From Chromatiaceae bacterium (GTDB taxonomy: Bacteria; Pseudomonadota; Gammaproteobacteria; Chromatiales; Chromatiaceae), in NCBI GenBank assembly GCA_024639005.1, contig JAHEJD010000008.1:1-64000 (forward strand): 64,000 nt of DNA, in the 5' to 3' direction. This document shows, one piece after another, positions 1-64,000 of the stretch (positions are counted from its first letter, which is position 1; every line of letters starts with the position of its first letter). The notes beneath the pieces were generated by a model. It was not told the origin of the DNA, ran no database searches, and was given only the letters and a program-made list of their open reading frames with translations. The translations under genes were made by a program, and so were the position numbers.

Positions 1-2
1 AG

Positions 3-78
<76 letters not shown>

Positions 79-99
79 GAGAACAGGGCCGGATCATAA

Positions 100-130
100 C
101 AAAAAGGCCGGAATTACCGGCCTTTTTGTT
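100..130 (-). terminator. Rho-independent terminator downstream of rpoD
   Basis: AAAAAGGCCGG-AATTA-CCGGCCTTTTTGTT: perfect GC stem flanked by A/T tracts, between the rpoD stop and the tRNA. Confidence 0.8.
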
Positions 131-152
131 GGCTGACGCTCGGCGGTCCGAG

Positions 153-1991
153 TCACTCTCCGTCGAGGAAGCTGCGGAGCTTGTCGGAGCGGGAAGGGTG
201 GCGCAGTTTTCGCAGCGCCTTGGCCTCAATCTGGCGAATTCGCTCGCGGGTTACGTCGAACTGCTTGCCGACTTCTTCCAGCGTGTGATCCGTGTTCATA
301 TCGATGCCAAATCGCATGCGCAGCACCTTTGCTTCACGCGAGGTAAGGCCGGCGAGCATGTTTTGAGTGGCTTCGGCCAGCCCTTCCATGGTGGCCGAAT
401 CGACAGGTGATATCGCCTGCTGATCCTCGATGAAGTCACCGAGATGCGAATCTTCGTCGTCACCTATCGGCGTCTCCATGGAGATCGGCTCCTTTGCGAT
501 CTTGAGCACTTTACGGACTTTATCTTCCGGCATCTCCATGCGTTCGGCCAGCTCCTCTGGCGTGGGTTCGCGTCCCATCTCTTGAATCATTTGCCGCGAG
601 ATACGGTTGAGCTTATTGATCGTCTCAATCATGTGAACCGGTATGCGGATGGTGCGCGCCTGATCGGCGATGGAGCGGGTAATCGCCTGCCGAATCCACC
701 AGGTGGCATAGGTCGAAAACTTGTAGCCGCGGCGATATTCGAATTTGTCCACCGCTTTCATCAGTCCGATATTGCCTTCCTGAATCAGATCGAGGAACTG
801 CAGACCGCGGTTGGTGTACTTTTTCGCAATCGAGATCACCAGGCGCAGGTTCGCCTCGACCATCTCCTTCTTCGCGCGGCGTGCCTTCGCCTCGCCGATT
901 GACATCCGACGATTTATCTCTTTGACGTCGCTGATGGAGAGTCGGCAAAGCTCCTCGACCTCGGCTAACTTGCGCTGCCCGCGCATTATCTCTTCGCTGC
1001 GTGCCTCGAGGTTGCCGGCATAGGGCTTCTTGGCCTTGATCTGTTCGGCCACCCAACTGAGGTTGGTCTCGTTTTTCGGGAATGACGCAATGAATTCCCG
1101 CCGCGGCATGCCGCACTCGTTCACGGAGATGTCCAGGATCATCCGCTCCTGCTCGCGGATGCGGTTGACGACACGGCGCAGTGTGTCGGTAAGCTCGCTG
1201 AACAGCTGCGGTATAAGCCGGAACTCAAGGAACGCAGTGACGGTCTTTTCGCAACATTTCTGCGATTTCGCGCTATTGCCAGACTTGTCGAGCTCGCGCC
1301 TCCAGGCCTTGAACTGTTTATGCAGCTCATTGACCTTCTCTGCGACTAGCTCGGGATCCAATCCGTTGTCTTCCGGCTCGTCGCTGGTGCTGTCGCCGTC
1401 ACCACCGGTACTATTGTCCGTTTTGTTGGTGACATCGGCGACCGTTTTCGCAGGCTTTGGGATAGTATCCCCAATATCCGGGAGGGCAAAGCCGACGATC
1501 ACATCAGTCAGGCGGGCGTCTCCCTGACCGACAAGGTCAAATTGCTGGATCAGCATTTCTACGGTAGCCGGGAAGGCCGCCAGCGCCGCGCTGACCTGAT
1601 TGAGACCGTCCTCAATTCGACGTGCGATCCGTAACTCGCCCTCGCGGGTCAGCAGTTCGACGGTGCCCATCTCGCGCATGTACATCCGCACTGGATCGGT
1701 CGTGCGGCCGAACTCACTGTCTACAGTAGCTAGCGCGGCTGCCGCGGCTTCTGCTGCATCGTCGTCGGCGGACACAGCATTGTCGGACAAGGTCTGGTCG
1801 TCGGATTCCGGTGCCGTCTCGTGCACAGAAATTCCCATGTCGTTGATCATGCGCACGATGTCTTCTATCTGCTCGGGATCGACGATCGAATCGGGCAGAT
1901 GATCGTTGACCTCGGCGTAGGTCAGGAATCCTTGCTCCTTGCCTTTCGCGATCAGGTCTTTGATGCTGGATTGCTGCTGTTGGCGGTCCAT
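153..1991 (-). CDS. rpoD: RNA polymerase sigma factor RpoD (sigma-70)
   Basis: Protein [33 protein letters not shown]... with region 2-4 motifs ([55 protein letters not shown]). Start taken at MDRQQQ rather than the longer ORF start. Confidence 0.98.
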
Positions 1992-2117
1992 CTGGATCCT
2001 CAATGTTGGGCGCGACGGCCTCGACGCCGGCTGGAAAAAGCGGCGCGAAGGCAAAAAATTTAATCAAGCATGATAGCAGTCAAGCTCGCCTTTTTCCAGG
2101 CTAGCGTTAACCCACGA

Positions 2118-3827
2118 TTAGGCAGAGAGGGGGCGGTAAAGTTCCCTAAGTCGTTGTTTTTCCTCTTGTGTCAATGGTGTCTCTCGGCTCTTGGCGAGCA
2201 GCGACTCGCGCTCGACCCGGCGCTGTTCGTCGCTCAGTGCGCGCAGCGTTCCCAGAAATTGGTCGGGCGCGTCTTCCGGGATACCGAGGTCGAGCACCGT
2301 TAACCGGGCGAGGTGCTGGCGGGTCGTGGTGTCCTCGCAGCGCTCGACCAGCGCTGCACTGTGGATCGACGGGTTAGCACGTGCGGTCTCGAGCAACTCC
2401 TGAAGCAGGACGATCCCTGGTGAATCCAGCTTCTCCCAACCCCCAGGCAACTCGAGTTGGGCCAGTTCCGGGTGCTGTACGAGCAGGGCGACGGCGCGGC
2501 GGATCGGCGGAATACTACCCTGTGGGCGGCGGATCGGCCGCCGTCCGCTCGGTGTGCGGGAACTTGGCGACGCCGAAAGGCCGATGCGTTCCCGCAAGGC
2601 CTGTCGCATCATGTCGCGAAATACGCTCGGAGGCAGTCGTTCCACCAACGGTCGTGCCAGTTCGCCCAGGCGCGCGCGGCCATCCAGGGTCTGCATGTCG
2701 ACCTGGGAGGCGAGATTCTCGAACAGGAACTCGGAGAGCGGGAGCGCTTGGCCGATCATGTCGCGGAACGGCTCGCCGCCGATGCGACGTACCAGGCTGT
2801 CCGGATCATCGCCGTCAGGAAGAAATAAGAAGCGTGCCTGGCGACCGTTACGCATCAGCGGCAGCGCGGTCTGCAGGGCCTTCCACGCGGCGTCACGCCC
2901 GGCGCGATCGCCATCGAAACAGAATACGACCTCGGGCGCCGCGCGATAGAGTTTTTCCAAATGGTCGGTTGTCGTCGCGGTGCCGAGCGTTGCAACCGCG
3001 ATGCGGATACCAAACTGCGCGAGCGCGACCACGTCCATGTAGCCCTCCACCACCAGCAGCCGGTCGGGATTGGCATCTGCCTGTCGTGCTTCGTACAACC
3101 CGTACAGCTCTCGGCCTTTATGGAAAACGGGGGTCTCCGGTGAATTCAGGTATTTGGGTTTGCCGTCACCAAGAAGGCGTCCGCCGAAACCCACGACGCG
3201 GCCGCGGGCATCGCGGATCGGAAAGACAATGCGTTCACGCAGGCGGTCGTAGCGCTTGCCGTCCTGCTCGGTGATGAGTCCGGCCTCGCGCAAGTGGCGG
3301 ATTTGAGCCTCGTCATCGCCCAAAGCGTCCAGCAGGTTGTCCCAGCCGGGCGCTGCCCAGCCTAGCCGAAAGCCAGCTGCGATTTCACCGCTTACGCCGC
3401 GTGCGCGCAGATACTCGACCGCGCGCGCTGACTGAGGATGATTGCGCAGCTGTTGAGCGAAATACTGCGTCGCACGTTCGAGAATCTCGTATAGAGGGCG
3501 ATGGTCCGGGCCCTGCGCAAATCCTGTCTCGCGGGGCACATCCAGACCCAATGAGGAGGCCAGTTCCTCGACTGCCTCCGGGAAGCTCAGGCGGTCGTAC
3601 TCCATCAGGAAACTGATCGCGCTGCCGTGCGCGCCACAACCGAAGCAGTGATAGAACTGCTTTGTCGGACTGACAGTGAAAGAGGGTGTTTTCTCGTTAT
3701 GAAAGGGACAACAAGACTGATACTCGCGGCCGGCCTTTTTTAGGGGGATACGGCGGCCAATGACGTCTACGATATCAGCCCGGGTGAGCAGTTCGTCGAT
3801 GAAGTGCTGGGGAATGGCGCCGGGCAT
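2118..3827 (-). CDS. dnaG: DNA primase DnaG
   Basis: N-terminal zinc-binding CCPFHNEKTPSFTVSPTKQFYHCFGCGAHG, TOPRIM VVEGYMDVVALAQ. Confidence 0.98.
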   Translation of the reverse strand: MPGAIPQHFIDELLTRADIVDVIGRRIPLKKAGREYQSCCPFHNEKTPSFTVSPTKQFYHCFGCGAHGSAISFLMEYDRLSFPEAVEELASSLGLDVPRETGFAQGPDHRPLYEILERATQYFAQQLRNHPQSARAVEYLRARGVSGEIAAGFRLGWAAPGWDNLLDALGDDEAQIRHLREAGLITEQDGKRYDRLRERIVFPIRDARGRVVGFGGRLLGDGKPKYLNSPETPVFHKGRELYGLYEARQADANPDRLLVVEGYMDVVALAQFGIRIAVATLGTATTTDHLEKLYRAAPEVVFCFDGDRAGRDAAWKALQTALPLMRNGRQARFLFLPDGDDPDSLVRRIGGEPFRDMIGQALPLSEFLFENLASQVDMQTLDGRARLGELARPLVERLPPSVFRDMMRQALRERIGLSASPSSRTPSGRRPIRRPQGSIPPIRRAVALLVQHPELAQLELPGGWEKLDSPGIVLLQELLETARANPSIHSAALVERCEDTTTRQHLARLTVLDLGIPEDAPDQFLGTLRALSDEQRRVERESLLAKSRETPLTQEEKQRLRELYRPLSA

Positions 3828-3861
3828 GGTGCAAGCCTAGCATGCGCTTGCAGAGGTCGGA

Positions 3862-4302
3862 TCAGCCCAGCTTCTGCTTGACCAGGCCGCTTACCATGCC
3901 GACATCGGCGCGGCCCTGTACCTGTGGTTTGACGACGCCCATCACCTTGCCCATGTCGCGCATCGATCCGGCTGCTGTCTCGGCGATCGCCGCATCGATG
4001 ATCGCGACGATCTCAGGCTCTGTAAGCGCTGCTGGCAGGAACTCCTGGATGACCTCGATTTCGCCGGCCTCTTGTGCGGCCAGGTCGTCCCGTCCGGCCT
4101 CGGAATACTGCTGAATTGAGTCTCGGCGCTGCTTCACCATCTTGTCCAGCACGGCCAGGATCTGGCTGTCATCGAGCTCGATGCGCTCGTCTACCTCGCG
4201 TTGCTTGATGGCCGCGAGCATCAGCCTAACAACGCCCAGACGCGCCTTCTCGCGGCCCTTCATGGCGGCCTTCATCTCGTCTGTAAGCCGTTGCTTCAAC
4301 AT
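3862..4302 (-). CDS. yqeY: GatB/YqeY domain-containing protein
   Basis: MLKQRLTDEMKAAMKGREKARLGVVRLMLAAIKQREVDERIEL... typical YqeY; position between rpsU and dnaG. Confidence 0.95.
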   Translation of the reverse strand: MLKQRLTDEMKAAMKGREKARLGVVRLMLAAIKQREVDERIELDDSQILAVLDKMVKQRRDSIQQYSEAGRDDLAAQEAGEIEVIQEFLPAALTEPEIVAIIDAAIAETAAGSMRDMGKVMGVVKPQVQGRADVGMVSGLVKQKLG

Positions 4303-4313
4303 CTGCGGGACGA

Positions 4314-4529
4314 TCAGTAGAGGCGTTCGAATCGGCGGCTGTCGCGGCTGGCCTTTTTTTGCCAACGTTTGACGGCGGCGGCGGCCTTGCGCTTCCGCTC
4401 CCAGGTGGGCTTTTCGTAGAATTCGCGGCGGCGAACTTCGGCCAGGACTCCGGCCTTCTCGCAAGAGCGCTTGAAACGGCGCATGGCGACTTCGAAGGGT
4501 TCGTTTTCTTTGACTCGTACGTGCGGCAT
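4314..4529 (-). CDS. rpsU: 30S ribosomal protein S21
   Basis: 71 aa [48 protein letters not shown]. Confidence 0.98.
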
Positions 4530-4675
4530 TGCTTCCTCTATTTGATCGATCAGTTAACATATCGGGTTGTACTGTCGTGACAACCCTTAGGGTGACGGGC
4601 CGTAAGGGCGCAAAATGGTAATCCCTCGCTCGACGAAATGCAAAATTTTCAATGACATGACGGCGATTCGGTAGC

Positions 4676-5710
4676 ATGCGGGTACTGGGGATCGAGACAT
4701 CCTGCGACGAGACCGGGGTCGCGGTTTACGATAGTAGGCACGGACTACTTGGCCATACGGTCTACAGCCAGATCCCGTTACACAGCGGTTTTGGCGGTGT
4801 TGTGCCGGAGCTGGCCTCGCGCGACCACGTTCGTAAGCTGGCACCGATGGTTGATGCGCTGCTCACCGAGGTGCAGTCCACCGCAAGGGACATTGACGCG
4901 GTTGCCTACACGGCCGGCCCTGGCCTCGCCGGCGCGCTGCTGGTCGGTGCGGCGTTTGCGCGCAGTCTGGCCTGGGCATGGGATGTGCCGGCGCTGGGCA
5001 TACACCACATGGAAGGCCATTTGCTCGCCCCGATGCTCGAGGACCCGGCGCCGACATTTCCATTCGTCGCGTTGCTGGTCTCCGGTGGGCACACCCAGCT
5101 GGTGCAGGTCGCCGACGTTGGCGCCTACGAATTGCTCGGCGAATCGGTCGACGATGCAGCGGGCGAGGCGTTTGACAAGACGGCCAAGCTGCTCGGCCTA
5201 GGCTATCCGGGAGGCCCTGCATTGGCTGCGCTGAGCCGGCACGGTGATCCCGCGCGCTTCCGCTTTCCACGCCCGATGACTGGCCGTCCCGGGCTTGACT
5301 TCAGTTTCTCCGGTCTCAAGACCTTCGCCTTGACCACACTGCAGCAACAGTCGGAGCAGACGCCGCCATCGCAGCGTGAAAAGCTGCACGCCGATATTGC
5401 CAGGGCCTTCGAGGACGCCGTCGTCGACACACTGGCGATAAAGTGTCGGCGTGCCATCGAGCAGACAGGGAGCAGGGCGTTGGTCATGTCCGGTGGCGTC
5501 AGCGCCAACCAGGCCTTGCGTGCTCGAGTGGACGGCTTGATGCAGGAACTCGGCGGACGGGCCTATTACCCGCGCGCTGAATTATGCACAGATAATGGCG
5601 CCATGATCGCTTATGCGGGCTGGCAACGCCTGCGCGCCGGTCAGCATGACGATCTCCGCTTCGACATCCAGCCGCGCTGGTCACTGCAGGAATTGGGCTC
5701 TGGCGGTTAG
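4676..5710 (+). CDS. tsaD: tRNA N6-adenosine threonylcarbamoyltransferase TsaD
   Basis: [19 protein letters not shown]..., HMEGHLLAP, divergent from rpsU. Confidence 0.98.
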
Positions 5711-5724
5711 CCCGCCACCGTAGC

Positions 5725-6327
5725 TCAGTCGCCCTGCTGCTTGGAAATGCGCCCTTCGTTGCCGGCCAACAGATTCTGAATGTTGCTACGGTGACGCCAG
5801 ATCAACAGCATCGTGATCAACACCTGCATGATAACCAATTCGGGGGCAGGCCAGATCAGCCAGATGTACAGCGGCGCCAGTAACATCGAGATCAATGCCG
5901 CCAGCGAGGAGATATTCGCCACCTTGGCCATGAACAGCCAGGTGAGAGCGACGGCTGAGCCGATCATCCAGTCCAGGCCGAACTGCACACCCAGTGCCGT
6001 GGCCACCCCTTTGCCACCTTTGAATCCAAAAAAGACCGGGTAAAGGTGGCCGAGAAAGGCGGCCATGCCGACCAACGCCAGCACCAGCACCGGGCGATCG
6101 AGCAGATGACAGACCACGACCGGGAGGAGGCCCTTGATGCTGTCGCCTAGCAGGGTCACGACGGCCGACTTTCTTCCGCCGATGCGCAAGACATTGGTGG
6201 CGCCCGGGTTGCTCGATCCCTGGGTTCGAGGATCGGGCAGCCCCGCAAGGCGACATACGATTACCGCGCTGGAGATGGACCCCAGCAGGTAAGCTGCGAT
6301 AACGAGTACGAAGTCCAGCATGGACAA
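5725..6327 (-). CDS. plsY: Glycerol-3-phosphate acyltransferase PlsY
   Basis: YLLGSISSAVIVCRLAGLPDPRTQGSSNPGATNVLR ... FKGGKGVATALG. Confidence 0.97.
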   Translation of the reverse strand: MSMLDFVLVIAAYLLGSISSAVIVCRLAGLPDPRTQGSSNPGATNVLRIGGRKSAVVTLLGDSIKGLLPVVVCHLLDRPVLVLALVGMAAFLGHLYPVFFGFKGGKGVATALGVQFGLDWMIGSAVALTWLFMAKVANISSLAALISMLLAPLYIWLIWPAPELVIMQVLITMLLIWRHRSNIQNLLAGNEGRISKQQGD

Positions 6328-6495
6328 ACGGATCTCCGAGCGACGTCGAAAGTCTGCTTTCTATGCAGTGCCGATTGCTGGGTGCGCAGCCCGTATGGAC
6401 TGCGACGATACGACACCTATGAGACAGTAGCGCGGCGTCACGGTCAAGGATACGACCTGCTAACATGTGCGCATCCTTGCAACCGGCAGGCTGGT

Positions 6496-6852
6496 ATGGA
6501 CATCGTCTATTTGCGTGATTTGCGAATCGACACCGTGATCGGCATCTACGGCTGGGAGCGACGCATCCGCCAAACTCTGGTTTTCGACCTCGAGATGAGC
6601 GCTGATATAGCCCGTGCAGCGGCTTCTGATGCGATTGAGGACACCTTGAATTACAAATCGGTGGCCAAACGTCTGATTCAGTTTGTTGGTGAGAGTGAAT
6701 TTCAGTTGGTCGAGACCCTCGCCGAGCGCTGCGCCGAGATTATTCGTGAGGAATACGGCGTGCGCTGGGTGCGCCTCACCTTGAACAAGAAAGGTGCCGT
6801 TCGCGGTGCCAGCGACGTGGGGGTCACTATCGAGCGCGGAGAACGCTTCTAA
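6496..6852 (+). CDS. folB: Dihydroneopterin aldolase
   Basis: MDIVYLRDLRIDTVIGIYGWERRIRQTLVFDLEM...; ATG internal to longer ORF; overlaps folK start. Confidence 0.95.
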   Translation: MDIVYLRDLRIDTVIGIYGWERRIRQTLVFDLEMSADIARAAASDAIEDTLNYKSVAKRLIQFVGESEFQLVETLAERCAEIIREEYGVRWVRLTLNKKGAVRGASDVGVTIERGERF

Positions 6853-7364
6853 TGCCGAGATGCTGGGTCAGCATCGGCAGCAATATTCAGCCCGAGGAGA
6901 ACATTCGCGCAGCACTCGCGGAGCTGCATGAGGCGTTCGGCGACATCGTAGTATCGCCGCTATATGAAACCGAGGCCGTGGGCTTTCCCGGGGACGACTT
7001 CCTCAATCTGATCGTCGGTTTCGAAAGCGACTTGCCGCCGGGCAGGCTGCATGATCTGATGCGTGCGATTGAGGATCGTCACGGACGCCAGCGTGGCGGT
7101 GAGAAGTTCTCCGCGCGCACCCTCGATCTTGATTTGTTGACCTACGGCGACGCGGTGACGGAGGACGGCGGTAAATCGCTACCGCGCGACGAAATCCTTC
7201 GTTATGCTTTCGTCCTTGCGCCGCTGACGGACGTGGCCGGTGATGAACTGCATCCGCAGCAGGGCGAGCCCTATCGCACCCTGTGGTCACGTTTTCCGGA
7301 ACGCGACAAGAAAGGCCTGCGGCGGTTAGATGACCCCGCATGGTTGCAAGGGAACGCTGACTGA
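6852..7364 (+). CDS. folK: 2-amino-4-hydroxy-6-hydroxymethyldihydropteridine diphosphokinase
   Basis: WVSIGSNIQPEENIRAAL..., SARTLDLDLLTYGD. Confidence 0.96.
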   Translation: MPRCWVSIGSNIQPEENIRAALAELHEAFGDIVVSPLYETEAVGFPGDDFLNLIVGFESDLPPGRLHDLMRAIEDRHGRQRGGEKFSARTLDLDLLTYGDAVTEDGGKSLPRDEILRYAFVLAPLTDVAGDELHPQQGEPYRTLWSRFPERDKKGLRRLDDPAWLQGNAD

Positions 7365-7394
7365 CGGCGGTCGCTGGAACGGCAGGGAGGCTTT

Positions 7395-8828
7395 GTGAAG
7401 CATCCAGCACAACCTGATCCGCCACCGGTCACAAAGCCTATCGGGCGCTACATTCTTTATTTCGTCGTTTTGATTATCGGCTATTTCTTGCTTGGAATGG
7501 CCGGTCTGCAGTTGCAGTCCGCGCAGACGGGTGTGACCCCGCTGTGGCCGGCTTCAGGATTTGCCTTTGCCATGGTCTATTGGTTCGGTTTGAGCCTGGC
7601 TTTCGCGATTCTACCGGCGATGTGGATACTCGCTTGGGTGGTCGATGTGCCCTTCGGCGCGGCAACGTTGTCGGCCGTGGGCAGCATGCTGGAGGTCGGA
7701 GTGCCGGCGTACCTGGTGCGCCGTCTCGCAGTCGATCCCGGCCTGCCCCACTTGCGTGATGCGCTACTGTTCGTAGCGACTGGCCCGTTGCTGGGCCCAC
7801 TGCTGAGCGCCACCGCGGGCAGCCTGGCATTTCACTTCTTCGGCAACAGCCTTTTCGATTCCGTGCGTCTGTGGCTATTGTGGTGGCTGGGCAACAGTCT
7901 GGGTTTTCTGCTCTTGGGCAGCTTCGGTCTGGTAATCGGCGCCAGAGCTTCTTTGCGGCTCGAGCGAAAGACCCTGATTGCGGTGCTGGTGGCCGGTGCG
8001 GCGGTAATCGTGATCACCGCGGTTGGCATGCTCCAGGTCGAGACCGTTACCTCACCGTTGGTGTTGTACCTGCTGATTCCGGTATTCGTCCTGGCGGCGC
8101 AGCGCGGTGATCAGTATGCGATCCTGTTGCTTGGCGTAGTCGCGATGGTCGTGATGCTGCTGTCTGCTGTCTGGTTGCCGCCGCAAAGCCTCGCCCAGAC
8201 CGAGCTGGGGATTCTCTACCTGGACGTCAGCCTGCTTTGGGTTGTGGTGTTTACCGGCATGATCATCAGCATCGCCCGCCAGGAGACGCAGGCGTATGAA
8301 CAGGCAGCCTGGCTAGCAATGCACGATCCGCTCACTCGCTTGTTTAATAGGTATGCCTTCATGGATCGGCTGGAGGCGCTGTTGTCAGGCCAGCCTGAAG
8401 AGGTCAGTCGGGTGCTGCTTCTACTCGACCTCGATCGTTTCAAGGATCTTAACGATGCCGAAGGGCATCGCGCCGGCGATCAGGTGCTGCGCGAAGTTGG
8501 TATGTTGCTGAATCGCGAAGTAAGACCGCAAGATAGTGTGGCGCGCCTTGGCGGCGACGAATTTGCCGTCATTCTGGAAGACTGCGAGCTATTGGACGCC
8601 TGTGCCATTGCAGAGAACATTCGTGGTGCAATCGAGCGTTTTGAGTATCGAGGCGCGCACGGTATCCGCCGGGTTGAGGCGAGCGTCGGCCTTGTCAAAC
8701 TGAACAGGCGGCATACAACGCCCGAGGATGTGGTGCATGATGTCGAAACTGCCTGCTATGCGGCAAAGCGCGCTGGCCGCAATCGGATGTGGGTGCATGA
8801 CGATCATGGCGAGGAGTCCGAGGCTTAG
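7395..8828 (+). CDS. MASE1-like membrane sensor diguanylate cyclase (GGDEF)
   Basis: N-terminal multi-TM MASE1-like region; GGDEF domain with HDPLTRLFNR and RPQDSVARLGGDEFAVIL. Confidence 0.92.
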   Translation: MKHPAQPDPPPVTKPIGRYILYFVVLIIGYFLLGMAGLQLQSAQTGVTPLWPASGFAFAMVYWFGLSLAFAILPAMWILAWVVDVPFGAATLSAVGSMLEVGVPAYLVRRLAVDPGLPHLRDALLFVATGPLLGPLLSATAGSLAFHFFGNSLFDSVRLWLLWWLGNSLGFLLLGSFGLVIGARASLRLERKTLIAVLVAGAAVIVITAVGMLQVETVTSPLVLYLLIPVFVLAAQRGDQYAILLLGVVAMVVMLLSAVWLPPQSLAQTELGILYLDVSLLWVVVFTGMIISIARQETQAYEQAAWLAMHDPLTRLFNRYAFMDRLEALLSGQPEEVSRVLLLLDLDRFKDLNDAEGHRAGDQVLREVGMLLNREVRPQDSVARLGGDEFAVILEDCELLDACAIAENIRGAIERFEYRGAHGIRRVEASVGLVKLNRRHTTPEDVVHDVETACYAAKRAGRNRMWVHDDHGEESEA

Positions 8829-9009
8829 CCTGCAAATCTCACCGTTTTTCGTTGCGAGGGTGTCGAGACGCCGCCATGGCGGGGCGCACGCAGTGAAAGA
8901 CGGTGAAGGCGTAGCTGACACTACGTCGAATCGGCTGTTAAAGAGTATGCCCCGTTAGGGCGAGTGTATCGCCGCCCGCAGCAGGAAATCGGTGAGATTC
9001 GCAGGCTAA
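8825..9009. repeat. MITE-like repeat, copy 1, with about 20-bp terminal inverted repeats
   Basis: Left end TTAGCCTGCAAATCTCACCG (8825-8844), right end CGGTGAGATTCGCAGGCTAA (8990-9009), whose reverse complement is TTAGCCTGCGAATCTCACCG (19/20). Inner sequence matches the reverse complement of 59263-59381. Confidence 0.8.
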
Positions 9010-9011
9010 CA

Positions 9012-9797
9012 CTATTGCTGAACGCTGCGCCCGCCGTCGACGGCCAGTATTTGGCCGGTGACGCAGTCCGGCCCCGTCACCATGAACATCACGGCTTCGG
9101 CAATCTGTTGGGCGCCTGCGGGTCTGCCCATTGGGATTCGTTTGAGTATCTCCCGTTTGGCGGCGTCTGCCATATATCCCTCTGGCCACAGCGCGGCGCC
9201 GGGTGAGACGCCGTTGACTCGGACCTCCGGTGCTAGGTCGCGCGCGAGCGCCTTGACCATCATCGCGTTGGCCGCCTTTGCCATACAGTACACAGGGTGG
9301 TCGGCATGCGGCCGCTCGGCGTAGATGTCGACGAGATTGACGATACAGCCTTTAGTCTTGCGCAGTTCCGGCGCTGCGGCCTGGCAGAGGAAGAACGGCG
9401 CACGGGCATTGCTGCCGAACAGGTCATCCCAATGCGCTGTGGTAGCCTCGTCAAGTGGCGTAGGATAATAGCTGGACGCGTTGTTAATCAGGACATCCAG
9501 ACCGCCGGCGAAGCCCAGAGTGTCCTCTATCAGGCATGACCAGGAAAGCGGGTCATTGAGGTCAGCCTGTGCAGTCGTCGCCGAATTTTCGCGTATCGCG
9601 AGCAGTTCGTCGCGCAGCGCGGCCGCGGGTGCCGCGGAGTTTCGATAATGGATCACGACGCGGGCACCTGCGGCATGCAGGTGGCGCACGATGCTCGCCC
9701 CGAGTCGGGCGGCACCACCGGTTACCAGCGCGGTCTTTCCCCGCAGTTCAGTCGTGTGTCGCAAATCGCTTTCCTCAGTCGTACGGTCCCGATACAT
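9012..9797 (-). CDS. Pteridine reductase (SDR family, PTR1/FolM-like)
   Basis: SDR fold: TALVTGGAARLGASIVRHL, NNASSYYPTPL, YCMAKAANAMM, GVSPGAALWPEG; VIHYRNSA cofactor region typical of pteridine reductases. Confidence 0.85.
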   Translation of the reverse strand: MYRDRTTEESDLRHTTELRGKTALVTGGAARLGASIVRHLHAAGARVVIHYRNSAAPAAALRDELLAIRENSATTAQADLNDPLSWSCLIEDTLGFAGGLDVLINNASSYYPTPLDEATTAHWDDLFGSNARAPFFLCQAAAPELRKTKGCIVNLVDIYAERPHADHPVYCMAKAANAMMVKALARDLAPEVRVNGVSPGAALWPEGYMADAAKREILKRIPMGRPAGAQQIAEAVMFMVTGPDCVTGQILAVDGGRSVQQ

Positions 9798-9854
9798 GCG
9801 ACACTATCAACGTCTAGCCTGCGGCGCCTCAACCTTTCGCACGGAGCTGTATTT

Positions 9855-11024
9855 TTGCGGATTCCCGATCTCTCAGACGCCGAGACCGCGTTGCTCGATG
9901 AGATGCGTGTACTTCTGTCGGATGCGATTCTGGCGCATGAGGGTTCGTTGCCTTTCGACCGCTACATGGAGCTGGCGCTGTACGCGCCCGGACTGGGTTA
10001 TTACCTGAATGGCCGCAGGAAGTTCGGCGAGTCCGGTGACTTCATCACCGCACCTGAGGCCTCGCCACTGTTCAGTCGCTGTCTGGCGCACCAGGTGGCC
10101 GAGTGCCTGGAAAAATGTGGCGGCGCAGCGGTCCTGGAGATCGGTGCAGGTTCCGGGCGCATGGCCGCCGAAATGCTGGCCCAGCTCGAACTGCTGCATG
10201 GCCTGCCGCAACGCTATCTGATTCTCGAACTCAGCGCGGCCCTGCAGAAAGAGCAGCGCGCCGTACTGGCGTCTCTTGTGCCTCATCTTCTGTCACGTGT
10301 CGAATGGCTGAAACGACTGCCTGATCCGGGGTTGACCGGCGTGATAGTTGCCAACGAACTGTTGGATGCCATGCCGGTGCATCGTTTTCGACGCAATGTA
10401 GGGTCTTGGCAGGAGCTTTCCGTGGGTCTCCAAGATCATGTGCTGGTTGACCGATGGAGGTCCCTGCAGACGCCGGGCATCGCCGAGCGTCTGCAGGCAC
10501 TGTGGCCGGATGAACGCATAGTCGCTGAAGGATACACCTCCGAAATCAACCTGCGCCTTCGTCCATGGATGCGCGCGGTATCGGAAACCCTCCAACGAGG
10601 CTATTTGATCCTTATCGATTATGGTTATACGCAGCACGAGTACTATCACCCCGAACGACGCCAGGGGACATTTATCTGTCACTTCCGCCATCGTGCATTC
10701 AGCGACCCGTATTTTCTCCCCGGATTGCAGGACATGACCGCTAACGTTGATTTCACAGCGCTAGCGAGCGCTGGGCTGGAGGCTGGGTTTGCGCTGGCCG
10801 GCTTCACTACCCAAGCGCATTTTCTGATCGACAACGGTCTCGATCGGCTGATGGGCATATCAGATCCGTCTGATGTCCGGCGGCATGCCGAAATGGTTCA
10901 GGGTGCGAAAAGACTGACCCTGCCTAGCGAGATGGGTGAGCGCTTCAAGGTCTTGGCCCTGGTGCGGGGCGCCGATAGTGAGTTGACCGGGTTTTGCTCG
11001 AGAGATCTGCGTGAACGCCTCTAG
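9855..11024 (+). CDS. SAM-dependent methyltransferase, MidA/NDUFAF7 (COG1565) family
   Basis: FDRYMELALYAPGLGYYLNGRRKFGESGDFITAPEASPLFSRCLAHQV..., VLEIGAGSGRMA; start uncertain (TTG 9855 proposed). Confidence 0.9.
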   Translation: MRIPDLSDAETALLDEMRVLLSDAILAHEGSLPFDRYMELALYAPGLGYYLNGRRKFGESGDFITAPEASPLFSRCLAHQVAECLEKCGGAAVLEIGAGSGRMAAEMLAQLELLHGLPQRYLILELSAALQKEQRAVLASLVPHLLSRVEWLKRLPDPGLTGVIVANELLDAMPVHRFRRNVGSWQELSVGLQDHVLVDRWRSLQTPGIAERLQALWPDERIVAEGYTSEINLRLRPWMRAVSETLQRGYLILIDYGYTQHEYYHPERRQGTFICHFRHRAFSDPYFLPGLQDMTANVDFTALASAGLEAGFALAGFTTQAHFLIDNGLDRLMGISDPSDVRRHAEMVQGAKRLTLPSEMGERFKVLALVRGADSELTGFCSRDLRERL

Positions 11025-11718
11025 ACCGTCGATTCTGCTATGCGGGCTCGCGCTGCTGTGCGCCTGCCAATCAAGTCCGACAAAGGATCATCCGCTACGC
11101 TCGCGTGATTTCGAAGTGACTGATGTCATCAAGGGCGATATCGATCTGGTGGCCGATATCAACGTACGCCACAGCCTCGATTATCTGCGCGAGCTGGCCC
11201 GCAAGCTCTACGTTCGTAATCCAAACCAGGTGCTGCGCGGGCGACACGCCTCGCAGAAGGCTGCCCTCAATGCGCTATTTGGCCCGCGTCGCCTGAAATA
11301 CTATCCAGGCCTGGAGGGCAAGAGATCGGCAGCAGCCATCAGCCTGGCTTTCGAGGGGCACTATCGCGGCGATCGTGTGGCGGCCTTCATCGAGGGTATG
11401 CGAACCATGCTGCTTGATGCCTATGGCGGTAAGAGTCGTTTCTACCTGCACGACGTTTTCGACCCGCAGAAGCTCTATTTTCTCGCGCGCAATTTTGAGA
11501 CGGCATTCTGGAAGCTCGGCCACGACCGTGATCTCAACGGCCAGCTTTACTTGTACAGCAACTCGTTCAAGGGGGGTGGCGATCTCAGCTTTGAGCGCCT
11601 AGCCGGCAAGCTGATCGGCCTACAGGATCATATGGCGCAGATCGTTGCGGAGACCACCAATCGACAGATAAAAAATGTACTGCAAGGCGTCGTCTCGACG
11701 GTGTTCTTTCCTATCTGA
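11011..11718 (+). CDS. Hypothetical lipoprotein
   Basis: Signal peptide with lipobox-like LLCAC (MNASRPSILLCGLALLCACQSS); overlaps the upstream gene by 14 bp. Confidence 0.75.
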   Translation: MNASRPSILLCGLALLCACQSSPTKDHPLRSRDFEVTDVIKGDIDLVADINVRHSLDYLRELARKLYVRNPNQVLRGRHASQKAALNALFGPRRLKYYPGLEGKRSAAAISLAFEGHYRGDRVAAFIEGMRTMLLDAYGGKSRFYLHDVFDPQKLYFLARNFETAFWKLGHDRDLNGQLYLYSNSFKGGGDLSFERLAGKLIGLQDHMAQIVAETTNRQIKNVLQGVVSTVFFPI

Positions 11719-11743
11719 CCGCCGTTGCCGCCAGGCTGGCCCG

Positions 11744-12694
11744 TCAGCGTTGGCTGATGCGCCGAAGCCGATCTAGGCGCCCGCTCTTGCCGCCCTGGGC
11801 GAGAAAACGCGGCGCAGCGTTTTCCAGCGAGGTGGCGGTGACGCCGAGCAAGCCAAGGCCGTCCTGCCGACACACACTCGGCGTCTGCAGTGAAAGATAA
11901 TTGTCGGGCGTAAAGGGTTGACCGGGAAAGTACTGGAGGATTGACGCCTGCAGGCGGGCTGCCCAGTCGGGTAGCCGCACGATGCCTTTATAGCGACCGC
12001 TGTGGTAGGCAACGAACCGAACCAGCGCTTCCAGTGTATAGCTCCTGGGGCCACAAAGTTCATAGTGATGATCAAATGCGTTGCGATCCTCGAGCGCATT
12101 TGCGAACGCCTCAGCCACATCGCCGACATAAACCGGCGAAAATTCTGCGTCGGGGCAGGCGAGTGGCAGTGGGCCGGGAATCTTAAGCAATGCAGCAAAG
12201 CGATTGAGAAAACTATCATCGGGGCCGAAGATCACTGATGGTCGGAAGGTGGTCACCGCGACCCCGGGTTTTGCGAGCATGTGCGCCCTGTTTTCGCCCT
12301 CGCCTTTGCTGCGCAGGTACTCGCTGCTGCCGGTTGCCGGGTCGGCGTTCAGCGCACCCATGTGTAACAAGCGGACGACCTTCGCGGCATGGCAGGCGTA
12401 TACCACATGCTCGACCAGCTCGACGTGCATGCGGCGGAAGCTGCGTTGCCCGCCCCTGCTGTTGAGGATGCCTACCAGATGGATCACCGCATCGCAGTCC
12501 TGCAGTCCCGCAATCAGTTGAGTGCGATCGAATGGGTCGGCCTCAACCACTTCAGCGACGGTGCGTAGCTCCTGGTGGCGATGCGCATGTCGTGTGATTA
12601 CCCGACACTGATAGCCGCGGTTTCGCAGATGTGTGGTGATGTGTCGGCCGACGAAGCCGGAACCACCAATCAGGGCAATGCGCTGGATACTCAT
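11744..12694 (-). CDS. Complex I NDUFA9-type NAD(P)-binding protein (atypical SDR)
   Basis: MSIQRIALIGGSGFVGRHITTHLRNRGYQCRVITR; start at internal ATG. Confidence 0.88.
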   Translation of the reverse strand: MSIQRIALIGGSGFVGRHITTHLRNRGYQCRVITRHAHRHQELRTVAEVVEADPFDRTQLIAGLQDCDAVIHLVGILNSRGGQRSFRRMHVELVEHVVYACHAAKVVRLLHMGALNADPATGSSEYLRSKGEGENRAHMLAKPGVAVTTFRPSVIFGPDDSFLNRFAALLKIPGPLPLACPDAEFSPVYVGDVAEAFANALEDRNAFDHHYELCGPRSYTLEALVRFVAYHSGRYKGIVRLPDWAARLQASILQYFPGQPFTPDNYLSLQTPSVCRQDGLGLLGVTATSLENAAPRFLAQGGKSGRLDRLRRISQR

Positions 12695-12808
12695 GCGAAA
12701 AACTGCTGCTCCGGATCGTGCCTGCCGAGATGCCAAGTGATCGGGAAGGTTGGGCGGCCTGCCGATTTTGCCTTGCGGCGCGGCCGCGCTCAAGTGCTGT
12801 GGGGCAGG

Positions 12809-13456
12809 TCAGCGACGCCGGCGCAGCAGCAACAGTCTGCCCTCGCTGTCCTGCATTATCATCCTGCCGTCGCGGACTTGATAGCGATAATGCGATGTCG
12901 AACGGGTGCCTCTAGGACGCCACCAGAGTCGATAACGGTCGTAGCCGATCGTGAAATCCTGCGATCGTTCGGGCGCAACAAACAGGCGTGCGATGTTACC
13001 TTTTATGAGCACGAAACCACCCTTATTGAGTTCCCAGGCGCCGTCGAGGTAGCCGCTTGGGACGCTGCCAGAGCGCGGTACACGCCCGCCTGGATAGCCC
13101 AAGGCGCCAGGTGCGCCGGCAAAACCCGATGGCGGCCAACCGGCTGGCCCAGGCATCTGCCCAGGGCCAGGCCGCCCGCCCGCGCCGTAGATTGATGACA
13201 TTCCCAGTGGGGTTCCCATACCTGGATAGCCAGTCATGCCGGTGATGCCGCCCATGCCCGGTGCCCATGACTGGCCGTAGCCGGGCAGATAGGGCACACC
13301 AAGCCGCAGCCGGCTGCGATCGATCAGGCCAAAGATCTCCATCATACGCAGCATTGCCTCGACGAAAGGATTATCGTCCGAGTAAATCGCCTGAACGGGG
13401 GCGGGTATCACGAGCGCAAGGCTGCAACACAAACAGAGGACGGGAAGTTTATTCAC
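12809..13456 (-). CDS. Hypothetical exported Gly/Pro-rich protein
   Basis: Signal peptide MNKLPVLCLCCSLALVIPAPVQA; low-complexity G/P/M core. Confidence 0.7.
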   Translation of the reverse strand: MNKLPVLCLCCSLALVIPAPVQAIYSDDNPFVEAMLRMMEIFGLIDRSRLRLGVPYLPGYGQSWAPGMGGITGMTGYPGMGTPLGMSSIYGAGGRPGPGQMPGPAGWPPSGFAGAPGALGYPGGRVPRSGSVPSGYLDGAWELNKGGFVLIKGNIARLFVAPERSQDFTIGYDRYRLWWRPRGTRSTSHYRYQVRDGRMIMQDSEGRLLLLRRRR

Positions 13457-13592
13457 TGCTTGAATATGTCACAGCCGGAGGCGCCCGGTAACCTCTGTAG
13501 CTGGTCGCTTTGACAATGCATTCTCCCGCAGTTTACGCACGGCGGATTCGGAGTAAACTACGGGAGCTGGAGGATGAGCCGGGAACACAACA

Positions 13593-14042
13593 ATGACCAT
13601 GACTGAGCCACAAGTGTCCGACCGCCGCGAGGGTACCCGCGGTATGATTCGAAAACTGCTGAACGAACGCCAGGAGATGCTGGCCATGTTCTGTCGAGTT
13701 GCCGGCCTAGAGCCATACAACGACGCGAGTCCAGGTGTAGATGTCCTCCAGGAATTCTGTCAGATCTTGATCGATTATTCCGCTTTCGGTCATTTCGAGA
13801 TCTATGAACGCATTGTTGCCGGCCGCGAGCGCCGTAGCCAGGTCGTTGCGGTCGCGCGTGAAGTCTACCCACGGATTGCCGAAGCCTCCGAGGTCGCTGT
13901 GGAGTTCAATGACAAATACGACGCCTCGGATCACACGCTCGATCTGCATGAGCTTGACCACGATCTCAGTAAGTTGGGGGAAGAGCTCGCCGTCCGCATT
14001 GAGATGGAAGACCACATCATCCAGGCGCTCACCTCGCGCTGA
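13593..14042 (+). CDS. rsd: Rsd/AlgQ family anti-sigma-70 regulator
   Basis: NERQEMLAMFCRVAGLEPY ... VLQEFCQILIDYSAFGHFEIYERI, typical Rsd/AlgQ. Confidence 0.9.
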   Translation: MTMTEPQVSDRREGTRGMIRKLLNERQEMLAMFCRVAGLEPYNDASPGVDVLQEFCQILIDYSAFGHFEIYERIVAGRERRSQVVAVAREVYPRIAEASEVAVEFNDKYDASDHTLDLHELDHDLSKLGEELAVRIEMEDHIIQALTSR

Positions 14043-14134
14043 CCGGCTGAAAAGCGGAGCTCCTCGACCCGCGACCGCAGGCGAATCAGAGTCACCAGCG
14101 AATGCGGCAAATACTGTCGGTGCGTAAAGGAGCG

Positions 14135-14260
14135 ATGGCAGCGCTGGACAGGGTCCGCTACGGCCTCCTTTCGCTCACATTTGTCGGCTTTCGTCGCGGA
14201 CAGATTTCACCCGGCCTCAACAATCTGCAGATAGACGTAGCCGAGCTTGAGGGTTTTTGA
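14135..14260 (+). CDS. Candidate small protein (41 aa), immediately upstream of Sel1 gene
   Basis: ATG preceded by AAAGGAG; MAALDRVRYGLLSLTFVGFRRGQISPGLNNLQIDVAELEGF*; below the ORF-track size cutoff. Confidence 0.35.
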   Translation: MAALDRVRYGLLSLTFVGFRRGQISPGLNNLQIDVAELEGF

Positions 14261-14263
14261 CGA

Positions 14264-14890
14264 ATGGCCAATGACGAACATGCAGCGACTTTCAATCCAG
14301 ACCAATTGCGGGCAGAGGCCGCGGTGCGCAAGGCTGCCAATGGCGGCAATGCCGAGGCTCAGTACCGACTTGGCGTGATGTACGGCAATGGTGACGGTGT
14401 CGGCCTGGACTACGAGCAGGCCCACTACTGGTTTGAGCGGGCAGCTGCGCAGGGGCACGAGAATGCGCTTATCACTCTGGCATGGTTGTTTGCCAACGGC
14501 ACCGGTGTGGTCATGGACGAGGGGCGCGCACGCGAGCTCTATATCGCGGCGGCACAGCGCGGTTCGGCAAAGGCGCAGTATGTTGTCGGTACCATGTATC
14601 GTTTTGCGCAATATGGGGCGACAAAAGACATCGCACAGGCCGTGAAATGGTACTTGAAGGCCGCCGGTCAAGACATGCCGACGGCGCAGTTCGCATTAGG
14701 TCGCATGCTGATGGAAGGTAAAGGCGTGGTGCGTGACGATGCAGCAGCAATGCAGTGGCTGTCCCTTGCTCATGTCAACGGCAGCAAGCGGGCCGAAGAC
14801 TACATACAAAAACTGTTGAAACGTATGGATCCGGCCGAGGTGCGCGCAATCCGCGACCGCATGACCGAAAACGCCAAGTCAGCTGGCTGA
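14264..14890 (+). CDS. Sel1-like repeat (tetratricopeptide-like) protein
   Basis: Repeats of the type AEAQYRLGVMYGNGDGVGLDYEQAHYWFERAAAQGH. Confidence 0.92.
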   Translation: MANDEHAATFNPDQLRAEAAVRKAANGGNAEAQYRLGVMYGNGDGVGLDYEQAHYWFERAAAQGHENALITLAWLFANGTGVVMDEGRARELYIAAAQRGSAKAQYVVGTMYRFAQYGATKDIAQAVKWYLKAAGQDMPTAQFALGRMLMEGKGVVRDDAAAMQWLSLAHVNGSKRAEDYIQKLLKRMDPAEVRAIRDRMTENAKSAG

Positions 14891-16855
14891 GGCGACCGGC
14901 TTTCCGGCCTGGGCACTGCGGATCTGCTCGACATCCGGTGGCACTGGGTGTAGATGCTCGGCCAGACGCGTCGGATCCTTACCCATCCGTTTTTCATAGA
15001 TCACCATGTAGGCCAAAACACGCCGCAGGTAACCCCGGGTCTCTGCAAACGGAACCAGCTCGATCCAGATGTCGGCTGGAAGTGTCTTCTCCGGTAACCA
15101 ACCGGTCACCCGATGCGGTCCGGCGTTGTATGCCGCAGTCGCTAAAACCATGCTTCCGCCCAGTTTGCTCTTCACCTGCCGGAGGTAAGCACTACCTAGC
15201 GCGATGTTGGTGTCCGGCTCGAGCAGTTCGTGGCGTCGTGGCGGTGCCTGCCGGAGGACCTTGCGTGCGACGTTGCGCGCAGTGGCCGGCATCAGCTGCA
15301 TCAGACCCATGGCGCCGGCATGGGAGCGCGCGTTGTTCATGAAGGCACTTTCCTGGCGCATCACTGCGAACACCCATGCATCATCGATTCCCTGGCGGCT
15401 CGCATTCTCTTCGACGAGTTCGGCGTGCTCTAACGGAAAGCGCAATTCGAGATCGTCCCAGTAGCCGGTGCGCGCCAGCGCAAAGATTGCTCGGTCATGC
15501 CAGCCTCTTTGTTCGGCGAGCTTGGCCGCGGCCTTGAGCTGTACAGGACTCATATCGCGGGTTGCGTCACGCCATTCGCGGCTGGCGCCGATGTGGCGTC
15601 TCAGCGCAGACAACTCATCGACGCGTGCTATGCCATCGAGGGCGGCAATCTGTTCGATCTGCGCCTGTGACACCGGGGTCTCGGTATGGGTGAGGTGGTA
15701 GTCGACACCGATGAGGTCGGCGGCCAGGAAGCCATAGTAGCTACGGTCTTTCGCAACCTGCTCATAAACCGCCTTCGCCGCCTTAGTTTCACCCACGCCC
15801 TCGAGAGCGCGAGCCGACCAGTACATCCAACTTTCCTGATCACGTTCGGTTCTCGGCAGATCGGCGAGCCAGCGCAGTACCTGCCGCCAATCCTCGCGGC
15901 GCAACGCGGCCCTTATCCTGGCCTCATGGACGCTCAGATCGCCGCTGCCGACCGCTACCTGGCGAATGAACGCATAGTCCTCTTCCCCGGGCGAGCGGAC
16001 CAGATTGCGCACGATGTAGTGCTCGGTGCGCTGAATCTGCTCGGAGGTGAACGCGAAGCGCGGCCTAATGCGTTGCCAGAGTTCGCGTGCCTCAGGCCCG
16101 TCCCAGCGTGCCAAGCGGCGCACGGCGTGCGACAGCATCGCCTCGCGATAGGGATGTGCCTGTTCAAAACGACCGCCGTCATCCGCACCATCAGGGTTGC
16201 GGTACAGGTCGATCCAGCGCTTGAGCCAAACACGGTCCGTGTCGGAGAGCGTGCGGCCAAGGTACTGAGCCAGGCGCCATTCATTTGCCTCCATGGCCTT
16301 TTCGATGCGCTGCCAGATCATCTCCGACGTGCGGTAACCGGCCTGCGTCCAGGCAGCGAAGACTGGGTCACAGGCGCTGGGGCGGGACTCGCCGTGAAGC
16401 CAGATCTCCGGCACCTGATCGAAGGCGGCCCGGGACTCCCCGGTGGCGATCAGGGCCCGTAGTTGCTGGCAGCGGCGCCGGGCGTTGCTCGAAGGCTGGT
16501 AGAAATCCAGGTAGTCGGACCAGCGGCCCTGCTTGGCAAGTTGATCCAACCAGCGTGCCCGCAGGCGCTCGGCTAGTGGTGTCGCCGCGTACGCATCTAG
16601 GAATGCCGTTATCTTTCTCGCGTCCGCCTTAGCAAGACCCCGGAGCAGGACCTGGTATTCGAGATAGGGGTACAGGGGGTAGTCGCGAAGACCGGCCCGC
16701 AGACGATTGAACTCCTGTAGTTCGCCGCGTTGCAGCGCTTTCTCTGCCTTGACGAAGTTGGTGCGCTGATCGGTCAGGTCGGCAGCCGCAGGCACACCGG
16801 CCAGGCTCAGACTGAACAATAGGGACATCAAACAGAGGTGGCGCCTATGCACCAT
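14879..16855 (-). CDS. slt: Soluble lytic murein transglycosylase
   Basis: SLT domain AVMRQESAFMNNARSHAGAMGLMQLMPATARNVA..., N-terminal signal MVHRRHLCLMSLLFSLSLAG; convergent overlap with Sel1 gene. Confidence 0.93.
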   Translation of the reverse strand: MVHRRHLCLMSLLFSLSLAGVPAAADLTDQRTNFVKAEKALQRGELQEFNRLRAGLRDYPLYPYLEYQVLLRGLAKADARKITAFLDAYAATPLAERLRARWLDQLAKQGRWSDYLDFYQPSSNARRRCQQLRALIATGESRAAFDQVPEIWLHGESRPSACDPVFAAWTQAGYRTSEMIWQRIEKAMEANEWRLAQYLGRTLSDTDRVWLKRWIDLYRNPDGADDGGRFEQAHPYREAMLSHAVRRLARWDGPEARELWQRIRPRFAFTSEQIQRTEHYIVRNLVRSPGEEDYAFIRQVAVGSGDLSVHEARIRAALRREDWRQVLRWLADLPRTERDQESWMYWSARALEGVGETKAAKAVYEQVAKDRSYYGFLAADLIGVDYHLTHTETPVSQAQIEQIAALDGIARVDELSALRRHIGASREWRDATRDMSPVQLKAAAKLAEQRGWHDRAIFALARTGYWDDLELRFPLEHAELVEENASRQGIDDAWVFAVMRQESAFMNNARSHAGAMGLMQLMPATARNVARKVLRQAPPRRHELLEPDTNIALGSAYLRQVKSKLGGSMVLATAAYNAGPHRVTGWLPEKTLPADIWIELVPFAETRGYLRRVLAYMVIYEKRMGKDPTRLAEHLHPVPPDVEQIRSAQAGKPVASAS

Positions 16856-16989
16856 GGTTTTTTCCTTACGGATTCGAGACCTTGAGAGTAGGCCCTGGGT
16901 TGCCGCCAATCAAGAGGGGGATTCCCCTTCGGAAAGGCGCCGTGGGATTATCCACTGCAACGGCGTTGTTTCGCTATCCTTTAATCGCA

Positions 16990-17805
16990 ATGATCGACAC
17001 ACATCAACTGCAATTGCTGCAACACTTGGTGCGGGCGGCCGCGCGCGATGAGCTGTTGACTCGCTTCGAGTCGGTAGGCTCCGATATCAAGGCAGATGGC
17101 ACTTTGGTTACAGCAGCGGATCTCGCCTTGCAGCAGCGTTTGCAGGACGAACTTACGACGCACTGGCCCAATTATGCGTTGCTGGGTGAAGAGATGCGCA
17201 CTGCGGAGCAGGAGGGCCTGCTGGCAGAACCCGGTCGTGGACTTTGGTGCCTCGATCCCCTGGACGGCACCAGTAACTTCGCCGCCGGCATCCCATTTTT
17301 CGCTGTGTCCCTGGCGCTGCTTGTGGATGGCAAGGTACAGGCCGGTGTGGTCTACGATCCAGTGCGCGAAGAGTGTTTCGGTGCCTTGCGCGGGCAAGGT
17401 GCCTGGCTGAATGAACGATCCTTGATCGCCTCCGCAAGGCCATCAACGCTGTCCGAGGCCATGGCGATAGTGGATCTCAAACGTCTACCCGAGCGCCTGA
17501 TCATGGCAATCGCCAGACGCTCGCCATTTCGTTCGCAGCGAAGTTTCGGATCTGTAGCGCTGGATTGGTGCTGGCTTGCCCGTGGCCGCTGCCACCTTTA
17601 TCTCCACGGTGGGCAGAGGCTTTGGGACTATGCCGCCGGGCGATTGGTACTCGAGGAGAGCGGCGGCGCAGGTGGCGTGCTTGCGGACTACAGCGGCGAT
17701 TGGCTAGCGGCACTTTCTCTGAGGCCACGCATTGCCATGGCCGCCTCGCATTCTGCATTGTTGCAACAGTGGCGAGATTGGGTCAGCGAGGGTCTGTCTG
17801 AATGA
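16990..17805 (+). CDS. Inositol monophosphatase family protein
   Basis: LLGEEM, CLDPLDGTSNFAAGIPFFAVSLAL, LWDYAAGRLVLEESGG. Confidence 0.93.
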   Translation: MIDTHQLQLLQHLVRAAARDELLTRFESVGSDIKADGTLVTAADLALQQRLQDELTTHWPNYALLGEEMRTAEQEGLLAEPGRGLWCLDPLDGTSNFAAGIPFFAVSLALLVDGKVQAGVVYDPVREECFGALRGQGAWLNERSLIASARPSTLSEAMAIVDLKRLPERLIMAIARRSPFRSQRSFGSVALDWCWLARGRCHLYLHGGQRLWDYAAGRLVLEESGGAGGVLADYSGDWLAALSLRPRIAMAASHSALLQQWRDWVSEGLSE

Positions 17806-18155
17806 TGCGCGTCAGTCAACCGTAATCCGGGCGGTGGGATGTTCGGTGGTGGAATGGCCTGCGTCGCTGACCCTATTGAAGCCCTGGCCTGCAAACGGAC
17901 CAGGTTTGGACACGTCAGCTGTCCCTGGATTCTGTGCACGGGAGCCGGACCGATATCGAGCTGCGCTTCGTGGTGGGGCCCGAACAAGAGCAGGCGATCC
18001 AACGAGAGCTAAGCGATCGTGGACGGGCGACACTGTGGTTTGCCTTCGCATTCCATGATCGGTTCAGACGAGTCTGTGTCACTGTAAACTGTTGCGTGGC
18101 GTTTCGTCCGCCAGACTACCGACCGGCAACCTCAGACACAGGAGCATGAGCGGCA

Positions 18156-18596
18156 ATGGATCAAGACGACGGATTGGATATGGATTTGAGCAGCGGCATT
18201 GCCGCGTTCGAGTCAAAAAACTTCACCACGGCGACACGCCTGTTGGCGCCTTTGGCCGAAGAAGGGAATCCCGAGGCCCAGTATCGGATGGCGATCATGG
18301 CGCAAAACGGCCTCGGCATGGTCAGGAACGAGCCCATGGCGCTGCGGTACATGCAGGCTGCCGCGGAGGCCGGCCTCGGGCTGGCCCAGCATGGTCTCGG
18401 GTTTATGTACCTGCAGGGCGAGTGTGTCGATCAGGACGGCGCCAAGGCCTTGGCGTGGTTTAGCCGGGCCGCCGATCAGGGCCTGCAGGGGGCGATGACG
18501 ACGATTGGCATGATGTATCGCGAGGGCAACGCGGTCGAGCGTGATGAACAACAGGCGAAGGAATGGTTTCGCAAGGCAGGCTTCGAGGATTTTTGA
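18156..18596 (+). CDS. Sel1-like repeat protein
   Basis: Repeats PEAQYRMAIMAQNGLGMVRNEPMALRYMQAAAEAG, LAQHGLGFMYLQGECVDQDGAKALAWFSRAADQG. Confidence 0.9.
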   Translation: MDQDDGLDMDLSSGIAAFESKNFTTATRLLAPLAEEGNPEAQYRMAIMAQNGLGMVRNEPMALRYMQAAAEAGLGLAQHGLGFMYLQGECVDQDGAKALAWFSRAADQGLQGAMTTIGMMYREGNAVERDEQQAKEWFRKAGFEDF

Positions 18597-18652
18597 GCGG
18601 CGCCCCGACAGAAATGTGTCGAAGCGAGCATACCGGCGTCCACAGCAGCGAA

Positions 18653-19720
18653 CTAGTGCTCTCCGGGCGTCTCGCGACGCTTGCGTACCGCCTCGGCCAG
18701 GGTCTCCAGCAGCGGCTCGCTCTCTTGCCAGCCAAGGCAGGCGTCGGTGATGCTCTGGCCGTAGATCAGCCCATCGCTATCGCCGGCCAGGTCCTGTCGG
18801 CCGGCGACCAGATGGCTCTCGATCATTGCGCCGATGATGTTGCGATTCCCGCGCGCGATCTGGCGCGCGACGTCCTCGCCGACGTCGATCTGCTTATCGT
18901 GTTGCTTGCGGCTGTTGGCATGGCTGAAGTCGATCATCAGATTCGGTGTCAGTCGTGCGTCCAGCATCTGCTGCGTGGCCTCGGCCACAGATTCCGTGTC
19001 GTAGTTTGGGCGCCTGCCACCGCGCAGGATGACGTGGGTATCCGGATTCCCACTGGTGTTAAAAATTGCTGAATGACCGGCCTTGGTCAGCGATAGAAAG
19101 ACGTGCGGGCGTTCGGCCGCGCGCACCGCGTCGACCGCGATCCGCATGGTGCCATCGGTGCCGTTCTTGAAGCCGACGGGGCATGACAGCCCCGAGGCCA
19201 ATTCGCGGTGCCCCTGGCTTTCGGCGGTGCGTGCACCGATCGCGCCCCAGCTGATCAGGTCGGCGACGTACTGTGGGCTTATCAGATCTAGAAACTCGGT
19301 ACCGGCGGGCAACCCCAGGTTGTTGACCTGCAGCAGGAGCTCGCGGGCGCGATTGAGCCCCTTGTTGATCTGAAAGCTCTCGTCGAGGTCGGGGTCGTTG
19401 ATTAGGCCCTTCCAGCCGACGGTGGTGCGTGGCTTCTCGAAGTAGACGCGCATGACGATCAACAGGTCCTCTTCGAGGGGGGCGCGCACGCGGATCAGCT
19501 TGTTGGCATATTCGAGGGCGGCTTCCGGGTCGTGAACCGAACACGGGCCGACCACGACCAACAGGCGAGAGTCCTCGCGCGTGAGTATCCGGTGGATCGC
19601 CGTGCGTGTCTCGTAAACGGTTTGCGCCGCTCGTTCGGTAATCGGATGGCGCTCGTGCAAGTGCGCGGGCGACTCCACCTCTTGGATGGCGCGAATACGA
19701 AGGTCGTCTGTCTTTTGCAT
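18653..19720 (-). CDS. aroG: 3-deoxy-7-phosphoheptulonate (DAHP) synthase, class I
   Basis: VVVGPCSVHDPEAALEYA, MRVYFEKPRTTVGWKGLINDPDLD, GFKNGTDGTM. Confidence 0.95.
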   Translation of the reverse strand: MQKTDDLRIRAIQEVESPAHLHERHPITERAAQTVYETRTAIHRILTREDSRLLVVVGPCSVHDPEAALEYANKLIRVRAPLEEDLLIVMRVYFEKPRTTVGWKGLINDPDLDESFQINKGLNRARELLLQVNNLGLPAGTEFLDLISPQYVADLISWGAIGARTAESQGHRELASGLSCPVGFKNGTDGTMRIAVDAVRAAERPHVFLSLTKAGHSAIFNTSGNPDTHVILRGGRRPNYDTESVAEATQQMLDARLTPNLMIDFSHANSRKQHDKQIDVGEDVARQIARGNRNIIGAMIESHLVAGRQDLAGDSDGLIYGQSITDACLGWQESEPLLETLAEAVRKRRETPGEH

Positions 19721-19789
19721 TGCGTGATCTTGGGTTACGTTATGCTGACAATTATAACGGCACCAGCCAGCTTCGCTAATAGGATGACG

Positions 19790-20740
19790 CTAAGATGCCC
19801 TTTTTGCCCGACGCGCCAGCCAGACCTCCAGTCCCTGCGCATTCAGCTCGATATCCGAGGCAAAGATCTGCCTCACCTCGTCAGCCGGTAGACCGCTGTG
19901 GGTGCAGCCCGCGTCGACCAGCAATCTCTCAACTGCGGTCTTCAGGCGTGTGGTGCGTCCTGCGGCATCCCGTGCTTCCTCGGCCAGCGCGATAGCCACA
20001 TGCGCCCGGATGCTCTCGCGCAGCATGTCGACATGTGCCTGCGGCTGATCGATTTTACCGAAGTGTGTCACGCAGCAGGCTACCGGATTCATTCCCAGCA
20101 TGTGCTCGAGACTGGCGAACCAGGCGTCGGGATCGAAGGCTACTGGCGTCGTCGTTGCGACCAGCAGTGGCGCCGTGTCGCGAAACTCGGTGTAGGCAAG
20201 ACCAAATGTGTCGCCGGTATACAGGTAGGCGCTGCGGTGGTCGAATATGCAGCCATGATGGTTGGCATGTCCGGGGGTGTGCAGGAACTGCAGCGTTCGA
20301 CCACCGAGCTCGAAGGTCTGCCGATCGGCAGCGGCCAGGGTCCGGTCCGCCGGGATCGGTAAAAGTTCACCGAAATCACGTCGAAAGGCCTCTTCGCCAT
20401 ATACCGCGGTAGCCCCCGCCTGCAGTTTTCCGGGATCGATCATGTGCGCCTGCCCCTTCGGATGCACGATGAGTGTCGCCCCCGGGCAATCGCGCATCAG
20501 TTGACCGGAACCACCGGCATGATCGAGATGCACATGGGTCGGTATCACATAACGCACCTGCGTCAGGTCCGCGTCGATGGCCGCGATGGCCTCTTTTATC
20601 CGCGGCAGCGAATGTTGGGTGCCCGTGTCGATGATCGCGAGTTCGCCGTTATCTTCGACCAGATAGCACGCGGCGTGCCGAGGGCGGTAGAGTCCGGTAT
20701 CGATCTGGTAGCTGTTGTAGCCAAGCGCCTCTGCCATCAT
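19790..20740 (-). CDS. MBL-fold metallohydrolase
   Basis: VIPTHVHLDHAGG (HxHxDH), LHTPGHANHH. Confidence 0.9.
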   Translation of the reverse strand: MMAEALGYNSYQIDTGLYRPRHAACYLVEDNGELAIIDTGTQHSLPRIKEAIAAIDADLTQVRYVIPTHVHLDHAGGSGQLMRDCPGATLIVHPKGQAHMIDPGKLQAGATAVYGEEAFRRDFGELLPIPADRTLAAADRQTFELGGRTLQFLHTPGHANHHGCIFDHRSAYLYTGDTFGLAYTEFRDTAPLLVATTTPVAFDPDAWFASLEHMLGMNPVACCVTHFGKIDQPQAHVDMLRESIRAHVAIALAEEARDAAGRTTRLKTAVERLLVDAGCTHSGLPADEVRQIFASDIELNAQGLEVWLARRAKRAS

Positions 20741-20781
20741 CGGTGTCCTCAGAAATCCGAGTGCCAATAACGAGTATAGGG

Positions 20782-20958
20782 ATGTCGCGACCAGACCAAC
20801 ATTGGTTAGCTGTAGGCTTTGTATTGCTGGCGCTGGCTAGCATCGCAGGTTTGGCGCTGCTGGTGAGCGGGTATTGGCGGGTGGCCAGCGAGGCGCTGGG
20901 TCTGATAATCGGTGGCGCGCTGGTGGTTGTTTTTTGGCTGGGTCTGCGTCACCGGTGA
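20782..20958 (+). CDS. Small membrane protein (58 aa, two predicted TM segments)
   Basis: MSRPDQHWLAVGFVLLALASIAGLALLVSGYWRVASEALGLIIGGALVVVFWLGLRHR; no family recognised. Confidence 0.5.
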   Translation: MSRPDQHWLAVGFVLLALASIAGLALLVSGYWRVASEALGLIIGGALVVVFWLGLRHR

Positions 20959-21030
20959 CGCATTGTGCGGGCCGTTTACTGCTGCTGTCTCGGCGTGGCT
21001 GTTCACATAACGTTATTGCCGCGAAGCCAC

Positions 21031-21576
21031 TCACTGGGCGGTAGTTGGCTCTTCCACCTGCGTCTTTAATGTCTTGAGCCCCTTGTCGTAGGCGGTACCA
21101 ATCATGCTGTCGAGCATGAGGCCAACATAGCGGCCGAATACATCCCAGCCGAAGTCGGTATCGAACTGCCATCGCAGGCGCGTTGACGCGCCGTCAGGTT
21201 CTAACAAAAAGGTCGCACGGCCGTCGCCCTTGTCGCCGAACTCCAGCTCCATGTCGACACGCTGGTTGGAGACACTGGCGGTGATTTCTTGGCTGCCGCG
21301 TCCGACCTGTTGGTCGCCGCTCTGCCAGACCATGCGCGAGCCGACGCCCTGCTCTGGACCCTCGAAGCGATACTCGGTCTGCGGGTCGATATCCGACCAA
21401 GGCGACCAGGCGTGGAACGCGCGCATCCCGTTGATGTACGGAAAGATTGTTTCAGCCTGGGCATCGATGACAATGCTGCGCTCGACTCTCGCGGAGGACG
21501 GCAGAAGCATGCCGATCACTGCGAGCAGGATCAACAGGACCAGCAATACGCGGAAAATCAAGCGGGCCAGGGCCAT
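21031..21576 (-). CDS. SRPBCC family protein
   Basis: VERSIVIDAQAETIFPYINGMRAFHAWSPWSDIDP..., START/SRPBCC pattern with N-terminal TM. Confidence 0.85.
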   Translation of the reverse strand: MALARLIFRVLLVLLILLAVIGMLLPSSARVERSIVIDAQAETIFPYINGMRAFHAWSPWSDIDPQTEYRFEGPEQGVGSRMVWQSGDQQVGRGSQEITASVSNQRVDMELEFGDKGDGRATFLLEPDGASTRLRWQFDTDFGWDVFGRYVGLMLDSMIGTAYDKGLKTLKTQVEEPTTAQ

Positions 21577-21637
21577 GGTGTTGTCTCAACGTCAGGAAAT
21601 CGGCGCTCACCGCAGTAGGTGCCATCCAACCGATAGC

Positions 21638-22246
21638 TTACAACCTCGGCCGCCAGTTGTGCACAACCAGCCGTGGACCCAGCCAATCCTGAGCGAAACG
21701 TGAGATCCCTGCATAACCAACGTCCGTACGGTACCAAGTGGCGGCCGGCGCCTGGGTGATATGTCCCAGCGTGGCGCGAATGACGCCGGCATGGGCAACC
21801 ACCAGCAGGTGTTGGCCGGGCTGGGTGTCGATCAGGCGATCGAACACGTCATGGACGCGTCGGCCGAAGTCATACAGCGGCTCTGCGCCCGGCGGCCGGT
21901 TGTTGACTGGATCGCGGTGGAAGGCCTCATATTCCTCCTTGCGCTCTATCATGAGCTGCTCGCGCACCGCACCCTCCCAGCTGCCGAATCCCACCTCGCG
22001 CAGGTCATGCTCCAACTGCAGAGGGATACCGCGTTCGCTCGCCAGCCACTCGGCGAACTCGACACAGCGTCGCATGGGCGAACTGACGATCAGCCGCCAG
22101 CCGTCGATTTCCGCCACCGCTTCCCGCATCTGCTGCCAGCCCTTCTCGGACAGCGGGTCGTCGACGCCGTTGCCACGGTAACGATTGCCGCCGCTGGGTT
22201 CGCCGTGTCGCAGGTAGTCCAAGACCGTCAATTTGTTACGCTGCAT
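21638..22246 (-). CDS. Histidine phosphatase family protein
   Basis: LRHGEPSGGNRYRGNGVDDPLSEKGWQQM, VVAHAGVIRATLGH; lacks canonical full RHGE motif surroundings but clearly the family. Confidence 0.88.
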   Translation of the reverse strand: MQRNKLTVLDYLRHGEPSGGNRYRGNGVDDPLSEKGWQQMREAVAEIDGWRLIVSSPMRRCVEFAEWLASERGIPLQLEHDLREVGFGSWEGAVREQLMIERKEEYEAFHRDPVNNRPPGAEPLYDFGRRVHDVFDRLIDTQPGQHLLVVAHAGVIRATLGHITQAPAATWYRTDVGYAGISRFAQDWLGPRLVVHNWRPRL

Positions 22247-22315
22247 TGGGGATTAGGTCGCCGCGGGCCTTTTGCTAGACTCGCCTGAGCGTACACCGTT
22301 GGGCACAATTGGGAA

Positions 22316-22624
22316 ATGAAACGGAAGAAATACATTGGGATAGACAAAGATCCACTGGGAGCGATGAACACCACCGGCAACATTATTCGCGATGCCTGGC
22401 TGTTCGGATTGATCCCCGAGACCGAGACATGTGAAGGCTGGACGGTGCAGGGCGTCAATGCCCTGTACGAGAAGGTTACGCAGGAATGGGGTAAGTATGG
22501 TCACATGGTGTCCAATCTGCCGCCCGAGCTGACCTTGAGGCATCGGGAGATCTACGATGCGGCCATCGCCCGGGCGCGAGAACTCGGTTGGGATCCGGAT
22601 GCGGGTTTGGATGGCGATAGATGA
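22316..22624 (+). CDS. Conserved-looking hypothetical protein
   Basis: 102-aa ORF with coding-like composition in an otherwise unassigned interval. Confidence 0.65.
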   Translation: MKRKKYIGIDKDPLGAMNTTGNIIRDAWLFGLIPETETCEGWTVQGVNALYEKVTQEWGKYGHMVSNLPPELTLRHREIYDAAIARARELGWDPDAGLDGDR

Positions 22625-22645
22625 AATGACACACACGCGCGGAAC

Positions 22646-22867
22646 ATGGTCAGGATTGAGCGCGCCACCTTTTTTCGGCCGGATGAGATCGCTCGCGAGG
22701 ATATCCACGTTCTGGCTGCACTGTTCAATCGGTGCCGCCTGCTGTTTTCGCGCTCCGATTATGCACATGTCTTCGTGCCGGTCCGCACGATGCAGCTGCA
22801 GGCCGTGATCGATGCGCAATTGTGCCAGCCTGAGATGCTTGCGTGTCTTATCCACGCGCCGGGCTAA
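22646..22867 (+). CDS. Hypothetical protein
   Basis: 73-aa ORF MVRIERATFFRPDEIAREDIHVLAALFNRCRLLFSRSDYAHVFV... fills the gap between two co-oriented ORFs. Confidence 0.45.
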   Translation: MVRIERATFFRPDEIAREDIHVLAALFNRCRLLFSRSDYAHVFVPVRTMQLQAVIDAQLCQPEMLACLIHAPG

Positions 22868-22872
22868 AGGGC

Positions 22873-23565
22873 ATGAGGCCGGGCGCTTATTGGTTGCTCT
22901 TGTGGGCGTTGCTCACCCCAGGACCGCAGTGCGCGGCTGCCGAGACGACGCAAGGCAGCTGGCAGTTGCAGATCAGCGGACACCATAGTTTCGTCTTCGG
23001 CGAAACCGGCTTCGGCGGCGGCGTCCGCATACCCTGGGAGGTGGTGATCCAGTTTCAGGTTCGCGATGGCGACTATCTGCTCGGTAGCGGCAGCGCCCGT
23101 TGGCTGGATCGCGTGGAAGGACTCTCGAACCCGCCAGGCTGGTTCCGCTGTCGGCAGGTCGCCGGTACCTACCTCGACAGCAACCTGACGCTGCACCAGA
23201 CCCCGCGTGTACGCTTCGCCGCCTTCCCGGTCGGAGGTCGCCTGACGCAGGGGCGCGTCCGGCTGCAGCCGGGTTACCAGCCGCCGGGCAACTATCTGGC
23301 CGTCACCTACGAGTGCGTCGACGAAGGCGTCCGTGCGGAAAACTGGTTCGCACTCGCCGAACGGGGCAAGCAGGTGCTCGGCAAACGCCAGGATGTCGAG
23401 ACGAGGCGTGACCCCGAGCGGCAGGTGGCACGGGTGAGGGAGGTCGCCGCGTTGCCCCCGGAGAGGAGCATTGAACTGCCGCTGGAGGATGGCTGGACTT
23501 TCTCTCAGGGGGGCGCGGACGACGGCAGCGCGGTCAGCTTTCGGCTGCAGCGCCTGGATGACTGA
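22873..23565 (+). CDS. Hypothetical secreted protein
   Basis: Signal peptide MRPGAYWLLLWALLTPGPQCAAAE; start at internal ATG. Confidence 0.7.
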   Translation: MRPGAYWLLLWALLTPGPQCAAAETTQGSWQLQISGHHSFVFGETGFGGGVRIPWEVVIQFQVRDGDYLLGSGSARWLDRVEGLSNPPGWFRCRQVAGTYLDSNLTLHQTPRVRFAAFPVGGRLTQGRVRLQPGYQPPGNYLAVTYECVDEGVRAENWFALAERGKQVLGKRQDVETRRDPERQVARVREVAALPPERSIELPLEDGWTFSQGGADDGSAVSFRLQRLDD

Positions 23566-24130
23566 ATGCATGTCTCGCCAGGCGTTCGACGAGATAGAGT
23601 ATCGGTCCAGGTGAGTCGTGCCTGACCACCCGACATTGATGGCCGCGTTGCGCCAGCCACGCATCTAGCGCGGCAACCTCGGCGCCGCCGCCGGGGTGCC
23701 CGCGATAGGCCAGCAATGAGATCAGACCACCAGCGCGCAGAATGGACAGCGCCTGACTCAGCGCGAGTACCGTCGTCTCCGGGCGTGTGACCAGTGACTT
23801 GTCGAATCCTGGCAGATAACCCAGGTTGAACATCACCGCCGCAACCTTGCCCGGCCAGTCGACCGGCAGCGCAGCGACCATGTGTTCATGCCCGCATAGG
23901 CGCAGACTAACCCGGTGCACAAGCCCGGCGCCCGCCAGACGTGCCTGAGCCTGTCGCAGCGCGGTGGCTTGGACGTCGAAACCCATCACCTGACCCTCAG
24001 TGCCGACCTGTTGCGCCAGAAAAAGCAGATCGTGACCATTGCCGACCGTGGCATCGATCGCCAGATCGCCGGCCTGCACTATGCCGGAGAGGGCCTGTTG
24101 GGCCACGCCGGTGAGCGGCCGATTCCTCAT
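23534..24130 (-). CDS. mnmM: Class I SAM methyltransferase, MnmM/YtqB (PF06962-like) family
   Basis: AIDATVGNGHDLLFLAQQVG, VMFNLGYLPGFDKSLVTRPETTVLALSQAL, LAYRGHPGG: hallmark motifs of the YtqB/MnmM family. Confidence 0.85.
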   Translation of the reverse strand: MRNRPLTGVAQQALSGIVQAGDLAIDATVGNGHDLLFLAQQVGTEGQVMGFDVQATALRQAQARLAGAGLVHRVSLRLCGHEHMVAALPVDWPGKVAAVMFNLGYLPGFDKSLVTRPETTVLALSQALSILRAGGLISLLAYRGHPGGGAEVAALDAWLAQRGHQCRVVRHDSPGPILYLVERLARHAFSHPGAAAES

Positions 24131-25182
24131 CTGCAGCGTCGGATGTCCGCCTCGGCGGGCAGGGGTGCCGCGCGAATCAGATGATCGGCGAGACACCGGG
24201 TATACCAAGGTATGGTCAGCGCACCCCGCGCACCGAAGCCGTTGCAGACCCAGAGGCACGGGAATTGCGGGTGTCGGCCGAGCAGCGGATAGCGATCGCG
24301 CGTGGCGGGGCGCAGGCCGGCCTGATGCGCGACCACCCGGAATTGTGCCCCCGGCAGCAGCCTCTCCAGCCCGCGCAACAGCTCCTGCTTGCCGCCGCTG
24401 GTGGGTTTGTCATCGATTAACTTGTGGTCGTGTGTGGCGCCGAGGCGGATCTCACCGTTCGTAAGCGGCACCAGCCAATGGGCTCCGTTGACAATGTAAC
24501 CGAGCCGCCGGTCCGCGATCTGCAGATTCAGTATCTCGCCCTTGACCGGCGCCAACGGCAGCCAGTCGAACCAAGGATTGAGGCGCACTCGCGCACCGTC
24601 GCAGAAGACCAACCGGTCCGCGCGCAGGCCGGCCGCTGCCACCCCATCCGCGGTGGGCTCAATCTCCCGATAATCGAGGGTGTGCTCGTGGAGGGCGCCG
24701 TGATGCGTCAGCCAACGACGCAGATGGTGCAGCAACTGTGGCATATCGACATACCCGGTGCGGTGCTGGACAAAACCGCCGTAGGGTGACGAGACGGGTT
24801 CCGGACACTGGTCGCTGTCGAAGCGCTCCCCGAGCAGATCGCGATTGGCCGGATCCTCAGAAACGCGGTTGTAGAAGCGTTGCTGCCCAGGGGATCGGAA
24901 TAGGCGCAGCATAGGGCAGGTGTGCAGCAAACGTCGTTGTAGGCGATGCTGTAAATCCGCATACCAGCGATCCGAGAGGCCCAGCCAGTCGTCCAGTTGT
25001 GGCCTGCGGCTGTAGCGCATCCCGGCCAACGGATTGATGAGACCCGCGGCAACGCGGGAAGAGGCAGTTAAATGCCCGTCGTCTATTACGCAAACCTGCT
25101 GGCCGGCCTCGATAAGTTGCCAGGCCAGGGCGCTGCCGGCGAGCCCCTGGCCCAGGATCAGGGTGTCGAAACGCTGCGACAT
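24127..25182 (-). CDS. FAD-dependent oxidoreductase (DAO family, MnmC(o)/MnmL-like candidate)
   Basis: N-terminal GxGxxG FAD site TLILGQGLAGSALAWQLIEAGQQVCVID; DAO C-terminus GLRPATRDRYPLLGRHPQFPCLWVCNGFGARGALTIP; 4-bp overlap with the downstream methyltransferase. Confidence 0.85.
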   Translation of the reverse strand: MSQRFDTLILGQGLAGSALAWQLIEAGQQVCVIDDGHLTASSRVAAGLINPLAGMRYSRRPQLDDWLGLSDRWYADLQHRLQRRLLHTCPMLRLFRSPGQQRFYNRVSEDPANRDLLGERFDSDQCPEPVSSPYGGFVQHRTGYVDMPQLLHHLRRWLTHHGALHEHTLDYREIEPTADGVAAAGLRADRLVFCDGARVRLNPWFDWLPLAPVKGEILNLQIADRRLGYIVNGAHWLVPLTNGEIRLGATHDHKLIDDKPTSGGKQELLRGLERLLPGAQFRVVAHQAGLRPATRDRYPLLGRHPQFPCLWVCNGFGARGALTIPWYTRCLADHLIRAAPLPAEADIRRCR

Positions 25183-25226
25183 GGGGCCATTCTCGCACGT
25201 CGCGGATCAAACGCCGCGCCAAGGCT

Positions 25227-26009
25227 TCACCCGGTCGCGCGGGCCGGATCGCGATGCCCCAGCGGGCGCTGGATGGGGTCCTGCAGCGCACGCAGGATGT
25301 TGCCGCGCGCCAGCTCGGCGATCTGCTTGCGGGAGTGACCCTGCAATACGATAGGCTCGCCAAATACGACATGGACTGCGGTTCGCCGGCGTAGGATCAA
25401 GCCACGCAGGTTTTCGCCGAGCGATTGCTGATCCGTGTAGGGGGCTGTAGGGTCGTGCTCACCGTCGATGTGGTAGCGCAGCGCGACCGCAACGACGTCT
25501 GTGCCGGTGTCCAGTGCGGCGCCGAACAGGCGCGAGAAAAAGGGTCGCACCTCACGCCCATCGGTCGTCGTCCCCTCAGGAAACAAGGTCAGAATGCGTT
25601 TTTCGCGCAGTCGCTGGGCAATCTGTTCGCTGATCGCGCCGGCCTCCCCGTGACCGCGACGGATGAACAGGGTTCCGGAGCGGGCGGCAAGCCAGCCGAT
25701 CAGCGGCCACTCGCGGATCTCGTGCTTGGACAGGAAATCGGTATGGGTCAGCCCGCCGAGCACGACGATGTCGAGCCAGGAGACGTGATTGCTTACCAGG
25801 AGTACCGGCGCCTGCGGACGATATCCCGCGACCGTGATCTGTACGCCGAGGACATCGGCCAGGCGGTTGTGCCACCAGGACGTGATGTCGGGATGAGTTC
25901 GCATTTCACCGGTGGCCTGGCGAGTCACGATGACCGGCGTCAGAAGCACTCCGAGCAACACATGAAGCACTAGCCGCAGCCCGCGCCATAGCACCCGGAG
26001 ATACGTCAT
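25227..26009 (-). CDS. Lysophospholipid / 1-acyl-sn-glycerol-3-phosphate acyltransferase
   Basis: SNHVSWLDIVVLGG (HX4D), LFPEGTTTDGREVRPF; start at MTYLRVLWRG. Confidence 0.92.
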   Translation of the reverse strand: MTYLRVLWRGLRLVLHVLLGVLLTPVIVTRQATGEMRTHPDITSWWHNRLADVLGVQITVAGYRPQAPVLLVSNHVSWLDIVVLGGLTHTDFLSKHEIREWPLIGWLAARSGTLFIRRGHGEAGAISEQIAQRLREKRILTLFPEGTTTDGREVRPFFSRLFGAALDTGTDVVAVALRYHIDGEHDPTAPYTDQQSLGENLRGLILRRRTAVHVVFGEPIVLQGHSRKQIAELARGNILRALQDPIQRPLGHRDPARATG

Positions 26010-26318
26010 TCGGTGGCCTTTGTTCCCGCGATCGTCGTCGCGTCGATTATAGAACGCATCGATTGCGAGAGCATTCGCCCGCAGCGCGAATCGCCAGCGA
26101 TGCGACGCTGCCGGTCCTTGAATGCCGAGCGCCGCCAGCCTAATTCCGGCCACAGAACAGGGTCTTTCTTCACCGCAGCGGCCGTTCGCGGAAGAAATTG
26201 TGGGAATTTCGAGGCTGCGAGCGTGTATTGTTGCGAAGGTCCGCGGGAAAACCCGCAAACGCCCCGGTCCGGTGCGCTAGACTATTGAGCTGTCGGACAA
26301 AAAATTAGGTTGCTTGAC

Positions 26319-28217
26319 ATGCCAGAGAGCGCACCCGGTGCGACATACCCGCTGCTTGACGAAATCGAATCTCCCGCCGCGCTTCGCGCATTGCCCGCCA
26401 GCGACCTGCCGGAGGTGGCGGCGGAGGTGCGACAATTCCTGATCGATACGGTCTCGCAGACCGGCGGGCACCTGGCCGCCGGTCTGGGTGTGGTCGAACT
26501 CACGGTCGCTCTGCATCATGTCTTCAACACCCCGCACGATCGCCTGCTCTGGGATGTGGGCCATCAGGCGTATCCCCACAAGATCCTGACTGGACGACGC
26601 GAGCGGCTGCATACGCTGCGCATGAAGGATGGGCTTTCCGGCTTCTTAAAACGCGACGAGTCGGAATACGACGCCTTCGGTGCCGGTCACTCGAGCACCT
26701 CGATCAGCGCGGCGCTCGGTATGGCGGTTGCCGCCCATGCGGCCGGCGAGGAACGCGAGCACATCGCCGTCATCGGGGATGGTGCGCTATCCGCCGGTAT
26801 GGCCTTTGAGGCGTTGAATCACGCCGGCGCCCTCGACCTCGATCTGCTGGTGATTCTGAACGACAACGATATGTCGATATCGCCGCCGGTCGGGGCCGTC
26901 AGCAACTATCTCGCGCGCGTACTCTCCAGCGGCTTCTACAACCGGGTGCGCGAGGGCGGTAAACAAGTTCTCAGCGGCATGCCGGGGGTGAAGGACCTGG
27001 TGCACCGCTGGGAAGAGCACATGAAGGGTATGGTGACGCCCGGTACGCTGTTCGAAGAACTCGGCTTCAACTATATCGGCCCGATCGACGGCCACGACGT
27101 GTCCTTGCTGGTCAGTACGCTGCGCAATATGAAGGCGATGCGCGGGCCGCGCCTGTTGCACATCGTCACTCAAAAAGGCCACGGTTATGCGCCGGCGGAG
27201 GGGGATCCCTGCGTCTATCACGGCGTCACGCCCTTCGATCCATCGACCGGCGAGATGGCCAAGAAATCGGCCGGCAAGAGTTTTACCTCGGTATTCTCGG
27301 ACTGGGCATGCGATGTCGCCGAGAAGGATCCGCGCCTGATGGCGGTCACCCCGGCAATGTGTGAAGGCTCCGGCCTGGTCAAGTTAGCCAAGCGCTTTCC
27401 GGAACGGTATTTCGATGTCGGGATCGCTGAACAGCATGCGGTAACTTTTTCGGCCGGCATGGCCTGCGAAAATCTCAAGCCGGTGGTTGCGATCTATTCG
27501 ACGTTCCTGCAGCGCGCTTACGATCAGATGCTGCACGATGTTGCACTGCAAAATCTCGATGTGACCTTTGCCGTAGATCGTGCCGGCCAAGTGGGGGCCG
27601 ATGGTGCCACCCATGCCGGAATTTTTGATTTGAGCTATGCGCGCTGCATCCCCAATATGGCGATCCTTGCGCCGGCCGACGAGGCCGAATGTCGGCTGAT
27701 GTTGCAGACTGCCTATGACCATCCCGGGCCCGCATTGGTGCGCTACCCGCGTGGCGTTGGCGTCGGCGCTGAGGTCGGTGACGGTTTCGATACGCTTCCT
27801 TGGGGTTGTGCTGAGATCGTCAGGCACGGCCGCGGCGTGGCGATTCTGGCGTTCGGCACCCTGCTACAGTCCGCGCGGCGCGTGGGCGACAGGCTCGATG
27901 CTACCGTTGTCAACATGCGCTTCGTCAAGCCGCTCGATCAGGAGTTGGTTCTACAGATGGCCTGTGATCATGAGCTGCTGGTGACGCTGGAAGAAAACGT
28001 CGTGCAGGGCGGCGCGGGTTCCGCGGTCAATGAGGCACTGCATGCCGCTGGTATCGCGGCGAATGTGCTGAATCTTGGTTTGCCGGACGTCTTCATCGAA
28101 CATGCGACGCAGGCCGAACAGCTCGAGATCGCCGGATTGTCCCCCCAGCAGATCGAGTCCCGCGTGCGTGCCGCGTTGGTCAAACAGTCTGGGGGCTCGC
28201 AGGCCGCGCAGGCCTGA
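26319..28217 (+). CDS. dxs: 1-deoxy-D-xylulose-5-phosphate synthase
   Basis: [50 protein letters not shown]. Confidence 0.98.
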
Positions 28218-28270
28218 GATTGGTTTCCGATGGCCGGCCAGCACCGACGCAGCGATGGGCAACATGCAGG

Positions 28271-29386
28271 CTAGCTGAACAGCGTCAGCACGCCCGTGTA
28301 GCCGTACAAACGGTGGTGAGAGATCTCGCCATTGGCATAGAAGCCTGCCAGCGGAACATCGCCGAGCAGGCGCTTCACTAGCTGCATCTCAGCCGCATCC
28401 TCGCCGAACAAATTCCGTCCGCGGCCCAGACAGCTGTGGTAGAGCGCACCGCGCGCCGGTCCGGGCAGGCGACTCAGCAGCCCTTCGACCATATGCACCA
28501 GATCTTCGCGCGCCGTCTCTGCGTCGCGGCGGGCGAACTGGAGCTCCATACCTGGTTGCACCAGGTCGCCGATTGCCAACAGTCCCTGATCCGGGTCAAT
28601 GCCGATCAGGTTCCGTACCAGATAGTCGCCAGTGTCCGACCCGGGGATCGGCAGTGCGGCAAAGATATAGCCACCGACGCGCCGTAGGTCGCGCGCCAGC
28701 ACCTCGCCGATGTCTTCTTTGAACACATCCAGCGCGGGTCGATCGTCGATGGTCTGGATAACATTGCGCTGACAGCCGGTGATCTGGTGCCGGGTGCCGA
28801 TCAGACTGCAGCCCTGGCTGAGACCCGTCGTAACCGAAACTCGGCCGCTGAAGAGCACGCCGGAGAGTCCGCCCCCGCCGGCGCGATCCGCGATTTGCAC
28901 CGCCAGGCTCTCAGCAGAGGCGATGCCGCCGATTAAAAAACCACCCTGTAGGCCGTCGCTGAGCTCGATCAGTTGGGCCGGCAGCCGGGTGTTGCTTGGA
29001 TCGCCGTGCACGACGGCAACCGATGCGAGGGTTCTCTCACGCCAGCTCCTAGTGGCATCGAGCCAATCGTTTAGGTTGTCGTCGAGCGCCGGGATCAGGC
29101 GGAAATCCTCTTCGGCGAAGGGTGTCGTCAGCACCGACAAACCAGGCTCTGCATAGGTCTCGCGGCCGCTGCTGCACAGCCCCATGCCGACGCAGCCGAC
29201 CCAATGGGCGATGCCGCTGCGTCCGCGCAGGTAGTCGAGCATCCGATCGGTGTCGCCGGCCAGTTCTTCGGCGACATAGATAAAGGCAAGCTTCCCCTCG
29301 GCCGCGTGATCGATACCTGCCAGCACGCCGTCGCAGGCCTCACGCCAACCGGCTGAGGTAACGTGGATGCTGTGGAAGGAAGACAT
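28271..29386 (-). CDS. FIST N/C-terminal domain protein (small-molecule sensor-like)
   Basis: GCVGMGLCSSGRETYAEPGLSVLTTPF..., C-terminal ALYHSCLGRGRNLFGEDAAEMQLVKRLLGDVPLAGFYANGEISH. Confidence 0.85.
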   Translation of the reverse strand: MSSFHSIHVTSAGWREACDGVLAGIDHAAEGKLAFIYVAEELAGDTDRMLDYLRGRSGIAHWVGCVGMGLCSSGRETYAEPGLSVLTTPFAEEDFRLIPALDDNLNDWLDATRSWRERTLASVAVVHGDPSNTRLPAQLIELSDGLQGGFLIGGIASAESLAVQIADRAGGGGLSGVLFSGRVSVTTGLSQGCSLIGTRHQITGCQRNVIQTIDDRPALDVFKEDIGEVLARDLRRVGGYIFAALPIPGSDTGDYLVRNLIGIDPDQGLLAIGDLVQPGMELQFARRDAETAREDLVHMVEGLLSRLPGPARGALYHSCLGRGRNLFGEDAAEMQLVKRLLGDVPLAGFYANGEISHHRLYGYTGVLTLFS

Positions 29387-29440
29387 GGCGCGAGGCGATG
29401 CAGTCGGGCGGTGCCGGCATTCCGCCGCACCGCCGCGAAC

Positions 29441-30316
29441 CTACAGGCCGCGTTCGTCCATCATGTGGTCGATAATCGGACCGAAGATTACCTCCATTGC
29501 GAACCCCATCTTGCCGCCCGGCACAACGATGCTGTTGCGGCGCGACATAAACGAGTCGTGGATCATCGACAGGAGGTAAGGGAAATCTGTGTTGAACTTC
29601 TGCGGATCGGTAAAACGGATTACGACGAAGCTCTCGTCGGGCGTGGGGATGTCGCGCGTGATAAAGGGGTTTGAGGTATCGACCAGGGAGACGCGCTGAA
29701 AGTTTATGTCCGTGCGGGAGAACTGCGGCGTGATGTGATTGATGTAATCCGGCATGCGACGCATGATGGTGTCCACCACTGCCTCGGGCGAGTAGCCACG
29801 TTCGGCATTGTCACGATGGATCTTCTGGATCCACTCCAGGTTCACGATAGGCACGACGCCGATGCCCAGATCGACGCGTGCCGCGACGTCGTTCTCATCA
29901 GTCTTTACCATGCCGTGCAGCCCTTCGTAGAACAACAGGTCCGTGCCATCCGGGATTGGCTCCCAGGGGGTGAACTCGCCCGGTCTCTTGTCGGTGCCGA
30001 GGCGGCTATTGTGCTCGGCTGCCTCTTCTTCGTTGTGCAGGTAGTAGCGCTTTTCGCCGGTGCCCGTCTCGCCGTAAGTCATGAACAGCTCTTCGAGCTT
30101 GTCAAAGCGGTTGGCTTCCGGCCCGAAATGGCTGAGGTGCTCCTCGGTCATCTTCACCTTCATTTCACCCCGTTCGTAGCGATGGAAGCTGTCACCTTCT
30201 ACGACCGCAGCATTTATGCCCTCACGGATGAAGATGTGTTCAAAAGCGCGTTTTACTGTGGTGGTGCCGGCGCCGGACGAACCGGTAACTGCAACGACGG
30301 GATGCTTTTTGGACAT
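29441..30316 (-). CDS. prk: Phosphoribulokinase
   Basis: MSKKHPVVAVTGSSGAGTTTVKRAFEHIFIREGINAAVVEGDSFHRY... typical proteobacterial CbbP. Confidence 0.96.
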   Translation of the reverse strand: MSKKHPVVAVTGSSGAGTTTVKRAFEHIFIREGINAAVVEGDSFHRYERGEMKVKMTEEHLSHFGPEANRFDKLEELFMTYGETGTGEKRYYLHNEEEAAEHNSRLGTDKRPGEFTPWEPIPDGTDLLFYEGLHGMVKTDENDVAARVDLGIGVVPIVNLEWIQKIHRDNAERGYSPEAVVDTIMRRMPDYINHITPQFSRTDINFQRVSLVDTSNPFITRDIPTPDESFVVIRFTDPQKFNTDFPYLLSMIHDSFMSRRNSIVVPGGKMGFAMEVIFGPIIDHMMDERGL

Positions 30317-30842
30317 GCTGTCTCCCCTGGGTCTCGAGCTTGTACTCTGGTTGATCGCTGAGGAAAGTGCTGGCCAATCAAAACCGCGCGGCGGATTAAG
30401 CTACGATCCGTGGTCGGACCTGCGGCGTTTCTAATTCAGCAATTCCTAATTTAAAGGTGCGCGCGACTATACCACAGCCCCCGGTACGGCCCTCGAGCGG
30501 GCGAATTGCATTGCGCTACATCAACATGTGTCGCCCGAACGGGATCGTTGGCAGGTCACGAGAGGCCGATGTGGGAATGTTCCTGGTTGCCGCATCGGGC
30601 GATTTCGTCCTGAATCTCCCGGAAACTGCCGATAAATATCAGCGCGTTGCGATTTTCCGCGGTATCCTTGCGCCCCTTCGGTGGTCGGCCAGGCATTCTC
30701 GACCCGCCATTGCCCGGCCCCGCCGGTATGGTTCATTCTGCGCGACGCATCGGATTTTGTACAAAACAGTGGCGTGGCATCACCGTGGCGGTATGCGGCA
30801 ACGCAGTGTCTGCGGGTTTCTTGATTTTATCCGGCGGTGGTG

Positions 30843-32000
30843 ATGGAAGACGTTTTTCCCTACCCGGTCGCGCGCATTGGCCTGATCGGTGGTGGACAGC
30901 TCGGACGTATGCTCGTCAAGGCGGCGAAAAGCCTCGGCTGCACCTGCGTGGTGCTCGATCCCGTGCCGGGCTCACCGGCCGGTCAAGTGGCCGGCAATCA
31001 GATCGCCGGTGACTATAGCGATCCGGCGATGTTGCGCGCGCTGGCGGAATCATGCGATGTCGTGACCTTCGAACTCGAAGATATCGAAACCGAGACCCTG
31101 CGTGAGCTCGAGGCGGAGGGACACAAGGTCTTCCCGCGCCCCGAACTGCTGGCCACGATCCAGGATAAACTTCGTCAGAAGCAGTTTCTGCGCCAAGCAG
31201 GGATAGCGACTTCGGACTTTGCCGATATGCCGCGGCCGCATGCCGAGGGCTTTAGCGCCTTTGGCTACCCGCTGGTTCAGAAGGTGCGTCGCGGCGGCTA
31301 CGACGGTCGCGGTGTGGTGGTCATGCAGGATGCGGCAGCGTTTGCCACTCACCTGCCGGTGCCGGGCTATGTCGAGCGTTTCGTGGAGGCCGACAAAGAG
31401 CTCGCAGTGCTCGTGGCGCGCAACGTCGGCGGGGAGTGCAGGACCTATCCGACGGTAGAGATGCGATTTCGTGCGACCGACAATGTCCTCGATTTCCTGG
31501 TTGCCCCGGCCAGCATCCCCGCCGAGGTCGCCCGGCGCGCCGAGGCACTGGCGATGCGCACGGTCGAAGCGATGCACGGCGTCGGGGTGTTCGGGATCGA
31601 AATGTTCCTCGCCGCGAGTGGGGAACTGCTGGTAAACGAGGTGGCGCCGCGGACGCACAACTCCGGCCACCATACCATTGAGGCCTGTGTCACGGATCAG
31701 TTTGAGCAGCACTTGCGTGCGATATTGGGCCTCCCGCTGGGGGACACGCGACAGCTGTCGCCGGCGACGATGGTCAATCTGCTCGGTGAGCCCGGCTATA
31801 CCGGACGGCCAGTGATCGTCGGTCTGGCCGCTGTACTGGCAATTCCCGGCGTGTGTGTGCACATCTATGGCAAGGCGACCACCAAGCCGGGTCGCAAAAT
31901 GGGACATGTGACCGTTATCGATGAGAGCGTCGAAGCGGCGTGCGCCAAGGCCGAGCAGGTGAAGGCGTTAATTAAGGTTCTGGGAGACAAGCAGTCATGA
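30843..32000 (+). CDS. purK: 5-(carboxyamino)imidazole ribonucleotide synthase
   Basis: [21 protein letters not shown] ... [30 protein letters not shown]. Confidence 0.97.
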
Positions 32001-32497
32001 CGGAGGTTCGGGTCGGTATCATCATGGGCAGTGATTCGGATCTGCCGGTCATGCAAGAGGCAGCGGATATCCTAAGCGAGCTGGGCGTGACGCATGAGAT
32101 GACGATTGTGTCGGCGCACCGCACGCCAGCCAGACTCTACGACTATGCCGAAACGGCACGCGGTCGGGGCATGCGCGTCATTATCGCTGGGGCGGGCGGC
32201 GCAGCCCATCTGCCCGGTATGGCTGCCGCGATTACGCCGTTACCGGTGATCGGCGTCCCGGTCAAGAGTTCGGCGCTGGCCGGTCAGGATTCCTTGTTGT
32301 CGATCGTGCAGATGCCCGCGGGGGTCCCGGTGGCCACCGTCGCCATCAACGGCGCCAGGAATGCCGGTATCCTAGCGGTGCAAATCCTGGGTACCGGGGA
32401 ACCTGCGCTGCTCGACCGGGTCGCCCAGTACAAACGCGACCTCGAGGCAACGGTGTTGGCGAAAGTGGAAAAGATGGCGGCCGATCCGGCGGAGTGA
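31997..32497 (+). CDS. purE: 5-(carboxyamino)imidazole ribonucleotide mutase
   Basis: [26 protein letters not shown] ... [13 protein letters not shown] ... [10 protein letters not shown]. Confidence 0.97.
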
Positions 32498-32532
32498 ACT
32501 CGCTGCAACACCCGGCCTGGCCCGTCGACCGT

Positions 32533-33951
32533 TCACTCTTCCGGAAAACCAACGCCGGGATTGAGGATATCGTCGGGATCGAATTGACGTTTGATCGCCG
32601 CCATCAGCTGCAGACTCGTGTGATCGAGCTCGCGCCCGACAAAAGCGCGTTTCACCACGCCGATGCCATGCTCACCCGACAGACTGCCATCCAGCGACAG
32701 CACTAGATCGAAAACCGCATCCAGGCAGGGGTCGGCGGCCGCCATCTGCCGTGGATCGTCCGGGTCGACCAGGAGGTTGACATGAATATTGCCGTTGCCG
32801 GCATGGCCGAAGTTAACGATGGGGACGCCGTAGCGCCGCGACAACCCTTCGAGACTGTCGATCAATACCGGAATCTGCGAAACCGGAACCACGATATCTT
32901 CATTGATCTTTTTCGGCGCGATGTTGCGCAGCGCCGGTGACAGCGCCTTGCGCGTGCGCCACAGGCGTGCCACCTCTTCGTCCGTCGCGGCCGTCTCGAC
33001 AACTAGGCAGCCATTGCCTTGCGCTGCCGCGGACACCTGGCCGGCGCTGGCGGCGATGCCGGCCTCTGGTCCATCGATCTCGATTACGAGCAGTGCGCCG
33101 GCCTCGTCCGGCAGCCCCAGGTCGGAATAGTCGCGCACCATTGCGATCGCCGCACCATCCATGAATTCCAGGGCGCAGGGCGTAACTGGCTGCGACATGA
33201 TGCGGGAGACTGCGTCTGCCGCACTGTGGATGTCGCGGTAGACGGCCTGCAGCGTGCGTCTGGCTTCGGCCAGCGGGGTGAGCTTCAGGGTTGCCTCGGT
33301 AATGATCGCCAGGGTCCCTTCGGAGCCGATCAACAACCGGGTCAGATCGTAACCTACGACGCCCTTGGTCGTAGATACGCCCGTCTTAAGAACATCGCCA
33401 CCGCCGGTCACCGCGCGCAGGCCCAAGGTATTCTCTCGGGGCGTGCCGTACTTTACAGCGCGTGGACCGGCGGAGTTATAGGCGAGGTTGCCGCCAATGG
33501 TACAAACGGCCGCGCTGGTGGGATCCGGTGGCCAGAAAAAACCGTAGCGGCCGGCGGCCTGCTGGAGTTCCTGGTTTGTATAGCCGGGCGAGACCCGCGC
33601 CAGCCGGTTTGCGGGATCGATCGACAGCGCGCTGCGCATGCGTTCCATCGACAGGACTATACCGCCATGCAGCGGCACGGTGGCGCCTGTCGTCCCGGTC
33701 CCGCGGCCGCGTGTGATCAGCGGTACTCTATGATCGCGACATTGCCGGACCAGCTGCTGGACTTGGTCGACGCTGCGGGCAAAACACACAGCCTGCGGAA
33801 GCGCATGTTGGCGGCTGTTGTCATAGCCGTAGGCCCAGCAATCGGTCACCTCGGTAAGCAGATCCTCGGCGCTAAACAGATTGCGCAGCTCGGCGGTGAG
33901 CGCCGACGAAAGGCGGGCGGAGGCCGGCTTGTCATTCGTCGATGTATTCAA
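32533..33951 (-). CDS. FAD-binding oxidase (GlcD/D-lactate dehydrogenase-like)
   Basis: PLITRGRGTGTTGATVPLHGGIVLSMERM, NFGHAGNGNIHVNLLVD, GEHGIGVVKRAF. Confidence 0.92.
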   Translation of the reverse strand: MNTSTNDKPASARLSSALTAELRNLFSAEDLLTEVTDCWAYGYDNSRQHALPQAVCFARSVDQVQQLVRQCRDHRVPLITRGRGTGTTGATVPLHGGIVLSMERMRSALSIDPANRLARVSPGYTNQELQQAAGRYGFFWPPDPTSAAVCTIGGNLAYNSAGPRAVKYGTPRENTLGLRAVTGGGDVLKTGVSTTKGVVGYDLTRLLIGSEGTLAIITEATLKLTPLAEARRTLQAVYRDIHSAADAVSRIMSQPVTPCALEFMDGAAIAMVRDYSDLGLPDEAGALLVIEIDGPEAGIAASAGQVSAAAQGNGCLVVETAATDEEVARLWRTRKALSPALRNIAPKKINEDIVVPVSQIPVLIDSLEGLSRRYGVPIVNFGHAGNGNIHVNLLVDPDDPRQMAAADPCLDAVFDLVLSLDGSLSGEHGIGVVKRAFVGRELDHTSLQLMAAIKRQFDPDDILNPGVGFPEE

Positions 33952-34525
33952 ACAGCTTTACCACCCGTTTCACACCGCTGACGAAACGTGTCTTTTCGAT
34001 GACCGCGTCAGCCTCTGTCGGCGTCAGCAGCCCCATCAGATAGACACTGCCTTGCGAGCTTGTTACCTTCACCCGGGTTGGATCGAATCCCTCGATTTGT
34101 ATGTCGAATAGTGCCACCTTGACCTTGGAGGTCAGGTAGGCGTCAGCCGTCGCCTCTCCCCAGGTGGCTTCGGCGCCAATTGCCACCTCGTTGAAAACTG
34201 CGCGAACCCTGGGCATGGCCGCAACACGCTGCCGAAAGGCCTCCACGATGTCTTTGTTTGCGGCCTCTCCGGTCAGCAGCACGTGCAGATTGAATACCGT
34301 TATATCGATATCGCTATTCTTTTGCAGCTGTTCGTCGTTGTTACGTATGTCTGCGGCTTTCAGGAAGACTTCCTGGTCCTCGACTTGGGTGCCCGTGGAG
34401 CGGCGATCATGGGCGACCTTGGCCGTCACGGCAGCACCACCGATGATCACAGCAGCGCAACCCGTCAGGACCAAGGATAGGACGCAAATCAGAAGGTTTC
34501 GTGCCGTCAAGATATTTCCCTTCAT
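33932..34525 (-). CDS. dolP: BON domain outer-membrane-associated lipoprotein (DolP/YraP-like)
   Basis: Lipobox VLTGCAAV; two BON-like repeats; position after diaA-yraN-lpoA. Confidence 0.88.
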   Translation of the reverse strand: MKGNILTARNLLICVLSLVLTGCAAVIIGGAAVTAKVAHDRRSTGTQVEDQEVFLKAADIRNNDEQLQKNSDIDITVFNLHVLLTGEAANKDIVEAFRQRVAAMPRVRAVFNEVAIGAEATWGEATADAYLTSKVKVALFDIQIEGFDPTRVKVTSSQGSVYLMGLLTPTEADAVIEKTRFVSGVKRVVKLFEYIDE

Positions 34526-34531
34526 AGTTGT

Positions 34532-35119
34532 TCAACCACCCATCAGTTGCAGATCAATCAGGTCGCAGAGGCAGTGGATTACCAAGCGATGATTTTCGAG
34601 AATCCGTGCGGCCTCCAGCGCGGGTGCTCGTATCTCGATATCCGTAGAACGCAATCGGACGGCGATCTCGCCGCCATCGCGACCAGTCAGCGCAATGATC
34701 TGCAGCTGTCGTTCCTTCGCTGATTCGACGGCCGCCATGGTGTTGCCGGCAGTCCCATCGATGCTCAATACCAGCAACACGTCTCCCGGGTGGCCGAGGG
34801 CGCCGATCTGTTTGGCGAAAATCTCGCTGAAGCCCTCGTCGACCGCAATCGCAGTCAGCGTCGCTGCATCCGAATTCAATGCGATCGCCGGGAGCCCGGG
34901 GCGCTCGCGTTCGAAGCGATGCTGCATCTGTGCGACGAAATACTGCGCATCGGCGGCCGAACAGCCATTGCCACAACTCAAGACCTTGCCGCCGCCGAGC
35001 AGGCTGCTGACGATGCAGTCTGCAGCCGATGCAATGGCGGCTGTCTGGAAATCAGCGGCCCTTGTTATAGCCTGCACGCTGTCGGTAAACAGATTGCTGA
35101 TTCGTTCGATTGGATCCAC
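34532..35119 (-). CDS. diaA: SIS domain protein, DiaA/GmhA-like
   Basis: KVLSCGNGCSAADAQYFVAQMQHRFERERPGLPAIALN; synteny lpoA-yraN-diaA-dolP; GTG start at 35119 proposed. Confidence 0.88.
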   Translation of the reverse strand: MDPIERISNLFTDSVQAITRAADFQTAAIASAADCIVSSLLGGGKVLSCGNGCSAADAQYFVAQMQHRFERERPGLPAIALNSDAATLTAIAVDEGFSEIFAKQIGALGHPGDVLLVLSIDGTAGNTMAAVESAKERQLQIIALTGRDGGEIAVRLRSTDIEIRAPALEAARILENHRLVIHCLCDLIDLQLMGG

Positions 35120-35184
35120 GTCGCCGGGCCGGCATCTGTCGTTACTGGCGTCCAGTGTCGCATGCTGTCGAGTTCGGGTCGATA

Positions 35185-35532
35185 TCAGACCGCGAAGGCA
35201 TCGCGTATCCATTGCCCCTCGTGCCGGGGGTCGAAGCCGACCACGTCGAATCGGCACGGCCCACGCCAGCCGTAGCGCACGAGGTAGTGCTGGGCCGCAT
35301 GGACAAGGCGCTGTCGCTTGCGGGCATCGACGCTGGCCAATGCGCCGCCGAATTTAGCGTGGCTGCGATAACGCACCTCGACAAAGACCAGGTGCCCACC
35401 GTCCCGCATCACCAGATCGATTTCACCTCCGCGACATCGGTAATTGCGCGCGACCAGCGTCAGGCCGTGGCCCGTCAGCAGGCTGACCGCGCGGCCCTCG
35501 GCATCCTGACCGAGCTCCTGGGTCTTGCCCAT
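35185..35532 (-). CDS. yraN: YraN family endonuclease-like protein
   Basis: LVARNYRCRGGEIDLVMRDGGHLVFVEVRYRSHAKFGGALASVDARKRQRL. Confidence 0.93.
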   Translation of the reverse strand: MGKTQELGQDAEGRAVSLLTGHGLTLVARNYRCRGGEIDLVMRDGGHLVFVEVRYRSHAKFGGALASVDARKRQRLVHAAQHYLVRYGWRGPCRFDVVGFDPRHEGQWIRDAFAV

Positions 35533-37472
35533 CAGCCCGGTGGGACCGGGTTCAGCGAGTCCGGAGTCAGGTTTGCCTCCTCTGTCGCGGCACCCTGAAG
35601 GTCGAGGCGCGGCGCATAGCCCAGTATCGTCGGCTCTTCGTCCAATAGCACCCAAACCAGCTGGCGATGAATTTGATTGACCTCATCCATATAGAGGTTG
35701 CCGGTGCTGCCATCGAGCGATTCGTAGCGGCTGCTCTGCAGACGCTTGAGGTGGGGCACGAGGCGGAGTGCGTCCATTCCCATAGCGTATAGGCGGGCAT
35801 AAGAAGAGGCACTGTTGGGCAGGTAGCGGACGATCTCCTCGCGGGTATCTGCGTCGCCCGTGCTGTTGGTCAGCAACCAAGGAATATCGGCCAGCATGAC
35901 GCCGCGCATGTCCTCGACCTGATTGGGTGCGAGCCGGCCTACCCAAGCGTGGGAAGTAGCGTAAACGGGCAGGTCGCCGGCGCGGTGGAACTGCAGCTGC
36001 GGGCGGATCCCCTGCGCTTGCACCGGGCGGGCGGCCATGAAAACCGCGTCGACATCGTCGCGTCGACGCGGCTCAAACTCGAGGCTTCTACCGAGCCACT
36101 GCTGCATCTGGCGATGCCTGGCGGAACTGCGATCCAGCTGTAACAGGCTGATGATGGTCTCACTGTAATCGTGGCCGCTGTCGTCATAGCGGCCGACGCC
36201 CGCGATGCTGCCGCCCAGGCCGCGCCAACGATCCTCGAACGCAGCGGCCAGTCGTTCGCCCCAGGGCCCTTGCGGCGTCAGCACGATAGGTCGCAGATGA
36301 CCGTCCGACCAGATGCGTTCTGCGGCCAGACGCGCCTCGTCCTCCGGCGACAATGCGTACATGAACATGGTCGTCGGCGGCGCTGTCTCGATTGGCACCT
36401 GATTGAGCGCCAGAACCGGCACTGGCAATTCACCGGCACGCAGCAGCTGCCCCACGGCCTCTTTCTGAAGGGGTCCGATCACCAGTTCAGCGCCCTCGGC
36501 TACTGCGCGACTGTAGAGCGGCCAGATTCCGGCTTGGTCGGAGGCGTCGTAAAACCGCAGTTCAGGGCGTTTGTCGGCAGGCAGTTGGAAACGGCTGATG
36601 ACGATGCCGTCCCGGATCGCCGCCGCCACGTCGGCGAAGGTGCCAGATTGCGGCAGCAGGACGGCGATTCGCGATGCCTGCTGCATTTGACGCTGTAGCT
36701 GCAGCTGGTAATTGTCAATCAGTTCCGGCATGGCAGGGTGCTGCGGAAAGCGTTGCCGCCATTCCGCCACCGGCGCGGCGAGTTCCTCAGGATCACTGCC
36801 GTGTTTCTTGACGATCAAGGCCAGCTGCATCCAGCCGCCGCTGACGCCCGGCGGCGACGGTTGCAGGTTGGTCAGCACCAGTTCGTTGAGCAGCGCCAGC
36901 GTGCGCAGTATCTCGGTCTGTGTGGCGAGCCGCCGCAAGGGATCGGCCGGCATGGCATCGATGGCTTGGAGCGCATTGGCCGATTCAAGCAGGTTCCCGG
37001 TCTGGCGATAGGCGTCGGCCAGATCGCGGTAGTAGCGGACCCGCAGAGCCTGGTCGGAATCCGCAGCCGGGGGACTGCTCAGCATACTGAGCGCATCACT
37101 TGCGAGCCGCTCCTTCAATAGGACCTCGACTTGCAGTAACCGCCACTGGAGCTCCTGGTCGCCCTGCAGAGGCAGCCCGGCCAGTTGGTTCAGCGTTGCG
37201 CGTACGCCATCCCAGTCGTCTCCAGATTTCGCCGCTTCCGCAGCCGCCAACAGATAGGCGGCGCGCTGTTCCGGGGCCGCTGTGCGCGCCGCCAGCTGGC
37301 GGTAGAGCTCGGCGGCGGCGACAAACTGCCCGGCCGTGACCATAGTCGCCGCGCGAGCTTCATCCGGATCGATACTGACCACGCGTGACGGCCGCTCCGG
37401 CTGGCTGCAGCCGAAGAGCACAAGCGCCCATGCGGCGAGGAGGACTAGACGGATGGGTGTCGCGGCTTGCAT
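35532..37472 (-). CDS. lpoA: Penicillin-binding protein activator LpoA
   Basis: Lipoprotein (VLFGCSQP), TPR-like N-terminus and periplasmic-binding-like C-terminus (RIAVLLPQSGTFADVAAAIRDGI); synteny with yraN/rsmI. Confidence 0.92.
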   Translation of the reverse strand: MQAATPIRLVLLAAWALVLFGCSQPERPSRVVSIDPDEARAATMVTAGQFVAAAELYRQLAARTAAPEQRAAYLLAAAEAAKSGDDWDGVRATLNQLAGLPLQGDQELQWRLLQVEVLLKERLASDALSMLSSPPAADSDQALRVRYYRDLADAYRQTGNLLESANALQAIDAMPADPLRRLATQTEILRTLALLNELVLTNLQPSPPGVSGGWMQLALIVKKHGSDPEELAAPVAEWRQRFPQHPAMPELIDNYQLQLQRQMQQASRIAVLLPQSGTFADVAAAIRDGIVISRFQLPADKRPELRFYDASDQAGIWPLYSRAVAEGAELVIGPLQKEAVGQLLRAGELPVPVLALNQVPIETAPPTTMFMYALSPEDEARLAAERIWSDGHLRPIVLTPQGPWGERLAAAFEDRWRGLGGSIAGVGRYDDSGHDYSETIISLLQLDRSSARHRQMQQWLGRSLEFEPRRRDDVDAVFMAARPVQAQGIRPQLQFHRAGDLPVYATSHAWVGRLAPNQVEDMRGVMLADIPWLLTNSTGDADTREEIVRYLPNSASSYARLYAMGMDALRLVPHLKRLQSSRYESLDGSTGNLYMDEVNQIHRQLVWVLLDEEPTILGYAPRLDLQGAATEEANLTPDSLNPVPPG

Positions 37473-37493
37473 CGGTGATTGGCTGCGGTCAGG

Positions 37494-38372
37494 ATGGATT
37501 ATCGAGTATCAAAGGTGGGTCAAGAGGTGTCAAACGCGGCTGGATGCCTGTTCATTGTCGCCACGCCGATCGGCAATCGGGAGGATATTAGCCTGCGCGC
37601 ACTCGAGACACTGCGGCGTGTCGACCGGGTGGCCGCCGAGGACACGCGTCACAGCCGTCGCCTGTTGGCCCACCTGGGGATCGATAAATCAATGATGTCT
37701 CTGCACGAGCACAACGAAAGTCGGGCGGCGCAACGCATTCTGGATTACCTGCTGGAGGGTGAATCGATCGCATTGATTTCCGATGCAGGTACCCCATTGA
37801 TCAGCGATCCGGGTTTCCCACTCGTGCGTGCATGCCTTGCTCAGGGCGTCAACGTGGTGCCTGTGCCGGGTGCCTGCGCACTGATCGCGGCGTTGTCTGT
37901 CGGTGGGCAGCCAACCGACAGATTCCGCTTCGAGGGTTTCCTGCCGCGCAAACGGCAGGCCCGGCGCAGTCATCTACGCCGCATGGCCACAGAGACCGCA
38001 ACATTGGTGTTCTACGAATCGTCACACCGTATCCTCGAGTCTCTTTGCGATTTGCGCGATGTATTCGGCCCCGACCGGGCAGCTACGCTGGCCCGCGAAC
38101 TGACCAAGATCCATGAGACTGTCAAACCCGGGACGCTTGGCGAGCTCGTCGCGTGGATTGAGGCGGACGATAGGCAGCGCAGGGGAGAGTTCGTGCTCAT
38201 CATCGGGGGTATGCCGGCAGGGGCCGCCGGGGCCGTGGACAGCGATAAGCTGCTCACTGTCCTGCTCGAGGAACTGTCGATCAAACAGGCCGCAACGCTG
38301 GCTGCCCGCGTCACCGGTGAAAAACGCAATCAAGTCTATCGGCGCGCGCTGGCACTGCAACGTGAGATCTGA
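37494..38372 (+). CDS. rsmI: 16S rRNA (cytidine1402-2'-O)-methyltransferase
   Basis: LFIVATPIGNREDISLRALETLRRVDRVAAEDTRHSRRLL. Confidence 0.96.
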   Translation: MDYRVSKVGQEVSNAAGCLFIVATPIGNREDISLRALETLRRVDRVAAEDTRHSRRLLAHLGIDKSMMSLHEHNESRAAQRILDYLLEGESIALISDAGTPLISDPGFPLVRACLAQGVNVVPVPGACALIAALSVGGQPTDRFRFEGFLPRKRQARRSHLRRMATETATLVFYESSHRILESLCDLRDVFGPDRAATLARELTKIHETVKPGTLGELVAWIEADDRQRRGEFVLIIGGMPAGAAGAVDSDKLLTVLLEELSIKQAATLAARVTGEKRNQVYRRALALQREI

Positions 38373-38412
38373 GGGCTTGTCAGCCGCAGGGGCTTCCTCT
38401 AGGGTGGAATCC

Positions 38413-38778
<366 letters not shown>

Positions 38779-39050
38779 ATTTTCTGCTCGCCCGCCGGCA
38801 TCGCGGCCGGATCTGGCGGCGTCCATCCGATGATCCCTCCCCCCGCCGAATGTGACGGGAATTCCATTCCCCAAATCCGTCGCTTCGGACCAAATTCTTG
38901 ATAAGTCACTTTAACTCAAGCTTTTAGTGAGCTGTTTTTCGTCTGTTTCTACCATCTTCTCCTTTCTCGCCTAAGTCCCTGAGGCGTAAGCATTTTTCGC
39001 TGCAAAACGCTTGACCATGTGGGGTAAGCCACCTACCATTGGATGCGAAG

Positions 39051-39080
39051 TGGGTAATTGTGGGGATCTAGGGGGAATTG
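39051..39080 (+). promoter_or_regulatory. MraZ-box array (three (T/G)GGGN repeats, 10-nt period)
   Basis: TGGGT-AATTG-TGGGG-ATCTA-GGGGG-AATTG directly upstream of mraZ. Confidence 0.8.
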
Positions 39081-39108
39081 CCCACCCTAAAAAGGAGACG
39101 GCGAAGCC

Positions 39109-39573
39109 GTGTTTTTGGGGGTCAGTACACTCAATCTCGACGCCAAAGGGCGTCTTGCGGTCCCGGCCCGGCACCGTGAGACGCTGGCGCAGTGCTGCGC
39201 GTCGCGCGTGGTGGTCACCGTCAATCCGATGGCCGGTGAAAAGTGCCTGTGGTTATTCCCCGAGGGCAACTGGCGCGACGTGGAGCGCACCCTGTCGCGG
39301 CTGCCTGCATTTGATCCCCAGGCCCAGGCCATGCGGCGTCTGATGATCGGTTATGCGTCTGAGCTGGAACTCGACGGGCAGGGCCGCATCCTGTTATCGA
39401 CCGAGCAGCGTGATTTCGCGGGCCTCGGCAAGCGCGTCGCTCTGGTCGGCCAGGGCAAGAAATTCGAGATCTGGGACGAACAAGTCTGGTCGAGCAGTCA
39501 GGAGCAATGGCAGGCGATGCTGGTCGCAGAAGAGGGTGGGCTATCGGAAGCCCTGCAAGGGATCGTTCTGTGA
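39109..39573 (+). CDS. mraZ: Division/cell wall cluster transcriptional repressor MraZ
   Basis: [28 protein letters not shown] start, AAAGGAG upstream. Confidence 0.97.
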
Positions 39574-40508
39574 CGGCCGCAGAAACCGGGCATGTTCCAG
39601 TGATGCCGGACGAGGCTGTCCGCGCGCTCGCTATCCGTCCTGGCGGTGTCTACATAGACGGGACGTTCGGACGCGGTGGCCACAGCCAGCGCATCTTGGG
39701 GGCGCTCGGCGAGGGCGGTCGCCTGCTGGCGTTCGACAAGGACGAGCAGGCAGTTCGGGTCGCGCAGCAACGATTTGGCGCCGACCCGCGGTTTGCCATT
39801 GTCCATGGGAGCTTCGCCGGCGTCGCAGAGGCGGCGATCGATAGAGGCCTGCAGCATCGAGTAGACGGTCTATTGCTCGATCTTGGAGTGTCGTCACCGC
39901 AACTCGACGATCCGGCACGGGGCTTCAGTTTTCTCGCCGATGGCCCGCTCGACATGCGCATGGATCGTCGCCAGGGAGAGAGTGCCGCGCAGTGGCTGGC
40001 CGAGGCGCGCGAAGAGGATATTGCGATGGTGCTACGTGAGTATGGCGAGGAGCGTTTTGCGCGGCGGATTGCGCGCGCGATCGCTGCACGCCGTGCGCAG
40101 CGCCCCATCACCGTGACCCGTGATCTGGCTGATCTGGTAGCCCAGGCCTGTCCGATCAAAGAGCGGCACAAGCATCCGGCAACTCGCACTTTCCAGGCGA
40201 TTCGAATCTACATCAACCGCGAACTCGATGATCTGAAGACCTGTCTGCGCGAGTCGCTAGACGTGCTGGCGCGCGGCGCGCGTCTGGTCGTGATCAGCTT
40301 TCATTCACTTGAGGATCGTATTGTCAAGCGTTTCATGCGCGAGGCGGCGCGTGGCCCTCTGTTACCCAAGGGCCTCCCGGTGGTGCACGCCAAGACACAG
40401 GGCCGGCTGCGCATCCTGGGCAAGGCGTTGCGCGCCTCCGAGGCCGAGTTGCATGACAACCCACGGGCGCGCAGCGCGGTGCTGCGGGTGGCTGAGGTGT
40501 TGGGATGA
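39570..40508 (+). CDS. rsmH: 16S rRNA (cytosine1402-N4)-methyltransferase RsmH
   Basis: [32 protein letters not shown] start overlapping the mraZ stop. Confidence 0.97.
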
Positions 40509-40774
40509 CCCGCGCTCAGGCGTTTTGGCTTGCATGCCTGGTCGTCGCGGTGATCTGCAGCGGTACCGGCGTGGTCTACGCCAAGTATGTTTCGCGTGTA
40601 TTGTTCGTCGAGCTGCAGCAGGTGCGAGCGCAGCGCGATCATGTAGATATGGAGTGGGGGCGGCTGCAGCTCGAACTGGCGACGCGCGGGGCATTGGGGC
40701 GGGTAATGCGGATCGCCGATGAGCGGTTGCAGATGCAGGTGCCCAAGCCTGAACAGATCGTCGTGGTGAAATAG
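40505..40774 (+). CDS. ftsL: Cell division protein FtsL
   Basis: Small bitopic protein between rsmH and ftsI. Confidence 0.93.
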
Positions 40775-42535
40775 GTGGCAGCACGTCGTGACAAACGTGC
40801 GCGCCGGATGCGACGCGAAGAAAAGGCGTTACCGAGTTACGCGGGGCGACGTCATACGGTCCTGTTGCTGTTCATGCTGGCCGGTGCCACGCTGATCTGG
40901 CGTGCGGTTGATCAGCAGATCCTGGAGAAGGACTTTCTGCAGTCCGAGGGCGCCGACCGCTACCTGACCCAGGTCGAGGTGCCGGCACATCGTGGATTGA
41001 TCACCGATCGGCGTGGCGATGTGTTGGCGCTGAGTACCCCGGTGGATTCCGTTGCGGCGAATCCACGCCTGCTCGGTGCGGACACCCAGCAGTTGGTGGC
41101 GCTTGCCAAGGCGCTGGCCATCGATCCGGAAGCTCTGCGCGCCAAGCTGGCGCGTTACAGCCAGCGACACTTCGTATATCTCAAACGGCGACTGCCGCCG
41201 GCAGCGGCGGCACAGGTGATGGAGGTGGTGCGGGTGCACGGGATACGGGGTGTGCACCTGGAGCGTGAATATCAGCGCTTCTACCCCGCTGGTGAGGTGT
41301 TTGCGCATGTTCTGGGTTTCACCGATGTGGACGATCAGGGCCAGGAGGGTCTGGAACTCGCCTACGATACCGCGCTGCGAGGTGATCCTGGCGCAAAGCT
41401 GGTATTACGCGATGGCCGCCGTCAGGTCGTTGATGATGTAGAGAACATCCACAGTCCGCGCGGCGGAAAACACCTGGCGCTGAGCATCGATCAGCGGTTG
41501 CAGTTCATTGCATATCGGGAACTCAAGGCCGCGGTTAAAAGGCAACGTGCGGTCGCCGGTTCGCTGGTCCTGCTTGACGTACCCAGCGGCGAGGTGTTGG
41601 CGATGGTCAATCAGCCATCCTACAACCCGAACGCCAATCGCTCGAATAGACGGGGGCGCTTGCGCAACCGGGCGCTGACTGATGTCTTCGAGCCGGGTTC
41701 AACGATGAAACCTTTCACCGTGGCGGCCGCACTGGACGCGGGCGTCATTAAGGCCGATTCGGTAATCGATACCTCGCCGGGATACTTTCGTCTGGGGGCC
41801 GCTCAAGTACAGGATTCGAAAAATCTCGGCGTCATCGATGTGGGCACCGTGCTCAGTAAGTCGAGCAATGTGGGTGCAGGCAAGATCGCACTGGCGTTGG
41901 ACAAGCGACAGCTTTGGCAGGCGATGGACAAGCTCGGTTTTGGTCGTCAGGTCGGGACGGGTTTCCCGGGCGAGGTGGCAGGGCAGCTCAGCGACTATCA
42001 GCGCTGGGCGCAGATTGATCAGGCGACCTTGTCGTTTGGCTACGGCATTTCGGTCACTACCCAGCAACTGGCGCAGGCCTATGCGACCCTGGCCAACGAC
42101 GGCGTTTTCGTGCCGGCAACTTTACTGAAACGTGATATTCCGGCCCGCGGGCACCGGGTTTTCTCTCGGTCTGCTGCGGAGACCGTGCGGCGCATGCTCG
42201 AATCAGTGGTTCAAGCCGAGGGGACCGCGCCGGACGCGGCGGTCCTTGGCTATCGCGTCGCCGGCAAGACCGGAACGGTGAAAAAGTTCGGTCCTCACGG
42301 CTATAGCGACGACCGATATCTGTCGCTGTTCGCTGGTATGGCGCCGGCCCACGACCCGCGCGTCGTCATGGTCGTCATGCTCGATGAGCCCAGGGCGGGG
42401 AAATTCTATGGGGGCCAAGTCGCCGGCCCGGTATTTTCGGCAGTCATGGCGGAGACACTGCGCTTGTTGAATGTCACGCCCGATGTGGCGGTCGATCCCG
42501 CGCTGCGCGTGGCGGCCGCCGGAGAGGGGCGATGA
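40775..42535 (+). CDS. ftsI: Peptidoglycan D,D-transpeptidase FtsI (PBP3)
   Basis: SxxK EPGSTMKPF, SKSSNVG, GKTGTVKK motifs. Confidence 0.97.
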   Translation: MAARRDKRARRMRREEKALPSYAGRRHTVLLLFMLAGATLIWRAVDQQILEKDFLQSEGADRYLTQVEVPAHRGLITDRRGDVLALSTPVDSVAANPRLLGADTQQLVALAKALAIDPEALRAKLARYSQRHFVYLKRRLPPAAAAQVMEVVRVHGIRGVHLEREYQRFYPAGEVFAHVLGFTDVDDQGQEGLELAYDTALRGDPGAKLVLRDGRRQVVDDVENIHSPRGGKHLALSIDQRLQFIAYRELKAAVKRQRAVAGSLVLLDVPSGEVLAMVNQPSYNPNANRSNRRGRLRNRALTDVFEPGSTMKPFTVAAALDAGVIKADSVIDTSPGYFRLGAAQVQDSKNLGVIDVGTVLSKSSNVGAGKIALALDKRQLWQAMDKLGFGRQVGTGFPGEVAGQLSDYQRWAQIDQATLSFGYGISVTTQQLAQAYATLANDGVFVPATLLKRDIPARGHRVFSRSAAETVRRMLESVVQAEGTAPDAAVLGYRVAGKTGTVKKFGPHGYSDDRYLSLFAGMAPAHDPRVVMVVMLDEPRAGKFYGGQVAGPVFSAVMAETLRLLNVTPDVAVDPALRVAAAGEGR

Positions 42536-44055
42536 TGCCGCAGCGTACCGATGGCAAGAGTCTGTTGCTGGCAGATCTGCTGCCCGCGCTGTCCGCCAGC
42601 GACTGGGCCAGACGCCAGGCCATCGGCTCACTGGCGCTGGATAGTCGCGAGGTCGAACGCAATGGCCTGTGGCTGGCATTGCAGGGAGGCCGTGGGCATG
42701 CGTTGGAGTATTTCGAACAGGCACGCGGGCGGGGTGCAGTTGCGGTGATCGCCGAGCCGGGCGGGGCATGGGATCGCGACCGTATTGCCCGCTTGTCTAG
42801 CGAGGTGCCGGTGATTGCACTCCCGGGCCTGCGTCGCGAGGCAGGCGAGATCGCTGCCCGCTTTTTTGGTCAAGCGGCGCAGGCGATGCGCGTCGTCGGG
42901 GTCACCGGCACCAACGGCAAGACCAGTGTGGCGCATTTCCTCGCGCAGGCGCTGTCCACGCGGGTGCCAACCGCAGTGCTCGGCACTATCGGGAACGGTT
43001 TTATAGGCGACCTTCGGAATTCGAGTCACACGACCCTGGATACGGTGAATCTGCATGCGAATCTGGCCGAGATGTTTGCCCGCGGCGCGCGCGCGGTGGC
43101 CATGGAGGTCTCCTCGCATGCGCTGGATCAGGAACGCGTCGCCGGTGTGCCTTTTCATACCGCCGTATTTACCAACCTGAGCCATGAGCACCAGGACTAC
43201 CATGGCGGTATGCAGGCCTACGGGGATGCCAAGGCGCGCCTGTTTCGCGGTGCTGGCCTGAGCTTTGCAGTGATCAACGTCGACGATCCTTTTGGTGCGA
43301 CGTTGGCCGCCGAGGCGCGTCCGCGCACGTTCACTATTGCGGTTGGGTGCGGCACCAATCTGACGCGCCTTGGTGACCGCTATCTCCAATTGCGCCATGT
43401 CGAGGCGCGCCCCGATGGGCTGACGATTCGCTTTGACTCGAGCTGGGGAAGCGGCGAACTGCAGAGTCACCTTCTGGGCCGCTTTAATGCCGAGAATCTG
43501 GCTTTGGCACTGGCAGTTCTGCTTGCCTGGGACATGCCGCTGGGCGCCGCAATGGCTGCCCTCGGACAGGTGCAGCCGGTTGTCGGCCGCATGATGGCCT
43601 TTCTCGCACCGAACAGGCCGCGCGTGGTGGTGGACTACGCCCATACACCGGATGCACTGGAGAAGGTGCTGTGCAGCATCCGGGAGCACGTCAATGGTCG
43701 ACTAGTCTGCGTGTTCGGCTGTGGCGGCGATCGCGATCGAAGCAAACGGCCGCAGATGGGCGAGGTCGCGCGCCGGCTGGCCGATCGAGTCATCCTGGCT
43801 GATGATAATCCGCGCTCGGAGGACCCAGCGCAGATCGTCGCCGATATCCTCAGCGGGATGGAGACCCGCGATACTGTACACATCGAGCACGATCGCGCAA
43901 CGGCGATTCGGGTCGGCATTGCCGCGGCCGGCGCGAATGATCTGGTCCTGGTGGCTGGCAAAGGGCACGAGGACTATCAGGAAGTGGCCGGACAGCGCCT
44001 GCCCTTCAGCGACATCGAGCAGGTACAACAGGCGCTGCACGGAGGGGCCGCATGA
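42532..44055 (+). CDS. murE: UDP-MurNAc-L-Ala-D-Glu:meso-DAP ligase
   Basis: VVGVTGTNGKTSVAHFLAQAL, DDNPRSEDP. Confidence 0.97.
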   Translation: MMPQRTDGKSLLLADLLPALSASDWARRQAIGSLALDSREVERNGLWLALQGGRGHALEYFEQARGRGAVAVIAEPGGAWDRDRIARLSSEVPVIALPGLRREAGEIAARFFGQAAQAMRVVGVTGTNGKTSVAHFLAQALSTRVPTAVLGTIGNGFIGDLRNSSHTTLDTVNLHANLAEMFARGARAVAMEVSSHALDQERVAGVPFHTAVFTNLSHEHQDYHGGMQAYGDAKARLFRGAGLSFAVINVDDPFGATLAAEARPRTFTIAVGCGTNLTRLGDRYLQLRHVEARPDGLTIRFDSSWGSGELQSHLLGRFNAENLALALAVLLAWDMPLGAAMAALGQVQPVVGRMMAFLAPNRPRVVVDYAHTPDALEKVLCSIREHVNGRLVCVFGCGGDRDRSKRPQMGEVARRLADRVILADDNPRSEDPAQIVADILSGMETRDTVHIEHDRATAIRVGIAAAGANDLVLVAGKGHEDYQEVAGQRLPFSDIEQVQQALHGGAA

Positions 44056-45422
44056 GTATGCTGCGGCTTTCCGAGCTGGCGGACATCGTTGAAGGCCGAA
44101 TGATAGGCGACGATCATTGGTTTGAGGGGGTGAGTACCGATACCCGTCAGCTGCAGCAGGGTGAGCTGTTCGTGGCGCTGCATGGCCCAAACTTTGACGG
44201 ACACGATTACCTTGCGGCCGCGCGGCAGCGGGGTGCGGCCGGCGCCCTGGTCGAGCGCAGCGACCCCTGCGACATCGCAACGGTGCAGGTAGCCGACAGC
44301 TTGCTGGGTCTGGGACGGCTAGGCCAGCAATGGCGCCTGCGCAGCTCCGCGCGGGTGGTCGCCGTCACCGGGAGCAACGGCAAGACGACGTTGAAAGAGA
44401 TGATTGCCGCGATCCTTGCCTGCCAGGGGCCGGTGTTGGCGACCCAGGGTAATCTGAACAACGCCATCGGTGTTCCACTGACCCTATGTCGGCTGCGCGA
44501 CGAGCGCTTTGCGGTCATCGAACTGGGCGCCAATCATCGTGGCGAGATCGATTACCTCAGCGCGCTGGTGCATCCGGACGTGGCGGTACTGAATAACGCC
44601 GGTCGCGCCCATCTCGAGGGTTTCGGCAGTCTCAAAGGCGTGGCTCAGGCAAAGGCCGAGATCATCAACGGGCTCGGCGTCGATGGTGTATTCGTATTCA
44701 ACGCCGATGACCGCTTCGCGCCCATGTGGCGCCAACTCGCCGCTGAACATGAGCAATGCACCTTTGGGGTTGTCAATCCAGCGGATGTCTCCAGCCCCGC
44801 GGATGCCTACGAGGTGGTCTGGAAAGCGGGGCGTTTTGATGCGCGCTTTCCGGTGGTCTGCGCGCAGGGCGAGGTCGAGATAAACCTTCAGCTGGCCGGC
44901 GAGCATAACCGGATGAATGCGCTCGCAGCCATTGCCGCGAGTCTGGCTGTCGGAGCGACACTGGCCCATGCTGCGCAGGGATTGCACGACTTGGCGCCGG
45001 TCGCCGGCCGTCTGTGCCCACTGCCTGGCGTGAATGGCGCGCGCCTGATCGACGACAGCTACAACGCGAACCCGGATTCAGTGATCGCGGCGCTGCGCGT
45101 CCTTGGTGCGGCGCCGGGGCGGCGCACCCTGGTGTTGGGCGATCTGGCCGAACTCGGTGATGATGCCGAGACGTTGCACCGGCAGCTGGGTGTCCAGGCG
45201 GCCAAGTTCGGCGTGGATAGGCTGCTGACCGTCGGTGTGTTGAGCGCCCATGCAGGGCAGGCATTCGACGGCGAGCACCATCACTATCCGGATCGTGCGT
45301 CATTGGTGGATGCCCTGATAGCGGAACTGTCCGGGGATGACAGCGTGCTCATCAAGGGCTCGCGCTCGTCGAAACTGGATCAACTGGTCTCCGGGCTGCG
45401 TCTCGAGGATGCCGCATGTTGA
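44052..45422 (+). CDS. murF: UDP-MurNAc-tripeptide:D-Ala-D-Ala ligase
   Basis: [31 protein letters not shown]. Confidence 0.97.
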
Positions 45423-46498
45423 TCTACCTGGCCGATTATCTGGCGCAGTTCGATCGCGGATTTCTGGTGTTTCGCTACATTACACTGCGGACCATTTTGG
45501 CCGTACTCACGGCGTTGACCATCTCGTTCCTGGTCGGCCCGGCGATGATCCGTCGGCTCAGCCGTTACAACATCGGCCAGACAGTGCGTGACGACGGTCC
45601 AGAGAGTCATTTGTCGAAGTCCGGCACCCCCACAATGGGAGGTGCGCTCATTCTGGTGGCGGTCGCCGTGGCCACGCTGCTGTGGGCCAATCTCGATAAC
45701 CGCTACGTCTGGATCGTACTGCTCACCACGTTGGCTTTCGGGGCCATCGGTATGTGGGATGACTACCGCAAGCTGGTGCTCAGGGATGCGCGCGGCCTGG
45801 CACCGCGCTGGAAGTATCTATGGCAGTCACTGTTCGGTATCGCGGCCGCACTAGCGTTGTATGCGAGCGCTGTACTCCCGGCGGAGACGCAACTCCAGAT
45901 TCCTTTCTTCAAGGATCTCGTGCTGAATCTTGGTCCGGCGTTTGTCGTACTGAGTTATTTCGTCATTGTGGGCTCTTCGAATGCCGTCAATCTGACCGAT
46001 GGTCTGGATGGACTGGCGATCCTGCCCACGGTGCTGGTCGCCGGTGCGCTGGCCGTGTTTGCTTACGCGACCGGACATGTCCAGATCGCCGCGTACCTGT
46101 TGATCCCGCACCTGCCAGGGGTCGGTGAGTTGACCGTGCTGTGCGGCGCCCTGGTAGGTGCGGGCCTTGGTTTCCTCTGGTTCAACGCCTACCCCGCGCA
46201 GGTCTTTATGGGCGACGTGGGTGCGCTGGCGCTGGGTGCCGCACTGGGCACGTTGGCGGTCGCGGTGCGTCAGGAGATCACGCTGCTGATCATGGGCGGG
46301 GTGTTTGTCGTGGAGACGGTGTCAGTGATGTTACAGGTGGCGTCGTTCAAGTTGACCGGTCGACGCATCTTCCGGATGGCACCGCTGCATCATCACTTCG
46401 AACTCAAAGGATGGCCGGAACCTCGCGTGATCGTGAGGTTCTGGATCATCACGGTCATTCTGGTGCTGGTCGGGCTGGCCAGCCTGAAGATTCGCTAA
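45416..46498 (+). CDS. mraY: Phospho-MurNAc-pentapeptide transferase
   Basis: [26 protein letters not shown]. Confidence 0.98.
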
Positions 46499-46501
46499 GG
46501 C

Positions 46502-47866
46502 ATGAACATGGCGCAGGCACTGCAACATGACGGACCGGGTGCCAAAACCCTGATCGTCGGTCTGGGCGCGACCGGGCTTTCGTGCGCGCGCCATCTGGCC
46601 GAACAGGGCGTCCAGGTCGCGGTTGCCGACAGCCGCAGCGCACCGCCGGGCCTCGATGCCTTGAATGACGAATACCCGGACATCGCAGTGTTTCTCGGCC
46701 CGTTCGACGACCAGCTGTTCGATAGTGCGGAATGCCTGGTGGTGAGCCCCGGGATACCGGTATCGACACCGCAGATCGCGGCCGCGCGGAGGCGTGGCGT
46801 ACCGGTGATCGGCGACATAGAGCTGTTCGCGCGCGCGGCGCGCGCGCCGGTGGTGGCGATAACGGGATCCAACGGCAAGAGTACAGTTACTACGCTGCTC
46901 GGTGAAATGGCCAGGGCGAGCGGCATCCAGGTCGCCGTTGGCGGCAATCTGGGAGAGCCGGCACTCGACCTGCTTGATGATGCGATGGCGCTCTATGTGC
47001 TCGAGCTGTCCAGTTTCCAGCTGGAGACCACGGAGGCGCTGCAGCCCGCGGTCGCCACGGTCCTCAATGTCAGCCCAGATCATATGGATCGCTACACGGA
47101 CCTGGAGACCTACGCCGCAGTCAAAGCGCGCGTCATGCAGGGTGCGGGTGTGGGGGTGTACAACGCCGACGACCCTATTGTCGCGGCGATGGGCGGCGCC
47201 GACGATGCATGGTATTTCACCCTCGGCGAATCGCAGAACGACAAGATGCTCGGCGTATGCCCAATCGATGGTAAAGATTACCTGTGCCGCGCAGAACAGC
47301 CCTTGCTGGCAGCCGATGAGCTGAAGATTCCCGGGCAGCACAATCGCGCCAATGCGTTGGCCGCGCTCGCCATGGGGACTGCACTGGGCCTGGATCTGAA
47401 TGCAATGCTCGAGGTGTTGCGCAATTTTCACGGCCTGCCGCATCGCACGGAGTTTGTCGCCGAGATCGAAGGTGTCCGATGGTACAACGACAGCAAAGGC
47501 ACCAATGTCGGTGCGGCGATCGCGGCGCTGCAGGGGCTCGACCGGGGCGATGCGACGCGCACGGTGCTGATCGCTGGAGGCGACTGCAAAGGCGCTGATT
47601 TTGCACCGCTTGCGCCAGTCTTGGAGCATTGTGCGCGCGCATTGGTGCTGCTGGGCCGAGATGCAGCGGCAGTAGCCGCGGTTGCGCCCGCGGCGCTGGC
47701 GGCGGTGCGCGCCGCAGACATGGATGATGCCGTGGCCAAGGCTGCAGGTCTCGCCCGACGCGGAGATCGCGTGTTGCTCTCGCCGGCCTGCGCCAGCTTT
47801 GACATGTTCGACGGTTACGCGCAGCGCGGCGATCGTTTCAAGCAGGCGGCAAGGAGGCTGGCGTGA
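46502..47866 (+). CDS. murD: UDP-MurNAc-L-Ala:D-Glu ligase
   Basis: VVAITGSNGKSTVTTLLGEMA, position. Confidence 0.97.
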   Translation: MNMAQALQHDGPGAKTLIVGLGATGLSCARHLAEQGVQVAVADSRSAPPGLDALNDEYPDIAVFLGPFDDQLFDSAECLVVSPGIPVSTPQIAAARRRGVPVIGDIELFARAARAPVVAITGSNGKSTVTTLLGEMARASGIQVAVGGNLGEPALDLLDDAMALYVLELSSFQLETTEALQPAVATVLNVSPDHMDRYTDLETYAAVKARVMQGAGVGVYNADDPIVAAMGGADDAWYFTLGESQNDKMLGVCPIDGKDYLCRAEQPLLAADELKIPGQHNRANALAALAMGTALGLDLNAMLEVLRNFHGLPHRTEFVAEIEGVRWYNDSKGTNVGAAIAALQGLDRGDATRTVLIAGGDCKGADFAPLAPVLEHCARALVLLGRDAAAVAAVAPAALAAVRAADMDDAVAKAAGLARRGDRVLLSPACASFDMFDGYAQRGDRFKQAARRLA

Positions 47867-49038
47867 CGAGCATGATGGCCCGACCGCGCAGTGGTACCGA
47901 TCTGCGTCTACCAGGCATGGATAGCGTGCTGCTGACCGCTGTGGTCGTGCTGGCAGGTTTTGGCATCGTGATGGTTGCCTCGGCCTCGATGCACCTTGGC
48001 GAGCGCGATGGTGACATCCTGCGCTACGTCAATCGCCACCTGTTCGCGTTGGCACTGGGAACACTCGCCGCTTGGATGGTCTATCAGACCCCGACGCACT
48101 GGTGGCACAAGTCGAGCACGACGCTGTACTTCCTCGGTATTGCGCTGCTGCTGCTGGTGTTTGTGCCCGGATTCGGGCGTGAGGCCAATGGCGCCCTGCG
48201 CTGGGTCGCGGCGGGTCCATTGAGCCTGCAGACGTCGGAGTTCATGAAGGTCTTTATCGTCCTTTACATGAGTAGTTATCTGGTACGCCGGCAGCTGGAA
48301 GTGGCGCATTCCCCTTGGGGCTTCGTCAAACCCATTCTCTTACTGCTGTTGGCGTGTTCGCTGTTGATGCTGCAGCCCGACTTCGGCACCACGGTGGTGC
48401 TTCTGATGACGGCATTTGGCATGTTGTTCCTGGGTGGCGCGCCGCTGTGGCAATTCGCGCTGCTGGTGGTGCTCGCAATCGGGTCGCTGCTGGCCCTGGT
48501 GTGGGTTTCGCCATACCGCCTCGAGCGAGTGACCTCGTTCCTCAATCCCTGGGAGCATGCGCAGGATTCGGGTTATCAGTTGGCACAGGCGTTGATCGCC
48601 TTCGGTCGCGGCGAATGGACCGGTGTCGGGCTGGGTAACGGTATCCAGAAACAGTTTTATCTGCCGGAGGCGCACACCGATTTCGTGATGGCGGTGATCG
48701 GTGAAGAGTTTGGGTTGTTTGGGACGCTGCTGGTTATCTGCATGTTCGGACTGATCATCTGGCGCAGTTACGCGATCGGTGCACACGCCGAGCGGCGCGG
48801 TGACCGTTATGCCGCCTACGTAGCCTATGGCCTGGGCCTTTGGCTCGGTATGCAGGCATTCATCAATATCGGTGTCAACGTAGGTTTGCTGCCGACCAAG
48901 GGGCTGACGCTGCCGTTTCTGAGCTACGGCAGCAACAGCATTATCGTGTGCTGTATCGCTGTCGGCATGCTGCTGCGGGTGCGCTACGAGAACCGTATCG
49001 GCGCGGATGATAAGGAAGGTCAGTGGCAGCGCGTATAA
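47863..49038 (+). CDS. ftsW: Lipid II polymerase/flippase-family protein FtsW
   Basis: SEDS protein; LPTKGLTLPFLSYGSNSIIV. Confidence 0.97.
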   Translation: MTSMMARPRSGTDLRLPGMDSVLLTAVVVLAGFGIVMVASASMHLGERDGDILRYVNRHLFALALGTLAAWMVYQTPTHWWHKSSTTLYFLGIALLLLVFVPGFGREANGALRWVAAGPLSLQTSEFMKVFIVLYMSSYLVRRQLEVAHSPWGFVKPILLLLLACSLLMLQPDFGTTVVLLMTAFGMLFLGGAPLWQFALLVVLAIGSLLALVWVSPYRLERVTSFLNPWEHAQDSGYQLAQALIAFGRGEWTGVGLGNGIQKQFYLPEAHTDFVMAVIGEEFGLFGTLLVICMFGLIIWRSYAIGAHAERRGDRYAAYVAYGLGLWLGMQAFINIGVNVGLLPTKGLTLPFLSYGSNSIIVCCIAVGMLLRVRYENRIGADDKEGQWQRV

Positions 49039-50093
49039 CTATCATGGCTGGCGGTACCGGCGGGCATGTTTTTCCGGCCCTGGCGGTCGCACGCGAGTTG
49101 GCCGCGCGCGGTTGGCAGGTGAGCTGGTTGGGTACGCCAGACAGTTTTGAGTCTCGCGTGGTACCGCCACAGGGCTTCGAGCTCGATACCATCGCAGCGC
49201 ATCGTCTGCGCGGCCAGGGTCTGCTACAGGCTCTGCTAGCACCACTTTATCTGCTGCGCGCGATGCTGCAGGCCTGGCAGGTACTGCGTCGCCGTCGCCC
49301 GCAGGTCGTCTTGGGGATGGGCGGCTTCGTCACCGGGCCGGGCGGCCTGATGAGTCGCGTGCTGCGCCTGCCGCTGGTCATCCATGAACAGAATGCTATC
49401 CCCGGGTTGACCAACCGTTGGTTGGCGCGGATTGCCACGCGGGTCCTCGAGGCCTTTCCCGGCAGTTTCCCGGCGGCGATGCGGGCGCAGGCCACTGGCA
49501 ACCCGGTACGTGATGACATCGCCTCTCTGCCGCAGCCGGTGACGATCGAAATGGATCGTCCGCTGCATTTGCTGGTGATGGGCGGGTCATTGGGCGCCCA
49601 GGCATTGAACGAGGCGTTGCCCGGTGCGCTGGCCAAGATTGTCGCGCCGCAGCGACCGCAGGTGCGGCACCAGGCCGGGCGCGGCAAGGCCGAGAGTACC
49701 CGAGCGGCCTATCAGGCGCATGCGGTCAACGCCGAGGTAAGCGAGTTTGTCGACGACATGGCCACTGCCTATCGCTGGGCGGATCTGGTGATCTGTCGTG
49801 CGGGCGCGCTGACGATAGCGGAACTGATGGCCGCGGGGCGGGCAGCAGTGTTGGTGCCTTATCCGTTTGCAGTCGACGATCATCAGACGGTCAATGCCCG
49901 TTTCCTGACCGATCATGGCGCGGCGCGTCTGTTGCCGCAGACCGAGCTAACCATCGAGCGTTTGGCGGCGGTACTCCGCGGGCTGCTCGGCGACCGCGCC
50001 GAGTTGCATGCCCTGGCACAGGCAGCGCATCGCCTGGCCAGGCGCGATGCTACACGGCAGGTGGCGGATGTCTGCGAGGAGGTGCTCGCATGA
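49023..50093 (+). CDS. murG: Undecaprenyldiphospho-muramoylpentapeptide GlcNAc transferase
   Basis: [26 protein letters not shown]. Confidence 0.97.
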
Positions 50094-51512
50094 GTGATCT
50101 GCCGATGACCAGCCCGCGTTACGCTGCCGAGACCATGGGGCGGGTTCGCCACTTGCATTTTGTCGGCATCGGTGGCGCCGGTATGAATGGTATCGCACAG
50201 GTCATGCTGAACCTGGGCTACGAGGTGTCCGGTTCGGATATTCGCCAGAGCGCTGCCACTGCACGGTTGGTGGAGCAGGGCGCGCAGGTTCATATAGGCC
50301 ATACCGCAGATCAGGTGACCGGGGCGGACGCGGTGGTCATTTCCAGCGCGGTCGACGATGACAATCCAGAGATCATCGCGGCGCGGATGCAGCGGATCCC
50401 GGTCGTACCACGTGCCGAGATGCTGGCCGAGATCATGCGTTTCCGCTACGGCATCGCGGTGGCCGGCACGCATGGTAAGACCACTACGACCAGTCTGATC
50501 GCCAGCCTACTGATCGAGGGCGGTCTGGATCCGACCTATGTTATCGGCGGCCGCCTGAATGCGCGCGGCAGTTACGCCCACCTTGGTGAAGGCGAGGTGC
50601 TGGTTGCCGAGGCGGACGAGAGTGATGCCTCCTTCCTCTATCTGCAGCCGATGCTGGCAGTGGTCACCAATGTCGACGAAGACCATATGGTCACCTATGG
50701 CAATGACTTCGAGCGCCTGCGCGCGACTTTTCTGGAGTTCCTGCATCACCTGCCATTCTACGGCCAGGCAGTGATGTGCATCGATGATCCCAACGTGTGC
50801 GATCTCCTGCCAGAGGTCACACGCAAGGTCACGACCTTTGGCGCCAGCGAAGAAGCCGATGTGCGCGCGGTCGACATTGTGCAGCAGCAGATGCATACGC
50901 ACTTTACGGTGCGGATGCATGGTCAGACGAGTTTCCCGGTGACCCTCAACATGCCAGGGCGGCACAACGTGCTGAATGCCCTGGCCGCGATTGCGGTAGC
51001 GAACGAGCTGGGTGTGAGCGTTTCAGCCATGCAATCGGCACTCGCCGGATTCGAGGGCATCGGACGCCGCTTTCAGGCAAGGTCTGGTTGCCGGGTCGGC
51101 GACTGCGAATTCATGCTGGTCGATGACTACGGCCATCATCCTCGCGAGGTGGCCGCGACCCTCGAGGCGGTGCGTGCCGGGTGGCCCGGGCATCGACTGC
51201 TTCTCGCCTTTCAACCGCACCGTTACAGCCGCACGCACGATGCCTTCGAGGACTTTGTCGCGATCTTGTCGCAGGTCGATGTGCTGGTGCTGACTGAGGT
51301 GTACGCGGCGGGTGAGGCGCCAATCGCCGGTGCTGATGGACGTGCGCTGAGTCGCGCGATTCGCGCGCGCGGCCACGTTGACCCAGTATTCCTCGAGGAC
51401 GTCGTGGAACTGCCGGCGATACTGGCCGATATCGTCGCGGACGGTGACATCGTGATCACCATGGGGGCCGGCAACATAGGCGCCGTGGCGATGACTATGG
51501 CGGAGCGGCTTT

Positions 51513-51532
<20 letters not shown>
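50090..51532 (+). CDS. murC: UDP-MurNAc:L-Ala ligase
   Basis: [43 protein letters not shown]. Confidence 0.97.
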
Positions 51533-54221
<2,689 letters not shown>

Positions 54222-54222
<1 letters not shown>

Positions 54223-55457
54223 TGGTCAAGCGTACTGACAAGAACATCATCGTTGGTCTGGATATCGGCACCTCCAAGGTGGTCGCCATAGTCGGGGAGG
54301 TGAGACAAGACAACGAGATCGAGATTATCGGGATCGGATCGAATCCGTCGCGTGGTCTGAAAAAAGGTGTCGTGGTCAACATCGAGTCGACCGTGCAGTC
54401 GATTCAGCGCGCGGTCGAAGAGGCCGAGCTCATGGCTGGGGTAGAAATCGATTCCGTCTTTGCCGGCATCGCGGGGAGCCATGTCTCGAGCCTGAATTCA
54501 CATGGCATCGTTCCGATCAAAGACGGCGAGGTATCGCATGCCGATGTGGAACGCGTCATCGATGCGGCACGTGCGGTGGCCATCCCGGCTGATCAGAAGA
54601 TCCTGCATATCCTGCCACAGGAATTCATTATCGATAACCAGGAAGGCATCCATGACCCAGCGGGCATGTCCGGCGTGCGCCTCGAGGCGCGGGTCCACAT
54701 GGTGACCGGTGCAGTGAGTGCGGCACAGAACATTGTCAAATGCGTGCGGCGCTGTGGCCTTGAGGTCGAAGATCTGATCCTCGAGCAACTGGCTTCGAGT
54801 TACTCGGTGCTCGAGGATGACGAAAAAGATCTCGGCGTATGTCTGGTCGACATCGGAGGTGGCACTACCGATATCGCGGTATTCACCGGCGGCTCTATTC
54901 GCCATACGGCAGTCATCCCGATTGCCGGCGATCAGGTGACCAACGATATCGCGGTCGCCCTGCGCACACCGACACAGCACGCAGAAGAGATCAAGTTGAA
55001 ATACGCTTGTGCGCTCACTCAGCTTGCCAGTGCGGACGAGACCATCGAGGTACCGAGTATCGGCGATCGGCCCCCGCGCCGTTTGTCGCGGCAGACGCTT
55101 GCCGAAGTGGTGGAGCCGCGCTACGAGGAGCTGCTGACGCTGATACAGGCGGAATTGCGCCGCTCCGGTTATGAAGACTTGGTCGCCGGCGGTGTCGTAT
55201 TGACTGGCGGCAGTTCGAAGATGGAGGGCCTGATCGATCTCGCGGAGGAGGTTTTTCACATGCCGGTCAGGCTGGGCATTCCCCAGTACGTGACCGGCCT
55301 GGTCGATGTGGTTCGCAATCCCATTCATGCCACGGGCGTGGGATTGCTGTTGTTTGGATATCGCAACCGGGCAATGCACGTGCCCGAGCTTTCTGGCGGT
55401 GGTGGGATGAAATCGGTCTGGAACCGGATGAAGAGCTGGTTCCAGGGAAACTTTTAA
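54222..55457 (+). CDS. ftsA: Cell division protein FtsA
   Basis: IIVGLDIGTSKVVAIVGEV, DIGGGTTDIAVFTGG, C-terminal amphipathic MKSVWNRMKSWFQGNF. Confidence 0.98.
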
Positions 55458-55509
55458 TCAGATTGTATAGAGCCCCGTTGGGGCAGATCTGCAGCAGGAG
55501 ATGAGCGAG

Positions 55510-56685
55510 ATGTTTGAGTTAATGGACGTAGATAGCCAAAACGCAGTGATCAAGGTAATCGGTGTCGGCGGCGGTGGAGGCAACGCCATAAATCACATGT
55601 TGCGTTCCAACATCGAGGGTGTGGAGTTTATCTGCGCCAATACGGATGCCCAGGCGCTGCGCAGCACCGAGGTACGTACGGCGCTGCAGCTGGGTTCCAA
55701 CGTGACGCGCGGACTCGGCGCGGGGGCCAATCCGGACCGCGGCTGCGAGGCGGCCGTGGAGGATCGCGACCGGATCTGTGAGGCGCTGGAGGGCGCGGAT
55801 ATGGTCTTCATAACCGCGGGTATGGGCGGCGGAACCGGTACAGGTGCCGCACCTGTGGTGGCCGAGGTGGCCAAGGATCTGGGTATCTTGACCGTGGCGG
55901 TCGTCACCAAGCCGTTTAGTTTTGAGGGCGGCAAGCGCCTGCGGATTGCCGAAGACGGCATCGCCAGACTCTCTGAGCACGTCGACTCGCTGATCACAAT
56001 CCCGAACGAGAAGCTTCTCTCGGTATTGGGTAAGACCACATCGCTGTTGGACGCCTTCAAGGCCGCCAACGATGTGCTGCTGAATGCAGTGCAGGGTATC
56101 GCCGAATTGATCACCAAACCCGGTCTGATCAATGTGGACTTCGCCGACGTGCGCACGGTAATGGCCGAGATGGGTCTCGCTATGATGGGGACCGGCAAGT
56201 CGACCGGTGACCAGCGTGCACGCGAGGCGGCCGAGCTGGCGATCCGCAGTCCGCTCCTCGAGGACGTCAATTTATCCGGCGCACGCGGCATCCTGGTAAA
56301 CATCACTGCGGGCCTGGATCTCGCAATAGGCGAGTTCGATGAGGTGGGCAACACTGTGAAGGAGTTCGCGCGAGACGATGCGACCGTCGTCGTGGGAACC
56401 GTCATTGATCCGGACATGGTCGATGAGATGCGGGTCACGGTCGTTGCGACCGGCCTCGGTGAGGAAGAGCCGGCAGCCTTGAGAAAGCCCGAGGTCGAGA
56501 TCAAGCCGGTGCGCTTGATCAACAACGATGCGTTGGATACGGAAGAACTCGATTACACTTCGCTCGAAGTGCCGACCAACATCCGGCGCAGCCCGAAGTC
56601 CGCCAACGAGTATGTGAAGTCCGCAGAGAGCAAGGACATGGAGTATCTTGACATCCCTGCCTTTCTGCGGCGCCAGGCGGATTGA
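55510..56685 (+). CDS. ftsZ: Cell division protein FtsZ
   Basis: [42 protein letters not shown]-terminal [13 protein letters not shown]; start at 55510 preferred because AGGAG abuts the upstream ATG at 55501. Confidence 0.98.
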
Positions 56686-56884
56686 TTGGGCCTCGATCTG
56701 GGGCTAACTTACTAAAGGGCCGCACATTTTTGCTTGATCCGGGTAGCGTAAAAGACGAGAATCAGGGTAATCCCTAAGGAACAATCGGGGGGGCTGCAGT
56801 ACGGCGGCGGCGTTGAAGATCTGCGATATTGAGCGCTTAAACAGCTGAAAATTAACGGGATATCGACTCGGGGAGTCCACGTCG

Positions 56885-57799
56885 ATGATAAAGCAGCGCA
56901 CCTTGAAGAACGTAATCCGCGCCACCGGGGTGGGACTCCACACGGGGGAAAAGGTCTTTTTGACCCTGCGCCCAGCAGCGCCTGACACCGGGATTGTGTT
57001 CCGTCGCGACGATCTCGAGTCGCCCCTGGACATCCCGGCCAGGGCCGAAAATGTTGGCGATACACGGTTGTCGACCACTTTGGCGAAGGACGGCGTGCGG
57101 ATCTCGACGGTCGAGCACCTGTTGTCGGCCTTTGCCGGACTGGGCATCGACAATGCGTATGCCGACGTTAGCGCCCCAGAGGTGCCGATTATGGATGGCA
57201 GCGCGGGGCCGTTCGTCTTCCTGATTCAGTCGGCAGGTGTCGAAGAGCAGAATGTCGCCAAACGCTTTATCCGAATCCGGAAGACGCTAGAGGTCAGAGA
57301 CGGCGACAAGATCGCGCGCTTCGAGCCGTTCAACGGCTTCAAGGTGAGCTTTGGAATCGACTTCGACCATCCGGCGATGAGTGACGACAGTCGGCGCTCC
57401 GAGATCGATTTTTCGTCCACGTCGTTCGTGAAGGAGGTCAGTAGGGCGCGTACCTTCGGCTTCCTGCGCGAGATCGAGACCTTGCGTGAAAACGGCCTGG
57501 CGCTCGGCGGTAGTATGAACAATGCCATCGTCGTCGACGACTTTCGCGTACTCAACGAGGACGGGCTGCGCTATGGGGACGAGTTCGTCAAGCATAAGAT
57601 CCTCGATGCTATCGGGGATCTGTACCTGCTGGGGCATAGTTTAATCGGTGCGTTCTTTGGTTATAAATCTGGCCATGAACTCAACAATCGTCTCCTCAAG
57701 GCCCTGATCGCGCAGCCGGATGCCTGGGAGGAGGTGACTTTCGCCGAGGCGGAGCGGGCGCCGATATCCTTCATGAAGCCTGCGCACGTATCTTCGTAA
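56885..57799 (+). CDS. lpxC: UDP-3-O-acyl-N-acetylglucosamine deacetylase
   Basis: [39 protein letters not shown]. Confidence 0.98.
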
Positions 57800-57812
57800 G
57801 TAGCTGATTTCA

Positions 57813-58247
57813 TTATTTTCTGACGGCGAGTCCCAAGCGCTCCAGTGCCGCGCGCAGCTGCGGATGCTTGGTATCCTCCGCGCTATCGTGGATAATTGAG
57901 GCCGCTACAGCAGAGTGCTGCGCAGGTCTGTGACGCGGCCTACAAGATTCGCGTTCCACCAGCACCTTGACCGTGACCGCCGTCAGCGCGGTGTGATCAG
58001 GGCGCAGTAGACTCAATAGCTCGGGCGCCAGATAACGCAGTCGCGTCGCCCACACCGGCGAGTCGACGTGCAGGACCAATAGGCCCTCACGAATCTGCGC
58101 GGCGCGGCAATGTGGCGCCAGGTCAGCAGGCAGTAATCGGCGAATCTGGTTGAGGAGCGCGTTTTGTGCGCGGATCTCTCGTTCGAGAAGCTTGAGCGTA
58201 GGTTTGTCCTTCAGCAGGTGGCGAACCGACTTGGGGCTGCGGGCCAT
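57813..58247 (-). CDS. DUF721/DciA-like protein
   Basis: LPADLAPHCRAAQIREGLLVLHVDSPVWATRLRYLAPELLSLLR, DUF721 pattern; position between lpxC and secA. Confidence 0.85.
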   Translation of the reverse strand: MARSPKSVRHLLKDKPTLKLLEREIRAQNALLNQIRRLLPADLAPHCRAAQIREGLLVLHVDSPVWATRLRYLAPELLSLLRPDHTALTAVTVKVLVERESCRPRHRPAQHSAVAASIIHDSAEDTKHPQLRAALERLGLAVRK

Positions 58248-58331
58248 AGCGAGGTCTCTCAGCGCGGAGTCAACCGTTAAAGGTTACACCTTTGGCGGTC
58301 GATAAGTCTTAATGGCCGGCGAACAGACGAA

Positions 58332-59261
58332 ATGAAAATCATATTCCTATCCGATGGGTGTCGACGCACTGCCAGCTTCGATCTCTGCTTCGCCAGGACC
58401 ATGGTGATCAGCGGGCTGGTCCTGATTTGTGTCGTCGCCGCGGCACTTTGGGGTGGCTATCGGATGGGCCAACGGCCCGTGGCACCACCCGTCGGGATAG
58501 ACGTTGCGTCGACAGAGATCTTGTCGCTGCTCGAGACCGAGCGGCAGGCGATCGCCGATGCCCGATCACAGCAGCGAGCACATACTGATGTACTGGCGCT
58601 CAGGATCGCCGAAATACAGGGACACCTGATGCGCCTGAATGCGCTGGGCGACCGCCTCGTGGAGGTCGGTAAACTGGACAGGGAGGAGTTCGATTTTTCG
58701 TCGTCCCCGCCGGTGGGCGGCGTCGATGATGCGCTGTCGGGCGAGATGCAGGACATCGCGGAGTTCAATGCCGAAATGAGCCGCATCTCGGCGCTGCTTG
58801 AAGATCGAGAAGACAAACTCGCGGCGATGGAACAATTGTTGACCAACCGCGAACTGATGGCGGCGATAAAGATATCCGGTCGGCCGGTCAAGAAGGGCTG
58901 GATGTCCTCGGCCTATGGCAAGCGCACCGATCCCTTCAAAGGCAAGAAGTCTTTCCATCGAGGCCTCGATTTCGCGGGCAAGCCCGGCGCCGATGTAATC
59001 GCCGTGGCATCGGGTGTGGTCTCCCGTTCTGAGAAGGTCGATGGTTACGGCAATGTGGTCGAGATCAAGCACGCCAACGGCTATTCCACGCTCTATGCGC
59101 ACAACAAAGAAAACCTGGTGAAAGTCGGGGATGTGGTCGGCAAAGGTCAGACCATTGCGCTGCTTGGCAGCACCGGCCGATCCAGTGGCCCGCACGTACA
59201 TTTCGAGGTGCATCGCGACGGCAAGCACCATAATCCGCTGCGCTTCGTAGGCAAGCCCTAG
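58332..59261 (+). CDS. M23 family metallopeptidase
   Basis: FHRGLDFAGKPGADVIAVASGVVSRSEKVDGYGNVVEIKHANGYSTLYAHN ... GPHVHFEVHRDG. Confidence 0.94.
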   Translation: MKIIFLSDGCRRTASFDLCFARTMVISGLVLICVVAAALWGGYRMGQRPVAPPVGIDVASTEILSLLETERQAIADARSQQRAHTDVLALRIAEIQGHLMRLNALGDRLVEVGKLDREEFDFSSSPPVGGVDDALSGEMQDIAEFNAEMSRISALLEDREDKLAAMEQLLTNRELMAAIKISGRPVKKGWMSSAYGKRTDPFKGKKSFHRGLDFAGKPGADVIAVASGVVSRSEKVDGYGNVVEIKHANGYSTLYAHNKENLVKVGDVVGKGQTIALLGSTGRSSGPHVHFEVHRDGKHHNPLRFVGKP

Positions 59262-59262
59262 T

Positions 59263-59381
59263 AGCCCGCTTACCTCACCGACTTCCTACTGCGGACGTCG
59301 TTATGCTCGCTGTAACGAGTACGCCCCGTCGCAGCGGCATCTCGCCGCCCTCGCAACGAAACACGGTGAAATAAGCGGGCT
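59263..59381. repeat. MITE-like repeat, copy 2 (inverted relative to copy 1)
   Basis: Left end AGCCCGCTTACCTCACCG, right end CGGTGAAATAAGCGGGCT (TIR match 16/18); reverse complement matches 8825-9009 at both ends and in the GTTTCGTTGCGAGGG...CGGGGCG core. Confidence 0.8.
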
Positions 59382-59397
59382 CGCGCTTTGCCGGAAG

Positions 59398-59420
59398 ACC
59401 CGCTGCGGCGGGTTTATTCG
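59398..59420 (+). terminator. Possible weak terminator after repeat copy 2
   Basis: ACCCGC-TGCG-GCGGGT stem followed by TTATTCG. Confidence 0.35.
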
Positions 59421-59502
59421 TTGCGTTCACCGCGTTCCAAAGCCCGATTGAGTTATCATTCTGGGCTTTGTTTTCCAGCCTGTCGGAGAAGGTCCTAGGT
59501 TA

Positions 59503-62307
<2,805 letters not shown>

Positions 62308-62323
62308 GGCCCCACAGGCGGTT

Positions 62324-63514
62324 ATGCAGGCTAGAGTCCCGGGCGTCCGACTATCGACCGCGGCCGCGGGCATCCGCTACAAGGACCGCGACGACCTGTT
62401 GCTGATCGAACTCGCCGAAGGCGGTACCTGCGCGGCGGTGTTCACCCGCAATGCGTTTTGTGCGGCACCGGTCACGGTCGCGCGTGAACACCTCGCCAAG
62501 GGACCTGTGCGGTATCTATTGATCAATGCCGGCAATGCGAACGCGGGCACTGGGTCGTCGGGTCTGCGCGCCGCGCGCGAGACCTGTCGCCTGCTGGCCG
62601 GCATGGCCGGTTGCGCGATGAGCCAGGTACTGCCGTTTTCTACCGGCGTGATCGGCGAGGACCTGCCCGTGGATCCCTTCGCGCAGTCGGTCCCGGTGCT
62701 GTTGTCAGGGCTTGCCGAGGACAACTGGGCCAGCGCGGCCGCGGCCATTATGACCACAGATACCGTCGCGAAGCTGGTGACGCACCAAGTCGGCCTGTCG
62801 AGCGGTGTGATTACCCTGACCGGGATCGCCAAGGGTTCGGGCATGATCTGTCCGGACATGGCGACCATGCTGGCCTATGTCGCGACCGACGCGGAGGTAC
62901 CCCAAGCCGTGCTGCAGGTACTGCTGCAGGAGGCCGTGGCCGGTTCGTTCAATGCGATTACCGTAGACGGCGATACTTCGACCAACGATGCCTGCGTGTT
63001 GCTGGCCAGTGGGAGTTCCGCGGTCCGGGTCGACGCCGCGGATTCGGCGGATGGTCGCCTATTGGGCGATGCGCTGAATACGGTATGCAGTGAACTCGCC
63101 GAGCGTATCGTGCGCGATGGCGAGGGCGCGACCAAGCTGGTGCGTATCCGGGTGGCGTCTGCGGGCGACCGTGACGAGGCCCGCACTGTCGCCTATACCG
63201 TGGCTCACTCCCCGTTGGTTAAGACGGCGCTGTTCGCGTCCGATCCGAACTGGGGACGCATCCTCGCCGCGGTCGGCAGGTCGGGTGTCGCGGACCTCGA
63301 TATCGATCACGTGCGTATCTGGTTGGATGATGTCGCCATCGTCAGCGGCGGCGGCCGCGATCCCGAATACACCGAGGCCGCGGGGCAGGCGGTGATGCGC
63401 GACAGCGAGATCCTGATCCGAATCGATCTCGGCCGCGGTGTCGCCACGACCGAGCTGCTGACCTGTGATCTCTCCTACGATTATGTGAAGATCAATGCGG
63501 AATACCGGTCTTAG
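62324..63514 (+). CDS. argJ: Bifunctional glutamate N-acetyltransferase/amino-acid acetyltransferase
   Basis: GIAKGSGMICPDMATMLAYVATDA, autocleavage region and ArgJ fold; ATG 62324. Confidence 0.97.
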   Translation: MQARVPGVRLSTAAAGIRYKDRDDLLLIELAEGGTCAAVFTRNAFCAAPVTVAREHLAKGPVRYLLINAGNANAGTGSSGLRAARETCRLLAGMAGCAMSQVLPFSTGVIGEDLPVDPFAQSVPVLLSGLAEDNWASAAAAIMTTDTVAKLVTHQVGLSSGVITLTGIAKGSGMICPDMATMLAYVATDAEVPQAVLQVLLQEAVAGSFNAITVDGDTSTNDACVLLASGSSAVRVDAADSADGRLLGDALNTVCSELAERIVRDGEGATKLVRIRVASAGDRDEARTVAYTVAHSPLVKTALFASDPNWGRILAAVGRSGVADLDIDHVRIWLDDVAIVSGGGRDPEYTEAAGQAVMRDSEILIRIDLGRGVATTELLTCDLSYDYVKINAEYRS

Positions 63515-63649
63515 CCCTTTCGGCATGGGATAGGGGCGAGGGGTAGGCAAGTCACAGTCGTCATCACAAGGCACGGTGGGTCGCGGCCTTGAGTGCGGGG
63601 TGTTCAGTTTGAGTTCTGTATGCGCGCTATTCAGTGACGGCTCGGTTTC

Positions 63650-64000
63650 ATGACGTCTCCCAATGATTCCCCTGGCCCTGATCAGCGCGGCGGGCTGATT
63701 CACGTCGCTGCAGCGGCGTTGATCGACGACCGTGATCGGGTGCTGTTGGCCAGGCGCCCTGTCGATGCGCACCAGGGTGGGCTGTGGGAATTTCCTGGCG
63801 GCAAGCTGGAGAACGGAGAATCGGTTGCGGAGGCGCTGCGGCGTGAGTTGCGCGAAGAGCTGGGCATCGTGCTGCAGCGGCATCGTCCCTTGATCCGCGT
63901 GCACCACCACTATGCCGATCGCAGTGTCTTGCTCGACGTGCATCGGGTCACGGCCTGGCAGGGTCAGCCGGTGGGTCGCCAGGGGCAGCCGTTGGCGTGG
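63650..64000 (+). CDS. mutT: Nudix hydrolase MutT-like, truncated by window end
   Basis: ATG 63650: MTSPNDSPGPDQRGGLIHVAAAALIDDRDRVLLARRPVDAHQGGLWEFPGGKLENGESVAEALRRELREELGIVLQ; perfect Nudix box; open at 64000, absent from ORF track. Confidence 0.9.
   Translation, partial: MTSPNDSPGPDQRGGLIHVAAAALIDDRDRVLLARRPVDAHQGGLWEFPGGKLENGESVAEALRRELREELGIVLQRHRPLIRVHHHYADRSVLLDVHRVTAWQGQPVGRQGQPLAW

Follow-up and report, generated by a model that had tools for sequence, protein, structure and literature searches.

Described routes to mnm5U34

The bifunctional MnmC of E. coli carries a methyltransferase domain, MnmC2, at its N-terminus and an FAD domain, MnmC1, at its C-terminus, and performs the same two reactions that are proposed below for a pair of separate genes in a Chromatiaceae bacterium. 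The chemistry needed for cmnm5U is that of enzymes oxidising glycine or N-substituted glycines (PMC3648344). MnmEG is also able to add the aminomethyl group directly, using ammonium (PMC3936742). The paper reporting the discovery of MnmM sought an FAD oxidoreductase as its partner and found none, and the MnmC(o)-like enzyme of organisms with MnmM was there called unknown (PMC9976899). A later review lists MnmL.

MnmL, since put forward for Gram-positives, reportedly belongs to the YtqA radical-SAM group and forms, with MnmM, the MnmL-MnmM pathway of Gram-positives that Jaroch et al. are said to have described in 2024; the abstract of the main 2024 paper on MnmL and MnmM is also said to mention fusion proteins. 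In the literature that we searched, from which that main paper stood apart, we found no description of an FAD partner of MnmM or of fusions between the two, and priority for the pair and for the fusions is uncertain. We read the overlapping genes described here as a two-enzyme finish of mnm5(s2)U34 in tRNA that replaces the bifunctional MnmC, and give this reading a probability of roughly 0.84.

The gene pair, its surroundings and its host

The window, by which we mean the whole 64,000-nucleotide stretch analysed, encodes on its minus strand a DAO-family FAD oxidoreductase of 351 amino acids (24127..25182, read from 25182 to 24127), a proposed cmnm5(s2)U34-tRNA oxidase with MnmC1-like function but of a separate subfamily, and, downstream of it, an MnmM methyltransferase of 198 amino acids (23534..24130, read from 24130 to 23534), a proposed nm5(s2)U34-tRNA N-methyltransferase. 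The genes share 4 bp, ATGA (24127..24130), in which the methyltransferase ATG at 24130-24128 lies over the oxidoreductase TGA at 24129-24127, an arrangement that suggests translational coupling. The original prediction had placed both reading frames and their overlap just here, leaving out only the detail that they lie on the minus strand, and its family calls are borne out by HMM comparison (118 bits to PF06962 for the methyltransferase, 136 bits to PF01266 for the oxidoreductase). An earlier start for the methyltransferase, a GTG at 24259, is mechanically possible, but the ATG at 24130 is where the alignment with its relatives begins.

The pair is flanked on one side by genes for a PlsC-type acyltransferase and dxs and on the other by a histidine phosphatase gene. 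Between the histidine phosphatase and MnmM lie two plus-strand ORFs (22316-22624 and 22843-23565) without a Pfam match, the second of which has a signal-peptide-like start and converges on the 3' end of MnmM with an overlap of about 30 bp.

The host's assembly, of 3.2 Mb and 96% completeness, whose closest named relatives are metagenome assemblies of Chromatiales/Chromatiaceae, encodes both MnmE (307.6 bits, cut-off 252.6) and MnmG (894.9 bits, cut-off 524.85), the two enzymes whose presence the original prediction had asked about. It had also allowed that a fused MnmC elsewhere in the genome would speak against it; neither PF05430, the MnmC methyltransferase domain, nor a TIGR01212 protein of the YtqA/MnmL family was found in the host genome, with positive E. 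coli controls for both, so the proposal is unrefuted on this point. At 96% completeness there is a small chance that an absent gene sits in an assembly gap. Among 210 genomes searched in the host's order there was no strong PF05430 match; two weak ones were seen.

The methyltransferase

The methyltransferase scores 170.2 bits against the NCBIfam MnmM equivalog NF053511, passing the cut-off of 135, and matches the solved B. subtilis YtqB/MnmM chains. The B. subtilis enzyme is nearly inactive when D34, N101, Y104, K110, Y141 or H144 is mutated, and K11 is also reported (PMC9976899). Equivalents of the first six are present here as D34, N102, Y105, K111, Y142 and H145, and K11 is the exception, being Gln in our protein. 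Across 24 relatives the Asp, the Asn, both Tyr and the His are invariant, and K111 is sometimes His. Methylation of nm5(s2)U34 by MnmM has been established by others for homologs and is predicted by analogy for this copy. The original prediction had treated MnmM as a Gram-positive enzyme; it is indeed known from that group, but is not restricted to it, since 44 of the 210 genomes in the order of our Chromatiales-type host have it.

The oxidoreductase

The oxidoreductase has as its top NCBIfam match the ThiO model TIGR02352 (118.6 bits, below the cut-off of 250.8) and scores 101.1 bits against the MnmC1 model TIGR03197, again below cut-off (174.2). In a maximum-likelihood tree of 58 rows, 40 of them relatives of the oxidoreductase, all 40 group together as a single clade with 100/100 support and a long stem, separate from MnmC1 (99/99), ThiO (99/95), SolA, PuuB and DadA, none of which is singled out as its sister. 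The grouping with unrelated amino-acid oxidases that would have told against the original prediction is accordingly absent, the clade standing apart from ThiO, SolA, PuuB and DadA. By sequence the protein is best assigned to a separate DAO subfamily, orthologous neither to MnmC1 nor to ThiO; we reject an ordinary identity as either enzyme on cut-offs, tree and motifs together. The plasmid records that we searched gave no match to it.

There are nevertheless many resemblances to the FAD half of MnmC. Profile alignment with MnmC1 extends over 334 columns (E 5.7e-28), and the conserved MnmC1 residues S304, G518, R567, G578 and G619 are all matched, by S42, G248, R291, G302 and G320, respectively. 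R291 is invariant in 100 relatives of the oxidoreductase; its aligned counterpart is R567 in E. coli MnmC and, in glycine oxidase, the Arg that binds the substrate carboxylate. A G-[SA]-[RK]-G loop and a GLAG motif are present as in MnmC1 and not as in ThiO (100 relatives, with four ThiO sequences compared). This profile match and these shared motifs would also be expected of a true MnmC1, that is, of a split MnmC whose function would be the one proposed here. There is a very slim chance of this, given a score of 101 bits where TIGR03197 asks for 174 and given the tree, in which MnmC1, including the naturally split L188, and the oxidoreductase group are separate clades (99/99 and 100/100). L188 is a gammaproteobacterial MnmC divided into separate methyltransferase and FAD ORFs. 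The term split replacement for MnmC, used in the original prediction, therefore holds for the two-protein route, which is supported, but not for the oxidoreductase itself, whose separate clade marks it as no split-off MnmC1 domain.

The fold of the AlphaFold model (mean pLDDT 95.6) most resembles those of glycine oxidase, iminodiacetate oxidase, sarcosine oxidase and MnmC, all of which act oxidatively on glycine or N-substituted glycines, as cmnm5U would require. With ThiO the protein has in common the fold, the FAD site and the carboxylate-binding Arg; it differs in its score below the ThiO cut-off, its separate clade, its altered substrate loop and the Trp that replaces, in 95 of 100 relatives, a Tyr that ThiO and MnmC1 share. 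The iminodiacetate oxidase IdaA (6pxs), which has one of the closest folds, takes an N-substituted glycine as its substrate, although this is a small molecule and the identity of the enzyme to our protein is about 23%. Taken from sequence and model, the active site is predicted to be of the N-substituted-glycine type.

In the PDB the protein is matched best by glycine oxidases, in sequence as in fold, and this brings in another reading, in which the protein would be a ThiO-type glycine oxidase serving thiazole (thiamine) synthesis and its adjacency to MnmM would be incidental. The top NCBIfam match, though far below cut-off, is in keeping with this, as are the nearness in Chromatiales of dxs, whose product also feeds thiazole synthesis, and the fact that we saw no other full-length ThiO-like DAO protein in the host genome. 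It is hard to reconcile with a clade that leaves ThiO outside, with the replacement of the R-N-G loop of ThiO by the MnmC1-type G-[SA]-[RK]-G and with the change of the substrate-pocket Tyr to Trp; the dxs proximity, moreover, is confined to Chromatiales, and the link to MnmM persists both as fusions and as co-occurrence of unlinked genes, as described in the next section. We regard the thiazole reading as improbable.

Conservation, co-occurrence and fusion

The survey of gene neighbourhoods suggested in the original prediction finds adjacency of the two genes beyond chance and kept in several orders. Among 80 named loci with relatives of the oxidoreductase from other species, MnmM is on the same strand in 61 and immediately downstream in 56, with a spacing of about -38 to +96 bp; three of the loci without an immediate MnmM hold almost no downstream DNA. 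MnmM likewise follows on the same strand in 15 of 17 loci of a class-wide sample, and in 19 of 29 loci of a Mariprofundaceae-like family, in which six more are fused. The two stand side by side in Chromatiales, Methylococcales, Nitrosomonas, Cycloclasticus and Mariprofundaceae. Judging the identity of gene clusters from their sequences, we find no real gene other than MnmM common to the loci across the surveyed orders; proximity to dxs is local to Chromatiales and proximity to smpB to Methylococcales.

In the 210 genomes of the host's order, 44 have MnmM over the cut-off and 42 the oxidoreductase, with both in 39, MnmM only in 5, the oxidoreductase only in 3 and neither in 163 (Fisher p about 3e-33). 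Such p-values ignore relatedness, and counts by genus or family are safer; by genus, the order has 11 with both genes, 1 and 1 with a single gene and 48 with neither. In the 163 genomes with neither, the modification may end at cmnm5U or be completed by an enzyme not yet recognised. In the class-wide sample of 274 genomes, MnmM is found in 22 and the oxidoreductase in 20, with both in 19 (spread over 12 families), MnmM only in 3, the oxidoreductase only in 1 and neither in 251; of the 63 class-wide genomes that match PF05430 strongly, none carries MnmM or the oxidoreductase.

The association outlasts linkage in genus g52, where the two genes lie on different stretches and most genomes keep both. 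There MnmM stays with a histidine phosphatase and the oxidoreductase, in L087, the locus examined, with dxs and the acyltransferase; as the split halves retain the neighbours that flank the pair in the window, the arrangement in the window appears to be the unsplit one.

In six Mariprofundaceae-like genomes (L215, L216, L221, L223, L224 and L238) a single unbroken ORF of 554-583 codons (about 560 amino acids) encodes both domains, the oxidoreductase first and MnmM second. The MnmM half was over the NCBIfam cut-off in all three fusions tested, and a named Mariprofundaceae copy of the oxidoreductase falls among the rows of the fusion family in the tree. In the same tree L238 is separated from the other five, and its fusion may have arisen independently. 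Gene fusion is strong evidence that the oxidoreductase and MnmM act in one pathway.

Genomes with one gene only

MnmM occurs without the oxidoreductase in G068, G100, G102, G363 and G473; the last two (L189 and L190) are genomes of one family, f155, with no recognisable oxidoreductase. Since MnmEG can make nm5U directly with ammonium, MnmM without an oxidase in a few genomes is understandable. These same genomes, with the direct aminomethyl addition described in PMC3936742, are also what favours a reading in which MnmM here uses nm5U that MnmEG has made directly with ammonium, and the target of the oxidoreductase is some other substrate or tRNA modification. The fusions and the strong co-occurrence point instead to sequential steps, and an active site of the N-substituted-glycine type, if correctly predicted, would also fit poorly, and we consider this reading very unlikely.

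The converse cases, the oxidase without MnmM, are not accounted for by our proposal. They comprise G243 (L162), a complete single-contig gammaproteobacterial genome with neither MnmM nor a PF05430 match, together with four loci from Bacteroidia and some from Methylobacter whose surroundings, to about 4 kb, hold no MnmM. In the tree, the Bacteroidia copies (L134, L138, L142 and L160), which have no MnmM nearby, nest beside Methylobacter oxidoreductases, a position suggesting that they were acquired by lateral transfer. Their partner might be the stand-alone MnmC2 of Bacteroidota; within 4 kb of them no MnmC2-type (PF05430) gene was found using the E. coli query alone, which a diverged copy could escape. 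Gaps in the assembly explain some of the apparent exceptions; in G209, for example, the contig stops upstream of MnmM.

The proposed pathway

In the pathway that we propose, MnmE-MnmG would place a carboxymethylaminomethyl group (from glycine) or an aminomethyl group (from ammonium) on U34. The FAD enzyme, by glycine-oxidase chemistry, would oxidise the N-CH2-COO- arm of cmnm5U34 to an imine whose hydrolysis would leave nm5U34, and MnmM, with SAM, would convert this to mnm5U34. MnmC would thus be replaced by a methyltransferase unrelated to MnmC2 together with an oxidoreductase from a different DAO subfamily. The idea of a two-protein mnm5(s2)U route in a gammaproteobacterium gains support from the presence of MnmE and MnmG, the fusions and the co-occurrence; the link to the substrate, like the activity of the oxidoreductase, is one that we infer from sequence and structural model. 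Pointing the other way are the slightly higher score against ThiO than against MnmC1, the Tyr-to-Trp change, the single-gene genomes and the Gln in place of K11.

Compared with E. coli MnmC, the FAD half has the same fold, the G-[SA]-[RK]-G loop and the correspondences S304/S42, G518/G248, R567/R291 and G619/G320, whereas the methyltransferase is MnmM rather than a PF05430 protein, the FAD enzyme belongs to a separate clade, and there are two genes here and, in the Mariprofundaceae-like fusion, the opposite domain order. The MnmL-MnmM pathway of Gram-positives has the same MnmM second step, but the first step would here fall to an FAD oxidoreductase, in a host genome without a TIGR01212 member.

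It is fairly likely that the pair forms a third route from cmnm5U to mnm5U, put together independently of the others, in which an undescribed DAO subfamily gives MnmM its MnmC1 activity across Gammaproteobacteria and Mariprofundaceae, and that the Mariprofundaceae-like fusions have converged on the bifunctional design of MnmC, with a methyltransferase unrelated to that of MnmC and with the domains in the opposite order. A specific FAD enzyme whose ties to MnmM show in operon structure, co-occurrence and fusion is a candidate for the missing first step in these Gram-negatives. If this is true, the same bifunctional tRNA enzyme would have arisen twice, from different methyltransferases.
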